DNA of 44,198 nt. It comes from Gammaproteobacteria bacterium. Its GTDB lineage: Bacteria; Pseudomonadota; Gammaproteobacteria; Nitrosococcales; Methylophagaceae. Positions within the stretch are counted from its first letter, which is position 1, and every line of letters starts with the position of its first letter. The notes below the pieces were generated by a model. It was given only the letters and a program-made list of their open reading frames with translations. It did not search any database and had not been told where the DNA came from. Below, in pieces: positions 1 through 44,198 of this stretch. The position numbers and the translations under genes are program-made. The stretch covers positions 1-44,198 of the forward strand of contig JAQWIT010000005.1 of the NCBI GenBank assembly GCA_029248745.1. Reading direction: 5' to 3'.

Positions 1-602
1 TGACAGAGCTTAAGATGCTCTTTAACATATTTCCCAGAGACTAGGTCACCTTCTGGAATATCCATCCTTAGAAGCTCCTGTGTGTCCTTCTGTGCGTAAT
101 TTTTCTTGTTCCGTTGAGGAAGTCTAGCAATATGATTTAAAGCTATTTTAATGTCTGATTTCGTTACCTTATCAACAGGTACATCTCCCAGTAAATGAAT
201 CAGATTATCAAACATTCTCTGATTAGCTTTTAATTGTTTTTCAGTCCATGACTTCCAGTTATTAAAGTCTGACCATGCCCCAGATAATAACGGAACCGAC
301 TTTGTCTCATTGGATATGTATGGCTTGTTAGTCTCAATTTGGAAAGGACTTTTAAAGTCTGAAATATCTCGAAGCACTCCTTCTACACTTTCCCTACCTA
401 CACAATCACGAAGAATCCTGATTGATGGAAGTTTAGCGGAGACTAAAGCCAATGCTGTTGTATGGGAATCTGTACGTAAACTGCGCTTAATTTCAGTTGG
501 GAGTTGAGGGCATAACTCACGAATATACGGAGGTAATACGTATCGAAAATAGAATATATTCCCTCTTTGAAAGAGGTAGTTTTGTACCAGTTTTTGTACC
601 AT
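1..602 (-). CDS. Tyrosine site-specific integrase, N-terminal part (runs off the window)
   Basis: Reading the minus strand from the ATG at 602 gives about 200 uninterrupted codons to the window edge. The protein opens MVQKLVQNYLFQRGNIFYFR, the beta-strand arm typical of phage and island tyrosine recombinases of the DUF6538 type (consensus like YLxxRGxxYYFRRRIP). It then has an RSLRTDSHTTALALVSAKL stretch matching the usual 'slkTkdlreAr' helix, and a SAM-like core-binding segment around residues 110-165. The catalytic R-H-R-Y domain would lie left of the window and cannot be checked. AAAGGAG stands about ten bases before the start. The gene begins 66 bp beyond the 3' end of rnpB and points away from it, as an integrase does at an attachment site in an RNA gene. 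The family call is confident from the N-terminal arm; activity is unknown. Confidence 0.8.
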   Translation of the reverse strand, partial: MVQKLVQNYLFQRGNIFYFRYVLPPYIRELCPQLPTEIKRSLRTDSHTTALALVSAKLPSIRILRDCVGRESVEGVLRDISDFKSPFQIETNKPYISNETKSVPLLSGAWSDFNNWKSWTEKQLKANQRMFDNLIHLLGDVPVDKVTKSDIKIALNHIARLPQRNKKNYAQKDTQELLRMDIPEGDLVSGKYVKEHLKLC

Positions 603-649
603 AAGTCAGTTACTCCTTTCGAAAGAAATAGCTAACCTACTGATTAGAT

Positions 650-690
650 TTGATAATAAATAAAATTTGAGATGGCCGATAAGCCGGGTT
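650..690 (-). other. Candidate attachment junction at the 3' end of rnpB
   Basis: This is the boundary between the RNase P RNA 3' end (669) and the integrase leader. Islands that use RNA genes usually recombine within the last tens of bases of the gene and rebuild its 3' end, leaving a direct repeat at the far end of the island. The far end is outside the window, so the core repeat cannot be seen. The call is inference from the position and direction of the integrase. Confidence 0.3.
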
Positions 691-1029
691 CTGTCGAGAA
701 CAATCATTCATCTGGGACAAACGTCACCGTCTGCCTCAAGCAACCTACCCAAGAACGATACGGGCCATATCTGTGTGCAAGCACACTGCTCTTCTATTTG
801 GTCTTGCTCCAGGTGGGGTTTACCTTGCCATAAGCTGTTACCAGTTATGCGGTGCGCTCTTACCGCACCTTTTCACCCTTACCGATAATTCGAAAATAAG
901 CGGCGGTCTATTTTCTGCTGCACTGGCCGTAGGCTCGCGCCTCCCAGACGTTATCTGGCACCCTGCCCATTGGAGCCCGGACTTTCCTCACCATTAGCCA
1001 ATGCTAAAGCGCGATTGTCTGGCCATCTC
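669..1029 (-). ncRNA. rnpB: RNase P RNA (bacterial class A)
   Basis: This is the catalytic RNA that removes 5' leaders from tRNA precursors. On the minus strand the conserved blocks appear in order: GGAAAGTCCGGGCTCC near the 5' end, GGTAAGGGTGAAAAGGTGCG, GTAAGAGCGCACCGC, GGTAAACCCCACC, GGAGCAAGACCAAATAGAAG, and a 3' ACAGAACCCGGCTTATCGG. The terminal P1 helix is perfect: GAGATGGCC at the 5' end pairs with GGCCATCTC at the 3' end, and this fixes the boundaries. The length of about 361 nt is normal. The gene is transcribed from just behind rsmI, in the same direction, and is followed after 66 bp by an integrase gene. Because the 3' end is intact, any island integration here has restored the RNA. 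Confidence 0.97.
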
Positions 1030-1038
1030 AAGACTCTG

Positions 1039-1044
1039 ATAATA
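1039..1044 (-). promoter_or_regulatory. Possible -10 element for rnpB
   Basis: TATTAT on the minus strand lies ten bases upstream of the first base of mature RNase P RNA, at the spacing expected for transcription starting at the mature 5' end. No good -35 is visible at 16-18 bases. The call rests on position and a partial consensus match. Confidence 0.35.
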
Positions 1045-1055
1045 CGTGAAAAAGC

Positions 1056-1907
1056 TTATGTTTGCTTGAGTTTTAACGCTAAGTCATAGGCTTTATTTTT
1101 ACTTGTTCCTAATAATTGTGCCGTTATTGCTGCTGCTTTTTTCATGGGTAAATCGTCTAATAATAATGACAATACCCTTTCTACCTCAATCACACCCGGG
1201 TCGGTTTGTTCGATTTTACCTGCCACCAGTAACACGCATTCACCGCGTTGTTGATTGCTATCACTTTCTACCCAAGCGACTAATTCACTCAACGGTTTCG
1301 TCACAATAGTTTCATGTACCTTGGTCAGCTCTCTCGCTAAACAGATTAAGCGATCTGGCCCAACTACCTCCAGCATTTCATTTAATGTTGCTCTTAAGCG
1401 CCTTGGGCTCTCATAAAAAATAATGGTCTGAGATGTGTTTTTCAGGCTTTCTAACACCTGCCGTTTTGCTCCTGCTTTGCTTGGCAAAAAACCTTCAAAA
1501 CTAAATTTATCGGAAGGTAATCCGGAAGCAGATAATGCTGCGATAAGTGCGCAACTGCCTGGGACAGGTACGACCTTTATATTATGTTCTCTTACTAATG
1601 ATACCAAGCGATAACCTGGATCGCTGATCAATGGTGTACCCGCATCGCTTATCAGAGCAACAGATTCTCCTTGCTGTAACCGCGACAATAGCACTTTGCT
1701 GCGTTGTTGTTCATTGTGCTCGTGTAAGGAGACCGTCGAGGTTTTAATCGCATAATGTTGTAATAAATGACCGCTATGTCGCGTGTCTTCCGCTGCAATG
1801 ACATCGACAGTTTGTAATACCTCAATAGCGCGTGGTGACAAATCGGCTAGATTTCCTATTGGGGTCGCCACGATATATAAATTTGCTGATGTTGATTCTA
1901 TTTCCAT
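1056..1907 (-). CDS. rsmI: 16S rRNA 2'-O-ribose C1402 methyltransferase
   Basis: RsmI methylates the ribose of C1402 in the decoding centre of 16S rRNA, using S-adenosylmethionine. The 283-residue protein has the diagnostic start LYIVATPIGNLADLSPRAIE, the AEDTRHSGHLL motif, ALISDAGTPLISDPGYRLV (the SAM-site region of the tetrapyrrole-methylase fold), PVPGSCALIAALSASGLP and FYESPRRL. Its length is normal. I chose the ATG at 1907; a GTG one codon earlier (1910) is also possible. It is divergent from lpoA across about 100 bp, the common gammaproteobacterial arrangement, and rnpB lies 26 bp beyond its stop on the same strand. Confidence 0.95.
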   Translation of the reverse strand: MEIESTSANLYIVATPIGNLADLSPRAIEVLQTVDVIAAEDTRHSGHLLQHYAIKTSTVSLHEHNEQQRSKVLLSRLQQGESVALISDAGTPLISDPGYRLVSLVREHNIKVVPVPGSCALIAALSASGLPSDKFSFEGFLPSKAGAKRQVLESLKNTSQTIIFYESPRRLRATLNEMLEVVGPDRLICLARELTKVHETIVTKPLSELVAWVESDSNQQRGECVLLVAGKIEQTDPGVIEVERVLSLLLDDLPMKKAAAITAQLLGTSKNKAYDLALKLKQT

Positions 1908-2008
1908 CACAGAAAACTAACCTTCATTTTTGCGTACTCAGTTCTGGTCGTAATATACGCTAACAGGTAAACTGTTTTCATTATTATAAAAATACACTTG
2001 TTATTACA

Positions 2009-3880
2009 ATGATACTATCGCGATTTTCTTTAGCCGCCATTTTGGCACTCTCTCTGACTCTGACTGGGTGCCAATCCCTGAGCCCGCTGACAGTGCACGA
2101 TGTAAAAGCAGAATCACAGGCACGCATTGCCATTCAATCTGGCGACTTTTCAAGTGCTGCACAACAGTATGAAGTATTGGCTAAAACCAGTGGCAGTACA
2201 CACCGTTCGCGGCTATACATTCAGGCCGCGTCGGCTCATTGGCAATTAGGACAGGTTAAACAAGCACGTGTCATGTTAGCGAAAATTGATCGCGAGCAAT
2301 TAACGCCCAATCTGGCTTTCGATATCTCAGTTTTGGAAGCCAACTTCGCCATTCAGGCACTCAATGCATCACAAGCCTTGTCTCTGTTAGAACCTTATCA
2401 TGCTGACCAATTGACCGCCAGACAACAACGCACTCTGTACCGAACTCGCATTCAGGCTTACCAGAATAGCGAAAATTGGTTAGAAATGGCAAACAGTCAT
2501 ATTCGCTTGGATAATTTATTAGCTGATAGCGAGCGTGAAGCCAATCAGCAACAATTATGGCAAGCATTGATGATGCTGACACCTGAGGCACTAGATTTAT
2601 TTAACCCAGGCTTCCCTCCAGCTACTGATAGTGGTTGGTTTACTCTAGCTCACATTATTAAAACCTACCAAAATAATCCCGATGTATTAATAGTTGCATT
2701 AGAAGACTGGCAACGCAGTTACCCTAACCACACTACTTTACCTTCCATTTATAAACAAGAAATTGAAACCACTGGCACCCTACTGCCAAAAGAAATAGGT
2801 CATATTGCGATCTTATTACCTGCTTCAGGTCCTTATGCTGAAGTCGCTCGCACCATTAGAGAAGGTATCTCAGCAGCACATTATGTGGAAAACTCGGAAA
2901 CAAAATTGCATTTCATTGAAACACAAACAGATAGCATTTCAGGCCTGACCAATGTTGAATATGCATATCAACAAGCGATTGATTTAAATGCCAGCTTGGT
3001 GATCGGGCCTTTAGATAAAGAATCCATTCGGGTTTTGTCCCATGCTCCTCAACTACCTATTCCTGTTTTGGCCCTTAATCGCTTATCTGGCTTCCAACAG
3101 AAACCCAATTTATACCAATTTGGATTAGCGCCCGAAGATGATGCGATTGCTGCTGCAAAAAATGCGATGGCAAAAGGCTATCGCCGTGCTGTCATCGTTG
3201 CACCTGACGCGGCATGGGGCCAACGAATCGCTGCTGCTTTCGAAGCACAATGGCTTAGCCAAGGTGGTGTTTTGTTGGGGCAAGCAAGTTATAACGAATC
3301 TGAACATGATTATGCGGATGTCATCACTCCTTTATTAGGCTTACCAGCAAGTGAACAGCGTTATAGAATGGTGCGTCAGACCCTTGGTGTTCCCGCAGAG
3401 TTTGAGCCTCGCCGTCGTCAAGATATCGATTTAATCTTTATAGCTGCTCGTCCTAATAAAGCCAAACAATTAGTGCCACAATTTAGATATCATCGTTCTG
3501 GTGAATTACCTATCATCGCGACTTCACATGCTTATTCAGGTCGTGAAGATGCACAACAGGACATTGATTTGAATGGTTTATTTATCAATGATATTCCGTG
3601 GGCTTTCCCAGAACTTGCCGAGGATGATTATACCTATCAAGCTTTAAAGCAACAGCAATCTCCTTCTTTTGGACGTCTATTACGTCTATACGCGCTAGGA
3701 GCCGATGCTTATCGACTCAGTAAAGAGCTCAACCGTCTAAGCCATTCGCCTACGCTTAGTTTTCAAGGAGCTACTGGAGCCTTATCAATAGATGATAATG
3801 GCTTCGTTAACCGTCATCTGAACTGGGGCACTTTTTCAGATGGCAAAATTAGGTTATTGGCTTCGCCAGTTATAGAATAA
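2009..3880 (+). CDS. lpoA: Outer-membrane lipoprotein activator of penicillin-binding protein 1a (LpoA/LppC family)
   Basis: LpoA is anchored in the outer membrane and spans the periplasm to stimulate the peptidoglycan synthase PBP1a. The 623-residue protein has a lipoprotein signal peptide with lipobox LTGC (Cys about residue 21). An N-terminal helical, TPR-like half runs to about residue 240 (SGDFSSAAQQYEVLAKTSG, SAHWQLGQVKQARVML). A C-terminal half resembles a periplasmic binding protein (HIAILLPASGPYAEVARTIR, VIGPLDKESI, ALNRL). Length matches the family. Its stop overlaps the ATG of the yraN remnant by one base (taATG), so the two are an operon, as in E. coli yraM-yraN. Confidence 0.9.
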   Translation: MILSRFSLAAILALSLTLTGCQSLSPLTVHDVKAESQARIAIQSGDFSSAAQQYEVLAKTSGSTHRSRLYIQAASAHWQLGQVKQARVMLAKIDREQLTPNLAFDISVLEANFAIQALNASQALSLLEPYHADQLTARQQRTLYRTRIQAYQNSENWLEMANSHIRLDNLLADSEREANQQQLWQALMMLTPEALDLFNPGFPPATDSGWFTLAHIIKTYQNNPDVLIVALEDWQRSYPNHTTLPSIYKQEIETTGTLLPKEIGHIAILLPASGPYAEVARTIREGISAAHYVENSETKLHFIETQTDSISGLTNVEYAYQQAIDLNASLVIGPLDKESIRVLSHAPQLPIPVLALNRLSGFQQKPNLYQFGLAPEDDAIAAAKNAMAKGYRRAVIVAPDAAWGQRIAAAFEAQWLSQGGVLLGQASYNESEHDYADVITPLLGLPASEQRYRMVRQTLGVPAEFEPRRRQDIDLIFIAARPNKAKQLVPQFRYHRSGELPIIATSHAYSGREDAQQDIDLNGLFINDIPWAFPELAEDDYTYQALKQQQSPSFGRLLRLYALGADAYRLSKELNRLSHSPTLSFQGATGALSIDDNGFVNRHLNWGTFSDGKIRLLASPVIE

Positions 3881-4242
3881 TGCCCACACCTAAGGCCATA
3901 GGTGATGATGGTGAACAATTGGCCCTTAGCTACCCTCAAAATAATGGTTTGAAACTGATCACCCGTAATCTTCGTCAGCGAAGTGGGGAAATTGATCTGA
4001 TCATGCAAGATGCCAAGGTTTTGGTCTTCATCGAACTCAGGCGTAGACAATCTGAACAATTTGGCAGTGCTCTAGAAAGTGTGACCTATCAAAAACAACA
4101 GCGGCTTATCCAAACTGCATAAATTCATCTCCAACAAAACAACCGACGTTACTCTAGTTATCGCTTTGATGTCATGGGAATTTCACCGATTAATAATGAC
4201 TTTAATCTCAACTGGGTGAAAGATGCATTTCAACTAAACTAA
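3880..4242 (+). pseudogene. yraN: YraN/UPF0102 endonuclease-like protein, interrupted by a stop codon
   Basis: The first 80 codons carry the UPF0102 signature: GDDGEQLAL, RNLRQRSGEIDLIMQDAK and VFIELRRRQ (usual form FVEVKxR), then a K-rich helix QKQQRLIQTA. A TAA at 4120-4122 ends that frame. The same frame continues without gap as IHLQQNNRRYSSYRFDVMGI and on to a TAA at 4240-4242, which is exactly the expected C-terminal part (yL..., ..RFDVvai), giving the usual length of about 120 codons. A glutamine codon CAA changed to TAA would explain the break. The truncated 80-residue product lacks the final strand and helix of the fold and is probably inactive. A sequencing error is possible. Function of intact homologues is poorly defined (restriction-endonuclease-like fold). 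Confidence 0.8.
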
Positions 4243-4301
4243 TGCTGGCTAAATGTGTTTCATACAGCGATAATAAAACTATTATTGATTAGGATATTGT
4301 C

Positions 4302-4877
4302 ATGCTAAAGTCGAAATATGTGCTACTTCTTCTCCTTCCTCTTATTGTATTACAAGGGTGTGCTACAGCTGTTATTACCGGTGCTGCTACAGGTGCTTCC
4401 ATTGCACATGATAGACGAACAACTGGATCGGTTATTGACGATCAAGGCATTGAGTTCAAAGCAGTAAGTGCTATCTATAGAAACAAAGCTATCTATGACC
4501 AAAGTCATGTCAATGTTACTAGTTATAACGGTACAGTGTTAATCACAGGCGAATCCTTAACGGAACAGTTAAAACAACAGATTCATGATCTGGTTCGCGT
4601 CATTCCTAAGGTTATGACTATTCATAATGAGTTAACTATTGCAGCACCCAGTGCTTTACCTTCTCGAAGCAGTGATGCTTGGATTACCTCTAAAGTTAAA
4701 GCGAAAATCACGGCCGATGAAAACCTAGACCCCTTCTTCGTTAAAGTCGTCACTGAACACGGTATTGTTTATTTAATGGGGATCGTCACTCGAACAGAAG
4801 CACAACGCGCTGTCCATATTGCTTCAACCTCAGCTGGTGTACAACGTGTCGTTAATATCTTTGAGTATGCTGACTAA
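4302..4877 (+). CDS. dolP: BON-domain outer-membrane lipoprotein (DolP/YraP-like)
   Basis: The 191-residue protein has a lipoprotein signal with lipobox LQGC (Cys about 20), a small Ala/Gly-rich segment (TAVITGAATGASIAHDRRTT) and two BON domains. The first spans about residues 50-115 (NVTSYNGTVLITGESLTEQL). The second spans about 125-191 (DAWITSKVKAKI, VVTEHGIVYLMGIVTRTEA, VQRVVNIFEY). E. coli DolP (YraP) has this lipoprotein plus dual-BON layout, binds anionic phospholipid and supports outer-membrane integrity. It lies downstream of lpoA-yraN, the usual place. AGGA precedes the ATG. Its last codons overlap the 3' end of the convergent hemJ by four bases. Confidence 0.88.
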   Translation: MLKSKYVLLLLLPLIVLQGCATAVITGAATGASIAHDRRTTGSVIDDQGIEFKAVSAIYRNKAIYDQSHVNVTSYNGTVLITGESLTEQLKQQIHDLVRVIPKVMTIHNELTIAAPSALPSRSSDAWITSKVKAKITADENLDPFFVKVVTEHGIVYLMGIVTRTEAQRAVHIASTSAGVQRVVNIFEYAD

Positions 4878-5299
4878 AATGGTTTAACCACCGCTAATAT
4901 CACCACAGCTACCAATATTAGTACAGGAAACTCGTTAAAATAGCGGTAATAGACATGCGAACGCTGGTTAGCATCATTAGCGAAGTCTCTTAAGATACGA
5001 CCACATAGTCCATGGTAAGCAAAAAGTATGATTATCAAAGCCAACTTAACATGAAGCCAACCCATCGTTGCTAGGATTGCTATTGGGTAATAACTCATTA
5101 GCCAAACACCCAGTACTAAAGCCACTATTGCACTCGGCGTCATAATCCCTCTGTATAGCTTACGTTCCATTGTTTTGAATCTTGCATTACTCACCTCATC
5201 TTCGCTCATTGCGTGATAAACAAATAAACGTGGCAAATAGAATAACGCCGCAAACCAAGTGATCACGGTCATAATATGAAAGGCCTTCACCCACAACAT
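4874..5299 (-). CDS. hemJ: Protoporphyrinogen IX oxidase, HemJ type
   Basis: HemJ is a membrane haem protein that oxidises protoporphyrinogen IX to protoporphyrin IX, the penultimate step of haem synthesis. The 141-residue protein matches the family over its whole length: MLWVKAFHIMTVITWFAALF, YLPRLFVYHA, GWLHVKLALIIILFAYHGLC, RSHVYYRYFNEFPVLILVAV. It has about four membrane segments, and the conserved His (KAFHI) and the Lys of HVKL are present. I place the start at the ATG at 5299, preceded by AAGGA at good spacing, because homologues begin MLWVKAFH; a TTG at 5305 would add two codons. It is divergent from the PilZ remnant and convergent with the BON lipoprotein. Confidence 0.9.
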   Translation of the reverse strand: MLWVKAFHIMTVITWFAALFYLPRLFVYHAMSEDEVSNARFKTMERKLYRGIMTPSAIVALVLGVWLMSYYPIAILATMGWLHVKLALIIILFAYHGLCGRILRDFANDANQRSHVYYRYFNEFPVLILVAVVILAVVKPF

Positions 5300-5355
5300 T
5301 CCCAATTCCTTTCAAATTAATTATAGTATCATCCTAATTTATCACGGAGTATGCC

Positions 5356-5792
5356 ATGACAGAAAATAATCATGATGAAAGACGGCAATTTAGCCGTATT
5401 CCATTTGAAGCACATGCTCATCTCAATGATATGCAAGGTCACTTGCACCTCAACTGTTGCGTCTAGATACCACACCAAAAAGACTATTGGTTGAAAAACT
5501 CGATCCGTAGATTGGAGAAATTGATACCCCTTACATTATTGATGTCATTTTAGGCGACACAGATCTGGTTATTAAAATGAGCAGTACTGTCGCCCATATC
5601 GATAATCAACAGATTGGCTCTGAATGTCAGCAACTTGATCTCGACAGTATGAGTCATTTAAAGCGTTATACTTCGCTTAATTTAGGAAATGACTCATTGC
5701 TGCACCGTGAGTTATCAGTCTTAATTACACAACCTCATGAATCAAAAAATAAACTTTTATACGCTATAGAGGCTTCATACTCATTGAATTAG
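5356..5792 (+). pseudogene. PilZ-domain protein remnant (frameshift and stop)
   Basis: From the ATG at 5356 the frame gives DERRQFSRIPFEAHAHL, the RxxxR start of a PilZ (cyclic-di-GMP binding) domain, but stops at a TAG near 5465. The rest is in another frame: RLLVEKLDP, then an in-frame TAG near 5508, then IDVILGDTDLVIKMSSTVAH and IGSECQQLDLDSMSHLKRYT with SLNLGNDSLLHRELSVLI. This tail is the usual C-terminus of short stand-alone PilZ proteins of Proteobacteria (..DLDSisHLRRlvelNLGd..lLeRELaaL). At least one frameshift and one nonsense change separate the pieces, and part of the middle may be missing. It is followed directly by a pilin remnant. In its working form it would have read c-di-GMP, often for type IV pilus or motility control. 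Confidence 0.8.
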
Positions 5793-6265
5793 TCATTGTC
5801 ATTTTAGGTATCCTTGCTACCATTGCCTTACCTAAACTTACAAACTTACAAACTTACAAACTTACAAACTTACAAGACGATGCTGAATTGGCGGTAGTCA
5901 AATCAACTACTGGTGCTTTTCGTTCTGCTGTCAAAATTGCCAAAATGAAATGACGAACTAGTGGTGAACAACGTAATAATCTCGCCCTATTTGGCTCCAG
6001 CTTTACTAACATCGTTGACTGTAGCCAGTTTGGTTGTCCAGTGCAACATTGGCGAATCAATACCGAAACAAGCCCAAGCGCTGATAATTTGACTGACTGC
6101 TTGACGGTCTTTTTATTGATTATGGATCGTTGTGAAAATGCTAATACTAACTGTGGTAATCAGCCCGATGATGAATTCGAGCAAAGCTATTTAGGTGGTG
6201 GTATATGTCAATACACCTATCGTCATAATACTAACTACCGTATTCGCTACGAAACCAATACTTGA
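5737..6265 (+). pseudogene. Type IV prepilin-like (MshA/PilE-type) remnant
   Basis: The frame from about 5768 reads GFILIELVIVILGILATIAL, a textbook type III signal/prepilin N-terminus with the conserved Glu at mature position 5, followed by PKLTNLQ, DDAELAVVKSTTGAFRSAV and KIAKMK. A TGA at 5951-5953 interrupts where homologues have Trp (..A.MKW..G). The same frame then continues to a TGA at 6263-6265 with a Cys-rich C-terminal half (DCSQFGCPVQHW, CENANTNCG, GGGICQYTYR). No ATG is in frame: the only plausible leader (ATG 5737, MNQKINFYT) is one frame off, so the leader also carries an indel. A 40-bp tandem repeat sits just after the hydrophobic helix. As it stands it cannot yield a pilin. Confidence 0.8.
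5834..5873. repeat. 8-bp tandem repeat, five perfect copies of AAACTTAC
   Basis: Five head-to-tail copies of AAACTTAC fill 40 bp, followed by a partial AA. It lies within the pilin remnant, encoding KLTNLQTYKLTNLQ. Pilin homologues have a single (P)KxxNLQ..DA at this point, which two copies would encode, so three extra copies (24 bp, eight codons) look like an in-frame expansion by slippage. Confidence 0.95.
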
Positions 6266-6301
6266 GCTCGTAGCATTACGACTTCTGGTTTTTGAACCTT
6301 T

Positions 6302-7684
6302 TTATTTTAAAGTGTCAATTGCTTCTGATAGGTGCTGAATAGCGACGACTTTAATCCCTTTAATCGGTTTACGTGGTGCATTAGCAGTTGGCACAATCAC
6401 ATGTTTGAAACCATGTTTTGCAGCATCACTGATCCGCTCTTCTCCGGCTTGCACCGGCCGAATTTCACCGGTTAGCCCCACTTCTCCAAAGATAATTAAG
6501 TCACGCGGTATTGGTTTATTCCTCAAGCTGGATAGCACGGCAGCCAATACGGCCAAATCGGCCCCTGTTTCGCTCAATTTTACGCCACCTACGACATTAA
6601 TGAACACATCTTGGTCACTGCAAGTAATGCCACCATGACGATGTAAAATAGCCAATAGCATAGCTAATCTATTTTGTTCTAAGCCCACTGATACACGCCT
6701 TGGGTTGCCTAGGGGGCTGTCGTCGACTAAAGCTTGTACTTCGACCAACATGGGTCTGCTGCCTTCTCTAATAACCGTCACCACACTACCTGCTAAAGCT
6801 TCATCACCGCGTGATAAGAAAATAGCAGAGGGATTACTGACTTCTTTTAAGCCGAGTTCTGTCATGCCAAAGACGCCTAGTTCATTGACGGCACCGAAGC
6901 GGTTTTTCACTGCACGTAAAATACGAAAACGCGTTGAAGAATCACCCTCAAAGTAAAGCACCGTATCTACCATATGTTCTAATACGCGAGGCCCTGCCAA
7001 AGCACCTTGTTTGGTTACATGCCCAACTAAGACCATCGTTGTACCGCTGGATTTGGCAAAACGTACTAATTGGGCCGCGCTTTCTCTTACTTGTGCAACG
7101 GTACCGGGTGCGGATTGCAATAATTCAGTAAAGACGGTTTGGATTGAGTCTATCACCATCACTTGAGGTTTAAGTGTTTTAGCAGTTGCTACCATTTGCT
7201 CGGCATGTGTTTCGGCCATAAGATCGAGCGGAATATTTTCAAGTTGTAACCGTTCTGCACGAAGGCGAATTTGCTGTAATGATTCTTCACCACTGATATA
7301 CAACGGACTCACACCACTGGTTTTAGCCATCATGGCCATTGCCTGTAGTAATAATGTTGATTTACCTATACCTGGGTCACCCCCAATCAAGACGACTGAT
7401 CCTGTCACTAAGCCGCCACCTAATACCCGATCAAGTTCTGGTAATCCTGTTGTCCAACGCACTGCTTCTTCGGACGTTATTTGACTTAATGTTTGAACCT
7501 GACCCTTTTGTTCACCCGCATAACCCGAATGGCGACTGATTGTAGCTTGGCTTGTCGGGGAACTCGGCGCTTGAATTTCTTCGCTTAGGCTATTCCACGC
7601 ACCACATTCGCCACACTGGCCAGCCCATTGCGGCGTTTGAGCACCACACTCTTTACAGCTATAAATCCGTTTTATTTTAGCCAT
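6302..7684 (-). CDS. radA: DNA repair protein RadA (branch-migration ATPase)
   Basis: RadA is a RecA-like, DnaB-like ATPase that drives branch migration during recombinational repair. The 460-residue protein has the N-terminal four-cysteine zinc finger (CKECGAQTPQWAGQCGECG, residues about 10-29). It has the Walker A GGDPGIGKSTLLLQ near residue 101, the Walker B region VMVIDSIQTV and the RadA-specific KNRFG motif (VKNRFGAVNELGVF). The C-terminal Lon-protease-like domain follows (SVGLEQNRLAMLLAILHRHG, FINVVGGVKLSETGADLAV). Length is normal. Its ATG overlaps the end of alr by eight bases, so it is translated from the dnaB-alr-radA transcript. Confidence 0.97.
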   Translation of the reverse strand: MAKIKRIYSCKECGAQTPQWAGQCGECGAWNSLSEEIQAPSSPTSQATISRHSGYAGEQKGQVQTLSQITSEEAVRWTTGLPELDRVLGGGLVTGSVVLIGGDPGIGKSTLLLQAMAMMAKTSGVSPLYISGEESLQQIRLRAERLQLENIPLDLMAETHAEQMVATAKTLKPQVMVIDSIQTVFTELLQSAPGTVAQVRESAAQLVRFAKSSGTTMVLVGHVTKQGALAGPRVLEHMVDTVLYFEGDSSTRFRILRAVKNRFGAVNELGVFGMTELGLKEVSNPSAIFLSRGDEALAGSVVTVIREGSRPMLVEVQALVDDSPLGNPRRVSVGLEQNRLAMLLAILHRHGGITCSDQDVFINVVGGVKLSETGADLAVLAAVLSSLRNKPIPRDLIIFGEVGLTGEIRPVQAGEERISDAAKHGFKHVIVPTANAPRKPIKGIKVVAIQHLSEAIDTLK

Positions 7685-8765
7685 GATACTGTCTTTCTAC
7701 CCTCTGATTCAAACCACAGAGTAATTCATAAGCAATGGTTTGTGCTTGTTTAGCAACCTGATCAACTGACACATTACCATTTCCCCATAACACAACTTCA
7801 TCACCTATTTTTGCCTGCTCTATCGCTGATAAATCGATGCAGATCATATCCATTGACACACGCCCTAACACTTTCACAACTTGATGATGAATACTGACGT
7901 AGGCTCTATTGGATAATAGACGATTATAACCATCACCATAACCAATATTCACAGTGCCTACTCGCATCGCTTTATTGGCTTGCCAGTCGCCGCCATATCC
8001 TACCTGATCACCCTCTTGAAGTTGGTCTACCGAAATAAGCTGTGCTTTTGTTTGCATCACTGGCTTTAAATCCAGTGATTGTGCTGTTTTATGTTCAAAA
8101 GGAGAAGCACCGTATAGCATCAAACCAGGACGCACCCAGTCTTGATGACTATCAGGTAATGTCATAATAGCGGCTGAATTGGCCATGCTAATTGGGCCTA
8201 TGTGATCAGCTAATAATTCCGACATGACTGCTTGTTGTTGCTGGTTACGTTCATCACCTTCGCTATCGGCATTGGCAAAATGACTCATTAACCCAATATC
8301 ACCGTCAATATTCTCGGACTTTTTCAACTCTATGATGGCCTCATTGATTTTCTCTGGAGAAAATCCCAGTCGATGCATGCCCGTTTCTACCATTAACCAA
8401 CAAAAAGATAAGGGGGCTGATAATGATGTTGATTCAGAGAGCCACTGAATTTGTTGCTGATAATGAAAAACGGGAGATAATTCAAATCTAGCGGCTTGCT
8501 CACATTGTGACTTAGAATGAATACCTTCTAGCAACACAATAGGTTTATCAATACCTGCTTCACGCAACTGAATGCCTTCTGATAAACGAGCAACAGCAAA
8601 GGCATCGCTCTTGTGTAAAGCTTTTGCCACTTCGACATCACCATGGCCATAGGCGTCGGCTTTTATTACTGACATCACCTTGCTATTGGGTGCGCAGTCT
8701 TTCACTCTTAAAAAATTATGCTTTAATGCAGCGAGATTAATCTCTGCAATGGGATAAGTCGGCAC
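7677..8765 (-). CDS. alr: Alanine racemase
   Basis: This PLP enzyme interconverts L- and D-alanine to feed peptidoglycan. The 362-residue protein has the PLP-lysine motif SVIKADAYGHG (Lys about 34), MVETGMHRLGF, MSHFANAD, RPGLMLYGASPF, and the C-terminal catalytic Tyr region VGYGGDW together with NIGYGDGYNRLLSN and VSMDMICIDL. Length is normal. The start is GTG at 8765, two bases after the dnaB stop, and it opens PTYPIAEINLAALKHN as homologues do. dnaB-alr adjacency is widespread in gammaproteobacteria. Confidence 0.96.
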   Translation of the reverse strand: MPTYPIAEINLAALKHNFLRVKDCAPNSKVMSVIKADAYGHGDVEVAKALHKSDAFAVARLSEGIQLREAGIDKPIVLLEGIHSKSQCEQAARFELSPVFHYQQQIQWLSESTSLSAPLSFCWLMVETGMHRLGFSPEKINEAIIELKKSENIDGDIGLMSHFANADSEGDERNQQQQAVMSELLADHIGPISMANSAAIMTLPDSHQDWVRPGLMLYGASPFEHKTAQSLDLKPVMQTKAQLISVDQLQEGDQVGYGGDWQANKAMRVGTVNIGYGDGYNRLLSNRAYVSIHHQVVKVLGRVSMDMICIDLSAIEQAKIGDEVVLWGNGNVSVDQVAKQAQTIAYELLCGLNQRVERQYHG

Positions 8766-8767
8766 AA

Positions 8768-10171
8768 TTAAGGTACACCATAATCATCATAGTCATTGAA
8801 AGCAAAATTTACGAAACGTGTATATTTACCTTGGAACGTTAATGCTACTGTGCCAATTGGACCATTACGTTGTTTACCGATAATAATCTCGGCTTTGCCC
8901 TTTTCAGGAGAATCCTCGTTATAAACCTCATCACGGTAAATAAAGACAATCAAATCGGCATCTTGCTCAATCGCCCCGGACTCACGTAAGTCAGACATGA
9001 TTGGACGTTTATTGGGTCTTTGCTCAAGGCTTCTATTTAACTGTGATAATGCGATCACAGGTACTTCTAATTCTTTGGCTAAAGCTTTTAAAGAACGTGA
9101 AATCTCGGAAACCTCTGTTGCCCTATTTTCATTGCTGCCTCCACCACTCCCTTGCATTAATTGAATATAGTCAATCACGATCATACTCAAACCATGTTCA
9201 CGCTTTAGACGGCGTGCTCTGGCACGTAGTTCTGTTACCGTTAATGCTGGCGTATCATCAATGAACAACGGTGCTTCATTTAATAAAGCAATTGCCGATG
9301 TCAGTCTTGGCCAATCATCATCATTCAGCTTACCTGTCCGCAAACGGTGTTGGTCAATCTGACCTAAGGAAGAAAGCATCCGCATTGCCAAAGCGTCAGA
9401 TGGCATCTCCATACTAAAAACCGCAACAGGCTCTTTGCTTTTTATCGCTGCATTTTCAGCCAAGTTCATTGCAAAGGTTGTTTTACCCATTGATGGGCGA
9501 CCTGCCACGACAACTAAATCTGCTGCCTGCAAACCCGAGGTTTGCTCATCAAAATCTGCAAAACCCGTCGATAGACCTGTGATGGCACTATCTTGCTCAA
9601 ATAAAGTATCGATTCTATCAACGACTTTACTCAAGACTTCTTTGACTTGAACAAAACCACCTGCTCTTTTTGCCCCTTTTTCGGCTATTTCGAAAACTTG
9701 GCCTTCAACCAAATCCAACATTTCTTCGCTGGTTCTACCCTCTGGGTTAAAGGCGGTATTCGAAATCGTGGTGCCGACGGTAATCAATTGACGTAGAATA
9801 GAGCGCTCTCTCACAATCGAAGCATAAGCTACAATATTGGCAGAACTCGGGGTGTTCCGGGATAACATACCTAAATAAGCAAGCTCACCGACTTGTTCAA
9901 GTTCACCGCGTGTATCGTGATATTCAGCTAAGGTAATAACGTCAACAGGCTGAGATTGTTCAAATAAAGCCGCTATGCCGCGAAAGATAAGTTGATGATC
10001 CCTGCGATAGAAATCATGTTCGACAAGAAAATCAGCCGTTTTTTCCCAGCTTTCGTTGTCCAAGAGGAGTCCACCAAGCACTGATTGCTCGGCTTCAATT
10101 GAATGTGGCGGGACTTTCAGTGCCTCTGTGGCGGTATCTTTATATGAATCAAGATAACTTAAATCTTCCAC
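8768..10171 (-). CDS. dnaB: Replicative DNA helicase DnaB
   Basis: DnaB is the hexameric 5'-3' helicase that unwinds DNA at the replication fork. The 467-residue protein has the N-terminal DnaG-interaction domain (PPHSIEAEQSVLGGLLLDN), Walker A VVAGRPSMGKTTFAMN, Walker B MIVIDYIQLM, the DnaB motif 3 region (VPVIALSQLNRSLEQRPNKR) and the arginine-finger region near DLRESGAIEQDADLIVFIYR. It has no intein and is of normal length. It lies about 130 bp downstream of rplI in the same direction, with a strong hairpin between them, and is followed closely by alr. Confidence 0.98.
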   Translation of the reverse strand: MEDLSYLDSYKDTATEALKVPPHSIEAEQSVLGGLLLDNESWEKTADFLVEHDFYRRDHQLIFRGIAALFEQSQPVDVITLAEYHDTRGELEQVGELAYLGMLSRNTPSSANIVAYASIVRERSILRQLITVGTTISNTAFNPEGRTSEEMLDLVEGQVFEIAEKGAKRAGGFVQVKEVLSKVVDRIDTLFEQDSAITGLSTGFADFDEQTSGLQAADLVVVAGRPSMGKTTFAMNLAENAAIKSKEPVAVFSMEMPSDALAMRMLSSLGQIDQHRLRTGKLNDDDWPRLTSAIALLNEAPLFIDDTPALTVTELRARARRLKREHGLSMIVIDYIQLMQGSGGGSNENRATEVSEISRSLKALAKELEVPVIALSQLNRSLEQRPNKRPIMSDLRESGAIEQDADLIVFIYRDEVYNEDSPEKGKAEIIIGKQRNGPIGTVALTFQGKYTRFVNFAFNDYDDYGVP

Positions 10172-10257
10172 AACACTTCACCACCCTAAGCAGTACACAG
10201 ATTAATCACGTTGCCACTTTATCGCGATATGCTCACCCAATTCAATGGCATTAATTT

Positions 10258-10287
10258 GATAGCACCGTAGAACTCTACGGTACTATC
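10258..10287 (-). other. Hairpin between rplI and dnaB
   Basis: On the minus strand GATAGTACCGTAG and CTACGGTGCTATC pair over 13 positions (one G-T wobble) around a 4-base loop. No T-run follows on the minus strand, so this is not a standard terminator for rplI. It could be an RNA-processing or attenuation site that sets dnaB expression apart from the ribosomal-protein genes. Role inferred only. Confidence 0.5.
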
Positions 10288-10299
10288 AGTAGTTCTTTT

Positions 10300-10848
10300 T
10301 TACGCTTCTTCTTGTGCTTTGGCAATCGCTTCTGCTTCTTCTAACGCAGCGACTCTTGCTTTTTCAGCTTCTGCCGCTTCTGCTTGTGCTTGAAGTTGCG
10401 CTTCTGACGAGATATTCACTTTAACAGTAACAACAACATCCGAATGCAATTGAACATCGATATTGTATTCACCTGTGTGGCGTAATGCGCCCGTTGGTAA
10501 ACGTACTTCGTTACGTTCTATATCAGCGCCTTGTGCATTTAACGCTTCAGCAATATCTGTTGCACCTACTGAACCAAATAACTTACCTTCGATACCGGCA
10601 TTGGCCATGATATTAACACCACCAGCTGCAACTAATTTTTGTTGGCGTTGCTCAGCTTCGCTTAACAATTTAGCTGCTGCTGCTTCTAAATCGGCACGGC
10701 GCGTTTCAAAAACTTCTCTATTTCTTTTATTTGCAGGTAAGGCTTTACCTTTAGGTACTAAGAAGTTACGACCAAAGCCTGCTTTAACATTGACTTCATC
10801 ACCTAGGTTACCTAGTTTCTGCATTTTTTCTAGTAAAATGACTTGCAT
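10300..10848 (-). CDS. rplI: 50S ribosomal protein L9, with extended C-terminus
   Basis: L9 bridges two globular domains by a long helix on the large subunit near the L1 stalk. The first ~150 residues are standard: [35 protein letters not shown], a Lys/Glu/Ala linker helix, then [16 protein letters not shown] and [20 protein letters not shown]. The protein is 182 residues rather than about 149, owing to an Ala/Glu-rich, probably helical tail (residues about 150-182: [20 protein letters not shown] and onward). It stands in the usual rpsF-rpsR-...-rplI order. Confidence 0.97.
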
Positions 10849-10889
10849 TTTTCTATCCTCGTTCGCAGCACTATTACTGCTTTATAAAA

Positions 10890-11804
10890 TTACTCACCTT
10901 GCTCAACTGAGCTACGGCGAAAATTAAACCATTGTTCTAAAACACCTACCAACGCCAATAAAAATACCATTTGAGGCATCATAATTAGCAGTAATGAATA
11001 CATCACTATCAACCAAGATTTGTGCTTTTGTTGCAATCTCACAATCGCATGCACTACCGCCACACCTTGCACGGAAAATAACACTAATAATACGAGCAAA
11101 CAATCCTGCATAATTGCCAGATCGACACTTGGTAATAAAGCCATAAAGGCCACGATTACCATCACTGTTGCTGACAATTTACCTAATTGCAATTGCTGAA
11201 ACTCGTCAGCAAAACTACCCGGATTAAATAAACCCGCTTGCCATGCACGACCTAACAATAGGCCCAACACTACATTAATAAACAATCCTGCAACAATTAA
11301 CCCTGTCATCATACTCGACAAAGTGGCAACAAATGATGCTGTTTCAGCTTGATCTAACTGCCAATCGGGTTGTGCTTGTAGCATTTCCACGAAAGGTCCC
11401 ATCATCTGTGACCACCATGCTGCTGGATCAGATAATACTATGTATGCTCCGCCCACCAACAAGAGTCCCATTCCTGCTGTCACTAGCAAACTCATCACCA
11501 ATGACCGGGTGTAACCAATTACCAAAGTTACACCAAATACTGGTAACCAACTTGAAACTAGAAATAATCCTGTTATATACGGCTGCTTTAGCAAAAACGT
11601 GGCTGCAATGGCAAACACGACAGTCGCTATAGCGACAACTGTTATTCCTTCTTTTGGTCCAGCACGTAATGTGCTGAGAGCAATGATGCCACTGGCTATA
11701 TAATTCACCGGTGGTATCGCCAATGCCATTAACGACATGGCTGCAATAACCATTGCAGCTTGCCAACGGCCTTGCATCGAAAATCTTGCAAGTCCATCAA
11801 GCAT
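10890..11804 (-). CDS. DUF2232 family integral membrane protein
   Basis: The 304-residue hydrophobic protein has about eight membrane-spanning segments (for example MVIAAMSLMALAIPPVNYIA, VIGYTRSLVMSLLVTAGMGL, VMYSLLLIMMPQMVFLLALV). It lies between rpsR and rplI, exactly where DUF2232 membrane proteins sit in many gammaproteobacteria, and its length matches. Its function is not established; some relatives resemble energy-coupling transporter S components, which is weak evidence. I see no catalytic motif. It is probably co-transcribed with the flanking ribosomal-protein genes. Confidence 0.8.
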   Translation of the reverse strand: MLDGLARFSMQGRWQAAMVIAAMSLMALAIPPVNYIASGIIALSTLRAGPKEGITVVAIATVVFAIAATFLLKQPYITGLFLVSSWLPVFGVTLVIGYTRSLVMSLLVTAGMGLLLVGGAYIVLSDPAAWWSQMMGPFVEMLQAQPDWQLDQAETASFVATLSSMMTGLIVAGLFINVVLGLLLGRAWQAGLFNPGSFADEFQQLQLGKLSATVMVIVAFMALLPSVDLAIMQDCLLVLLVLFSVQGVAVVHAIVRLQQKHKSWLIVMYSLLLIMMPQMVFLLALVGVLEQWFNFRRSSVEQGE

Positions 11805-11843
11805 AATCCGTTAAACCTGTTGTTCGATGTTTTAGTAAAAACC

Positions 11844-12071
11844 TTACTTGTGCATATCACAGTAAGGAATTAAAGCCAAGAAACGTGCACGTTTGACACA
11901 AGTTGAAAGCTGACGTTGGTAACGTGCTTTCGTTCCTGTGATACGGCTAGGCACAATTTTGCCTGTTTCTGTGATGTAATTTTTTAATAAATTAACATCT
12001 TTGTAATCGATTTGCTTCACGCCTTCAGCAGTGAAACGACAAAATCTTCTACGTCTAAAAAAGCGTGCCAT
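11844..12071 (-). CDS. rpsR: 30S ribosomal protein S18
   Basis: The 75-residue protein reads [40 protein letters not shown] and [20 protein letters not shown], the complete bacterial S18, including the N-terminal basic stretch. S18 binds S6 and 16S rRNA in the platform of the small subunit. It is separated from rpsF by only two bases; the priB gene that lies between them in enterobacteria is absent here. Confidence 0.98.
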
Positions 12072-12073
12072 GA

Positions 12074-12436
12074 TTATGCTCCTGCGTTGTCGCGGTTACG
12101 AGACTTGTTGTCGTCTTCGTCTTTACGCATCATAGGTGATTGTTCAGTCTCAGCACTATCCATATTTACAACGAGGTGACGAATCACTGCATCGTTGAAA
12201 CGGAAAGCTGTTGTGACTTCTTCTAGTTGTGGAACGTCACATTCGACATTCATCAAGACATAATGTGCTTTATGCACTTTGCTAATTGGGTAAGCCAATT
12301 GACGGCGACCCCAGTCTTCTAGACGGTGAACTTGCCCACCTTTGCTTGTGAAAACCTGTTGATATTTTTCAATCATGGCAGGTACTTGTTCGCTCTGATC
12401 AGGGTGGACCAGAAACACTATTTCGTAATGTCTCAT
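12074..12436 (-). CDS. rpsF: 30S ribosomal protein S6
   Basis: The 120-residue protein opens [20 protein letters not shown] and contains [20 protein letters not shown] and YVLMNVECD, all standard for S6, followed by the acidic/basic C-terminal tail common in Proteobacteria ([15 protein letters not shown]). S6 partners with S18 on the 30S platform. It leads the rpsF-rpsR-DUF2232-rplI operon and has a good AAGGAG upstream of the ATG. Confidence 0.98.
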
Positions 12437-12440
12437 TAGA

Positions 12441-12480
12441 GCTCCTTACGGTTTAAACAGCCCCAACGTCTTTAAACGCA
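12441..12480 (-). promoter_or_regulatory. Candidate S6:S18 autoregulatory leader of rpsF
   Basis: Just upstream of the rpsF ATG the minus strand can form a stem between GTTTAAA (12471-12477) and TTTAAAC (12451-12457), closing a G-rich loop (GACGTTGGGGCTG). It is followed by CCG and then the ribosome-binding AAGGAG. Bacterial rpsF leaders often carry a structure with an exposed CCG that the S6:S18 complex binds to repress the operon. The stem and the CCG are visible; matching them to the known motif is inference. Confidence 0.4.
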
Positions 12481-12540
12481 GAGCAAGGAGTATACCTAGT
12501 GTTTAGGTAGCCGTATATATTACGTTATTTTTATAGGAGA

Positions 12541-13371
12541 TCACAAGCCTCTTTGGCGTGCGGCTTCGAAGAGACAGACACCTGCCGCCACTGAAACATT
12601 GAGACTTTCAGCACTGCCTTGCATCGGTATATAAACCACTTGATCACAATGTTCCCTTGTCAAACGTCTGATGCCGCGGCCTTCAGCCCCTAGAACAATG
12701 GCTAAAGGGCCTTTTAATTCAATTTCGTACAAAGCTGACGAACTATCGCCAGATGTGCCCACTAGCCAAACCCCTGTTTGCTGTAATTCTCGAAGAAGTC
12801 GCGCAAGGTTCGTTACTTGAACAAAAGGTAATCTTTCTGCAGAACCGCTGGACACTTTCATTGCTGTTGCCGTCAGACCCGATGCACGATCTTTAGGTGC
12901 AATAATAGCATGCGCGCCCGCAGCTTCAGCCGTTCTCATACAAGCACCTAAATTATGTGGATCCTGAACGCCATCCAAAATAAGAAGTAATGGTGCTGTG
13001 CCGTTGTCGATAAGATTATCGACTAATCTTAATAAATCAGGTTCAGATAATTCTTTGAGTGGACTGCATTTTGCGATGCAACCTTGATGACTCACATCGG
13101 GCATCATCTCATCTAGGTCTGCTTTTGTGACTTTATTGACAAGTAATTTGTGGGATTTAGCAGCAGCTTGTATCGCTGCTATTCTGTCGTCATGTCGTTC
13201 ATCTGCTAACCAAATTTCTGTTACGCGTGATACAGGCAGCTCGAGGGCTGCCTGTATTGCATGTAATCCAAATATGAAATGACTTTGAGCGTCATTTCGT
13301 TTATCTGGTTTTTGCGTTTTACGGCGTTTGGTATGCGTTTGATTCTTGCCCTTCGATGATGGGTTTGGCAT
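12541..13371 (-). CDS. rlmB: 23S rRNA 2'-O-methyltransferase (G2251), SpoU family
   Basis: RlmB methylates the ribose of G2251 in the peptidyl-transferase P loop of 23S rRNA. The 276-residue protein has a basic N-terminal tail (about 30 residues), the substrate-binding domain (HFIFGLHAIQAALE), and the SPOUT knot with its three motifs: LILDGVQDPHNLGACMRTAE, IVLGAEGRGIRRLTREHCD and IPMQGSAESLNVSVAAG. Length fits the family, slightly long at the N-terminus. Its 5' end overlaps the 3' end of the OmpA-like remnant by about 50 bases. The usual upstream partner rnr is not present. Confidence 0.93.
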   Translation of the reverse strand: MPNPSSKGKNQTHTKRRKTQKPDKRNDAQSHFIFGLHAIQAALELPVSRVTEIWLADERHDDRIAAIQAAAKSHKLLVNKVTKADLDEMMPDVSHQGCIAKCSPLKELSEPDLLRLVDNLIDNGTAPLLLILDGVQDPHNLGACMRTAEAAGAHAIIAPKDRASGLTATAMKVSSGSAERLPFVQVTNLARLLRELQQTGVWLVGTSGDSSSALYEIELKGPLAIVLGAEGRGIRRLTREHCDQVVYIPMQGSAESLNVSVAAGVCLFEAARQRGL

Positions 13372-13989
13372 AAATTTCTACTCGACGATTAAGTTGACGA
13401 CCCGCTTCAGTTTCATTAGTTGCTCTTGGTTCAGCTTCACCCCGCCCAGAAGCCACTAAACGAGCGTTTGCAACACCTTTCGAGGCGAAATACCAGACTA
13501 CTGAATCAGCACGGTTTTGAGATAAAGTCATATTATAACTTTATCAGCCCACGCTGTCCGTATGACCTACGGCATGAATAATGATATTAGGGGGTAACGT
13601 TGTGAGATATTAGAAATTTTTTGCAAAGTAGGTGTAAATGTTGGATTTATTGCTGCACTACCGAAATCGAGTGAGGCTTCGCTGGCAATATCAATTTTCA
13701 ATGTTTCATTTTACAGACGTTAAATTTCAATTGCGTGGTTAGCACGCTCAGCTGCTAAAGCCGCTTCCATTTCTTGCTGCTGCTCATCCATGTAATTACC
13801 GGCGCCGGCTAGTACGCCCAATGCTGCACCGATTAGCACACCTTTTTTGTTGTTTTTAACAGAATGGCCTAGTGCAGCACCCGCAACAGCACCAATCACA
13901 GCACCCATTTTAGCGCGTTGATTAGCATCATCCGTCGCACAAGATACCAAGCCCACCGTGATTAAACTTGCGATTAAGGCTTTTTTCAT
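13319..13989 (-). pseudogene. YiaD-like OmpA-family lipoprotein, broken by several stops and a frameshift
   Basis: The N-terminal piece (13989-13720) is a lipoprotein signal (VGLVSC lipobox) followed by a glycine-zipper segment (MGAVIGAVAGAALGH, GVLIGAALGVLAGAGNYMD). The frame then meets TAA, five bases on another TAA, and continues as NETLKIDIASEASLDFGSAA and TFTPTLQKISNI. After a one-base shift comes TLPPNIIIHAVGHTDSVG, then adjacent TGA TAA, then SYNMTLSQNRADSVVWYF to ASGRGEAEPRATNETEAGR and QLNRRVEIYAKP. Joined, these make a complete YiaD-type protein: lipoprotein, glycine zipper, OmpA peptidoglycan-binding domain (GHTD, LSxxRA and NRRVE motifs). At least four stops and one frameshift rule out a single sequencing error. 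The N-terminal 89-residue lipoprotein could still be made. Confidence 0.88.
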
Positions 13990-14081
13990 AGTCTCTTCCT
14001 TATTAAAAATAGACCATTGGTCAGTGGGTCATTATACTGCCGTCTTAACTGAACACACTGAATAGCAGAGACTACATCATC

Positions 14082-14597
14082 ATGGATCGTCAATTTATTC
14101 CCGTTAATATTGCATTACTGACTATTTCCGACACCCGAACTACAGAGGATGATACCTCTGGAAAAGTTCTTCGGGAGCGAGTCTTAGCCGAAAATCATCT
14201 TATTACTGATCAAGCCATTGTTCGCGATGATAAGTATGCCATCCGTGCACAATTATCGAATTGGATTACTGACCCTAATATACAGGCTATTATTACAACT
14301 GGCGGTACAGGTTTAACAGGCCGTGATGGAACGCCAGAAGCGGCTAGTGTTTTGTTTGATAAAACCATCGAAGGTTTTGGCGAACTATTCCGTCAGCTGT
14401 CTTACGATGTGATTAAGACATCAACCGTCCAATCACGCGCCATAGCCGGTGTTGCCAATGGTACGTTTATTTTTTGTTTACCTGGATCATCTGGCGCCTG
14501 TAAAACGAGCTGGGATGAAATACTTAAAGATCAATTAGACGCACGCCATAAACCTTGTAATTTTGTCGATTTAATGCCGCGGTTATTAGAATCTTGA
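14082..14597 (+). CDS. moaB: Molybdenum cofactor biosynthesis protein B
   Basis: MoaB belongs to the MogA/MoaB family that binds molybdopterin and, in some species, adenylylates it. The 171-residue protein shows VNIALLTISDTRTTEDDTSG, AIITTGGTGLTGRDGTPEAA, FGELFRQLSYDVIKTSTVQS and AIAGVANGTFIFCLPGSSGA, with full family length. It is divergent from the YiaD-like remnant. Its TGA overlaps the TTG start of the next gene. No other moa genes are in the window, so the cofactor pathway must be completed elsewhere. Confidence 0.93.
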   Translation: MDRQFIPVNIALLTISDTRTTEDDTSGKVLRERVLAENHLITDQAIVRDDKYAIRAQLSNWITDPNIQAIITTGGTGLTGRDGTPEAASVLFDKTIEGFGELFRQLSYDVIKTSTVQSRAIAGVANGTFIFCLPGSSGACKTSWDEILKDQLDARHKPCNFVDLMPRLLES

Positions 14598-14818
14598 GCC
14601 AGGTTACGCTCTATGCTAAAGCGGGTTGTCGCTTGTGTGACGTAGCGATTGAACTACTCAAACAATTTAACCTATCACTTACTATTACTGATATTGAGTC
14701 ACAGGAAGAACTGATGGATCGATACGGCTTATTTATCCCCGTTGCCCTGTTTGAGAATGGCACATCATTGAATTGGCCATTTGATGCCGTAGCCATACAA
14801 TCCCAGTTATCAGCCTAA
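14594..14818 (+). CDS. Small glutaredoxin/thioredoxin-fold protein (DUF836-like)
   Basis: The 74-residue protein begins SQVTLYAKAGCRLCDVAIEL, a thioredoxin-fold first strand and helix with a CxxC redox pair (CRLC, residues about 12-15). It then has the conserved cis-Pro region (LFIPVALFENG) and ends WPFDAVAIQSQL, matching short glutaredoxin-family proteins (DUF836) of Proteobacteria. The start is TTG at 14594, overlapping the moaB stop codon, which implies translational coupling. The redox partner is not known. Confidence 0.78.
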   Translation: MSQVTLYAKAGCRLCDVAIELLKQFNLSLTITDIESQEELMDRYGLFIPVALFENGTSLNWPFDAVAIQSQLSA

Positions 14819-14858
14819 AGCAGCTATACTGGATGATTTTCGGCCATTACCAAACATT

Positions 14859-16010
14859 ATGACTGTCCAATTTATTGATACCGAAGCTGAACTCGCTAAA
14901 TTCTGTCAGCACATTTCAGATACTACATGGATGACAGTCGACACTGAATTTCTTCGAGAGCGAACTTATTATGCCCAACTCTGTTTAGTTCAAGTTGCGA
15001 CTGCTGATTCTATTGCCTGTATCGATCCCCTGGCTATTGATGATCTGAGTCCACTTTTGGAGCTTATCTATCAGCCTGATATCGCCATTGTTTTTCATGC
15101 CGCTCGCCAAGACCTAGAACTCTTTTATGCCCTCCGAGGCAGCCTTCCTCCTAATGTGTTTGATACACAAATAGCCGCCACTGTCTTAGGCTATGGCGAT
15201 CAAATTGGCTACGGTAATTTGGTCAAGCAATGTATCAATATTGAGCTTGATAAAGCGCATTCTCGTACTGATTGGTCAAAACGTCCGCTTGACGCAGGTC
15301 AAATTGATTATGCAGCCGACGATGTTCGTTATCTGAGGGATGTTTACCACATTCTATTAAAAGAGTTGCACGAAAAGAACCGTTTACATTGGTTAGATGA
15401 TGATTTTGCAAGCTTAACCAATAGTGATACTTACGAACCTGATCCTGCAATGATGTGGAAGAAGATAAAAGGCGCTGGTCGGCTTAAAGGTGTTCAACTA
15501 GCTATTTTGCAAAAATTAGCTGAATGGCGAGAAGCCCGTGCGATCGAAAGTAATCGCCCACGTCGTTGGATTTTAAAAGATGAAGTTATGCTGGATTTAG
15601 CAAAGCTTACGCCAGAAACAACGCAAAAGCTCAGTGTCATTCGTGGCTTAGAATCTGGCACAATACAAAGACATGGCAAAACTCTTATTGATATTGTGGC
15701 TCGAGCGAAAGCTATTCCCAAAACACAGTGGCCTACTGTTAAAAAACCTGTCTTTTTGACGACCCAACAGGATGCAACGGTCGATGCCATGGTGGCCCTG
15801 CTACGTAAGTTTTGTGATGAACAAGCGATTGCACCGGCTGCTGTCGCCTCTAGAAAAGATATTGAACGGGTGGTTTCTGGCGATCCCTCAGTCAGTTTAC
15901 TACATGGCTGGCGTAATGAAATAGTGGGGCACCATTTACAAGACTTCTTAGCAGGTAAGCTTTCCATTACGGCTAATCAAACTCTACTCAACACTGAAAA
16001 ACAAGGATAA
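14859..16010 (+). CDS. rnd: Ribonuclease D
   Basis: RNase D is a 3'-5' exonuclease that trims tRNA and small stable RNA precursors. The 383-residue protein carries the DEDD motifs: WMTVDTEFLRERTYYAQLCL (Exo I D and E), FHAARQDLELFYAL (Exo II), FDTQIAATVLGYGDQIGYGN, and YAADDVRYLRDVY (Exo III Y and D). HRDC helices follow from about residue 205 (LKGVQLAILQKLAEWREARA). Length is normal. It lies 40 bp after the thioredoxin-fold gene and four bases before the PfkB kinase gene. Confidence 0.95.
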   Translation: MTVQFIDTEAELAKFCQHISDTTWMTVDTEFLRERTYYAQLCLVQVATADSIACIDPLAIDDLSPLLELIYQPDIAIVFHAARQDLELFYALRGSLPPNVFDTQIAATVLGYGDQIGYGNLVKQCINIELDKAHSRTDWSKRPLDAGQIDYAADDVRYLRDVYHILLKELHEKNRLHWLDDDFASLTNSDTYEPDPAMMWKKIKGAGRLKGVQLAILQKLAEWREARAIESNRPRRWILKDEVMLDLAKLTPETTQKLSVIRGLESGTIQRHGKTLIDIVARAKAIPKTQWPTVKKPVFLTTQQDATVDAMVALLRKFCDEQAIAPAAVASRKDIERVVSGDPSVSLLHGWRNEIVGHHLQDFLAGKLSITANQTLLNTEKQG

Positions 16011-16014
16011 AAAC

Positions 16015-16950
16015 ATGTCAGCACTTATTTGTGGCTCATTTGCCTACGATACGATTATGGTCTTTCCAGACCAATTTAAAAATCATATCTTGCCAGACAA
16101 AGTGCATATGCTGAATGTCGCTTTCCTCGTCCCAGAACTTCGACGCGAGTTTGGTGGTTGTGCAGGCAATATTGCCTACAACTTGAAATTGCTTGGTGAT
16201 GAACCCTTTGCTATGGGTACTGTTGGTGATGACTTCAGTCCTTATGCTGACTGGATGGATAAGCAAGGTATTTCACGCCAACATGTTCACGCTAAATCAG
16301 GACAGTACACCGCCCAAGCGTTCATCACCACTGATATGGATGATAATCAAATTACGGCCTTTCACCCAGGGGCCATGAACCTCGCTCATGAAACCACTAT
16401 TTCTGAAGCTAGTGATATCAAACTTGCTATCATAGCGCCCGATGGCCGTGATGGCATGATCCAACATGCACAACAACTCACCGATGCAGGTATTCCATTT
16501 ATCTTCGATCCTGGCCAAGGTTTACCTATGTTTGATGGTGCTGATTTAATAAAATTTGCCCAACAAGCCACTTATATCACACTGAATGACTATGAAGCAC
16601 AGCTATTCCAAGATAGAACGGGCTTAACTGCTCAAGAGATTGCTAATCACGTCGAAGCTCTTATTATTACAAGAGGTAGTGAAGGTTCGTATATCTATGC
16701 CGATGGCCAGCGCATCGATATTCCCTGTGCTCAAGCAGAACAAGTAGTCGACCCGACTGGCTGTGGTGACGCATACCGTGCAGGTCTTATTCATGGTATT
16801 TTGCACGATAAAGACTGGGAAACCACCGGCAGAATTGCATCACTTCTAGGAGCAATCAAAATTGCACAGCACGGCACACAAAACCACAACTTTACCCCGG
16901 CTGAGTTTGCTCAAGCATATGAAAAAGAATACGGCATATCAATTACTTAG
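16015..16950 (+). CDS. PfkB-family carbohydrate/nucleoside kinase (substrate not certain)
   Basis: The 311-residue protein is a ribokinase-fold kinase: N-terminal ALICGSFAYDTIMVF, first PfkB signature FGGCAGNIAYNLKLLG (residues about 46-61), lid region, and second signature VDPTGCGDAYRAGLIHG with the catalytic Asp near residue 253. The anion-hole motif is GCGD rather than the usual GAGD. Residues such as NLxxPELRREFGGCAGNIAYNL recall a subgroup annotated as adenosine or sugar kinase in beta- and gammaproteobacteria, but the substrate cannot be told from sequence alone. AAGGA precedes the ATG. It follows rnd after four bases. Confidence 0.85.
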   Translation: MSALICGSFAYDTIMVFPDQFKNHILPDKVHMLNVAFLVPELRREFGGCAGNIAYNLKLLGDEPFAMGTVGDDFSPYADWMDKQGISRQHVHAKSGQYTAQAFITTDMDDNQITAFHPGAMNLAHETTISEASDIKLAIIAPDGRDGMIQHAQQLTDAGIPFIFDPGQGLPMFDGADLIKFAQQATYITLNDYEAQLFQDRTGLTAQEIANHVEALIITRGSEGSYIYADGQRIDIPCAQAEQVVDPTGCGDAYRAGLIHGILHDKDWETTGRIASLLGAIKIAQHGTQNHNFTPAEFAQAYEKEYGISIT

Positions 16951-17087
16951 ATCGTTTTGATGGAGTTAACTTCTGTGTAAAAGCAGACCATAGATTTATC
17001 TAAAATAAGCTTGACACCTATCATACTTTGTCTTGAAAACTCTTACAGTGTCTTTGCAGAGCGCCCATTGTTAATATAGAACTGAGT

Positions 17088-17606
17088 ATGTATACAAACT
17101 TGATATCTGTGCCAGAAGATTTACGATTGTCGAATTGATGATCACGCATGCTGTGGCTGTGATTCTAGCTGCCATTGCTGCCACTAGTTTTATTGCTCTT
17201 ACCCAAGATAACCGCCTCGCCACTCAGGTAAATGAATTGCGATCTTCTCTTGGTCTCGCAAGAAGCGAAGCTATCAAACGTAATCAGCGTGTGACTCTCT
17301 GCCAAAGTTCGACCCAAGCAAGTTGTACTAGAAACAGTGATAAATGGCATCAAGGCTGAGCCATTTTTGTGCATAGTGACGAAGATGTCCAAATTGACTC
17401 TGATGAACTTATCATCACAATTCAATCAAATATTCCTAACAAAAAACATTTCGTTTGGTGCTAGAACGAGAATTACACATAGGCCCAGTGGAATGGGCGT
17501 CGGAGGTTCAAACTGTACGATAACAGTATGTGTTAACAATCAGTTGCAAGGTATAGTAATTTCTAGGATAGGTTGTGCTAGAGAAAAGCCAGACAAAATG
17601 ATTTAA
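17088..17606 (+). pseudogene. FimT/GspH-like pseudopilin remnant
   Basis: From 17114 one frame reads RRFTIVELMITHAVAVILAA, a prepilin N-terminus (Gly-1 replaced by Arg), then QVNELRSSLGLARSEAIKRN and QRVTLCQS, the FimT/GspH hallmark. A TGA near 17357 follows KWHQG, where the family has Trp (GWxxFxD). The frame continues AIFVHSDEDVQIDSDE, then a shift to another frame gives RPSGMGVGGSNCTITVC and GIVISRIGCAR, the family's C-terminal strand. The putative start codon (ATG 17088) is also out of frame with the helix. So there are at least two frameshifts, one nonsense codon and a lost cleavage-site glycine. In intact form it is a minor pilin of the type IV pilus or type II secretion system. Confidence 0.82.
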
Positions 17607-17635
17607 AGGTAAAATCCTGCATCACATAATCATTG

Positions 17636-18124
17636 TCACATCATATAATAAATCAATCGCATACTAAGTAATGCCATCAGCCCTGCAAAAACATCATCGA
17701 CCATAATGCCAAAGCCACCATGCAAATTTTTATCAAACCATCTGATCGGCCATGGCTTTAATATATCGAAAAACCGAAATAAGATAAAGCCAATGAAAAG
17801 CCATTGCCAACCTTGAGGTGCGGCAATCATGGTCACTAGATAACCCACAATCTCATCCCAAACAACGGCTGATGGATCTTCTTTTCCAATCCAATCTGCT
17901 GATTGCTGGCATATACTGATGCCAACCAAAAATGCCAGTACTGTTAAAAATATATATAACGCTAACCCGAGTGGCTCAATTAATAAATAAACGGGAATGG
18001 CTGTAATTGTTCCAAATGTGCCAGGTGCTTTGGGCGCCAAACCAGAACCAAAGCCCAGGCCAAAAAAGCAAACAGGTCTTTTTACAAGCTCTCGGAAATT
18101 AATCTTCGACTGAGAAATGCTCAT
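17636..18124 (-). CDS. pgpA: Phosphatidylglycerophosphatase A
   Basis: PgpA removes phosphate from phosphatidylglycerophosphate to give phosphatidylglycerol in the inner membrane. The 162-residue protein shows GFGSGLAPKAPGTFGTI, DPSAVVWDEIVGYLVTM (metal-binding acidic motif), FILFRFFDILKPWPIRW and GGFGIMVDDVFAGL, and about four membrane segments. Length is normal. Its ATG lies 26 bases inside the end of thiL, so it depends on the ribH-nusB-thiL transcript. Confidence 0.95.
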   Translation of the reverse strand: MSISQSKINFRELVKRPVCFFGLGFGSGLAPKAPGTFGTITAIPVYLLIEPLGLALYIFLTVLAFLVGISICQQSADWIGKEDPSAVVWDEIVGYLVTMIAAPQGWQWLFIGFILFRFFDILKPWPIRWFDKNLHGGFGIMVDDVFAGLMALLSMRLIYYMM

Positions 18125-19076
18125 AACCTTTTCCTGTTAATTCAACTTTTTGCCCATCTCTGTAGAAAACCACTTTTCTTGGTTCGTTTGTGATGGTGCC
18201 AATTTTTGTATAGATACCTTTTACCTTCTTTAATTCGTCTTGTTTTTCTAACGGTACGGTAAAACACAGCTCGTAGTCATCACCCGCGTATAAAGCTAAC
18301 TGCTCAGCTTGTTCTTTACTGACAATATCCGTTAATGCTGATGATATCGGAAGCGCTTCTAATTCAATATTGGCACCTACATGACTCTTTTCTAGTATGT
18401 GGCTCAAATCAGCCGCTAACCCATCTGATATATCAATGGCAGAATTCGCGATACCGTGCAGTGCTCGTCCCAGTTCTATTTTAGGTGTTGGCTTGTCTAA
18501 TCGCTGCTGTAAAAAGGCTTCTTGTTGCTGCTTACCTTGTTGAACCTTTAACTGGTTTTGTTTTAATTTTAACCCTGCCCCGGCGTCACCCACAGTATCT
18601 GATACATAAATGTTATCACCTAGGCAGGCACCATCTCTTCGTAATGCCTGCTCCGGCTCCACAAAGCCATTTACTTGGATGGTGATACTCAGAGGGCCTC
18701 TTGTCGTATCACCCCCTATTAAGGCGATTTGATGTTGCTTGGCTAACGTTGCTAAGCCTTCGGCAAACGCCGCCAGCCATGGCTCTTTTACCTCGGGTAA
18801 GGTTAGGGCTAATGTAAACCAAGCTGGTTTTGCGCCCATTGCGGCTAAATCACTTAGGCTGACAGCAAGACTCTTATGGCCTAAACTTTCGGGATCAGCA
18901 TTAGGTAGGAAATGAATGCCTTCTACTAAGGTATCAACTGAAATGGCAATTTGCTGATTGATCTCGGCTTGTACAATGGCACAATCATCACCGATTCCCA
19001 GTAGAACATCACTTCGTGGCGTACTGATCTTTTCGAAATAATACTTAATCAGGGAAAATTCGGATAAACCCGGCAT
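18099..19076 (-). CDS. thiL: Thiamine-monophosphate kinase
   Basis: ThiL phosphorylates thiamine monophosphate to the active cofactor TPP. The 325-residue protein has the AIR-synthase-like fold markers: SEFSLIKYYF, VLLGIGDDCAIVQ, ISVDTLVEGIHFL, LAVSLSDLAAMGAKPAWFTL, IALIGGDTTRGPLSITIQV, YVSDTVGDAGAGL, AIDISDGLAADLSHIL and YAGDDYELCFTV. Length is normal. It overlaps pgpA and lies 15 bp after nusB. It is the only thiamine-pathway enzyme gene recognised with confidence in the window and would complete TPP formation from TMP, including TMP made from imported thiamine. Confidence 0.96.
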   Translation of the reverse strand: MPGLSEFSLIKYYFEKISTPRSDVLLGIGDDCAIVQAEINQQIAISVDTLVEGIHFLPNADPESLGHKSLAVSLSDLAAMGAKPAWFTLALTLPEVKEPWLAAFAEGLATLAKQHQIALIGGDTTRGPLSITIQVNGFVEPEQALRRDGACLGDNIYVSDTVGDAGAGLKLKQNQLKVQQGKQQQEAFLQQRLDKPTPKIELGRALHGIANSAIDISDGLAADLSHILEKSHVGANIELEALPISSALTDIVSKEQAEQLALYAGDDYELCFTVPLEKQDELKKVKGIYTKIGTITNEPRKVVFYRDGQKVELTGKGYEHFSVED

Positions 19077-19091
19077 GTCTGTTAGCGAGAG

Positions 19092-19547
19092 CTATTTATT
19101 CTTTTTTTGAGCTTTGGCAGTCTCATATTCAACCGTTCTTAGTTTCGAACCCATTTTATCTAATACGCCGTTGACGTATTTATGCCCTTTTTCACCACCA
19201 AAAGCTTTCGCTAATTCGACGGCTTCGTTCAACACCACACGGTAAGGAATTTCTGGACGATGAATAAACTCATAAACGGCTAACCGTAAAACAGAGCTTT
19301 CTACAGGATCAACAGCTGCTAAAGAACGATCAACAGCATAGGTTAACTCTGAATCGAGCTGCTCTATTTCTTTTGAAACACCTTCCACCAAAGACATAAA
19401 ATATTTTTGGTCCATCTTCTCGGAGTTTTCAGCTGAAACAAATTCTAAAGCATCTATAGAAACCGCTGTTTGTTCATTGACTAAGGCATGATATAACGCT
19501 TGGACTGCCGCACGGCGGGCATGCGAACGGGGTAAGGCTGCTGACAT
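19092..19547 (-). CDS. nusB: Transcription antitermination protein NusB
   Basis: NusB, with S10 (NusE), binds boxA RNA to assemble the rRNA antitermination complex. The 151-residue protein reads SHARRAAVQALYHALVNEQT, DQKYFMSLVEGVSKEIEQLD, VDPVESSVLRLAVYEF and IPYRVVLNEAVELAKAFGGE then KGHKYVNGVLDKMG, the complete all-helical NusB fold. It lies three bases after ribH, the usual ribH-nusB pairing. Confidence 0.96.
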   Translation of the reverse strand: MSAALPRSHARRAAVQALYHALVNEQTAVSIDALEFVSAENSEKMDQKYFMSLVEGVSKEIEQLDSELTYAVDRSLAAVDPVESSVLRLAVYEFIHRPEIPYRVVLNEAVELAKAFGGEKGHKYVNGVLDKMGSKLRTVEYETAKAQKKNK

Positions 19548-19550
19548 CGA

Positions 19551-20030
19551 TTATGCACTCTCAATTTGTCTAAGCACATTCACCATTTCTATTGTGCCCA
19601 TCGCTGCTTCAGCACCTTTATTCCCTGCTTTTGTGCCGGCTCGTTCAATAGCCTGTTCAATCGTGTCGACAGTCAAGACACCAAACGAAACAGGAATATC
19701 AAGCTGTAATGTCAATTGACCAAGGCCTTTCGAACATTCGCCTGCTACAAAATCAAAATGTGGCGTTCCGCCACGTATAACGGCACCCAACGCAATAATT
19801 GCATCGTATTTCCCGGTTTTCCCCATACGCTGAACTGCAAGCGGAATTTCGACTGCGCCTGGTACACGTGCTAATTCGATATCACTTTCACTTGCACCAT
19901 GACGAACAAGTGTGTCAATTGCACCAGAAATGAGGTTATCAACAATAAAGTCATTAAAACGGCCAGCGACGATGCCAATACGCATATCTTTGGCTGAAAA
20001 ATCACCGGAAAAGGTCGTGATCTTGCTCAT
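19551..20030 (-). CDS. ribH: 6,7-dimethyl-8-ribityllumazine synthase
   Basis: RibH condenses 5-amino-6-ribitylamino-uracil with 3,4-dihydroxy-2-butanone 4-phosphate, the penultimate riboflavin step. The 159-residue protein shows [54 protein letters not shown] with the catalytic His in the PHFDFV motif, and [20 protein letters not shown] and GNKGAEAA. Length is normal. The usual upstream rib genes are absent here; apaH lies upstream, about 100 bp away. No FMN riboswitch was seen in that gap. Confidence 0.97.
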
Positions 20031-20127
20031 GGTTTAACTATCCGCAGTATTAAAAAACTCTATTGTACTGTTTTTCAGCATTTTCTGCCTGATGGACTCA
20101 GTGATAGCGTGAAGTGATTCAACTCAC

Positions 20128-20970
20128 TTAGAGGTTTGATTTATCTTCACCCTGTTGCGCGTCAATGAAAAACCACTCATAGGGTTGCTTATCAATTCTC
20201 AATGCAGTCAACTTTTCTCCCCAAACAGCACCGCTATCTAAAGAAAACACTTGGCCATATTGACCTGTGCCCAGTGTTGACCAATGACCGAAAACAATAC
20301 GTTCTGTTTTTGTTTTTCTATTCGGCATATCAAACCATGGTGTCTGCCCATCTGGACTTTCACTTGGCTTACCTTTGTGTTTAAGTGCTAATCGCTCATC
20401 CTCGTGACAATAGCGTAAGCGTGTAAAGCAATTAGTGATATAGCGTAGGCGATCCCATCCCTTCAGCATTTTTGACCAGCGTTGAGGATCGTTACCGTAC
20501 ATGTGTTGGAAAAATGTTGGCCAATCATCACTTTGTAATACTTCCTCAACTTCCTGAGCACGCTTTTTTGCTTTGCTCAATGTCCATATTGGAGGTAAAC
20601 CCGCATGAACCATTGTAAAACCTAATTTAGCATCATGATGCAACAAGGGTTGACGGCGTAACCAGTCTATCAATTCATCTCTATCTGGCGCATTCAATAC
20701 TGAATCCATCGTATCCAAACGATGATGATGCTTAGTGACACCACATGCATTTGCCAATAAATGTAGATCGTGGTTTCCCAGGACAACTTTGGCAACTGTT
20801 GGCCCTAGATCTTTGGTAAACCTTAATACTTCCGCTGATTTTGGCCCACGGTTCACTAAGTCGCCAGCCAGCCAAATTTGATCATTTTGTTGATCAAACT
20901 TTACTAGCTCCAACATTGCTTGTAGCTCATCAAAACAGCCTTGAATATCGCCTATGGCATAAACCGCCAT
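20128..20970 (-). CDS. apaH: Diadenosine tetraphosphatase (symmetrical)
   Basis: ApaH splits Ap4A to two ADP and can also remove Np4 caps from RNA. The 280-residue protein has the metallophosphoesterase motifs in order: YAIGDIQGCFDELQ, LAGDLVNRGPKS, LGNHDLHLLA and MVHAGLPPIW, plus the ApaH-specific C-terminal part (WGEKLTALRIDKQP). Length is normal. It stands alone between ribH and a divergent DUF3465 gene. Confidence 0.95.
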   Translation of the reverse strand: MAVYAIGDIQGCFDELQAMLELVKFDQQNDQIWLAGDLVNRGPKSAEVLRFTKDLGPTVAKVVLGNHDLHLLANACGVTKHHHRLDTMDSVLNAPDRDELIDWLRRQPLLHHDAKLGFTMVHAGLPPIWTLSKAKKRAQEVEEVLQSDDWPTFFQHMYGNDPQRWSKMLKGWDRLRYITNCFTRLRYCHEDERLALKHKGKPSESPDGQTPWFDMPNRKTKTERIVFGHWSTLGTGQYGQVFSLDSGAVWGEKLTALRIDKQPYEWFFIDAQQGEDKSNL

Positions 20971-21093
20971 CTAGTTCCTCCACAATAAAAACACCGCTCC
21001 TTCGCCCTGTTACCGAGACAAAAAAACATATTGTTTGATTATATTACTCTTGTCCGTATCATTGAAAAAAACAAATTTAGTGACGTACTTAGC

Positions 21094-21120
21094 AATAATG
21101 CACTATTACTGTGCATTATT
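21094..21120. repeat. 10-bp perfect inverted repeat upstream of the DUF3465 gene
   Basis: AATAATGCAC and GTGCATTATT are perfect inverted repeats around a 7-base spacer, ending 44 bp before the ATG at 21165. No T-run follows, so it is not a simple terminator. It could be an operator for a dimeric regulator or an RNA hairpin in the apaH/DUF3465 intergenic region. Confidence 0.6.
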
Positions 21121-21164
21121 TATCTAAACCGAGCGCTGGTTATCAAAAAGTTACAGGGTGGACT

Positions 21165-21605
21165 ATGTTTAAAACAGCTCGGCAAAAACAGCGCTTTTTA
21201 CTGCTTATCGCTTTTATTGTAGTGGGTTTTGCTGCTGGTTATTATAATCCGGAACAAGTAACTCGAGCACCGCTTCCTGATTCCGTTCAAGCTGCTTTTG
21301 CACAACACTTAAGCGATGTACAACTTGAAGTGAATGGCACTATTGTCAAATTGCTACCTGATGATGACACCGGTACGCGCCACCAAAAGTTTATTGTTCG
21401 TTCTAATAGTGGGCCTACTCTTTTAGTCGCGCATAATATCGACCTTGCACCCCGTATCAAATCTCTACAGAAAGGTAATAAAATAACGCTATTTGGTGAA
21501 TATAAATGGAATGTAAAAGGCGGTATTTTACATCGGACCCATCACGATCCAGGAGGTCGACACATTGGTGGCTGGATAGATTATCAAGGTAAAAGATACC
21601 AATAA
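21165..21605 (+). CDS. DUF3465 family protein (membrane-anchored or exported)
   Basis: The start is set at the ATG at 21165, which has AGGGTGG just before it. The 146-residue protein has an N-terminal hydrophobic segment (FLLLIAFIVVGFAAGYY), then a beta-rich domain with VNGTIVKLLPDDDTGTRHQK, FIVRSNSGPTLLVAHNID, GNKITLFGEYKWNVKGGI and LHRTHHDPGGRHIGGWI, matching the DUF3465 family, which looks like a small OB-like fold. The function is not established. The conserved HRTHHDPGGRH cluster could bind metal or nucleic acid, but that is only a guess. It is followed two bases later by the glycosylase gene, so the two are probably co-translated. Confidence 0.78.
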   Translation: MFKTARQKQRFLLLIAFIVVGFAAGYYNPEQVTRAPLPDSVQAAFAQHLSDVQLEVNGTIVKLLPDDDTGTRHQKFIVRSNSGPTLLVAHNIDLAPRIKSLQKGNKITLFGEYKWNVKGGILHRTHHDPGGRHIGGWIDYQGKRYQ

Positions 21606-21607
21606 CC

Positions 21608-22129
21608 ATGACCGATTCGCTAACAGAAACTGAAATAGGTTTTCCCCCTCTCGTAGGCGCTTCACCCCGTTTTCTGGTTTTAGGTTCAATGCCCGGAGTT
21701 AAATCACTAAGCGAGCAACAGTATTACGCTCACCCTCGTAATGCTTTTTGGCCCATTATGGCCAAATTATTTGGTTTCGACCCCACTTTAGATTATGAAG
21801 AACGTTGCACTTTTCTCATGCAATCAGGCATGGCTGTATGGGATGTTTTATACACTTGTCGCCGTCCTGGCAGTTTAGATGCCAATATCGACAGTACTTC
21901 TATGGAAACAAATAATTTCCGTTCTTTTTTTCATCAATATGCCTCTATCTCGACAGTGCTTTTTAACGGTGCCAAAGCTGAAGCTGTTTTCCAACAAATA
22001 TTGCCTTCTTTAGACGAAACCCAACGTTCGGCCATTTCGATGGAGCGATTACCTAGCACCAGCCCTGCCCATGCCTCACTCAGCTTTGAACAAAAGTTAG
22101 CCGCTTGGAAAGCCGCTTTCTCCGCCTAA
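21608..22129 (+). CDS. DNA-deoxyinosine (hypoxanthine/uracil) glycosylase, UDG superfamily
   Basis: The 173-residue protein has the UDG-fold motif A variant LVLGSMPGVKSLSEQQYYAH then PRNAFWPIM, and motif B LPSTSPAHASLSFEQKL, as in the hypoxanthine-DNA glycosylase (family 6) group. These enzymes excise deaminated adenine (hypoxanthine) and sometimes uracil from DNA. The Asn of PRNAFW and the SPAHAS loop are in place. Length is normal. It is coupled to the DUF3465 gene. Confidence 0.85.
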   Translation: MTDSLTETEIGFPPLVGASPRFLVLGSMPGVKSLSEQQYYAHPRNAFWPIMAKLFGFDPTLDYEERCTFLMQSGMAVWDVLYTCRRPGSLDANIDSTSMETNNFRSFFHQYASISTVLFNGAKAEAVFQQILPSLDETQRSAISMERLPSTSPAHASLSFEQKLAAWKAAFSA

Positions 22130-22157
22130 TTTAAAACGTACTACGACTTTGCACAGT

Positions 22158-22180
22158 CTAGCTTGATGAGTGAAAGCTAG
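22158..22180. other. Hairpin between the glycosylase gene and cysB
   Basis: CTAGCTT and AAGCTAG pair over seven bases around a 9-base loop, 28 bp after the glycosylase stop. Only a weak T-rich stretch (TATTTGT) follows, so termination is uncertain. Confidence 0.3.
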
Positions 22181-22274
22181 TATTTGTACTAACTCCCTAT
22201 GAGTAACGAATAATCTATAATTTTAGACGTATATAGATGGAATCTCTTTTGCTTTTTGGAATCACAGACAAACC

Positions 22275-23222
22275 ATGCAGTTAAGACAACTCCTTTATGT
22301 CCAAGAGATCGCCCGTCACAATTTCAGTGTGTCAGCTGCTGCCAGTGCGATTAATACGTCTCAACCTGGTGTAAGTAACCAAGTCCAACTGCTTGAAGAA
22401 GAACTGGGACTCAAAATATTTGAGCGCCATGGTAAGCGTTTGCTCAACCTCACCCCTTTTGGTCAATCTGTCTTGGCCTTGGCAAACCGAGTTCTATTAG
22501 ATGTAGACAATATACATAAACTCGCTGAAGACAGCCGCGATGATCAGTCTGGTATCCTTTCGATTGGTACGACACATACCCAAGCACGTTATGCATTAGC
22601 GCCTGCTATCAAAGAATTCACCCAACTTTACCCTGATATACACCTGAAGATGGTCCAAGGAACGCCTTCAGAGATTACAAAAATGGCCGAAACAGGTGAG
22701 TTAGATATTGTTATCGCAACAGAGGCTATTGCTAAATCTAAACATTTATCTGTATTGCCCTGTTATAACTGGAATCGCTCTGTTATTGTTCCAGCCAACC
22801 ACCCTCTTTTGTCAGAAAAAAGTATCACGATAGAACAAATCGCCGAATACCCCATTGTGTCCTATATGCAAAACATCACTGGGCGAGCAATGCAAGACAG
22901 GGCTTTTCAAGAACACAATTTAACGCCTAACATTGTCTTCACAGCAACAGATGCAGATGTTATCAAAACCTATGTTGAAATGGGCTTAGGTATCGGTATC
23001 ATTGCTTCTATGGCATTTAACCCCATCAAAGATTTACCGTTGCAGGCTATCGATGCTAGTCACCTATTTCACCCTAGTACCACTTTACTGGGTTACAGAG
23101 CTGATAGTTATTTACGTGCCTACAGCTATGCTTTTATCGAATGCTTCGCGCCTCATTTAACACGTAAAGTGATTGACAGCAGACAGCCACATTACAAGGC
23201 GCCACACAAAGCAACACGTTAA
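22275..23222 (+). CDS. cysB: LysR-family regulator, CysB type
   Basis: CysB is the activator of sulfate assimilation and cystine uptake genes, sensing N-acetylserine and sulfide. The 315-residue protein aligns by eye to E. coli CysB: MQLRQLLYVQEIARHNFSVS, NTSQPGVSNQVQLLEEELGL and KIFERHGKRL (winged helix-turn-helix). The effector domain then shows IGTTHTQARYALAPAIKEF, VQGTPSEITKMAETGELDIV, IATEAIAKSKHLSVLPCYNW, NRSVIVPANHPLL, and ADVIKTYVEMGLGIGIIASM. The THTQARY and CYNWNRS motifs separate CysB/Cbl from other LysR proteins. The C-terminus is slightly different from enteric CysB. It stands alone upstream of a 590-bp gap and the Sco-peroxidase gene. Confidence 0.88.
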   Translation: MQLRQLLYVQEIARHNFSVSAAASAINTSQPGVSNQVQLLEEELGLKIFERHGKRLLNLTPFGQSVLALANRVLLDVDNIHKLAEDSRDDQSGILSIGTTHTQARYALAPAIKEFTQLYPDIHLKMVQGTPSEITKMAETGELDIVIATEAIAKSKHLSVLPCYNWNRSVIVPANHPLLSEKSITIEQIAEYPIVSYMQNITGRAMQDRAFQEHNLTPNIVFTATDADVIKTYVEMGLGIGIIASMAFNPIKDLPLQAIDASHLFHPSTTLLGYRADSYLRAYSYAFIECFAPHLTRKVIDSRQPHYKAPHKATR

Positions 23223-23377
23223 TACTTGTTCATACTTTTGCTAGAGCCAACTAATTACTTTTCGACTGTGGGCCGCGTAATCATTACACAGGCACCTTGA
23301 TAGTTTTGTAGCCTATCTTGGACGCTCAATTCTAAATGCTTTTCCCTTGCATGTCCTAACTTCAGTCATTACTTGGC

Positions 23378-23494
23378 ATGGCCGCTAGTTCCCTTTTCTT
23401 ATATGTTATTTCAGGTATGGTCCTATTCAAATTTGTCCTCAAGCTTTCATTATTCTTGTTGCATGGCCATAGCAGTATGATCATGTGTACATAA
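23378..23494 (+). CDS. Short hydrophobic frame, 38 residues (doubtful)
   Basis: ATG at 23378 opens a 38-residue frame with a single membrane-like segment and a His/Met end: MAASSLFLYVISGMVLFKFV at the start, LHGHSSMIMCT at the end. No ribosome-binding site precedes it. It could be chance, a remnant of a DoxX-like membrane protein, or a small membrane peptide. It is recorded because it lies upstream of a gene with a Met/His-rich insert. Confidence 0.15.
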   Translation: MAASSLFLYVISGMVLFKFVLKLSLFLLHGHSSMIMCT

Positions 23495-23656
23495 TAATTA
23501 TTTCTATAAAACGCCATATCACTGCCCCAGCGAAGAAACATTATTGCTGGTCAACTTAAGTTTACAGCCCATGGTAAAAACACTAAGACCTCTCTTATAT
23601 CTAGCATAGTTTGTTCTTAGTTTAAAAAGTTTGTCGATTAAATATCGGCTTGAGTC

Positions 23657-23695
23657 GGTGTAGCTACCATAGCGATGGCTACACCCACTTTTTTT
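23657..23695 (+). terminator. Rho-independent terminator
   Basis: GGTGTAGC (23657-23664) pairs perfectly with GCTACACC (23678-23685) around a 13-base loop, followed after three bases by a run of seven T. It lies far from any annotated upstream stop codon, so it ends either a long cysB 3' leader or an unannotated transcript. Confidence 0.75.
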
Positions 23696-23813
23696 GAAAT
23701 TTATTAATCTTGTTGTGGAACTTTAATAAAGCTAAACAAGACTAAACGGTACAATAAAAAAGTGCTAGAATAGCGCTTCAAAAAATTCAACTTGTCGTTT
23801 AGGAGTTCGGAAA

Positions 23814-25841
23814 ATGAGATATTCAGGTTTAAAGGTAGTTCTACTTTTATCCTTTGGCCTCTTTACTAGTTATAGCTTTGCTGAAATTGATAAAGAAATT
23901 CCTGCATCAGAAAGACCTCAGCAAGTCGAACTACTTGCACCGGGTTATGGCCAACTCGATTATACGCCGCCTCCGCCAGGCAGTTACAAACTCCCCGCTT
24001 TTGACGATGCTAAAGACGCTAAGGTCTTAAATGCTGATGGTGAGTACGTCAGCTATCATGATTTATTCAAAGGAAAATATACCTTCCTAAGTTTTATTTA
24101 TTTAAGCTGTCCTGACGTCAATGGTTGTCCTCTTTCTCATTTGGTATTTAACCGCATTCAACATGACGGCGCTAAGATTCCTGAGGTCGCCGATAATATT
24201 CAACTAATTAGTATGAGCTTTGACCCCGATAATGATACGCCAGAAGTGCTGAGAGCTATCATCGGCGAAGACCACAGTATGCATGATATGGCTGGCCATG
24301 AAGGCCACGATATGTCAGCTATGAAAAAGGATCAGATTCCTTTAACTTATCTTACAGCTGATTCTGTCGAAAACATGATGCCTATCCTTAAAGACTATGA
24401 TCAAACTATTCAGAATCAAATTAACGACGATGGCACACAGTCAGAAAACTTTTCGCACATATTACGCGTTTATCTAATTGATCCAGAATTCAAGATCCGT
24501 AATATCTACAGTGTGTCTTTCTTACACCCTGACATTCTTTTGAATGACGTCAAAACATTAATGATTGAGGATGGCTTGTTAGAACCTGCAGCTGGGGTTG
24601 TTTTAGCTAACCGTACACCAGATGAAACTGGCATTCGCACTGGTGCCAGTGATAGCAAAGATGGTTATGATTCAAAAGAGTATGAAACCAATTCACGTGC
24701 TATCACAGCGCGTAAAGGTGAAAAATCTGACTTAATTCGTGTTATTGACACGCCTCCATTAGGTTTACCAAAAGTACCAGTCCCTGCAGACAACCCAGTG
24801 ACGGCTGAAAAAATTGAGTTGGGTAAAAAACTGTTCTTTGATCGCCGATTATCTCTTAATGACACGTTTTCTTGTGCTATGTGTCATATTGCTGAGCAAG
24901 GTTATACGAGTAACGAGTTAGAAAGGGCCGTTGGCATAGAAGGTCGTGTCAACCGACGTAATGCGCCGACTTTGTACAACACCGCTTACCTCTCTAAGTT
25001 ATTCCTAGATGGTCGTGAAACCTCACTTGAGAACCAAGTCTGGGAACCGCTTGTTAATCATAGAAAAATGGGGATGACCTCAATTGGGCAGGTTATTGAG
25101 AAGTTGAGAGGCTTGCCTGACTACAATGGCTTATTTGAAGATGCTTTTGATGGCCAAGATGCCGATATCATGACAATCGCACAGGCTATTGCCAGCTACG
25201 AGCGTGTCCTAGTCTCGGGTAACTCTGCTTTTGATCGCTGGTATTTTGCCAAAGAAGAAGATGCCATTTCCGAGCAAGCTAAACGCGGATTCGAGTTATT
25301 TTCCGGTAAAGCTAACTGTATCGCTTGTCACTCTGTTGGTGAAAAAACAGCCTTGTTTACCGATAACAAACTACATAACACTGGCCTAGGCTTTCAAATT
25401 GCAATGGGTAGAGAGCCAGAAACAGAACGTATGTTAATTGCCCCTGGCGTTTACCTTGACGTTAAAACCAAGTTCAGAAAGCAATATACGACAAAACAAG
25501 GTGACATCGGTTATTACGAAGTAACACAAGACCCTGATGATCGTTGGAAATACCGTACATCATCATTGCGTAATATTGCCCTGACTGCACCTTATATGCA
25601 CAACGGGTCAATGCTTGATTTGGAAAGTGTTATCGCTTACTACAACCAAGGCGGTTTCCCTAAGAATGAAAGTAATTTCCCAAATGAAACACAATCTCCA
25701 ACCATTAAACCACTTGGTTTATCAGACCAAGAATCTGTCGATTTGATTGCATTCTTAAAGACCTTGACGGGTGATAATGTTGAAGAAATTATTTCTGATG
25801 CCTTTGCTACGCCTGTTGGTGATACTAATTACGATCATTAA
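23814..25841 (+). CDS. Fusion of a Sco1/SenC domain with a diheme cytochrome c peroxidase (MauG family)
   Basis: The 675-residue periplasmic protein starts with a signal peptide (about residues 1-23). Residues about 55-230 are a Sco/thioredoxin-fold domain: TFLSFIYLSCPDVNGCPLSH with Cys99 and Cys105 (a CxxxxxC spacing, longer than the standard CxxxC), DPDNDTPEVL, and the Sco histidine in ENFSHILRVYLIDPE (His215). Inside it, residues 154-171 form a Met/His-rich insert (HSMHDMAGHEGHDMSAMK). From about residue 320 follows a MauG/CcpA-type peroxidase: LGKKLFFDRRLSLNDTFSCA with haem site CAMCH (354-358), and the second site CIACH (502-506), then LRNIALTAPYMHNGSMLDLE. Such enzymes reduce H2O2 or modify proteins. 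The fusion suggests copper handling or thiol redox coupled to peroxidase action. AGGAG precedes the ATG. Confidence 0.9.
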   Translation: MRYSGLKVVLLLSFGLFTSYSFAEIDKEIPASERPQQVELLAPGYGQLDYTPPPPGSYKLPAFDDAKDAKVLNADGEYVSYHDLFKGKYTFLSFIYLSCPDVNGCPLSHLVFNRIQHDGAKIPEVADNIQLISMSFDPDNDTPEVLRAIIGEDHSMHDMAGHEGHDMSAMKKDQIPLTYLTADSVENMMPILKDYDQTIQNQINDDGTQSENFSHILRVYLIDPEFKIRNIYSVSFLHPDILLNDVKTLMIEDGLLEPAAGVVLANRTPDETGIRTGASDSKDGYDSKEYETNSRAITARKGEKSDLIRVIDTPPLGLPKVPVPADNPVTAEKIELGKKLFFDRRLSLNDTFSCAMCHIAEQGYTSNELERAVGIEGRVNRRNAPTLYNTAYLSKLFLDGRETSLENQVWEPLVNHRKMGMTSIGQVIEKLRGLPDYNGLFEDAFDGQDADIMTIAQAIASYERVLVSGNSAFDRWYFAKEEDAISEQAKRGFELFSGKANCIACHSVGEKTALFTDNKLHNTGLGFQIAMGREPETERMLIAPGVYLDVKTKFRKQYTTKQGDIGYYEVTQDPDDRWKYRTSSLRNIALTAPYMHNGSMLDLESVIAYYNQGGFPKNESNFPNETQSPTIKPLGLSDQESVDLIAFLKTLTGDNVEEIISDAFATPVGDTNYDH

Positions 25842-25884
25842 TCGTGACGACTAAAATCAGATATTGTTTATTAGGGTATTCATT

Positions 25885-26583
25885 ATGTTATTTAAACAAC
25901 TTTTTCATGAAGAAAGCTGTACATACACCTATCTGATTGCTTGTAGTAAGACCAACGATGCGGCGTTGATTGATCCTGTCAATACGGAAATTGATGATTA
26001 TATTGCTTTGTTGGGAGAGCATGACCTGACATTGAAATATGCCTTGGATACCCATGTCCATGCGGATCATATCACCGCCAGCGGTTTGCTAAAAAAAACA
26101 CTCGACTGTCAAACTGGTGTGAGTGCTTTATGTGGTGCTAATAACCCTGATATCCATATCAAAGATGGCGATGTCTTCGAGATTTCAGAGTTTGAATCAA
26201 TAACGACAATTAGTACGCCCGGGCACACCGCCGGTAGTGTTTGTTTTTTATGGCGAGATCACCTATTTACTGGTGATACCTTACTTATCGGTGGATGCGG
26301 TCGTACTGATTTCCAGGGTGGCGATGCTAGCCAGTTATACGACGGTATCACACAGCGTTTATTTACCTTGTCAGATGATACCTTGGTCTATCCTGGCCAT
26401 GATTACAAAGGTCAGTTTGTGAGTAATATCGCTCAGGAACGGCTTGGTAACCCTAGATTAGCCAATAAAACAAAAGCAGAATTTATTGAGATTATGGATA
26501 ACCTTAACCTGCCTTACCCTAAACTGATTGATATTGCCGTGCCTGCTAACCGTGATTGTGGCGTTATCATTCAGTCTGCTTAG
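25885..26583 (+). CDS. Persulfide dioxygenase, ETHE1-like metallo-beta-lactamase fold
   Basis: This enzyme oxidises glutathione persulfide to sulfite and glutathione using O2 and a mononuclear iron. The 232-residue protein reads MLFKQLFHEESCTYTYLIAC, ALIDPVNTEIDDY, ALDTHVHADHITASGLLKK (HxHxDH), STPGHTAGSVCFLW, FTGDTLLIGGCGRTDFQGGD (the ETHE1-specific loop), and VYPGHDYKG. The start is the ATG at 25885, where homologues begin and AGGG precedes; an upstream TTG at 25864 would only add seven residues. It follows the Sco-peroxidase gene after about 40 bp and precedes a SulP transporter, which could export or import the sulfite/sulfate. Confidence 0.9.
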   Translation: MLFKQLFHEESCTYTYLIACSKTNDAALIDPVNTEIDDYIALLGEHDLTLKYALDTHVHADHITASGLLKKTLDCQTGVSALCGANNPDIHIKDGDVFEISEFESITTISTPGHTAGSVCFLWRDHLFTGDTLLIGGCGRTDFQGGDASQLYDGITQRLFTLSDDTLVYPGHDYKGQFVSNIAQERLGNPRLANKTKAEFIEIMDNLNLPYPKLIDIAVPANRDCGVIIQSA

Positions 26584-26689
26584 TCCATTTCTGCCTTAAT
26601 TGGGCATCACAAATGCCCTGTCAGCTGCTTTTAAAATACTAAAAACAGTGCGACACTAAACTCTTTATCAATGACACTCGAGAAATAGC

Positions 26690-28411
26690 GTGCAAGAAAA
26701 AGCATCTCAAAATGGGATTAGCCAATTTTTACCCATTGCTGATTGGTTGACGCGTTACAACAAAGAAAAATTTAATAGTGATGTTTTTGCTGGCATCATT
26801 ACCGCTATTCTGTTTGTCCCTCAAGGTATTGCCTATGCTGTGTTAGCTGGCTTGCCTGCTCAAGTGGGACTTTACGCAAGCATACTCCCCCCCTTTATTT
26901 ATGCCCTTTTGGGTACAAGCCGTACTTTATCTGTTGGCCCGGTTTCTATTGCTGCCATTATGATTGCCAGTGCATTAGCTGCACCAGAATTAGCCCAATA
27001 TGGTTCTCCAGTAGAACATGCCATTATACTTGCCGCAGAAGGCGGTATTATCTTATTATTCATGTCATTGTTTCGTATGGGCGGTTTGATTAAATTTATA
27101 AGCCATCCTGTCTTGGCTGGCTTTACAAGCGGTGCCGCCATTCTTATTATCTTTAGCCAATTACCTCATCTATTCGGTATCACTGCTGATGCATGTGGCC
27201 TCGATATCGTTTGCCAAATCAAATTCCTTAACCCATATAGTGCTGCTTTAGGCGTATTTAGCATCGCACTTTTACTGGTCATGGCAAAACCTTTAAGCCG
27301 TTTGCTTAAGTCCATGTCTGTCCGTGAAAACTGGGCTACGGGAATTAGTAAAACTGCACCTTTGCTGGCTGTTATTATCACCACTGTGCTTGTAAGCCAA
27401 TTCCAACTCAATACCGTTCAGCATGTTGCTACTGTTGGTGAGATACCTAGGGGTTTACCAGATTTAAGCATCCAATTTTTATTTAGTGGTAAAGAGCATT
27501 GGATAGCGCTTTTGCCTAGTGCACTCTTTATTAGTTTAATTGCGTATATAGAAAGTGTTGCCATTTCCCTTGTAACGGCTAATCTACGACACGAAAAGAT
27601 CAATACTAATCAAGAGCTCATTGCTTTAGGTTCAGCCAATATTGCGACGGCCTTTTCTGGAGGCATGTCTGTAGCAGGTGGCTTTAGCCGAACTATGGTT
27701 AATTTTTCAGCAGGTGCACGCACACAATTTGCCATGATCATTGCTATCATTTTACTGGCGATTGCTTTGCTCTCGTTCACCGAACAGTTTGCAAATATTC
27801 CTAAAGCCGCTTTAGCTGCGATTATCATGGTTGCTATTATTCCATTGATTAAACTTCGTGAGATTATTGATACCTTTCAACATGACCGCGCTGATGCCTC
27901 AACACAGCTTATTACCCTCATTGCAGTCCTGGCTTTGGGTATCGAGGAAGGTGTTGCGCTTGGTATTCTTGTTACCGTTATTATTTTCTTACGCAGAACG
28001 AGTTTGCCACATATCGCTGTAATTGGTCAGGTCGAAGGGACAGAACAATTTAGAAATATTAAGCGTCATCAGGTCAAAACATGGACCAACTTATTACTTA
28101 TCCGCATTGATGAAAATATCACTTTTGCCAATATCACTTACATTACAGAATTTATTAGCGAACAAGCAGAAAAGCAGCCACAGCTCGAACACATTGTGAT
28201 TAATTGCTCATCAATCAGTTATATCGATACAACAGCCTTCGAGGCATTAAAGAACTTTGTTATGGCTATCGAAAATAGAGGGTTAACAATCAACCTCGCG
28301 CAGGTCAAAGGGCCTGTTATGGATAAGCTTTCGCAAATGAAAATTGAAGATAAACTTTCGAAGGGAAAAGTGTTTTTCCATACTATTGATGCCATTAAAA
28401 CCCTTAGCTAA
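26690..28411 (+). CDS. SulP-family anion transporter with STAS domain
   Basis: The 573-residue protein has about 12-14 membrane segments with SulP hallmarks: ADWLTRYNKEKFNSDVFAGI, ILFVPQGIAYAVLAGLPAQV, GLYASILPPFIYALLGTSRT, SVGPVSIAAIM, then the conserved central ANIATAFSGGMSVAGGFSRT. A cytoplasmic STAS domain follows from about residue 455 (LLIRIDENITFANITYITEF, IVINCSSISYIDTTAFEAL). SulP proteins move sulfate, bicarbonate or other oxyanions, usually with Na+ or H+. The substrate cannot be read from sequence; the persulfide dioxygenase upstream favours a sulfur oxyanion. The start is GTG at 26690, with a weak ribosome site. Confidence 0.9.
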   Translation: MQEKASQNGISQFLPIADWLTRYNKEKFNSDVFAGIITAILFVPQGIAYAVLAGLPAQVGLYASILPPFIYALLGTSRTLSVGPVSIAAIMIASALAAPELAQYGSPVEHAIILAAEGGIILLFMSLFRMGGLIKFISHPVLAGFTSGAAILIIFSQLPHLFGITADACGLDIVCQIKFLNPYSAALGVFSIALLLVMAKPLSRLLKSMSVRENWATGISKTAPLLAVIITTVLVSQFQLNTVQHVATVGEIPRGLPDLSIQFLFSGKEHWIALLPSALFISLIAYIESVAISLVTANLRHEKINTNQELIALGSANIATAFSGGMSVAGGFSRTMVNFSAGARTQFAMIIAIILLAIALLSFTEQFANIPKAALAAIIMVAIIPLIKLREIIDTFQHDRADASTQLITLIAVLALGIEEGVALGILVTVIIFLRRTSLPHIAVIGQVEGTEQFRNIKRHQVKTWTNLLLIRIDENITFANITYITEFISEQAEKQPQLEHIVINCSSISYIDTTAFEALKNFVMAIENRGLTINLAQVKGPVMDKLSQMKIEDKLSKGKVFFHTIDAIKTLS

Positions 28412-28451
28412 CTCTATCTCAGAAATACATCATGCTGGCAGGGCTTGTCGA

Positions 28452-28480
28452 TTGTCTTCAATTAAAATCACCCGTATACT
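28452..28480 (+). promoter_or_regulatory. Sigma-70 promoter of the thiamine-uptake operon
   Basis: TTGTCT (28452-28457) and TATACT (28475-28480) are separated by exactly 17 bases, and transcription starting near 28487 would include the whole TPP aptamer beginning at 28521. Both hexamers are close to consensus. Confidence 0.65.
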
Positions 28481-28520
28481 CTTAAGTTGGTTTTTGTAGC
28501 TTAATTGATTTCAAAAACCT

Positions 28521-28612
28521 AGCCTAGGGGTGGCAAAAAGGCCTGAGACTTTCTGATTTTCAGAATAAACCCTATGAACCTGATCCAGTTAATACTGGCG
28601 TAGGGACAGGCT
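28521..28612 (+). promoter_or_regulatory. TPP riboswitch aptamer (THI element)
   Basis: The conserved TPP-aptamer blocks are present in order: GGGGTGG, CTGAGA (28543-28548, pyrimidine-sensing loop), AAACCCTATGAACCTGATC, and TAATACTGGCGTAGGGA. The closing helix P1 pairs AGCCT (28521-28525) with AGGCT (28608-28612). It senses thiamine pyrophosphate and controls the TonB receptor gene 67 bp downstream. Confidence 0.96.
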
Positions 28613-28673
28613 GAGATAACGCAACTCCTTTCCGATTTTACGATATCTCCCTGTCCTTTTTATATAAAAAGGA
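28604..28673 (+). promoter_or_regulatory. Riboswitch expression platform with a ribosome-site sequestering hairpin
   Basis: Two exclusive structures can be drawn. One pairs GGACAGG (28604-28610) and GAGATA (28613-28618) with TATCTC (28644-28649) and CCTGTCC (28650-28656). The other is a perfect 8-bp hairpin of TCCTTTTT (28654-28661) with AAAAAGGA (28666-28673), which buries the AAGGA ribosome site five bases before the ATG. The first competes with aptamer helix P1 (28608-28612) and with the hairpin (28654-28656). TPP binding would hold P1, free the TCC and close the ribosome site: an OFF switch acting on translation. Confidence 0.65.
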
Positions 28674-28678
28674 TAACC

Positions 28679-30808
28679 ATGAAGTTTAAGATTTTACCCC
28701 TCTCTATCGCAGTACTATTGTCTGCTAATGCCGTTGCTAAGGTTGATAACCATGACCTGCCAGCAATGGTCGTTAGTGCTGATTTTCGCCCTGCTATTGC
28801 CCTTGAAACACCTATTAGTTTAACCACAATTGATAGCGACACTATTGACTCCCGTGGTGCGCAACATATTGAAGATGTTTTAAACTTAGCCCCTAACGTC
28901 AACCTTTCAGCTGGTGCTTCACGTGGCCAGTTTTTTCAAATTCGTGGTATTGGTGAACGAAGCCAATTTTCATCGCCACTTAATCCTTCAGTCGGCCTGA
29001 TTATCGATGGCATCGATTTTAGTCGGACTGGTGGGGCAGCAACCTTGTTTGATATCGAACAAGTAGAAGTGCTACGCGGCCCTCAAGGAACACGTTTCGG
29101 GACGAACGCGCTCGCTGGTGTAATTAATTTACAAAGTAAACAACCCACCGAAGAACTAGATATCCATGCTGAAATGGGTATCGCTGAATATGATACTCGC
29201 AGTCTAGGCCTTGCTGTTGGTGGTACGCTAGTCGAAAACAGTTTGCTTGGACGCGTGTCAATTCACAGCCATCGCTCTGATGGCTATATGGATAATGATT
29301 TTTTAAATCGAAGTAATACTCAAGATAGAGATGAATTGACAGCAAGGAGCCAATTAAAATGGTTAGTGAATAACAACCTTACCGTTGACTTGAACTTATT
29401 TCACCACAATATTGACAATGGCTATGATGCTTTTACGCTCGATAATAGTCGAAACAGTCTTTCAGACAATCCTGGCCAAGATAAACAGCATACTAATGCT
29501 GTCGCGCTTAAAACAGATTGGCGAGCTAATAATGCCATTCAAATTCAAACAGCCAGTAGTTATATGAAGTCAGATATTGTTTATAGCTATGATGCGGATT
29601 GGAATAGCGAGTTTGCTAATAACGCTTTTTTTCAAACTCTAAGTGTATTACAACAAGCAAACTGCCTCGATAGTGACTACGACAATGATGCTTTCTGTCC
29701 TTATAACGCCACAGAAGAATTTAAACGTGAACGCGAAAACTATTCTTTTGAAATAAAAGCACTTTCGAATGAAGACGGTAAATTATTTGATGGTCGAACA
29801 GCTTGGGTCGTCGGTACAAACTTTTTCATCCAAGATGAAGGTCTAAATTTAAATTCTGATTTCGGAAACCTAGACAATAAGTATGAGACAGAAAATGTTT
29901 CTCTTTTTGGTCAGTTAGATACACAAATAACCCAAAAACTTACACTTATCATAGGTTTACGTGTTGAGAACTTTAGGGCAGATTACAAAGACTCTAACGG
30001 TATTGACATCAAAACTAGTGAAGTTCTCTTTGGTGGTAAACTTGGTTTGAATTATCAGGTTAATACTGAACACCTCCTATACACATCACTCTCTCGTGGT
30101 TTTAAATCTGGTGGTATCAATAATAATGATAACCTTCCAGTATCTGCCCTTGAATTTGACACTGAATATATGTGGACGCTCGAAACAGGCCTTAAGTCGC
30201 TTTGGCTTGATGGCGATTTAATTTCTAGCGTTAATCTCTTCTACTCATCTCGTCGCAACGCACAAGTAAAAAGTTCTATTGTCGTCGGTATTGGAGAATT
30301 CGAAGACTCAATAACTAATGCTGCTAAAGGTACTAATTACGGTTTAGAAGCTGAACTAGACTGGGCTGCTACAGATAAGATGCGTTTATTTGCTGCTTTA
30401 GGTTTGCTTCATGCCTCATTTGATGAGTTCGATAATCCAGACCCTAGTGCTATAGATTTAGATGATCGCCGTATGGCCCATGCCCCTAGCTATACATTTA
30501 ATATTGGCTCTGAGATTTACCTATCACCTTCTCTAACATTTAAGGCTAATATTGAAGGGAAAGATGAATTTTATTTTTCCAATAGCCATAATGAAAAATC
30601 TGGTTCTTATGCACTAACTAATGCAAGTTTAGAATATCGTACTGGCGATTGGAAAGTCACTTTGTGGGGACGGAACCTGTTTGATAAAGATTTTGCTACC
30701 CGCGGTTTCTCATTTGGTAATGATCCTCGAACCAATTATGCAACTGACCGTTATATTCAATACGGTGACCCACGTGTCATTGGCCTAAGTGTTGCTTGGG
30801 ATTACTAA
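28679..30808 (+). CDS. TonB-dependent outer-membrane receptor under TPP control (probable thiamine receptor)
   Basis: The 709-residue protein has a signal peptide (cleavage after about residue 20, AVA-K), a short TonB box region, and a plug domain: IDSDTIDSRGAQHIEDVLNL, APNVNLSAGASRGQFFQIRG and IEQVEVLRGPQGTRFGTNAL. A 22-strand-type barrel follows with the family motif LLYTSLSRGFKSGGINNNDN near residue 462, ending in an aromatic-terminated strand (VIGLSVAWDY). The TPP riboswitch ahead of it and the downstream thiamine-binding-type and PnuT-like genes indicate thiamine or a thiamine phosphate as the ligand; comparative genomics has proposed such TPP-regulated receptors in gammaproteobacteria. 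The ligand is inference from context. Confidence 0.9.
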   Translation: MKFKILPLSIAVLLSANAVAKVDNHDLPAMVVSADFRPAIALETPISLTTIDSDTIDSRGAQHIEDVLNLAPNVNLSAGASRGQFFQIRGIGERSQFSSPLNPSVGLIIDGIDFSRTGGAATLFDIEQVEVLRGPQGTRFGTNALAGVINLQSKQPTEELDIHAEMGIAEYDTRSLGLAVGGTLVENSLLGRVSIHSHRSDGYMDNDFLNRSNTQDRDELTARSQLKWLVNNNLTVDLNLFHHNIDNGYDAFTLDNSRNSLSDNPGQDKQHTNAVALKTDWRANNAIQIQTASSYMKSDIVYSYDADWNSEFANNAFFQTLSVLQQANCLDSDYDNDAFCPYNATEEFKRERENYSFEIKALSNEDGKLFDGRTAWVVGTNFFIQDEGLNLNSDFGNLDNKYETENVSLFGQLDTQITQKLTLIIGLRVENFRADYKDSNGIDIKTSEVLFGGKLGLNYQVNTEHLLYTSLSRGFKSGGINNNDNLPVSALEFDTEYMWTLETGLKSLWLDGDLISSVNLFYSSRRNAQVKSSIVVGIGEFEDSITNAAKGTNYGLEAELDWAATDKMRLFAALGLLHASFDEFDNPDPSAIDLDDRRMAHAPSYTFNIGSEIYLSPSLTFKANIEGKDEFYFSNSHNEKSGSYALTNASLEYRTGDWKVTLWGRNLFDKDFATRGFSFGNDPRTNYATDRYIQYGDPRVIGLSVAWDY

Positions 30809-30818
30809 TTAAAATACA

Positions 30819-30840
30819 AGGGTGTCAGTCTTGGCACCCT
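30819..30840 (+). other. Hairpin between the TonB receptor and downstream genes
   Basis: AGGGTGTCA (30819-30827) pairs with TGGCACCCT (30832-30840) with one wobble around a 4-base loop. Only TCATTTC follows, so this is probably a processing or partial attenuation site within the operon, allowing more receptor than permease. Confidence 0.5.
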
Positions 30841-30869
30841 TCATTTCACCTAACAAAAAGAGAAACTTG

Positions 30870-31130
30870 ATGAGAATTTCTGTCGATATCAGTTTGTATC
30901 CACTAACTGAAGACTATGTTGAACCCATTTTGGCGTTTATTGCACAATTAGAAAGTAACGCTAAGTTGATCGTTAAGCGTAATAGCTTAAGCACACAAAT
31001 CTTCGGTGAATACCGTGATGTGATGGATGCGATGGATAAAGAAATGGAAGTGGTTTTTAAGCAATTGCCTCATAGTGTCTTTTCCGTCAAATTCATCGGG
31101 ACAGATCGAGCTGATATCTTTGATGTCTAA
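30870..31130 (+). CDS. Small thiamine-binding-type protein (YkoF/MTH1187 family)
   Basis: The 86-residue protein reads MRISVDISLYPLTEDYVEPI, LAFIAQLESNAKLIVKRNSL, STQIFGEYRDVMDAMDKEME and VFSVKFIGTDRADIF, matching the ferredoxin-like MTH1187/YkoF family, whose members bind thiamine or are found in thiamine-transport operons. I set the start at the ATG at 30870 (preceded by AAAGAG); an earlier GTG (30822) would add residues that do not fit the family and lies inside a hairpin. Its stop overlaps the ATG of the PnuT-like gene (taATG). It is cytoplasmic: no signal peptide. Confidence 0.82.
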   Translation: MRISVDISLYPLTEDYVEPILAFIAQLESNAKLIVKRNSLSTQIFGEYRDVMDAMDKEMEVVFKQLPHSVFSVKFIGTDRADIFDV

Positions 31131-31741
31131 TGGATAGCACGCTTTTACAAGCTATCCTAGATGGCCTGATGGCTCTATCTGGCTGGGAAGTATTGGCTTC
31201 CTTATTGGGTATTGGCTATGTCATCTATGCTGCACGCGAATCTCAATGGTGTTGGCCGCTAGCCTTTATTAGCACTTCAATTTACACCGTTTTATTTTGG
31301 GGCGATCAATTGCCCATGCAAGCCTTACTCAATTTTTATTATATGGGGATGGCCATCTATGGTTACCTTTTGTGGCAAAAACAAGGTAATACTGACAACG
31401 CTGTTGCCATCAGTAAATTCACATGGGTTCAACAGTTTGCCTTTCTGATCACAGGTAGCTTACTCACCTTTGCTACAGCACAATACTTAATTAGTATTGA
31501 TGCTTCTCAAAGTCCTTTTTTAGATGCTGGTGTAACCGTCTTTTCCGTACTCAATACAGTTTTGATGGCCCGTAAAGTTTTACAAAATTGGCTTTACTGG
31601 ATTGTCATTGATGCAGCTGCTATTCAGTTGTATTACCAAACGGGTTATTACGCAACGATTGTGATGTTTTCTGTGTATCTCGTTTTGGCTTTTATCGGTT
31701 ACGTGAATTGGATGAAACTGTACTACCAAAACGAGACTTAA
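31130..31741 (+). CDS. pnuT: PnuC-family transporter, probable thiamine permease (PnuT)
   Basis: The 203-residue membrane protein has about seven segments and PnuC-family motifs: SGWEVLASLLGIGYVIYAAR, SQWCWPLAFISTSIYTVLFW (the family's W-x-W-P signature) and LLNFYYMGMAIYGYLLWQ. The conserved end WIVIDAAAIQLYYQTGYYAT is also present. PnuC proteins facilitate uptake of vitamin precursors and depend on intracellular phosphorylation to trap them; those in TPP-regulated operons (PnuT) take thiamine. Here the operon begins with a TPP riboswitch. It converges with the phosphotransferase gene, overlapping it by four bases. Confidence 0.87.
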   Translation: MDSTLLQAILDGLMALSGWEVLASLLGIGYVIYAARESQWCWPLAFISTSIYTVLFWGDQLPMQALLNFYYMGMAIYGYLLWQKQGNTDNAVAISKFTWVQQFAFLITGSLLTFATAQYLISIDASQSPFLDAGVTVFSVLNTVLMARKVLQNWLYWIVIDAAAIQLYYQTGYYATIVMFSVYLVLAFIGYVNWMKLYYQNET

Positions 31742-32637
31742 ATTAAGTCCATTTTTTTTCCCTTGGTCGATGCTAACCACACTGCTAAGTCTTGTTCTCC
31801 AAGTACGTTCATTAAGAAAAGTAATAACTGATATGGCAGTCTAACTGAGTCCAAGTTGGGTACTGTCCGATACCGTTGATATTGTCGTTTGAATATCACC
31901 AATTGTTCTTTATTGAGTAGATGCTCTAATAGCACGAGCTCTAATTCCCTTGGCCCATATACAAAAGCATCTAAGTCAACTAATGCTGACAACTCACCCT
32001 CCTCTTGTAAGAACTGATCCCATCTTAGATCCAGCATGATGGGCACGAACTGTTGACTTTGAATGGTTTCAGCCTGTTCCAAAGCATCTTTCAGTACACC
32101 TTCAGCTACCTCGCTGGGACATAACTCAGCTAGACTTGTTAACGTCTGACCCAGCGCAATAGGCCATTGTGTTGCTGCTAACTGTGGCTGATGGAAAGCA
32201 CCCCACGCAGGGTTGGTTTGCTGATGGCACTTTGCCACGTGTTCTGCTAATTGCTGAACCATCAGATCATTAACCTTTTTGCGGTCGACCTGTTTCCCAT
32301 TAAGCCATGTCGCTAAAATAAAGCGATCGGCTTTTGCAGTAATATATTGGGGAATGGCTAATGGACTTATTGTCGCTATTTGTTGATAGGTTGATGCTAT
32401 TTCTGGCAAATTCTTAGGAAAATTCGTATGAAATAACTTGTTGATGCCTTTCCAAAATAGGGCGCTTTCGATGTGCTGTTTGTTACATATTTTGAGTACG
32501 ATTACGCCATCTTCCGTGTAGCATTGCCAAAGATGGTGTGTACTATCATCATATAAAACAGGCAACGGAATCGCTGCCTGTTTTAGTTTGGGTAATGTGT
32601 GTTGCTCTTGCTCTGCTAGCTCTGGATAACTTACCAA
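31738..32637 (-). CDS. Degenerate APH-fold phosphotransferase, candidate thiamine kinase
   Basis: The 299-residue protein resembles the aminoglycoside/choline kinase fold only loosely. A nucleotide-site-like strand region (LWQCYTEDGVIVLKICN) carries a Lys. It has a possible catalytic loop IMLDLRWDQFL (Asp203) in place of HGDxxxxN, and a metal-loop-like LVDLDAFVYGPRELELVLLE (Asp221, Asp223) in place of D-F-D...GP..D. The catalytic His and Asn are absent, so activity is uncertain. The start is TTG at 32637, overlapping the SDR stop, so it is coupled to that gene. It ends against pnuT. A kinase making TMP from thiamine (like E. coli ThiK, also APH-fold) would link PnuT import to ThiL; this is inference from context. 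Confidence 0.55.
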   Translation of the reverse strand: MVSYPELAEQEQHTLPKLKQAAIPLPVLYDDSTHHLWQCYTEDGVIVLKICNKQHIESALFWKGINKLFHTNFPKNLPEIASTYQQIATISPLAIPQYITAKADRFILATWLNGKQVDRKKVNDLMVQQLAEHVAKCHQQTNPAWGAFHQPQLAATQWPIALGQTLTSLAELCPSEVAEGVLKDALEQAETIQSQQFVPIMLDLRWDQFLQEEGELSALVDLDAFVYGPRELELVLLEHLLNKEQLVIFKRQYQRYRTVPNLDSVRLPYQLLLFLMNVLGEQDLAVWLASTKGKKMDLI

Positions 32638-33305
32638 GGTAATAAATCACCATTGCTGTGCCAAAAAGAACCACTATTATTCAAGTTCAATTCATCCATA
32701 CGGGCTATCAAACCTGAAGCTGATTCATCGGCATCCATTAAACCATTATGGCCCGTCATATCTGTTCGTACATATCCCGGATGTAAGATACCGACTGCAA
32801 TGCCCTTTGGTTTTAAATCAATTGATAATGATTTACCAGCTGCATTCACAGCAGATTTAGACATACGATAGGCATAACTACCGCCAGAGTCGTTGTCATC
32901 AATAGAGCCCATTCTGCTCGTGATAATACCGACCTTCGAACCCTCACCCAAGTTATATAACAAGCTTTGTGTAGTTAATAAAGGGCCCAGGCTATTGACT
33001 TCATACATTCGTTTAAAGCTTCCAATTGCACCGACATCAATATCACTGAGGCCTAAACCGCCAGCAATACCTGCATTATTAATCAACCAATCAAGTTGTT
33101 GGCCATTTAATTTGTCAGCTAAGATTGCTAAACTTGCTGGTTGACTGACTTCTACGTTTTCTATTATTTCTACATCAAGTGCTCTCAATGCATCTGATGT
33201 TTGGCGGCAGGTTGCAATAACGTGTTCGCCGCGTTGTTTTAATTGCCGGCATAGTTCTAAACCGATACCGCGATTACTACCTGTTACTAATACTGTTTGA
33301 CTCAT
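32631..33305 (-). CDS. Short-chain dehydrogenase/reductase
   Basis: The 224-residue protein is a classical SDR: cofactor motif VLVTGSNRGIGLELCRQ (TGxxxGIG), LDWLINNAGIAGG (NNAG), and the active-site segment IITSRMGSIDDNDSGGSYAY followed by RMSK (Ser, then YxxxK). The substrate is unknown. The Arg/Thr after the second strand (ATCRQTS) suggests NADP(H). It is the first gene of a two-gene unit with the phosphotransferase and starts about 150 bp from the inverted-repeat element. Confidence 0.88.
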   Translation of the reverse strand: MSQTVLVTGSNRGIGLELCRQLKQRGEHVIATCRQTSDALRALDVEIIENVEVSQPASLAILADKLNGQQLDWLINNAGIAGGLGLSDIDVGAIGSFKRMYEVNSLGPLLTTQSLLYNLGEGSKVGIITSRMGSIDDNDSGGSYAYRMSKSAVNAAGKSLSIDLKPKGIAVGILHPGYVRTDMTGHNGLMDADESASGLIARMDELNLNNSGSFWHSNGDLLPW

Positions 33306-33457
33306 TACTGCTCCTTCTTCATTCCACCTATTTCTAGATATTTAACTGAACTCGTAGACACACTTAGGATAACATTGTTCAATCAATATTTTTATGGCTT
33401 TAAAAGTGATGTCGACTTTTTTTGCCCCCTGTGTTCTGTTGTCGATGCCGGTATATT

Positions 33458-33612
33458 CCCAAGATCTTCCAGACTGGTCATTTGTATCACAGCGCCTAGT
33501 TCCCTTGGCTGCGTTATGATTTTCAGCAATAGAATGGCTATTACATGAAAATGATGCCTTACCAATGAAACGATGAGCAGCACTAAAAACAAGCAGTCTG
33601 GAAGATCTTGGG
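33458..33612. repeat. 155-bp element with 19-bp perfect terminal inverted repeats
   Basis: CCCAAGATCTTCCAGACTG (33458-33476) and its exact reverse complement (33594-33612) bound a 117-bp interior. The interior is itself weakly palindromic: for example GATTTTCAGCAATAG on one side matches the complement of CTATTACATGAAAATGAT on the other. It has no coding capacity worth the name. The structure suggests a small non-autonomous mobile element (MITE-like) or a long regulatory hairpin. Short TAT/TATA sequences flank both ends, but a target duplication is not clear. Confidence 0.7.
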
Positions 33613-33618
33613 TATAAT
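33613..33618 (+). promoter_or_regulatory. -10 element of mtaD, implying a leaderless mRNA
   Basis: TATAAT, a perfect -10 hexamer, ends seven bases before the mtaD ATG (33626), so transcription would begin at or next to the start codon. No ribosome-binding site is seen. No good -35 is visible at 16-18 bases; that position falls at the edge of the inverted-repeat element. Confidence 0.5.
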
Positions 33619-33625
33619 CCTCTCT

Positions 33626-34945
33626 ATGGAAACGGTTGATCTTATTATTTCTGCACCTTGGATTGTGCCTGTTATACCGAGTAATACGGTATTAACAGCG
33701 CATTGTGTTGTGATTCATCAAGGACAAATTGTCGATGTCATACCATATGCGCTTGCTAAGCAGCGTTATCAACCGCTCAATGAACAACACTTTGAAAAGC
33801 ATTGCCTTACTCCCGGGTTAATCAATAATCATACTCATGCAGCTATGTCTCTATTACGGGGCCTAGCTGATGATCTGCCATTAATGACCTGGCTTAATGA
33901 CCATATTTGGCCTGCAGAAGCTAAATGGGTCAGCGATAGTTTTGTTGAGGCTGGTTCAGAACTGGCTATTGCTGAAATGATTCGTGGTGGTACGACTTGT
34001 TTCAATGATATGTATTTCTTCCCTGATGCAACGGCGCGTATTGTCGACCAAAGTGGACTTCGCGCTAACTTAGGCATGGTGGTTATAGAATTCCCAAGTG
34101 CTTGGGCTGAAAATGCCGCGGAATACTTACGTAAGGGTGAACAATTACATGATAAGTATAGTCGCCATACTCGACTTACAACAGCTTATGCCCCACACGC
34201 ACCCTATACCGTTTCTGATGAAAGCTTAACGGCAATCATGACCAATGCTGAAGAACTAGATGTTCCCATTCATATGCATATTCATGAAACAGCCGGCGAA
34301 ATTACACAAAGTGTTGAACAGTATGGCGTGCGACCGCTTGAGCGACTGAAAGATTTAGCGTTGTTGTCACCGAGGCTAACGGCGGTTCATATGACACAGT
34401 TAACCGATGATGAAATCAGCTGGTGTTCGGATATGGGGGTACATATTGCCCACTGCCCTAGCTCAAATTTGAAATTGGCCAGTGGCTATTCACCCATTGC
34501 TAAACTGAGCCAAAGTGGTGTCAATGTCACGCTTGGAACTGATGGCGCTGCTTCCAATAACAGTTTAGATATGTTTGCAGAAGTGAATAAAGCGGCCTTA
34601 TTAGCTAAAGCGGTTTCCAATGATGCCAGTGCTATTCCAGCTCATGAGGCGCTAGAAATGGCCACTATCAATGCTGCTAAATCACTGGGGCTAGAAGAAT
34701 ATATTGGTTCTCTAGAAACCGGTAAGTCGGCCGATCTGATCGCCATTGACCTGTCTGATATTGAAAGCCAACCTTGTTATGACGTTATCTCACAACTGGT
34801 TTATGCCACAGGCAGAGACAAAGTCACGGACGTTTGGGTTGAAGGCAAGACCTTACTCAAAGATCGTCAATTAACCACGCTAAATCAACATAAAATCATC
34901 GAGACAGCACACAATTTAGCTGACAGAATAAGGCAAAGCACATGA
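33626..34945 (+). CDS. mtaD: 5-methylthioadenosine/S-adenosylhomocysteine deaminase
   Basis: This amidohydrolase deaminates methylthioadenosine or S-adenosylhomocysteine to the inosine forms, a recycling route for SAM by-products. The 439-residue protein has METVDLIISAPWIVPV, the metal site LINNHTHAAMSLLRGLADDL (HxH), HMHIHETAGEI, TAVHMTQLTDDEI, and TLGTDGAASNNSLDMF with the catalytic Asp. Length is normal. The start is the ATG at 33626, where homologues begin (METVDLL..); an upstream TTG (33608) lies in the inverted repeat. It overlaps ubiG by ATGA. Pairing with ubiG, a SAM-dependent methyltransferase, is common. Confidence 0.93.
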   Translation: METVDLIISAPWIVPVIPSNTVLTAHCVVIHQGQIVDVIPYALAKQRYQPLNEQHFEKHCLTPGLINNHTHAAMSLLRGLADDLPLMTWLNDHIWPAEAKWVSDSFVEAGSELAIAEMIRGGTTCFNDMYFFPDATARIVDQSGLRANLGMVVIEFPSAWAENAAEYLRKGEQLHDKYSRHTRLTTAYAPHAPYTVSDESLTAIMTNAEELDVPIHMHIHETAGEITQSVEQYGVRPLERLKDLALLSPRLTAVHMTQLTDDEISWCSDMGVHIAHCPSSNLKLASGYSPIAKLSQSGVNVTLGTDGAASNNSLDMFAEVNKAALLAKAVSNDASAIPAHEALEMATINAAKSLGLEEYIGSLETGKSADLIAIDLSDIESQPCYDVISQLVYATGRDKVTDVWVEGKTLLKDRQLTTLNQHKIIETAHNLADRIRQST

Positions 34946-35649
34946 GTACGGATACAAACGTCGATCCAGCTGAAGTCGCAAAGTTTAATGCGCTAGCATC
35001 CAGTTGGTGGGATTTAGAAGGTGAATCAAAGCCTTTACATGACTTAAACCCACATCGCTTAGCTTTTATTCAAAGCCATTGCAGCTTGGACAACCAACTG
35101 GCAATTGATGTCGGTTGTGGCGGTGGGATTTTGACTGAAGCATTGGTTAAAGCGGGCGTGGATACAACGGGTATTGATATGGGTGAAATGGCTCTCAATG
35201 TGGCTAAACTACATGCCTTAGACAATGCGCTCTCTATTGATTATCAGCACATTACGGTTGAAGATAAAGCTATACAGTCACCTGAACAATATGATGTTGT
35301 GACCTGTATGGAAATGTTAGAGCATGTACCCGATCCCGTTTCCGTTATCCGAGCTTGTGCTAATTTGGTTAAGCCTGGCGGCCACCTTTTTTTCTCAACA
35401 CTCAATCGTCACCCTAAAGCTTATTTATTAGCTGTACTCGGCGCTGAATATGTGATGAATATGTTGCCAAAAGGCACGCATGATTATCAGCGCTTTATCA
35501 GGCCTTCTGAAATGGCCAAATGGTGTCGACAAGCTGGCCTAACAGTCAATCACTTAAAAGGGCTGAGTTACAACCCGCTCAATAAGGATTTTTACCTTAG
35601 CGATGATATTAAGGTGAATTACTTAATGCATTGCACACGTTCTGTATAA
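34942..35649 (+). CDS. ubiG: Ubiquinone biosynthesis O-methyltransferase
   Basis: UbiG performs both O-methylations of the ubiquinone ring. The 235-residue protein opens VDPAEVAKFNALASSWWDLE and GESKPLHDLNPHRLAFI, then the SAM site AIDVGCGGGILTEALVKAG, VVTCMEMLEHVPDP, and the membrane-binding and C-terminal region KGTHDYQRFIRPSEMAKWCR and GLSYNPLNKDFYLSDDIKVN. Length is normal. It overlaps mtaD by four bases and is followed by gph after 12 bases. Confidence 0.97.
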   Translation: MSTDTNVDPAEVAKFNALASSWWDLEGESKPLHDLNPHRLAFIQSHCSLDNQLAIDVGCGGGILTEALVKAGVDTTGIDMGEMALNVAKLHALDNALSIDYQHITVEDKAIQSPEQYDVVTCMEMLEHVPDPVSVIRACANLVKPGGHLFFSTLNRHPKAYLLAVLGAEYVMNMLPKGTHDYQRFIRPSEMAKWCRQAGLTVNHLKGLSYNPLNKDFYLSDDIKVNYLMHCTRSV

Positions 35650-35661
35650 CGAGCCATTTAA

Positions 35662-36315
35662 ATGAGTCAGTATCAAGCTGTTCTTTTTGATCTTGATGGT
35701 ACTTTGGTCGACACCGCGCCAGATCTTGGCTTTGCATTAAACACGCTGTTGCAAGAAGAGGGTTATGCCCCCTTGCCTGATGAACAGATACGGCCTGTTG
35801 CTAGCAATGGCAGTGCCGGTTTATTAGGTCTTGGTTTTGGCATCACAGCCGATGATGCAAACTTTAAACCCCTACAACAGCGGTTTATCCGTTTATATCA
35901 AGACAATATTGCACGAGAAACGGCTGTTTTCCCCGGCATGTTAGATGTCCTTCATTTCATAGAGGACTCCAATATTACTTGGGGTATTGTGACTAATAAA
36001 CCGGCTTTTTTAACCGATCACCTAGTTAAACTATTGGGCTTGGACGAACGTGCTTCTTGTGTAGTCAGTGGTGACACGACCTCACATGCTAAACCTCACC
36101 CAGCTCCGATGCTGCATGCCTGCGATCTCATTTCTATAGCGCCAGAACATTGTCTTTATATCGGCGATGCTGCTCGTGATATTGAAGCGGGTAAAAATGC
36201 CAACATGACAACAATTGCAGCCCGTTATGGTTATATAACGGAGGGGGATGATCCTGAAACTTGGCAAGCAGATGCCTATATTAGTCACCCCCATGATTTA
36301 TTAGCATGGTTTTAG
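35662..36315 (+). CDS. gph: Phosphoglycolate phosphatase (HAD family)
   Basis: Gph dephosphorylates 2-phosphoglycolate formed in DNA repair or by Rubisco. The 217-residue protein has the HAD motifs: VLFDLDGTLVDTAPDL (nucleophile Asp), WGIVTNKPAFLTDHL (motif II T), SHAKPHPAPMLHA (Lys) and CLYIGDAARDIEAGKNANM (acidic pair), with a helical cap. Length is normal. The mtaD-ubiG-gph order is found in many gammaproteobacteria; homologues in this position are sometimes assigned to N-acetylmuramate-6-phosphate dephosphorylation (MupP), which cannot be told from sequence here. Its end overlaps rmuC by ten bases. Confidence 0.9.
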   Translation: MSQYQAVLFDLDGTLVDTAPDLGFALNTLLQEEGYAPLPDEQIRPVASNGSAGLLGLGFGITADDANFKPLQQRFIRLYQDNIARETAVFPGMLDVLHFIEDSNITWGIVTNKPAFLTDHLVKLLGLDERASCVVSGDTTSHAKPHPAPMLHACDLISIAPEHCLYIGDAARDIEAGKNANMTTIAARYGYITEGDDPETWQADAYISHPHDLLAWF

Positions 36316-37613
36316 AACTCTCCATCCTCAACGATATTGCCAAACAAGATAACGGCTTGTTGTTTATCCTGCTGCTTGGTTTTGTTGTTGGGGCCTTAGT
36401 TATTTGGTTATTTAGAGGTCTTCAAATCAAGCGCCTTGATGCGGAAAATCAAGAACTCGCGATGACATTGCGGCTTGAACGACAATCCAATGAACAACTG
36501 GATGAATTATTGGATCAAGCACGCTTTCAATTAGCCGATACCTTTAGTCAGCTCTCAAATGCAGCATTGAATCAGAACAACGAACAATTTCTAAAACTGG
36601 CTGAAGAAAACTTAAAACGTTATCAGAGTGAAGCGAAAGCAGACTTACAAACTCGTGAACAAGCGATAGAGCAACTCGTCAAACCCATCAACGATGCTCT
36701 AACTAAAACAAGTCAACAAATCACCGATATTGAAAAAGAGCGCCAACAAGCATTTGGCCAAATTAACAGTACAATTCGACATATGCATGAAGGTCAACAA
36801 AGCCTTAAGCAAGAGACACAAAACTTAGTTCAAGCGTTACGTCGGCCTGAAGTCCGTGGCCAATGGGGTGAAATGACTTTGCGCCGGTTAGCTGAACTCA
36901 GTGGCATGATTGCCCATTGTGATTTTTACGAACAACCCAGTCAGGCCACAGAAACTGGCCGTATTCGGCCCGACATGATCGTTCGGCTTCCCGAGAACCG
37001 TGAAATTATTGTCGATGCTAAAACACCTTTAGATGCCTATTTGTCTGCAATTCAGACAACAGATGACGTCATTAAGTCAAAAGAATTAAGACGTCATGTC
37101 AATGCTATACGCCAGCATGCTAAAGCATTAGCGGCTAAAAATTATTGGGCAGAATATAGTCAATCGCCTGAATTTGTCGTGCTATTTATTCCTGGCGAAC
37201 ATTTCTTATCCGCTGCATTAGAGTTAGAACCTGAACTGCTTGAAGAAACAATGCAATCGAATATTATTTTAGCCACACCGAGTAATTTCATAGCCATTCT
37301 ACGCGCTGTCTCCTATGGATGGAAACAACAAGCACTTACCGAAAATGCCATGATCATTCGCGACCTTGGTGAAACTTTATATAATCGTCTCAGTGTCTTT
37401 AGTGGCCACTTAGGGAAGCTGGGTAACAGTCTAAATAGTAGTGTTGAACATTTTAATAAAACCGTTGGCTCTTTAGAACGTCAGGTATTGCCTAGTGGTC
37501 GTCGCTTTTTAGATATGGGTATTCGTGCCAAAGAACCATTAGATCCTATCTCGCCAATAGATACTCAAGTACGCCAAGTCAGTGATAATGGAGAAAATGA
37601 CCCGTCCAACTAA
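36306..37613 (+). CDS. rmuC: DNA recombination protein RmuC
   Basis: RmuC limits inversions at short inverted repeats; it has a nuclease-like fold. The 435-residue protein has an N-terminal membrane anchor (LLFILLLGFVVGALVIWLF), a long coiled coil (residues about 35-170, Gln/Glu/Leu-rich), then the RmuC domain: RRPEVRGQWGEMTLRRLAEL, IRPDMIVRLPENREIIVDAK, TPLDAYLSAI, and LATPSNFIAILRAVSYGWKQ. Length is close to the usual. It overlaps gph upstream and hpnC downstream, so the genes from mtaD to hpnC look like one transcript. Confidence 0.93.
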   Translation: MVLELSILNDIAKQDNGLLFILLLGFVVGALVIWLFRGLQIKRLDAENQELAMTLRLERQSNEQLDELLDQARFQLADTFSQLSNAALNQNNEQFLKLAEENLKRYQSEAKADLQTREQAIEQLVKPINDALTKTSQQITDIEKERQQAFGQINSTIRHMHEGQQSLKQETQNLVQALRRPEVRGQWGEMTLRRLAELSGMIAHCDFYEQPSQATETGRIRPDMIVRLPENREIIVDAKTPLDAYLSAIQTTDDVIKSKELRRHVNAIRQHAKALAAKNYWAEYSQSPEFVVLFIPGEHFLSAALELEPELLEETMQSNIILATPSNFIAILRAVSYGWKQQALTENAMIIRDLGETLYNRLSVFSGHLGKLGNSLNSSVEHFNKTVGSLERQVLPSGRRFLDMGIRAKEPLDPISPIDTQVRQVSDNGENDPSN

Positions 37614-38535
37614 GCTTGCTGAAGCTTATGATTATTGTCTTAAGCTTGCCCACAGCCATTATGAAAACTTTCCTGTTGCTTCTTTTTCATTACCAACGCA
37701 TTTGCGCGAGCCCATCAGTGTTATTTATGCCTTTGCTAGAACGGCTGATGATATTGCTGATGAGGGTGATGCTCCCCTACAAGAAAGACTCGATTCTTTA
37801 GCTGAATACGAGCAACAATTGACGTTAATTGAACAACAATGTTATCAGGGAAGTTCAGCCATTTTTATCGCTTTAAATGATGTTATCAAACACCACACTC
37901 TTCCCATCATTTTATTACAAGACCTTCTTTCGGCCTTTAGACAAGATCTGACAAAAAACCGGTACTCTGATGATAAAGAACTCGAAGATTATTGCAGACG
38001 CTCAGCGAACCCAATCGGTCGATTATTTTTACACCTCATCGGTGTACCACCATCCTCCGACCTGGATGCATCAGATATGATTTGCACTGCGTTGCAACGT
38101 ATTAATTTTTATCAAGATATCCAGCAAGATCTAAAAGTGAATGATCGCATCTATCTGCCCTTAGAAAATATTCATGAATTCGGATTAACTGAGGCCAGCC
38201 TTTATTCTCCAGACAGTCGTGAACTCGCCTTTACATTAAGAGAGAAATATCGCGGCACTGCAGCTTTACTCAAAAAAGGTGTTCCATTAGGCACCCGCTA
38301 CTATGGACGACCCGGGTGGGAAATTCGACTTATCACCCTTGCTGGTTTGACCACCTTACTAAAATTAGCTCAACAAGATGATGCCAATTTATATTCTCGA
38401 CCTCGTTTATCTAAAGTAACGTTGCTTGGCCTAAGCTGTTGCGCTCTCGTCCCATCGATTTACAATATTTCCTGCAAGTGGCAGTTGCATCGTTTTGCTA
38501 AAATTAACGATGCAATTACCATCACACCAATATAA
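37588..38535 (+). CDS. hpnC: Squalene/phytoene synthase family protein, HpnC type
   Basis: HpnC converts presqualene diphosphate to hydroxysqualene in the HpnCDE route to squalene, used for hopanoids or C30 carotenoids. The protein carries HYENFPVASFSLPTHLREPI then SVIYAFARTADDIADEGDAP (first Asp-rich motif), YCRRSANPIGRLFLHLIG and LQRINFYQDIQQDLKVNDRI (second motif), and the HpnC-typical Asn-Phe-Pro-Val start. I use the ATG at 37588; a GTG at 37582 and an ATG at 37597 (with GGAG close by) are alternatives. It overlaps rmuC by about 26 bases. Neither hpnD nor hpnE is in the window. A long C-terminal tail has a weak hydrophobic stretch. Confidence 0.88.
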   Translation: MEKMTRPTKLAEAYDYCLKLAHSHYENFPVASFSLPTHLREPISVIYAFARTADDIADEGDAPLQERLDSLAEYEQQLTLIEQQCYQGSSAIFIALNDVIKHHTLPIILLQDLLSAFRQDLTKNRYSDDKELEDYCRRSANPIGRLFLHLIGVPPSSDLDASDMICTALQRINFYQDIQQDLKVNDRIYLPLENIHEFGLTEASLYSPDSRELAFTLREKYRGTAALLKKGVPLGTRYYGRPGWEIRLITLAGLTTLLKLAQQDDANLYSRPRLSKVTLLGLSCCALVPSIYNISCKWQLHRFAKINDAITITPI

Positions 38536-38610
38536 TAATTGCTGTACTCTCCTATTTGTAAGAAAATAGTGTGGTAGCAATCTATCCATTTTTTAATTAA
38601 AGGTTTTGAT

Positions 38611-39195
38611 GTGCGTAAACTTAGTCTAGTTCTATTGATGTTATTTTCAGTTGGTTGTGCAAAGGCACCCGCACCAGTTGATTTTTCTCAACTGCCTGAA
38701 AAGAAACAAACCCCACAAGCACTTTATGTCACCGCTATTCAAGCACATGATATGAAGACACAAGATCCGGACAACGTCTATTTGGTTGATGTCCGTACAC
38801 AGGGCGAAGTCGAGTTTCTAGGTATGCCTGTCGCTGCCGACGTCAATATTCCATACATGTTTAACGACATCGAAGAATGGGATTCAGAAAAGTACCGCTA
38901 TAAGAAGGTACCGAATAGTAATTTCTCACTCACATTGGCTGAAAAACTAGAACAATCCGGGTTTAATAAAGAATCAACTATTCTTTTAATGTGCCGCTCA
39001 GGTACACGCAGTTCGAAAGCCGCAAGTCTACTTAATAAGTTGGGTTACAGTAAGGCTTATACGGTTGTTGACGGTTATGAAGGTGATAAAGTCAAAGAAG
39101 GTGAGTATAAGGATCAACGTCTTGTGAATGGCTGGAAAAATGCTAATTTGCCTTGGACTTACAAACTGCCAGAAGAAAAAGTCTATGTTGAATAG
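38611..39195 (+). CDS. Rhodanese-domain lipoprotein
   Basis: The 194-residue protein starts at GTG 38611, preceded by AAAGG at seven bases, and has a lipoprotein signal with lipobox SVGC (Cys about 16). A single rhodanese domain follows: YLVDVRTQGEVEFLGMPVAA, then the active-site loop LMCRSGTRSSKAASLLNKLG with the catalytic Cys, and YTVVDGYEGD. Rhodaneses carry sulfane sulfur; a membrane-anchored periplasmic one could act in thiosulfate or persulfide handling. It is monocistronic, ended by a strong terminator at 39222-39249. Confidence 0.88.
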   Translation: MRKLSLVLLMLFSVGCAKAPAPVDFSQLPEKKQTPQALYVTAIQAHDMKTQDPDNVYLVDVRTQGEVEFLGMPVAADVNIPYMFNDIEEWDSEKYRYKKVPNSNFSLTLAEKLEQSGFNKESTILLMCRSGTRSSKAASLLNKLGYSKAYTVVDGYEGDKVKEGEYKDQRLVNGWKNANLPWTYKLPEEKVYVE

Positions 39196-39221
39196 CAATA
39201 CCCTGTTTTGATATTCAATTT

Positions 39222-39249
39222 AAAAGCCCGCTAAACAGCGGGCTTTTTT
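39222..39249 (+). terminator. Rho-independent terminator after the rhodanese gene
   Basis: AAAAGCCCGCT pairs with AGCGGGCTTTT around an AAAC loop, ending in six T. The A-rich left arm makes it usable in both directions, so it can also stop readthrough from fbpC on the minus strand. Confidence 0.93.
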
Positions 39250-39295
39250 ATATCACTTTGATCGCTTCACGTTTATAAGTCTAATGATCCTGTTA

Positions 39296-40354
39296 CTAAG
39301 TACGCTCAAATAAAATGGCTCGATGTGATAAAACAGTAACGTCGACCAATGATCCGTTTGGCAGACTCACATTATTTGAAACTGTGGATACTCGCAACTC
39401 AATCTTACCCAAACGAACAAAGTAGTAACGGGACTCGCCATTAAACGTCTGCTCAATAACCTCAGCATTGCCAGTCGGATTAGCTTCAAGTACTAATTGG
39501 TTCGGTCTGATAAATTGACGTAATGTACTTGAATACTGTTGGTCGTTTGGCACGGAAGTTGGCAAAGTGCCTAAATAAGGGCATTTCGTAAGTCCATCCT
39601 CGGTCACCTCCACTTTTAGCCAATTCCCCTCACCCATAGATTCTGCGAGCGAAGCACTACTCGGTTGAAAATAGAGTGATTCAGCAATACCTTCTTGTAT
39701 CACTTTACCTGATTCCATAAAAGCCAATTTATCGGCAAAGGTAAACGCTTCTTCTTTACTATGAGTCACAAAAATAGCAGGTGTGTGGTGCTGTTTTAAT
39801 ACCTTTCTAATATCCAACATCAATTGCTCTTTCAAGTGATGATCAACGTTTGAAAAGGGCTCATCGAGTAACAGTACTTTTGGATCAGTCGCTAACGCTC
39901 TGGCTATTGCCACACGCTGCTGTTGGCCTCCTGATAATTCACTCGGGTAGACAGGTTCATAGTCAGACATTTTGACCAACGCTAATAAGGCCTTGGCTTT
40001 TTCATTAGCAACTTGTGCTGACGCCTTAATCCCAAAGCAGACATTTTCTAATACTGTCATGTGCGGGAATAAAGCAAAGTCTTGAAAGATAATACTGATA
40101 CCCCGTTGTTCAGGCATGACACAGTGTTTAGCTGAAGACAGTACTTCCCCATTTAGCCTAATCTCGCCATGCAGCAACGGCAGCAACCCTGCTATCGCTT
40201 TCAGTGCTGTCGTTTTACCCGAACCACTTTGTCCAAGCAGACACATTATTTCGTTGTCAGCGATCCTCAATGACAGCTTATCTAATACAGGCTTCTGTTG
40301 ATATGACACCGATATATGATCTAGCTGTAGTGCGATGTTACTGTCGGTAGTCAT
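39296..40354 (-). CDS. fbpC: Ferric-iron ABC transporter, ATP-binding protein
   Basis: The 352-residue ATPase has Walker A CLLGQSGSGKTTALKAIAG, signature LSGGQQQRVAIARALA, Walker B VLLLDEPFSNVD and switch His IFVTHSKEEA. A C-terminal TOBE-like domain from about residue 240 is typical of the FbpC/PotA class. It overlaps fbpB by four bases (ATGA type) in the order fbpA-fbpB-fbpC. It energises Fe3+ import across the inner membrane. Confidence 0.93.
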   Translation of the reverse strand: MTTDSNIALQLDHISVSYQQKPVLDKLSLRIADNEIMCLLGQSGSGKTTALKAIAGLLPLLHGEIRLNGEVLSSAKHCVMPEQRGISIIFQDFALFPHMTVLENVCFGIKASAQVANEKAKALLALVKMSDYEPVYPSELSGGQQQRVAIARALATDPKVLLLDEPFSNVDHHLKEQLMLDIRKVLKQHHTPAIFVTHSKEEAFTFADKLAFMESGKVIQEGIAESLYFQPSSASLAESMGEGNWLKVEVTEDGLTKCPYLGTLPTSVPNDQQYSSTLRQFIRPNQLVLEANPTGNAEVIEQTFNGESRYYFVRLGKIELRVSTVSNNVSLPNGSLVDVTVLSHRAILFERT

Positions 40355-41970
40355 GTCGTTCTTTCGCCCGTTTGGGTCAATCTGATCACTGGATACAAAC
40401 CAGCAAGTACAATGAGAATCGCTGCAAAAGCAGCTTGTTCCAGTTGCTCATCTGAAACATATTGATATACGTAAGTCGCCAAAGTATCAAAGTTGAAAGG
40501 CCTTAACAATAAGGCCGCCGGTAATTCCTTCATACATTCAATGAAGACAAGTAGAACGGCTGTAGATATACTCTTTCTAATCAAAGGAATATGAATGGAA
40601 AATAATAATTGCTGATTACTTTTACCCATACTTTTCGCCGCCATATCTAATGATGGACTGACTGCCAAAAAACTGGACTCTATCGTGCCATTGGCTACCG
40701 CTTGAAAACGGACCACAAAAGCAAATACCAAAGCGAAGACTGTCCCAGATAGAAACAGTCCTGGTGCATCAAACCCCAACCAGACCCACAGATCATTTAA
40801 CGTAATCTCGAACAAGGTCATCGGAATTAAAACAGCTATCGCTAATACAGTACTGGGCATCATATAGCTCATTGAACTTAGCTTGGAAGGTAAAGCTGCA
40901 CTGGCGTGTCTCGAAATACGATTCGTGAAACTAAATATAATCGCCAATGCTGTTGTAATCACTGCGGCCAAGATCGCAAGCCACGCTGTTTGTAACAACA
41001 CGACACCCAGCTGACTATCCGTATTAAAAGACATTGACTTCAGGGTGTAACTCAATAGGATCAGTGCAGGTAAAATAAAGCCCGCAAACACTAATAACGC
41101 GCAATAAGCACTTGCCCCTTTTGCTTGCCATCCTGATAAATGGAATAAAGCAGTTTGGCCCGTATACTTATGGTAATAGCGCTGTCGCCCCCGCTGCCAT
41201 CGCTCAACCGCTAAGATGGCCATCACGCCAATCAGCATCAGAATTGATATTTTTGCTGCAGCAGATAATGACCCATGTCCCAACCAGCTATCGTAGACAG
41301 CAGTTGTTAAGGTATTGACGGCAAAATAATGTACTGTCGCGAAATCACCTAATGCCTCAGCCCCTATAAAAACCAGTCCAACGACAATCGCTGGTCGACA
41401 AAGTGGCACAGCAACTCGTTTAAAACTTTGCCAAGGGCTTTGCCCCAAACTCCTACTAACTTGTAACAGATGTGCTCCTTGCTCAAGAAAAGCAGTACGA
41501 GCAATTAAGTATAGATAAGGATAGAGGACCAAGGCCAGCATCACTGCAGCACCTGGTACATTGCGAATTTCAAAAAACCAATGTTGGCCGATGGCAACAT
41601 CCCACTGGAATAATGCCCTTAAAACCCGTTGAATCGGCCCGGCAAAATCAAAAAGATCGGTATAAACATAAGCGACCACGTAGGCCGGCATTGCTAGCGG
41701 CAACATCAACAACCATTGGAAATAGCGTTTACCAGGGAAGTCGCACATCGCAACTAGCCAAGCTACGGGAATAGCAAATAAGGCGGAAAAAATAAGTACC
41801 AAACTGACTAATTGCAGTGTATTTACAATGTAATCTGGTAGTACTGTCTCCCATAGGTGGTCGAAGAGTTCAGTATCTGGTGCAAAACTCTGGGCGAGTA
41901 GAAATAATGCTGGCAGAATCAGACAAAAAGAAGTGGCCCAAGCCAGAATGAGCCACTTCTTGTTATTCAC
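40351..41970 (-). CDS. fbpB: Ferric-iron ABC transporter, fused double permease
   Basis: The 539-residue protein has about twelve membrane segments in two permease repeats, each with an EAA-type loop: ARTAFLEQGAHLLQVSRSLG in the first and LDMAAKSMGKSNQQLLFSIH in the second. This is the normal FbpB/ThiP-type fused architecture. The start is GTG at 41970 with AGGGG before it. It lies about 30 bp after fbpA and overlaps fbpC. The strong iron-type binding protein upstream and a Fur-like site support Fe3+ rather than thiamine as substrate. Confidence 0.92.
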   Translation of the reverse strand: MNNKKWLILAWATSFCLILPALFLLAQSFAPDTELFDHLWETVLPDYIVNTLQLVSLVLIFSALFAIPVAWLVAMCDFPGKRYFQWLLMLPLAMPAYVVAYVYTDLFDFAGPIQRVLRALFQWDVAIGQHWFFEIRNVPGAAVMLALVLYPYLYLIARTAFLEQGAHLLQVSRSLGQSPWQSFKRVAVPLCRPAIVVGLVFIGAEALGDFATVHYFAVNTLTTAVYDSWLGHGSLSAAAKISILMLIGVMAILAVERWQRGRQRYYHKYTGQTALFHLSGWQAKGASAYCALLVFAGFILPALILLSYTLKSMSFNTDSQLGVVLLQTAWLAILAAVITTALAIIFSFTNRISRHASAALPSKLSSMSYMMPSTVLAIAVLIPMTLFEITLNDLWVWLGFDAPGLFLSGTVFALVFAFVVRFQAVANGTIESSFLAVSPSLDMAAKSMGKSNQQLLFSIHIPLIRKSISTAVLLVFIECMKELPAALLLRPFNFDTLATYVYQYVSDEQLEQAAFAAILIVLAGLYPVIRLTQTGERTT

Positions 41971-42000
41971 ATTACCCCTGTTCGTTAGCGTTCATTATTT

Positions 42001-43011
42001 TTAGAGATCGAACTTGACTTCATCTAATAATCTATAAGCTGTTTGGCGGTGCTTTGCCGTTTCCGTTAATGGTAACGCGTCAGCCTCAAATTCACCCCAT
42101 GATTTTACCATCTCTGATGGTTCTACGGCAGGGTTGACTGGATATTCCATATTCATTTGAGCGTACAACACCTGCGCTTTGTCGCTACTTAAATACGCCA
42201 TTAACTGTTCTGCTTCAGCTCTATTAGGTGCATGCATTGCCATAGCCATACCAGAAATATTGACATGTGTACCTCTATCAATTTGATTAGGGAATACCAA
42301 ATTTACTGCAGCTGCCCATGGTTTTTGTTCTTCGTTATTCAGCATTTTTCCAAAGTAATAACTATTGCCTAAAGAAATGTCACATACCCCTTCTTGAATC
42401 GCCTTAACTTGCCCGCGATCATTACCCTGCGGCTTACGTGCTAAATTACCTTTCAGTTTTGTTAACCATGCTTTCGTTTCTGCTTCACCATGATGAGCCA
42501 CCATCGAAGCTATTAAAGAAATATTGTATGGATGCTTGCCACTTCGGATACAGACACGACCTTTAAAATCTGGAGAGCCGAGTTGTTCATAGGTCAACGA
42601 TTGTTGATCACTTACACGATCTCTAGACACATACATGGCTCGGGCACGTGTTGTCAGTGCAAACCAATGGCGATTATCATCTCGGTACTGTGTTGGAATC
42701 GTTTCAGTTAAGACTACGTCCTGATTAGCTTGCGTTAAACCCTTTTTAGTAATCTCTAATAAACGGTTAAAATCGGACGTCAATACAACATCAGCTGGGC
42801 TATATTTTCCTTCTCTGCTGAGTTTCTCCGCAATCCCTTTTTTCGAATAGAGAATATTAACTTTAATGCCGGTTTCTTTGGTAAATTCCTCAGTAATTGG
42901 CTCAATCAGAAATGGTTGGCGGTAAGAGTATATATTAACCTCTTTATCGGCAGCATAAACTGGGGAAACAAGTATTGACAGTACAACCGCCGTTAATCCA
43001 GACTTCTTCAT
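42001..43011 (-). CDS. fbpA: Ferric-iron ABC transporter, periplasmic binding protein
   Basis: The 336-residue protein has a signal peptide (cut after VYA, residue 20) and a transferrin-like bacterial iron-binding fold: KEVNIYSYRQPFLIEPITEE, KVNILYSKKGIAEKL, ADVVLTSDFNRLLEITKKGL, LTTRARAMYVSRDRV, and the paired iron-ligand tyrosines in SLGNSYYFGKML. Length matches FbpA/FutA. It is the first gene of fbpABC and is preceded by a promoter overlapped by a Fur-like site. Confidence 0.94.
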   Translation of the reverse strand: MKKSGLTAVVLSILVSPVYAADKEVNIYSYRQPFLIEPITEEFTKETGIKVNILYSKKGIAEKLSREGKYSPADVVLTSDFNRLLEITKKGLTQANQDVVLTETIPTQYRDDNRHWFALTTRARAMYVSRDRVSDQQSLTYEQLGSPDFKGRVCIRSGKHPYNISLIASMVAHHGEAETKAWLTKLKGNLARKPQGNDRGQVKAIQEGVCDISLGNSYYFGKMLNNEEQKPWAAAVNLVFPNQIDRGTHVNISGMAMAMHAPNRAEAEQLMAYLSSDKAQVLYAQMNMEYPVNPAVEPSEMVKSWGEFEADALPLTETAKHRQTAYRLLDEVKFDL

Positions 43012-43141
43012 CTTACTTTCGTATATTCCTTGGTACAGTGTTAAGAAACTTATATTTGATCTAAGAAAACTCTCTTATTAGTCATGGCTCTTTTGTTTAC
43101 ATGACTTTTAGCCACGTTTCGATCAGACGATATGTGATGAC

Positions 43142-43171
43142 ATTATAAAGCTAAACCACTTTAAATGAAAA
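43142..43171 (-). promoter_or_regulatory. Promoter of fbpABC
   Basis: On the minus strand TTTTCA (43166-43171) and TATAAT (43142-43147) are spaced by 18 bases. Transcription would start near 43135, leaving a leader of about 120 bases before fbpA. The -35 lies within the Fur-like site. Confidence 0.55.
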
Positions 43172-43185
43172 TGATTATTATTAAG
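43167..43185. promoter_or_regulatory. Fur box (iron repressor site)
   Basis: GAAAATGATTATTATTAAG matches 14 of 19 positions of the consensus GATAATGATAATCATTATC and overlaps the -35 of the fbpABC promoter. Fur-Fe2+ would block transcription when iron is plentiful. It is 88 bp from the divergent gene at 43273 and might also affect it. Confidence 0.65.
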
Positions 43186-43235
43186 GTGTTTATCTGTAAT
43201 GAGATATCTGGCCGTTGCTCCATCGGTGATTAGGT

Positions 43236-43241
43236 TATACT
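43236..43241 (+). promoter_or_regulatory. -10 element for the secreted-protein gene
   Basis: TATACT, with TTGCTC 15 bases upstream, lies 32 bases before the GTG at 43273. The spacing is short, so only the -10 is offered. Confidence 0.4.
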
Positions 43242-43272
43242 ATGAAGTACAATAAACATAATGGAGACTTAC

Positions 43273-43824
43273 GTGAAATCAAAATTTTTAGCTCTAGCAT
43301 TGCTTCTCCCTTCTATTGCTACTGCTGATGGCATAAATAGCGCAGAAGAAAGCCTTATTACTGAGTTTGGTCCTAAGTTCTCAGATTACGACCAATACCA
43401 GCCTTTCGCGATGAAAGAGCACAAAACACATTTTACGGTTTGGAAAAGTAAAACGCGTGGTTTTTCTGATCACTATGCAATTAATATTGGTGAAATTGCT
43501 AAAAAAACAAAATCGCTAGATGCATTTAAAGAATCACAAGATGCCCCGGCACAACGTACCTGTATAACACATAGCAGTACCCCTACTGAAAAGACTCTCG
43601 TCAACGGCTACGAAGCTATTAGCTGGACTAGTACATGTGAGCTAGATAAATTAACCATTACATCAATAGAAATGGCTATTATGGGCAACCAAAACTTCTA
43701 CCACTTGCGTAAGCTGTGGAAATTCCCTGTTCCTGATGAGAAGATCGCAGAATGGCAAGCTTTATTACGTCAAACAAGTCTTTGCGATTCAGCTAATGAG
43801 GCACACATTTGCCCAGTTGAATAA
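43273..43824 (+). CDS. Secreted protein of unknown function
   Basis: Not recognised. I set the start at GTG 43273 because GGAG lies six bases before it; the ATG at 43261 lacks a ribosome site and in fact forms part of that GGAG. The 183-residue product has a clear signal peptide (KSKFLALALLLPSIATA, cut before DG) and a mature part of mixed charge with four later cysteines (RTCITH, TSTCELDK, SLCDSA, HICPVE), which could make two disulfides in the periplasm. There is no membrane segment after the signal. It is divergent from fbpA and ended by its own strong terminator. Confidence 0.75.
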   Translation: MKSKFLALALLLPSIATADGINSAEESLITEFGPKFSDYDQYQPFAMKEHKTHFTVWKSKTRGFSDHYAINIGEIAKKTKSLDAFKESQDAPAQRTCITHSSTPTEKTLVNGYEAISWTSTCELDKLTITSIEMAIMGNQNFYHLRKLWKFPVPDEKIAEWQALLRQTSLCDSANEAHICPVE

Positions 43825-43847
43825 GAACAGCCTATCATAAACAAACG

Positions 43848-43879
43848 AAAGGCCTAACTGAACAAGTTAGGCCTTTTTT
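43848..43879 (+). terminator. Rho-independent terminator after the secreted-protein gene
   Basis: AAAGGCCTAACT pairs with AGTTAGGCCTTT around a 5-base loop, ending in six T, 24 bases after the stop codon. Confidence 0.93.
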
Positions 43880-44020
43880 ATTACCTAGGGGCTTCGAATT
43901 AGATCTTGCCCTCAATTATCAACCAGTATAGATATAGAAACTATTAACGTTGATATGAAACTTAGCCTTTTCTTTTAACTGCTTTTGTCAAATTAGGCTA
44001 TTTCCACTAAATACAAACAA

Positions 44021-44058
44021 AAAAATACCCGAGCCACATAAGTGGTCCGGGTATTTTT
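44021..44058 (-). terminator. Terminator of the rRNA operon
   Basis: Read on the minus strand, AAAAATACCCG and CGGGTATTTTT arms with inner GGACCAC/GTGGCTC (one mismatch and one wobble) close an ATAA-type loop and end in a T-rich run. It lies nine bases after the 3' end of 5S rRNA. The symmetric A/T ends make it bidirectional. Confidence 0.9.
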
Positions 44059-44066
44059 AAATAAAA

Positions 44067-44183
44067 GCCTGGCAGTGACCTACTTTCACATGGGAACTCC
44101 CACACTATCATCGGCGCTAAGTCGTTTCACTTCTGAGTTCGGGATGGATTCAGGTGGGACCAACTCGCTATGGCCGCCAGGCA
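44067..44183 (-). rRNA. rrf: 5S ribosomal RNA
   Basis: The minus strand from 44183 reads TGCCTGGCGGCCATAGCGAG, then TCCCACCTGAATCCATCCCG, AACTCAGAAGTGAAACGACT, TAGCGCCGATGATAGTGTGG and GTTCCCATGTGAAAGTAGGT. It ends CACTGCCAGGC, pairing with the 5' end (GCCTGGC/GCCAGGC). It is the last gene of an rRNA operon whose 23S and 16S genes lie to the right of the window. Confidence 0.98.
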
Positions 44184-44198
44184 TAAGCGTCGCTCTAC

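Follow-up and report, generated by a model that had tools for sequence, protein, structure and literature searches.

Nearly all organisms possess RNase P RNA and depend on it, so that its gene, rnpB, should suit a mobile element as a landing site no less than a tRNA gene does. Genomic islands in stable RNA genes are described as having an integrase beside the RNA gene, a displaced fragment of that gene at the far end and a target that is left whole (PMC4383910). The flkA/flkB islet of E. coli is located on island GI10 of strain ECC-1470 and can elicit one-way flagellar phase variation (PMC5422975); matched through strain and gene content, not through coordinates, this islet corresponds to the E. 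coli rnpB locus analysed here. A partial search of the literature gave no text naming rnpB as an attachment site, and prior publication is possible. Islands in rnpB are as such not new, the flk islet being one, and are a little-noticed kind; what is added here is the breadth of the integrase lineage, the anatomy of the core and putative arm-type sites, and the member found in the present DNA. A preliminary description of this DNA had called rnpB a much less described target, which holds, but the target is not undescribed, as the flk islet is found there with a related integrase. The lineage connects the flagellar phase-variation islet of E. coli with islands of polysaccharide or defence-like cargo in other bacteria. 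Islands with related integrases occupy the corresponding position in further marine bacteria as well as in E. coli.

The stretch of DNA analysed, called the window, is an entire contig (G000:C6) of 44,198 bases from a genome of 1.73 Mb in 20 contigs (G000), so that the sequence to its left could be reached solely through other contigs. A class A RNase P RNA gene at 664..1030 on the minus strand matched RF00010 with 329.5 bits over the full model (1-367), in agreement with the intact rnpB 3' end of the preliminary description. The island gene closest to rnpB is an open frame at 3..602 on the minus strand encoding the N-terminal 200 amino acids of a DUF6538 tyrosine integrase. The gene begins ATGGTACAAAAACTGGTACAAAAC with an ATG at 602, points away from rnpB and is free of stop codons up to the contig end, which cuts the protein at residue 200. 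Its N-terminus matched Pfam DUF6538 (PF20172) with 35.6 bits against a cut-off of 27. The ATG is separated by 61 nt from the end of the rnpB model at 664 and by 65 nt from base 668, where the repeated block described below ends, so that the DUF6538 integrase previously placed 66 bp past rnpB and pointing away was confirmed.

The catalytic half of the integrase is absent from the window. The catalytic motif of tyrosine recombinases is R, K, HxxR, H, Y, and in the homologue P0001, which carries PF00589, stretches fitting this motif start at 266, 295, 357, 381 and 392. The N-terminal DUF6538 domain is common to the window integrase and other DUF6538 integrases, and the two full-length homologues scanned also contain PF00589; the window lineage differs from the other DUF6538 integrases in being tied to rnpB. 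No second match to a full-length integrase homologue was found in genome G000 at E ≤ 1e-8, and the sole further match in the contigs and contig ends that were read was a 28%-identical piece on contig C18, probably from a different integrase. The sequence between integrase and rnpB (603..663, minus strand) is unlike the host sequence that follows the far rnpB copy at the start of contig C16 and is assigned to the island, forming the element side of the rnpB junction. On the opposite side of rnpB a host gene was found as an open frame at 1056..1910 on the minus strand, which from its sequence is taken to be rsmI-like; a similar frame precedes rnpB in Motiliproteus locus L077. Elsewhere the window contains a TPP riboswitch (28516-28624, plus strand) and a 5S rRNA gene (44067-44181, minus strand).

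A 27-base probe from the rnpB 3' end gave two matches in genome G000, rnpB itself and the start of contig C7. The match on C7 is part of a mismatch-free copy of 107 bases of the rnpB 3' part, with C7:24-130 identical to window positions 668..774 (minus strand) over 107/107 bases and in direct orientation. Such a repeat of the rnpB 3' end was what the preliminary description had proposed to look for, and it marks the island's far boundary. On one side of it contig C7 carries, on the minus strand, frames of phosphoglucomutase/phosphomannomutase type and mannose-1-phosphate guanylyltransferase type (manC-type), cargo genes that presumably serve surface polysaccharide. On the other side 23 bases run into contig C16, the left ends of both contigs overlapping exactly by 45 bp; this was the only exact overlap of at least 15 bp among the readable contig ends, remaining island contigs included. 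A match to mraZ begins at C16:465, and the order deduced from these overlaps would be rnpB, integrase, unassembled island, polysaccharide-type genes, rnpB 3' copy and mraZ. The readable assembly is without the island middle and the catalytic half of the integrase, and three small contigs read N. The two large C7 frames and six island frames of a related genome (G032, see below) contained no structural or transfer Pfam match indicative of prophage or conjugative genes, the rest of the window's island being outside the assembly. Contig C20 has a further manC-type frame and one resembling ABC-2 transporters, both named by eye; no link between C20 and the island was found among the exact contig-end overlaps.

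The rnpB region of relatives was compared using 40 stretches from 37 genomes, 29 of which are rnpB stretches of the window's family. The mraZ gene was located downstream of rnpB in 20 of the 29. For the remaining nine, the stretch extends less than 0.7 kb behind rnpB in G005, G019 and G009, shows rsmH only in G029, and gave no mraZ match within the available length in G004, G021, G002, G030 and G035; in G020 and G010 the contig ends within rnpB. The distance from rnpB to mraZ was 314-535 bp in six island-free relatives (G014, G024, G027, G033, G031 and G034) and reached up to 7.9 kb in other family members. With the island removed, the distance in G000 would be about 440 bp (C16:22 to 465), which lies between the shortest and longest distances at the empty sites. 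Integrase and rnpB are not constantly linked, as 48 of the 57 family genomes had no match at E ≤ 1e-8. The preliminary description had set two patterns against an island, the lack of a repeat and an integrase conserved in every relative, and this comparison with integrase-free relatives, together with the far copy, showed neither.

The 3' part of rnpB is repeated at both ends, rnpB is whole, the far copy leads into host mraZ, and relatives have empty sites. The window very probably contains one end of a genomic island inserted by a tyrosine integrase into the 3' end of rnpB, and the role of rnpB as attachment site, offered earlier as inference, is supported by the far repeat toward mraZ, the empty sites and the both-ended islands of other genomes. 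The island shares the adjoining integrase, far fragment, intact target and empty sites of islands in stable RNA genes, and differs from those described in PMC4383910 in having the RNase P RNA gene as target and a predicted core, deduced from E. coli, at its extreme 3' end.

Since the genome is a draft, C7 is a contig of 3 kb and the junction of C7 to C16 is a 45-bp contig-end overlap, the integrase could be next to rnpB by chance and the second rnpB piece could have arisen by ordinary duplication or from faulty assembly. However, a like arrangement was found on E. coli chromosomes and on single contigs of four other genomes. In G032 one contig carries rnpB, a 413-aa integrase 66 nt on, an exact 112-bp copy of the rnpB 3' end 7.5 kb on, and mraZ. 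Both rnpB copies are also on one contig in G470 (135 bp at 100%, 8.1 kb on), G440 (124 bp at 92.7%, 2.5 kb on) and G543 (at least 150 bp, which is the probe length, at 98.7%, 3.5 kb on). In addition, the 16-mer GACAGAACCCGGCTTA of the rnpB 3' end was present in 265 class genomes and occurred twice solely in the window's genome, as read by eye from per-genome counts covering all 369 class genomes, and a putative arm-type repeat is present at both ends of the island. Chance or artefact is on these grounds barely credible, and insertion into rnpB is the reading followed below. Six other island frames of G032 had no Pfam match, and two of these six match Hp1 and Hp2, PADLOC models that belong to a candidate defence system.

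Such islands can be located by a simple rule, the presence of the rnpB 3' end in duplicate. A covariance search of ten genomes gave a second partial rnpB copy at E < 1e-15 in G412, G480, G444 and G542, those of the first three being on other contigs, and weak or no second matches in the other six. The far copy is broken in G537, and second copies in G015, G019 and G002 are short or degenerate. No second copy was found in the stretches searched of G449, G480 and G455, each of which runs to a contig end.

Of 5426 E. coli genomes, 19 have a stretch after rnpB with a homologous integrase, 18 of them at a coverage of at least 80%. Six of the 19 loci were opened together with one E. coli record from a plasmid collection, and the integrase was behind rnpB in 7/7. 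In each of the six opened islets, rnpB and the integrase are accompanied by genes for a resolvase-type protein and a flagellin and by a gene of 525 bases, for which the annotation is flagellin repressor except in ECC-1470, where it is FliC-related protein; the integrase of PCP06173 is split by an insertion sequence. The islet is followed by yhaC in five of the six strains and by other genes in EH10-18-47. The flk region is reportedly flanked by yhaC and rnpB and includes an integrase as well as direct repeats. The E. coli integrase is 38% identical to that of G032 over 322 residues. Like the window's island, the flk islet lies directly behind an intact rnpB, has a homologous integrase, a core inside rnpB and 12-bp-spaced repeats at both ends. 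It differs in that its cargo is flagellin, where the far end of the window's island has phosphomannomutase- and manC-type genes and the middle is unassembled, in that about 12 bp are common to all its sites, and in having a TGTGATACA-like arm motif instead of GGTACA; the two E. coli islet integrases as annotated have no DUF6538 match, unlike that of the window.

The far end of the islet was found in five of the seven E. coli loci (L133, L135, L137, L138 and L139) and not in L128 and L134 within the stretch available. With E. coli K-12 as the empty reference site, the 12-bp sequence CTTATCGGTCAG inside rnpB was common to the empty site, the rnpB side and the far side in the five islet strains. 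Islet sequence follows downstream of CTTATCGGTCAG on the rnpB side and precedes it on the far side, where L133, L138 and L139 resemble rnpB over the eight bases before the core. Empty and filled sites place the crossover of E. coli in CTTATCGGTCAG. Strand exchange in the lineage would take place within this core of about 12 bp at the extreme end of rnpB, the exchange in K-12 rnpB being predicted to fall inside CTTATCGG. Because the predicted exchange is at the very end of the gene, the island would supply the last bases of the RNA and the end helix P1 would stay paired. In the islet the RNA end reads GGTCAGCTTC and is fully paired with the P1 strand GAAGCTGACC; at this place K-12 has one G-U pair.

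By homology to the E. coli core, the crossover core of the window is predicted to be CTTATCGGCCAT at 672..683 on the minus strand. The window crossover could not be placed directly because this sequence sits inside the identical block of 107 bases, and the identity of both copies over the whole block would also suit a crossover at its 5' edge, with the island supplying the entire 107-base rnpB 3' part as in classical tRNA islands. That the 5' edge varies between genomes from 46 to at least 150 bases, with a nearly constant 3' end, and that the E. coli sites share just the 12-bp core make such a 5'-edge crossover improbable, and a crossover within the 3'-terminal core is preferred. The long repeats (107 to at least 150 bases) compared with about 12 bases in E. 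coli have gene conversion and the capture of rnpB sequence at excision as candidate explanations. In K-12 (L136), repeats 113 bp apart behind rnpB carry pieces of the rnpB 3' end that include the core and may have been left by earlier insertions. Ahead of the core, the altered K-12 sequence (CGACACT...AAAGCGGCTTA) resembles that in the partial rnpB copy of G542 (L180).

Two GGTACA units 12 bp apart form a putative near arm-type integrase site at 583..600 on the minus strand, within the first codons of the integrase (MVQKLVQ). A putative far arm-type site was located at C7:194-211, 63 bases from the far rnpB copy. The pattern GGTACA-N5-7-GGTACA was found at two places in the whole 1.73-Mb genome, the integrase start and near the far end; a reversed control pattern likewise had two matches in G000, so that the evidence is the location of the matches and not their number, which is at the level of chance. 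The pattern had one match in 190,638 bases of the genome's own contigs, window included, and seven matches in related loci totalling 316,159 bases; every one of them is at an integrase start, that of G002 being a degenerate frame, or beside a far copy. The exact pattern misses the integrase starts of G005, G007, G440, G543, G449 and G480, among others, where units are imperfect or only one was seen.

The motif varies by lineage at both ends, being GGACTACA in G470, GGTACA in G412 and TGTGATACA-like in E. coli; G440 and G480 have the GGTACA motif with imperfect near units, and the far site of G543 is degenerate. In E. coli the far site comprises three such units at 12-bp spacing, and in one of five strains the third unit is weak. 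The near units translate to MVQKLVQ in the window, VTQTVIQ in E. coli and VDYRVDY in G470, and the overlap of units and gene in E. coli supposes an earlier start, as the annotated start is further downstream. The 12-bp-spaced repeats at both ends are probably arm-type sites that the integrase would bind. As the near pair lies in the first codons of the integrase, binding may also limit expression of the integrase itself. The defined core and the candidate arm sites make these predictions testable.

Integrase matches at E ≤ 1e-8 were found in 9 of 57 genomes of the window's family, and in seven of the nine (G000, G005, G007, G012, G019, G032 and G412) the integrase is behind rnpB, some being remnants. 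A weaker integrase remnant is behind rnpB in G001. The matches in G025 and G028 and a second match in G012 are 29-33% identical integrases, those of G025 and G028 being at 29-32%, with a tRNA gene nearby. The Motiliproteus locus L077, with a cut integrase behind rnpB, was the entry point to the family of G428, in which 12 of 116 genomes had integrase matches (E ≤ 1e-15). Nine of these 12 have rnpB upstream within about 1 kb, G537 as a remnant only; in the exceptions the integrase is not behind rnpB (G429), has a tRNA gene nearby (G529) or is a remnant after a second, partial rnpB copy (G542). Two tandem integrase matches, both with internal stop codons, were observed behind one rnpB at G449:C4:1-7043 (L165, L145 and L154).

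The integrase remnants or short and degenerate second copies in G012, G007, G015, G019, G002 and G542 could mean that integration into rnpB is real in the lineage and the island here is immobile, its long host-identical repeats being kept alike by homologous recombination. The near identity of the 107-150-bp repeats to host rnpB, suggesting gene conversion, agrees with such an island; set against it, the window integrase is open over all 200 codons present and both repeats are identical, and immobility is judged rather unlikely.

Among 369 genomes of the class, P0001 matched that of the window alone at E ≤ 1e-15, which indicates a patchy lineage. In phage records the window integrase fragment had no match and P0001 had 13 weak matches. 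The plasmid collection contained 22 matching records, two of which covered at least 80% of the query; the best of them, from E. coli, has the size of a chromosome (4.8 Mb) and carries rnpB a short way ahead of the integrase, and it led to the flk islets. Viral contigs gave one relative, 30% identical and without rnpB in the stretch available, and the assembled-contig search gave two loci from one scan. Among the more distant integrase relatives examined, some are near tRNA genes or ffs, and those of G470 and G455 are at rnpB; L125, L132 and L142 have neither rnpB nor tRNA/ffs within reach.

In an integrase tree of 23 rows, six of which are less than half filled, the clade of the window lineage contains nine rnpB rows and one other, and G470 and G455 are apart from it. 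The rnpB label needs three changes over all rows, so that a common origin of rnpB targeting does not follow from the tree. A broader proposal is given about an even chance of being correct: that a tyrosine integrase lineage across distant Gammaproteobacteria is dedicated to rnpB, with a core at the 3' end, a P1 strand rebuilt with the island's own bases, and arm sites repeated every four codons (12 bp) in the first integrase codons, one stretch of DNA serving as binding site, gene start and possibly off-switch; that a second, distant integrase lineage (G470, G455) reached rnpB with its own arm motif; and that the K-12 repeats are scars.

A close integrase in Amphritea (L076) is not behind rnpB, the real rnpB being on another contig, and starts 76 nt after CTTATCGGC within a perfect hairpin. 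This hairpin (around 9930-9970) has the loop TTATCG and arms corresponding in sequence to the P1 strands of rnpB from the same genome; it may be a secondary site or an rnpB remnant. In an Aeromonas caviae record (L141) a distant relative with 25% identity (4001-5041) lies after a small SRP RNA gene (3748-3844), which is possibly another stable-RNA target. A Klebsiella record (L132, 7437-12043) contains a broken integrase relative followed by a DUF4238 gene, with repeats of similar type at the integrase start.
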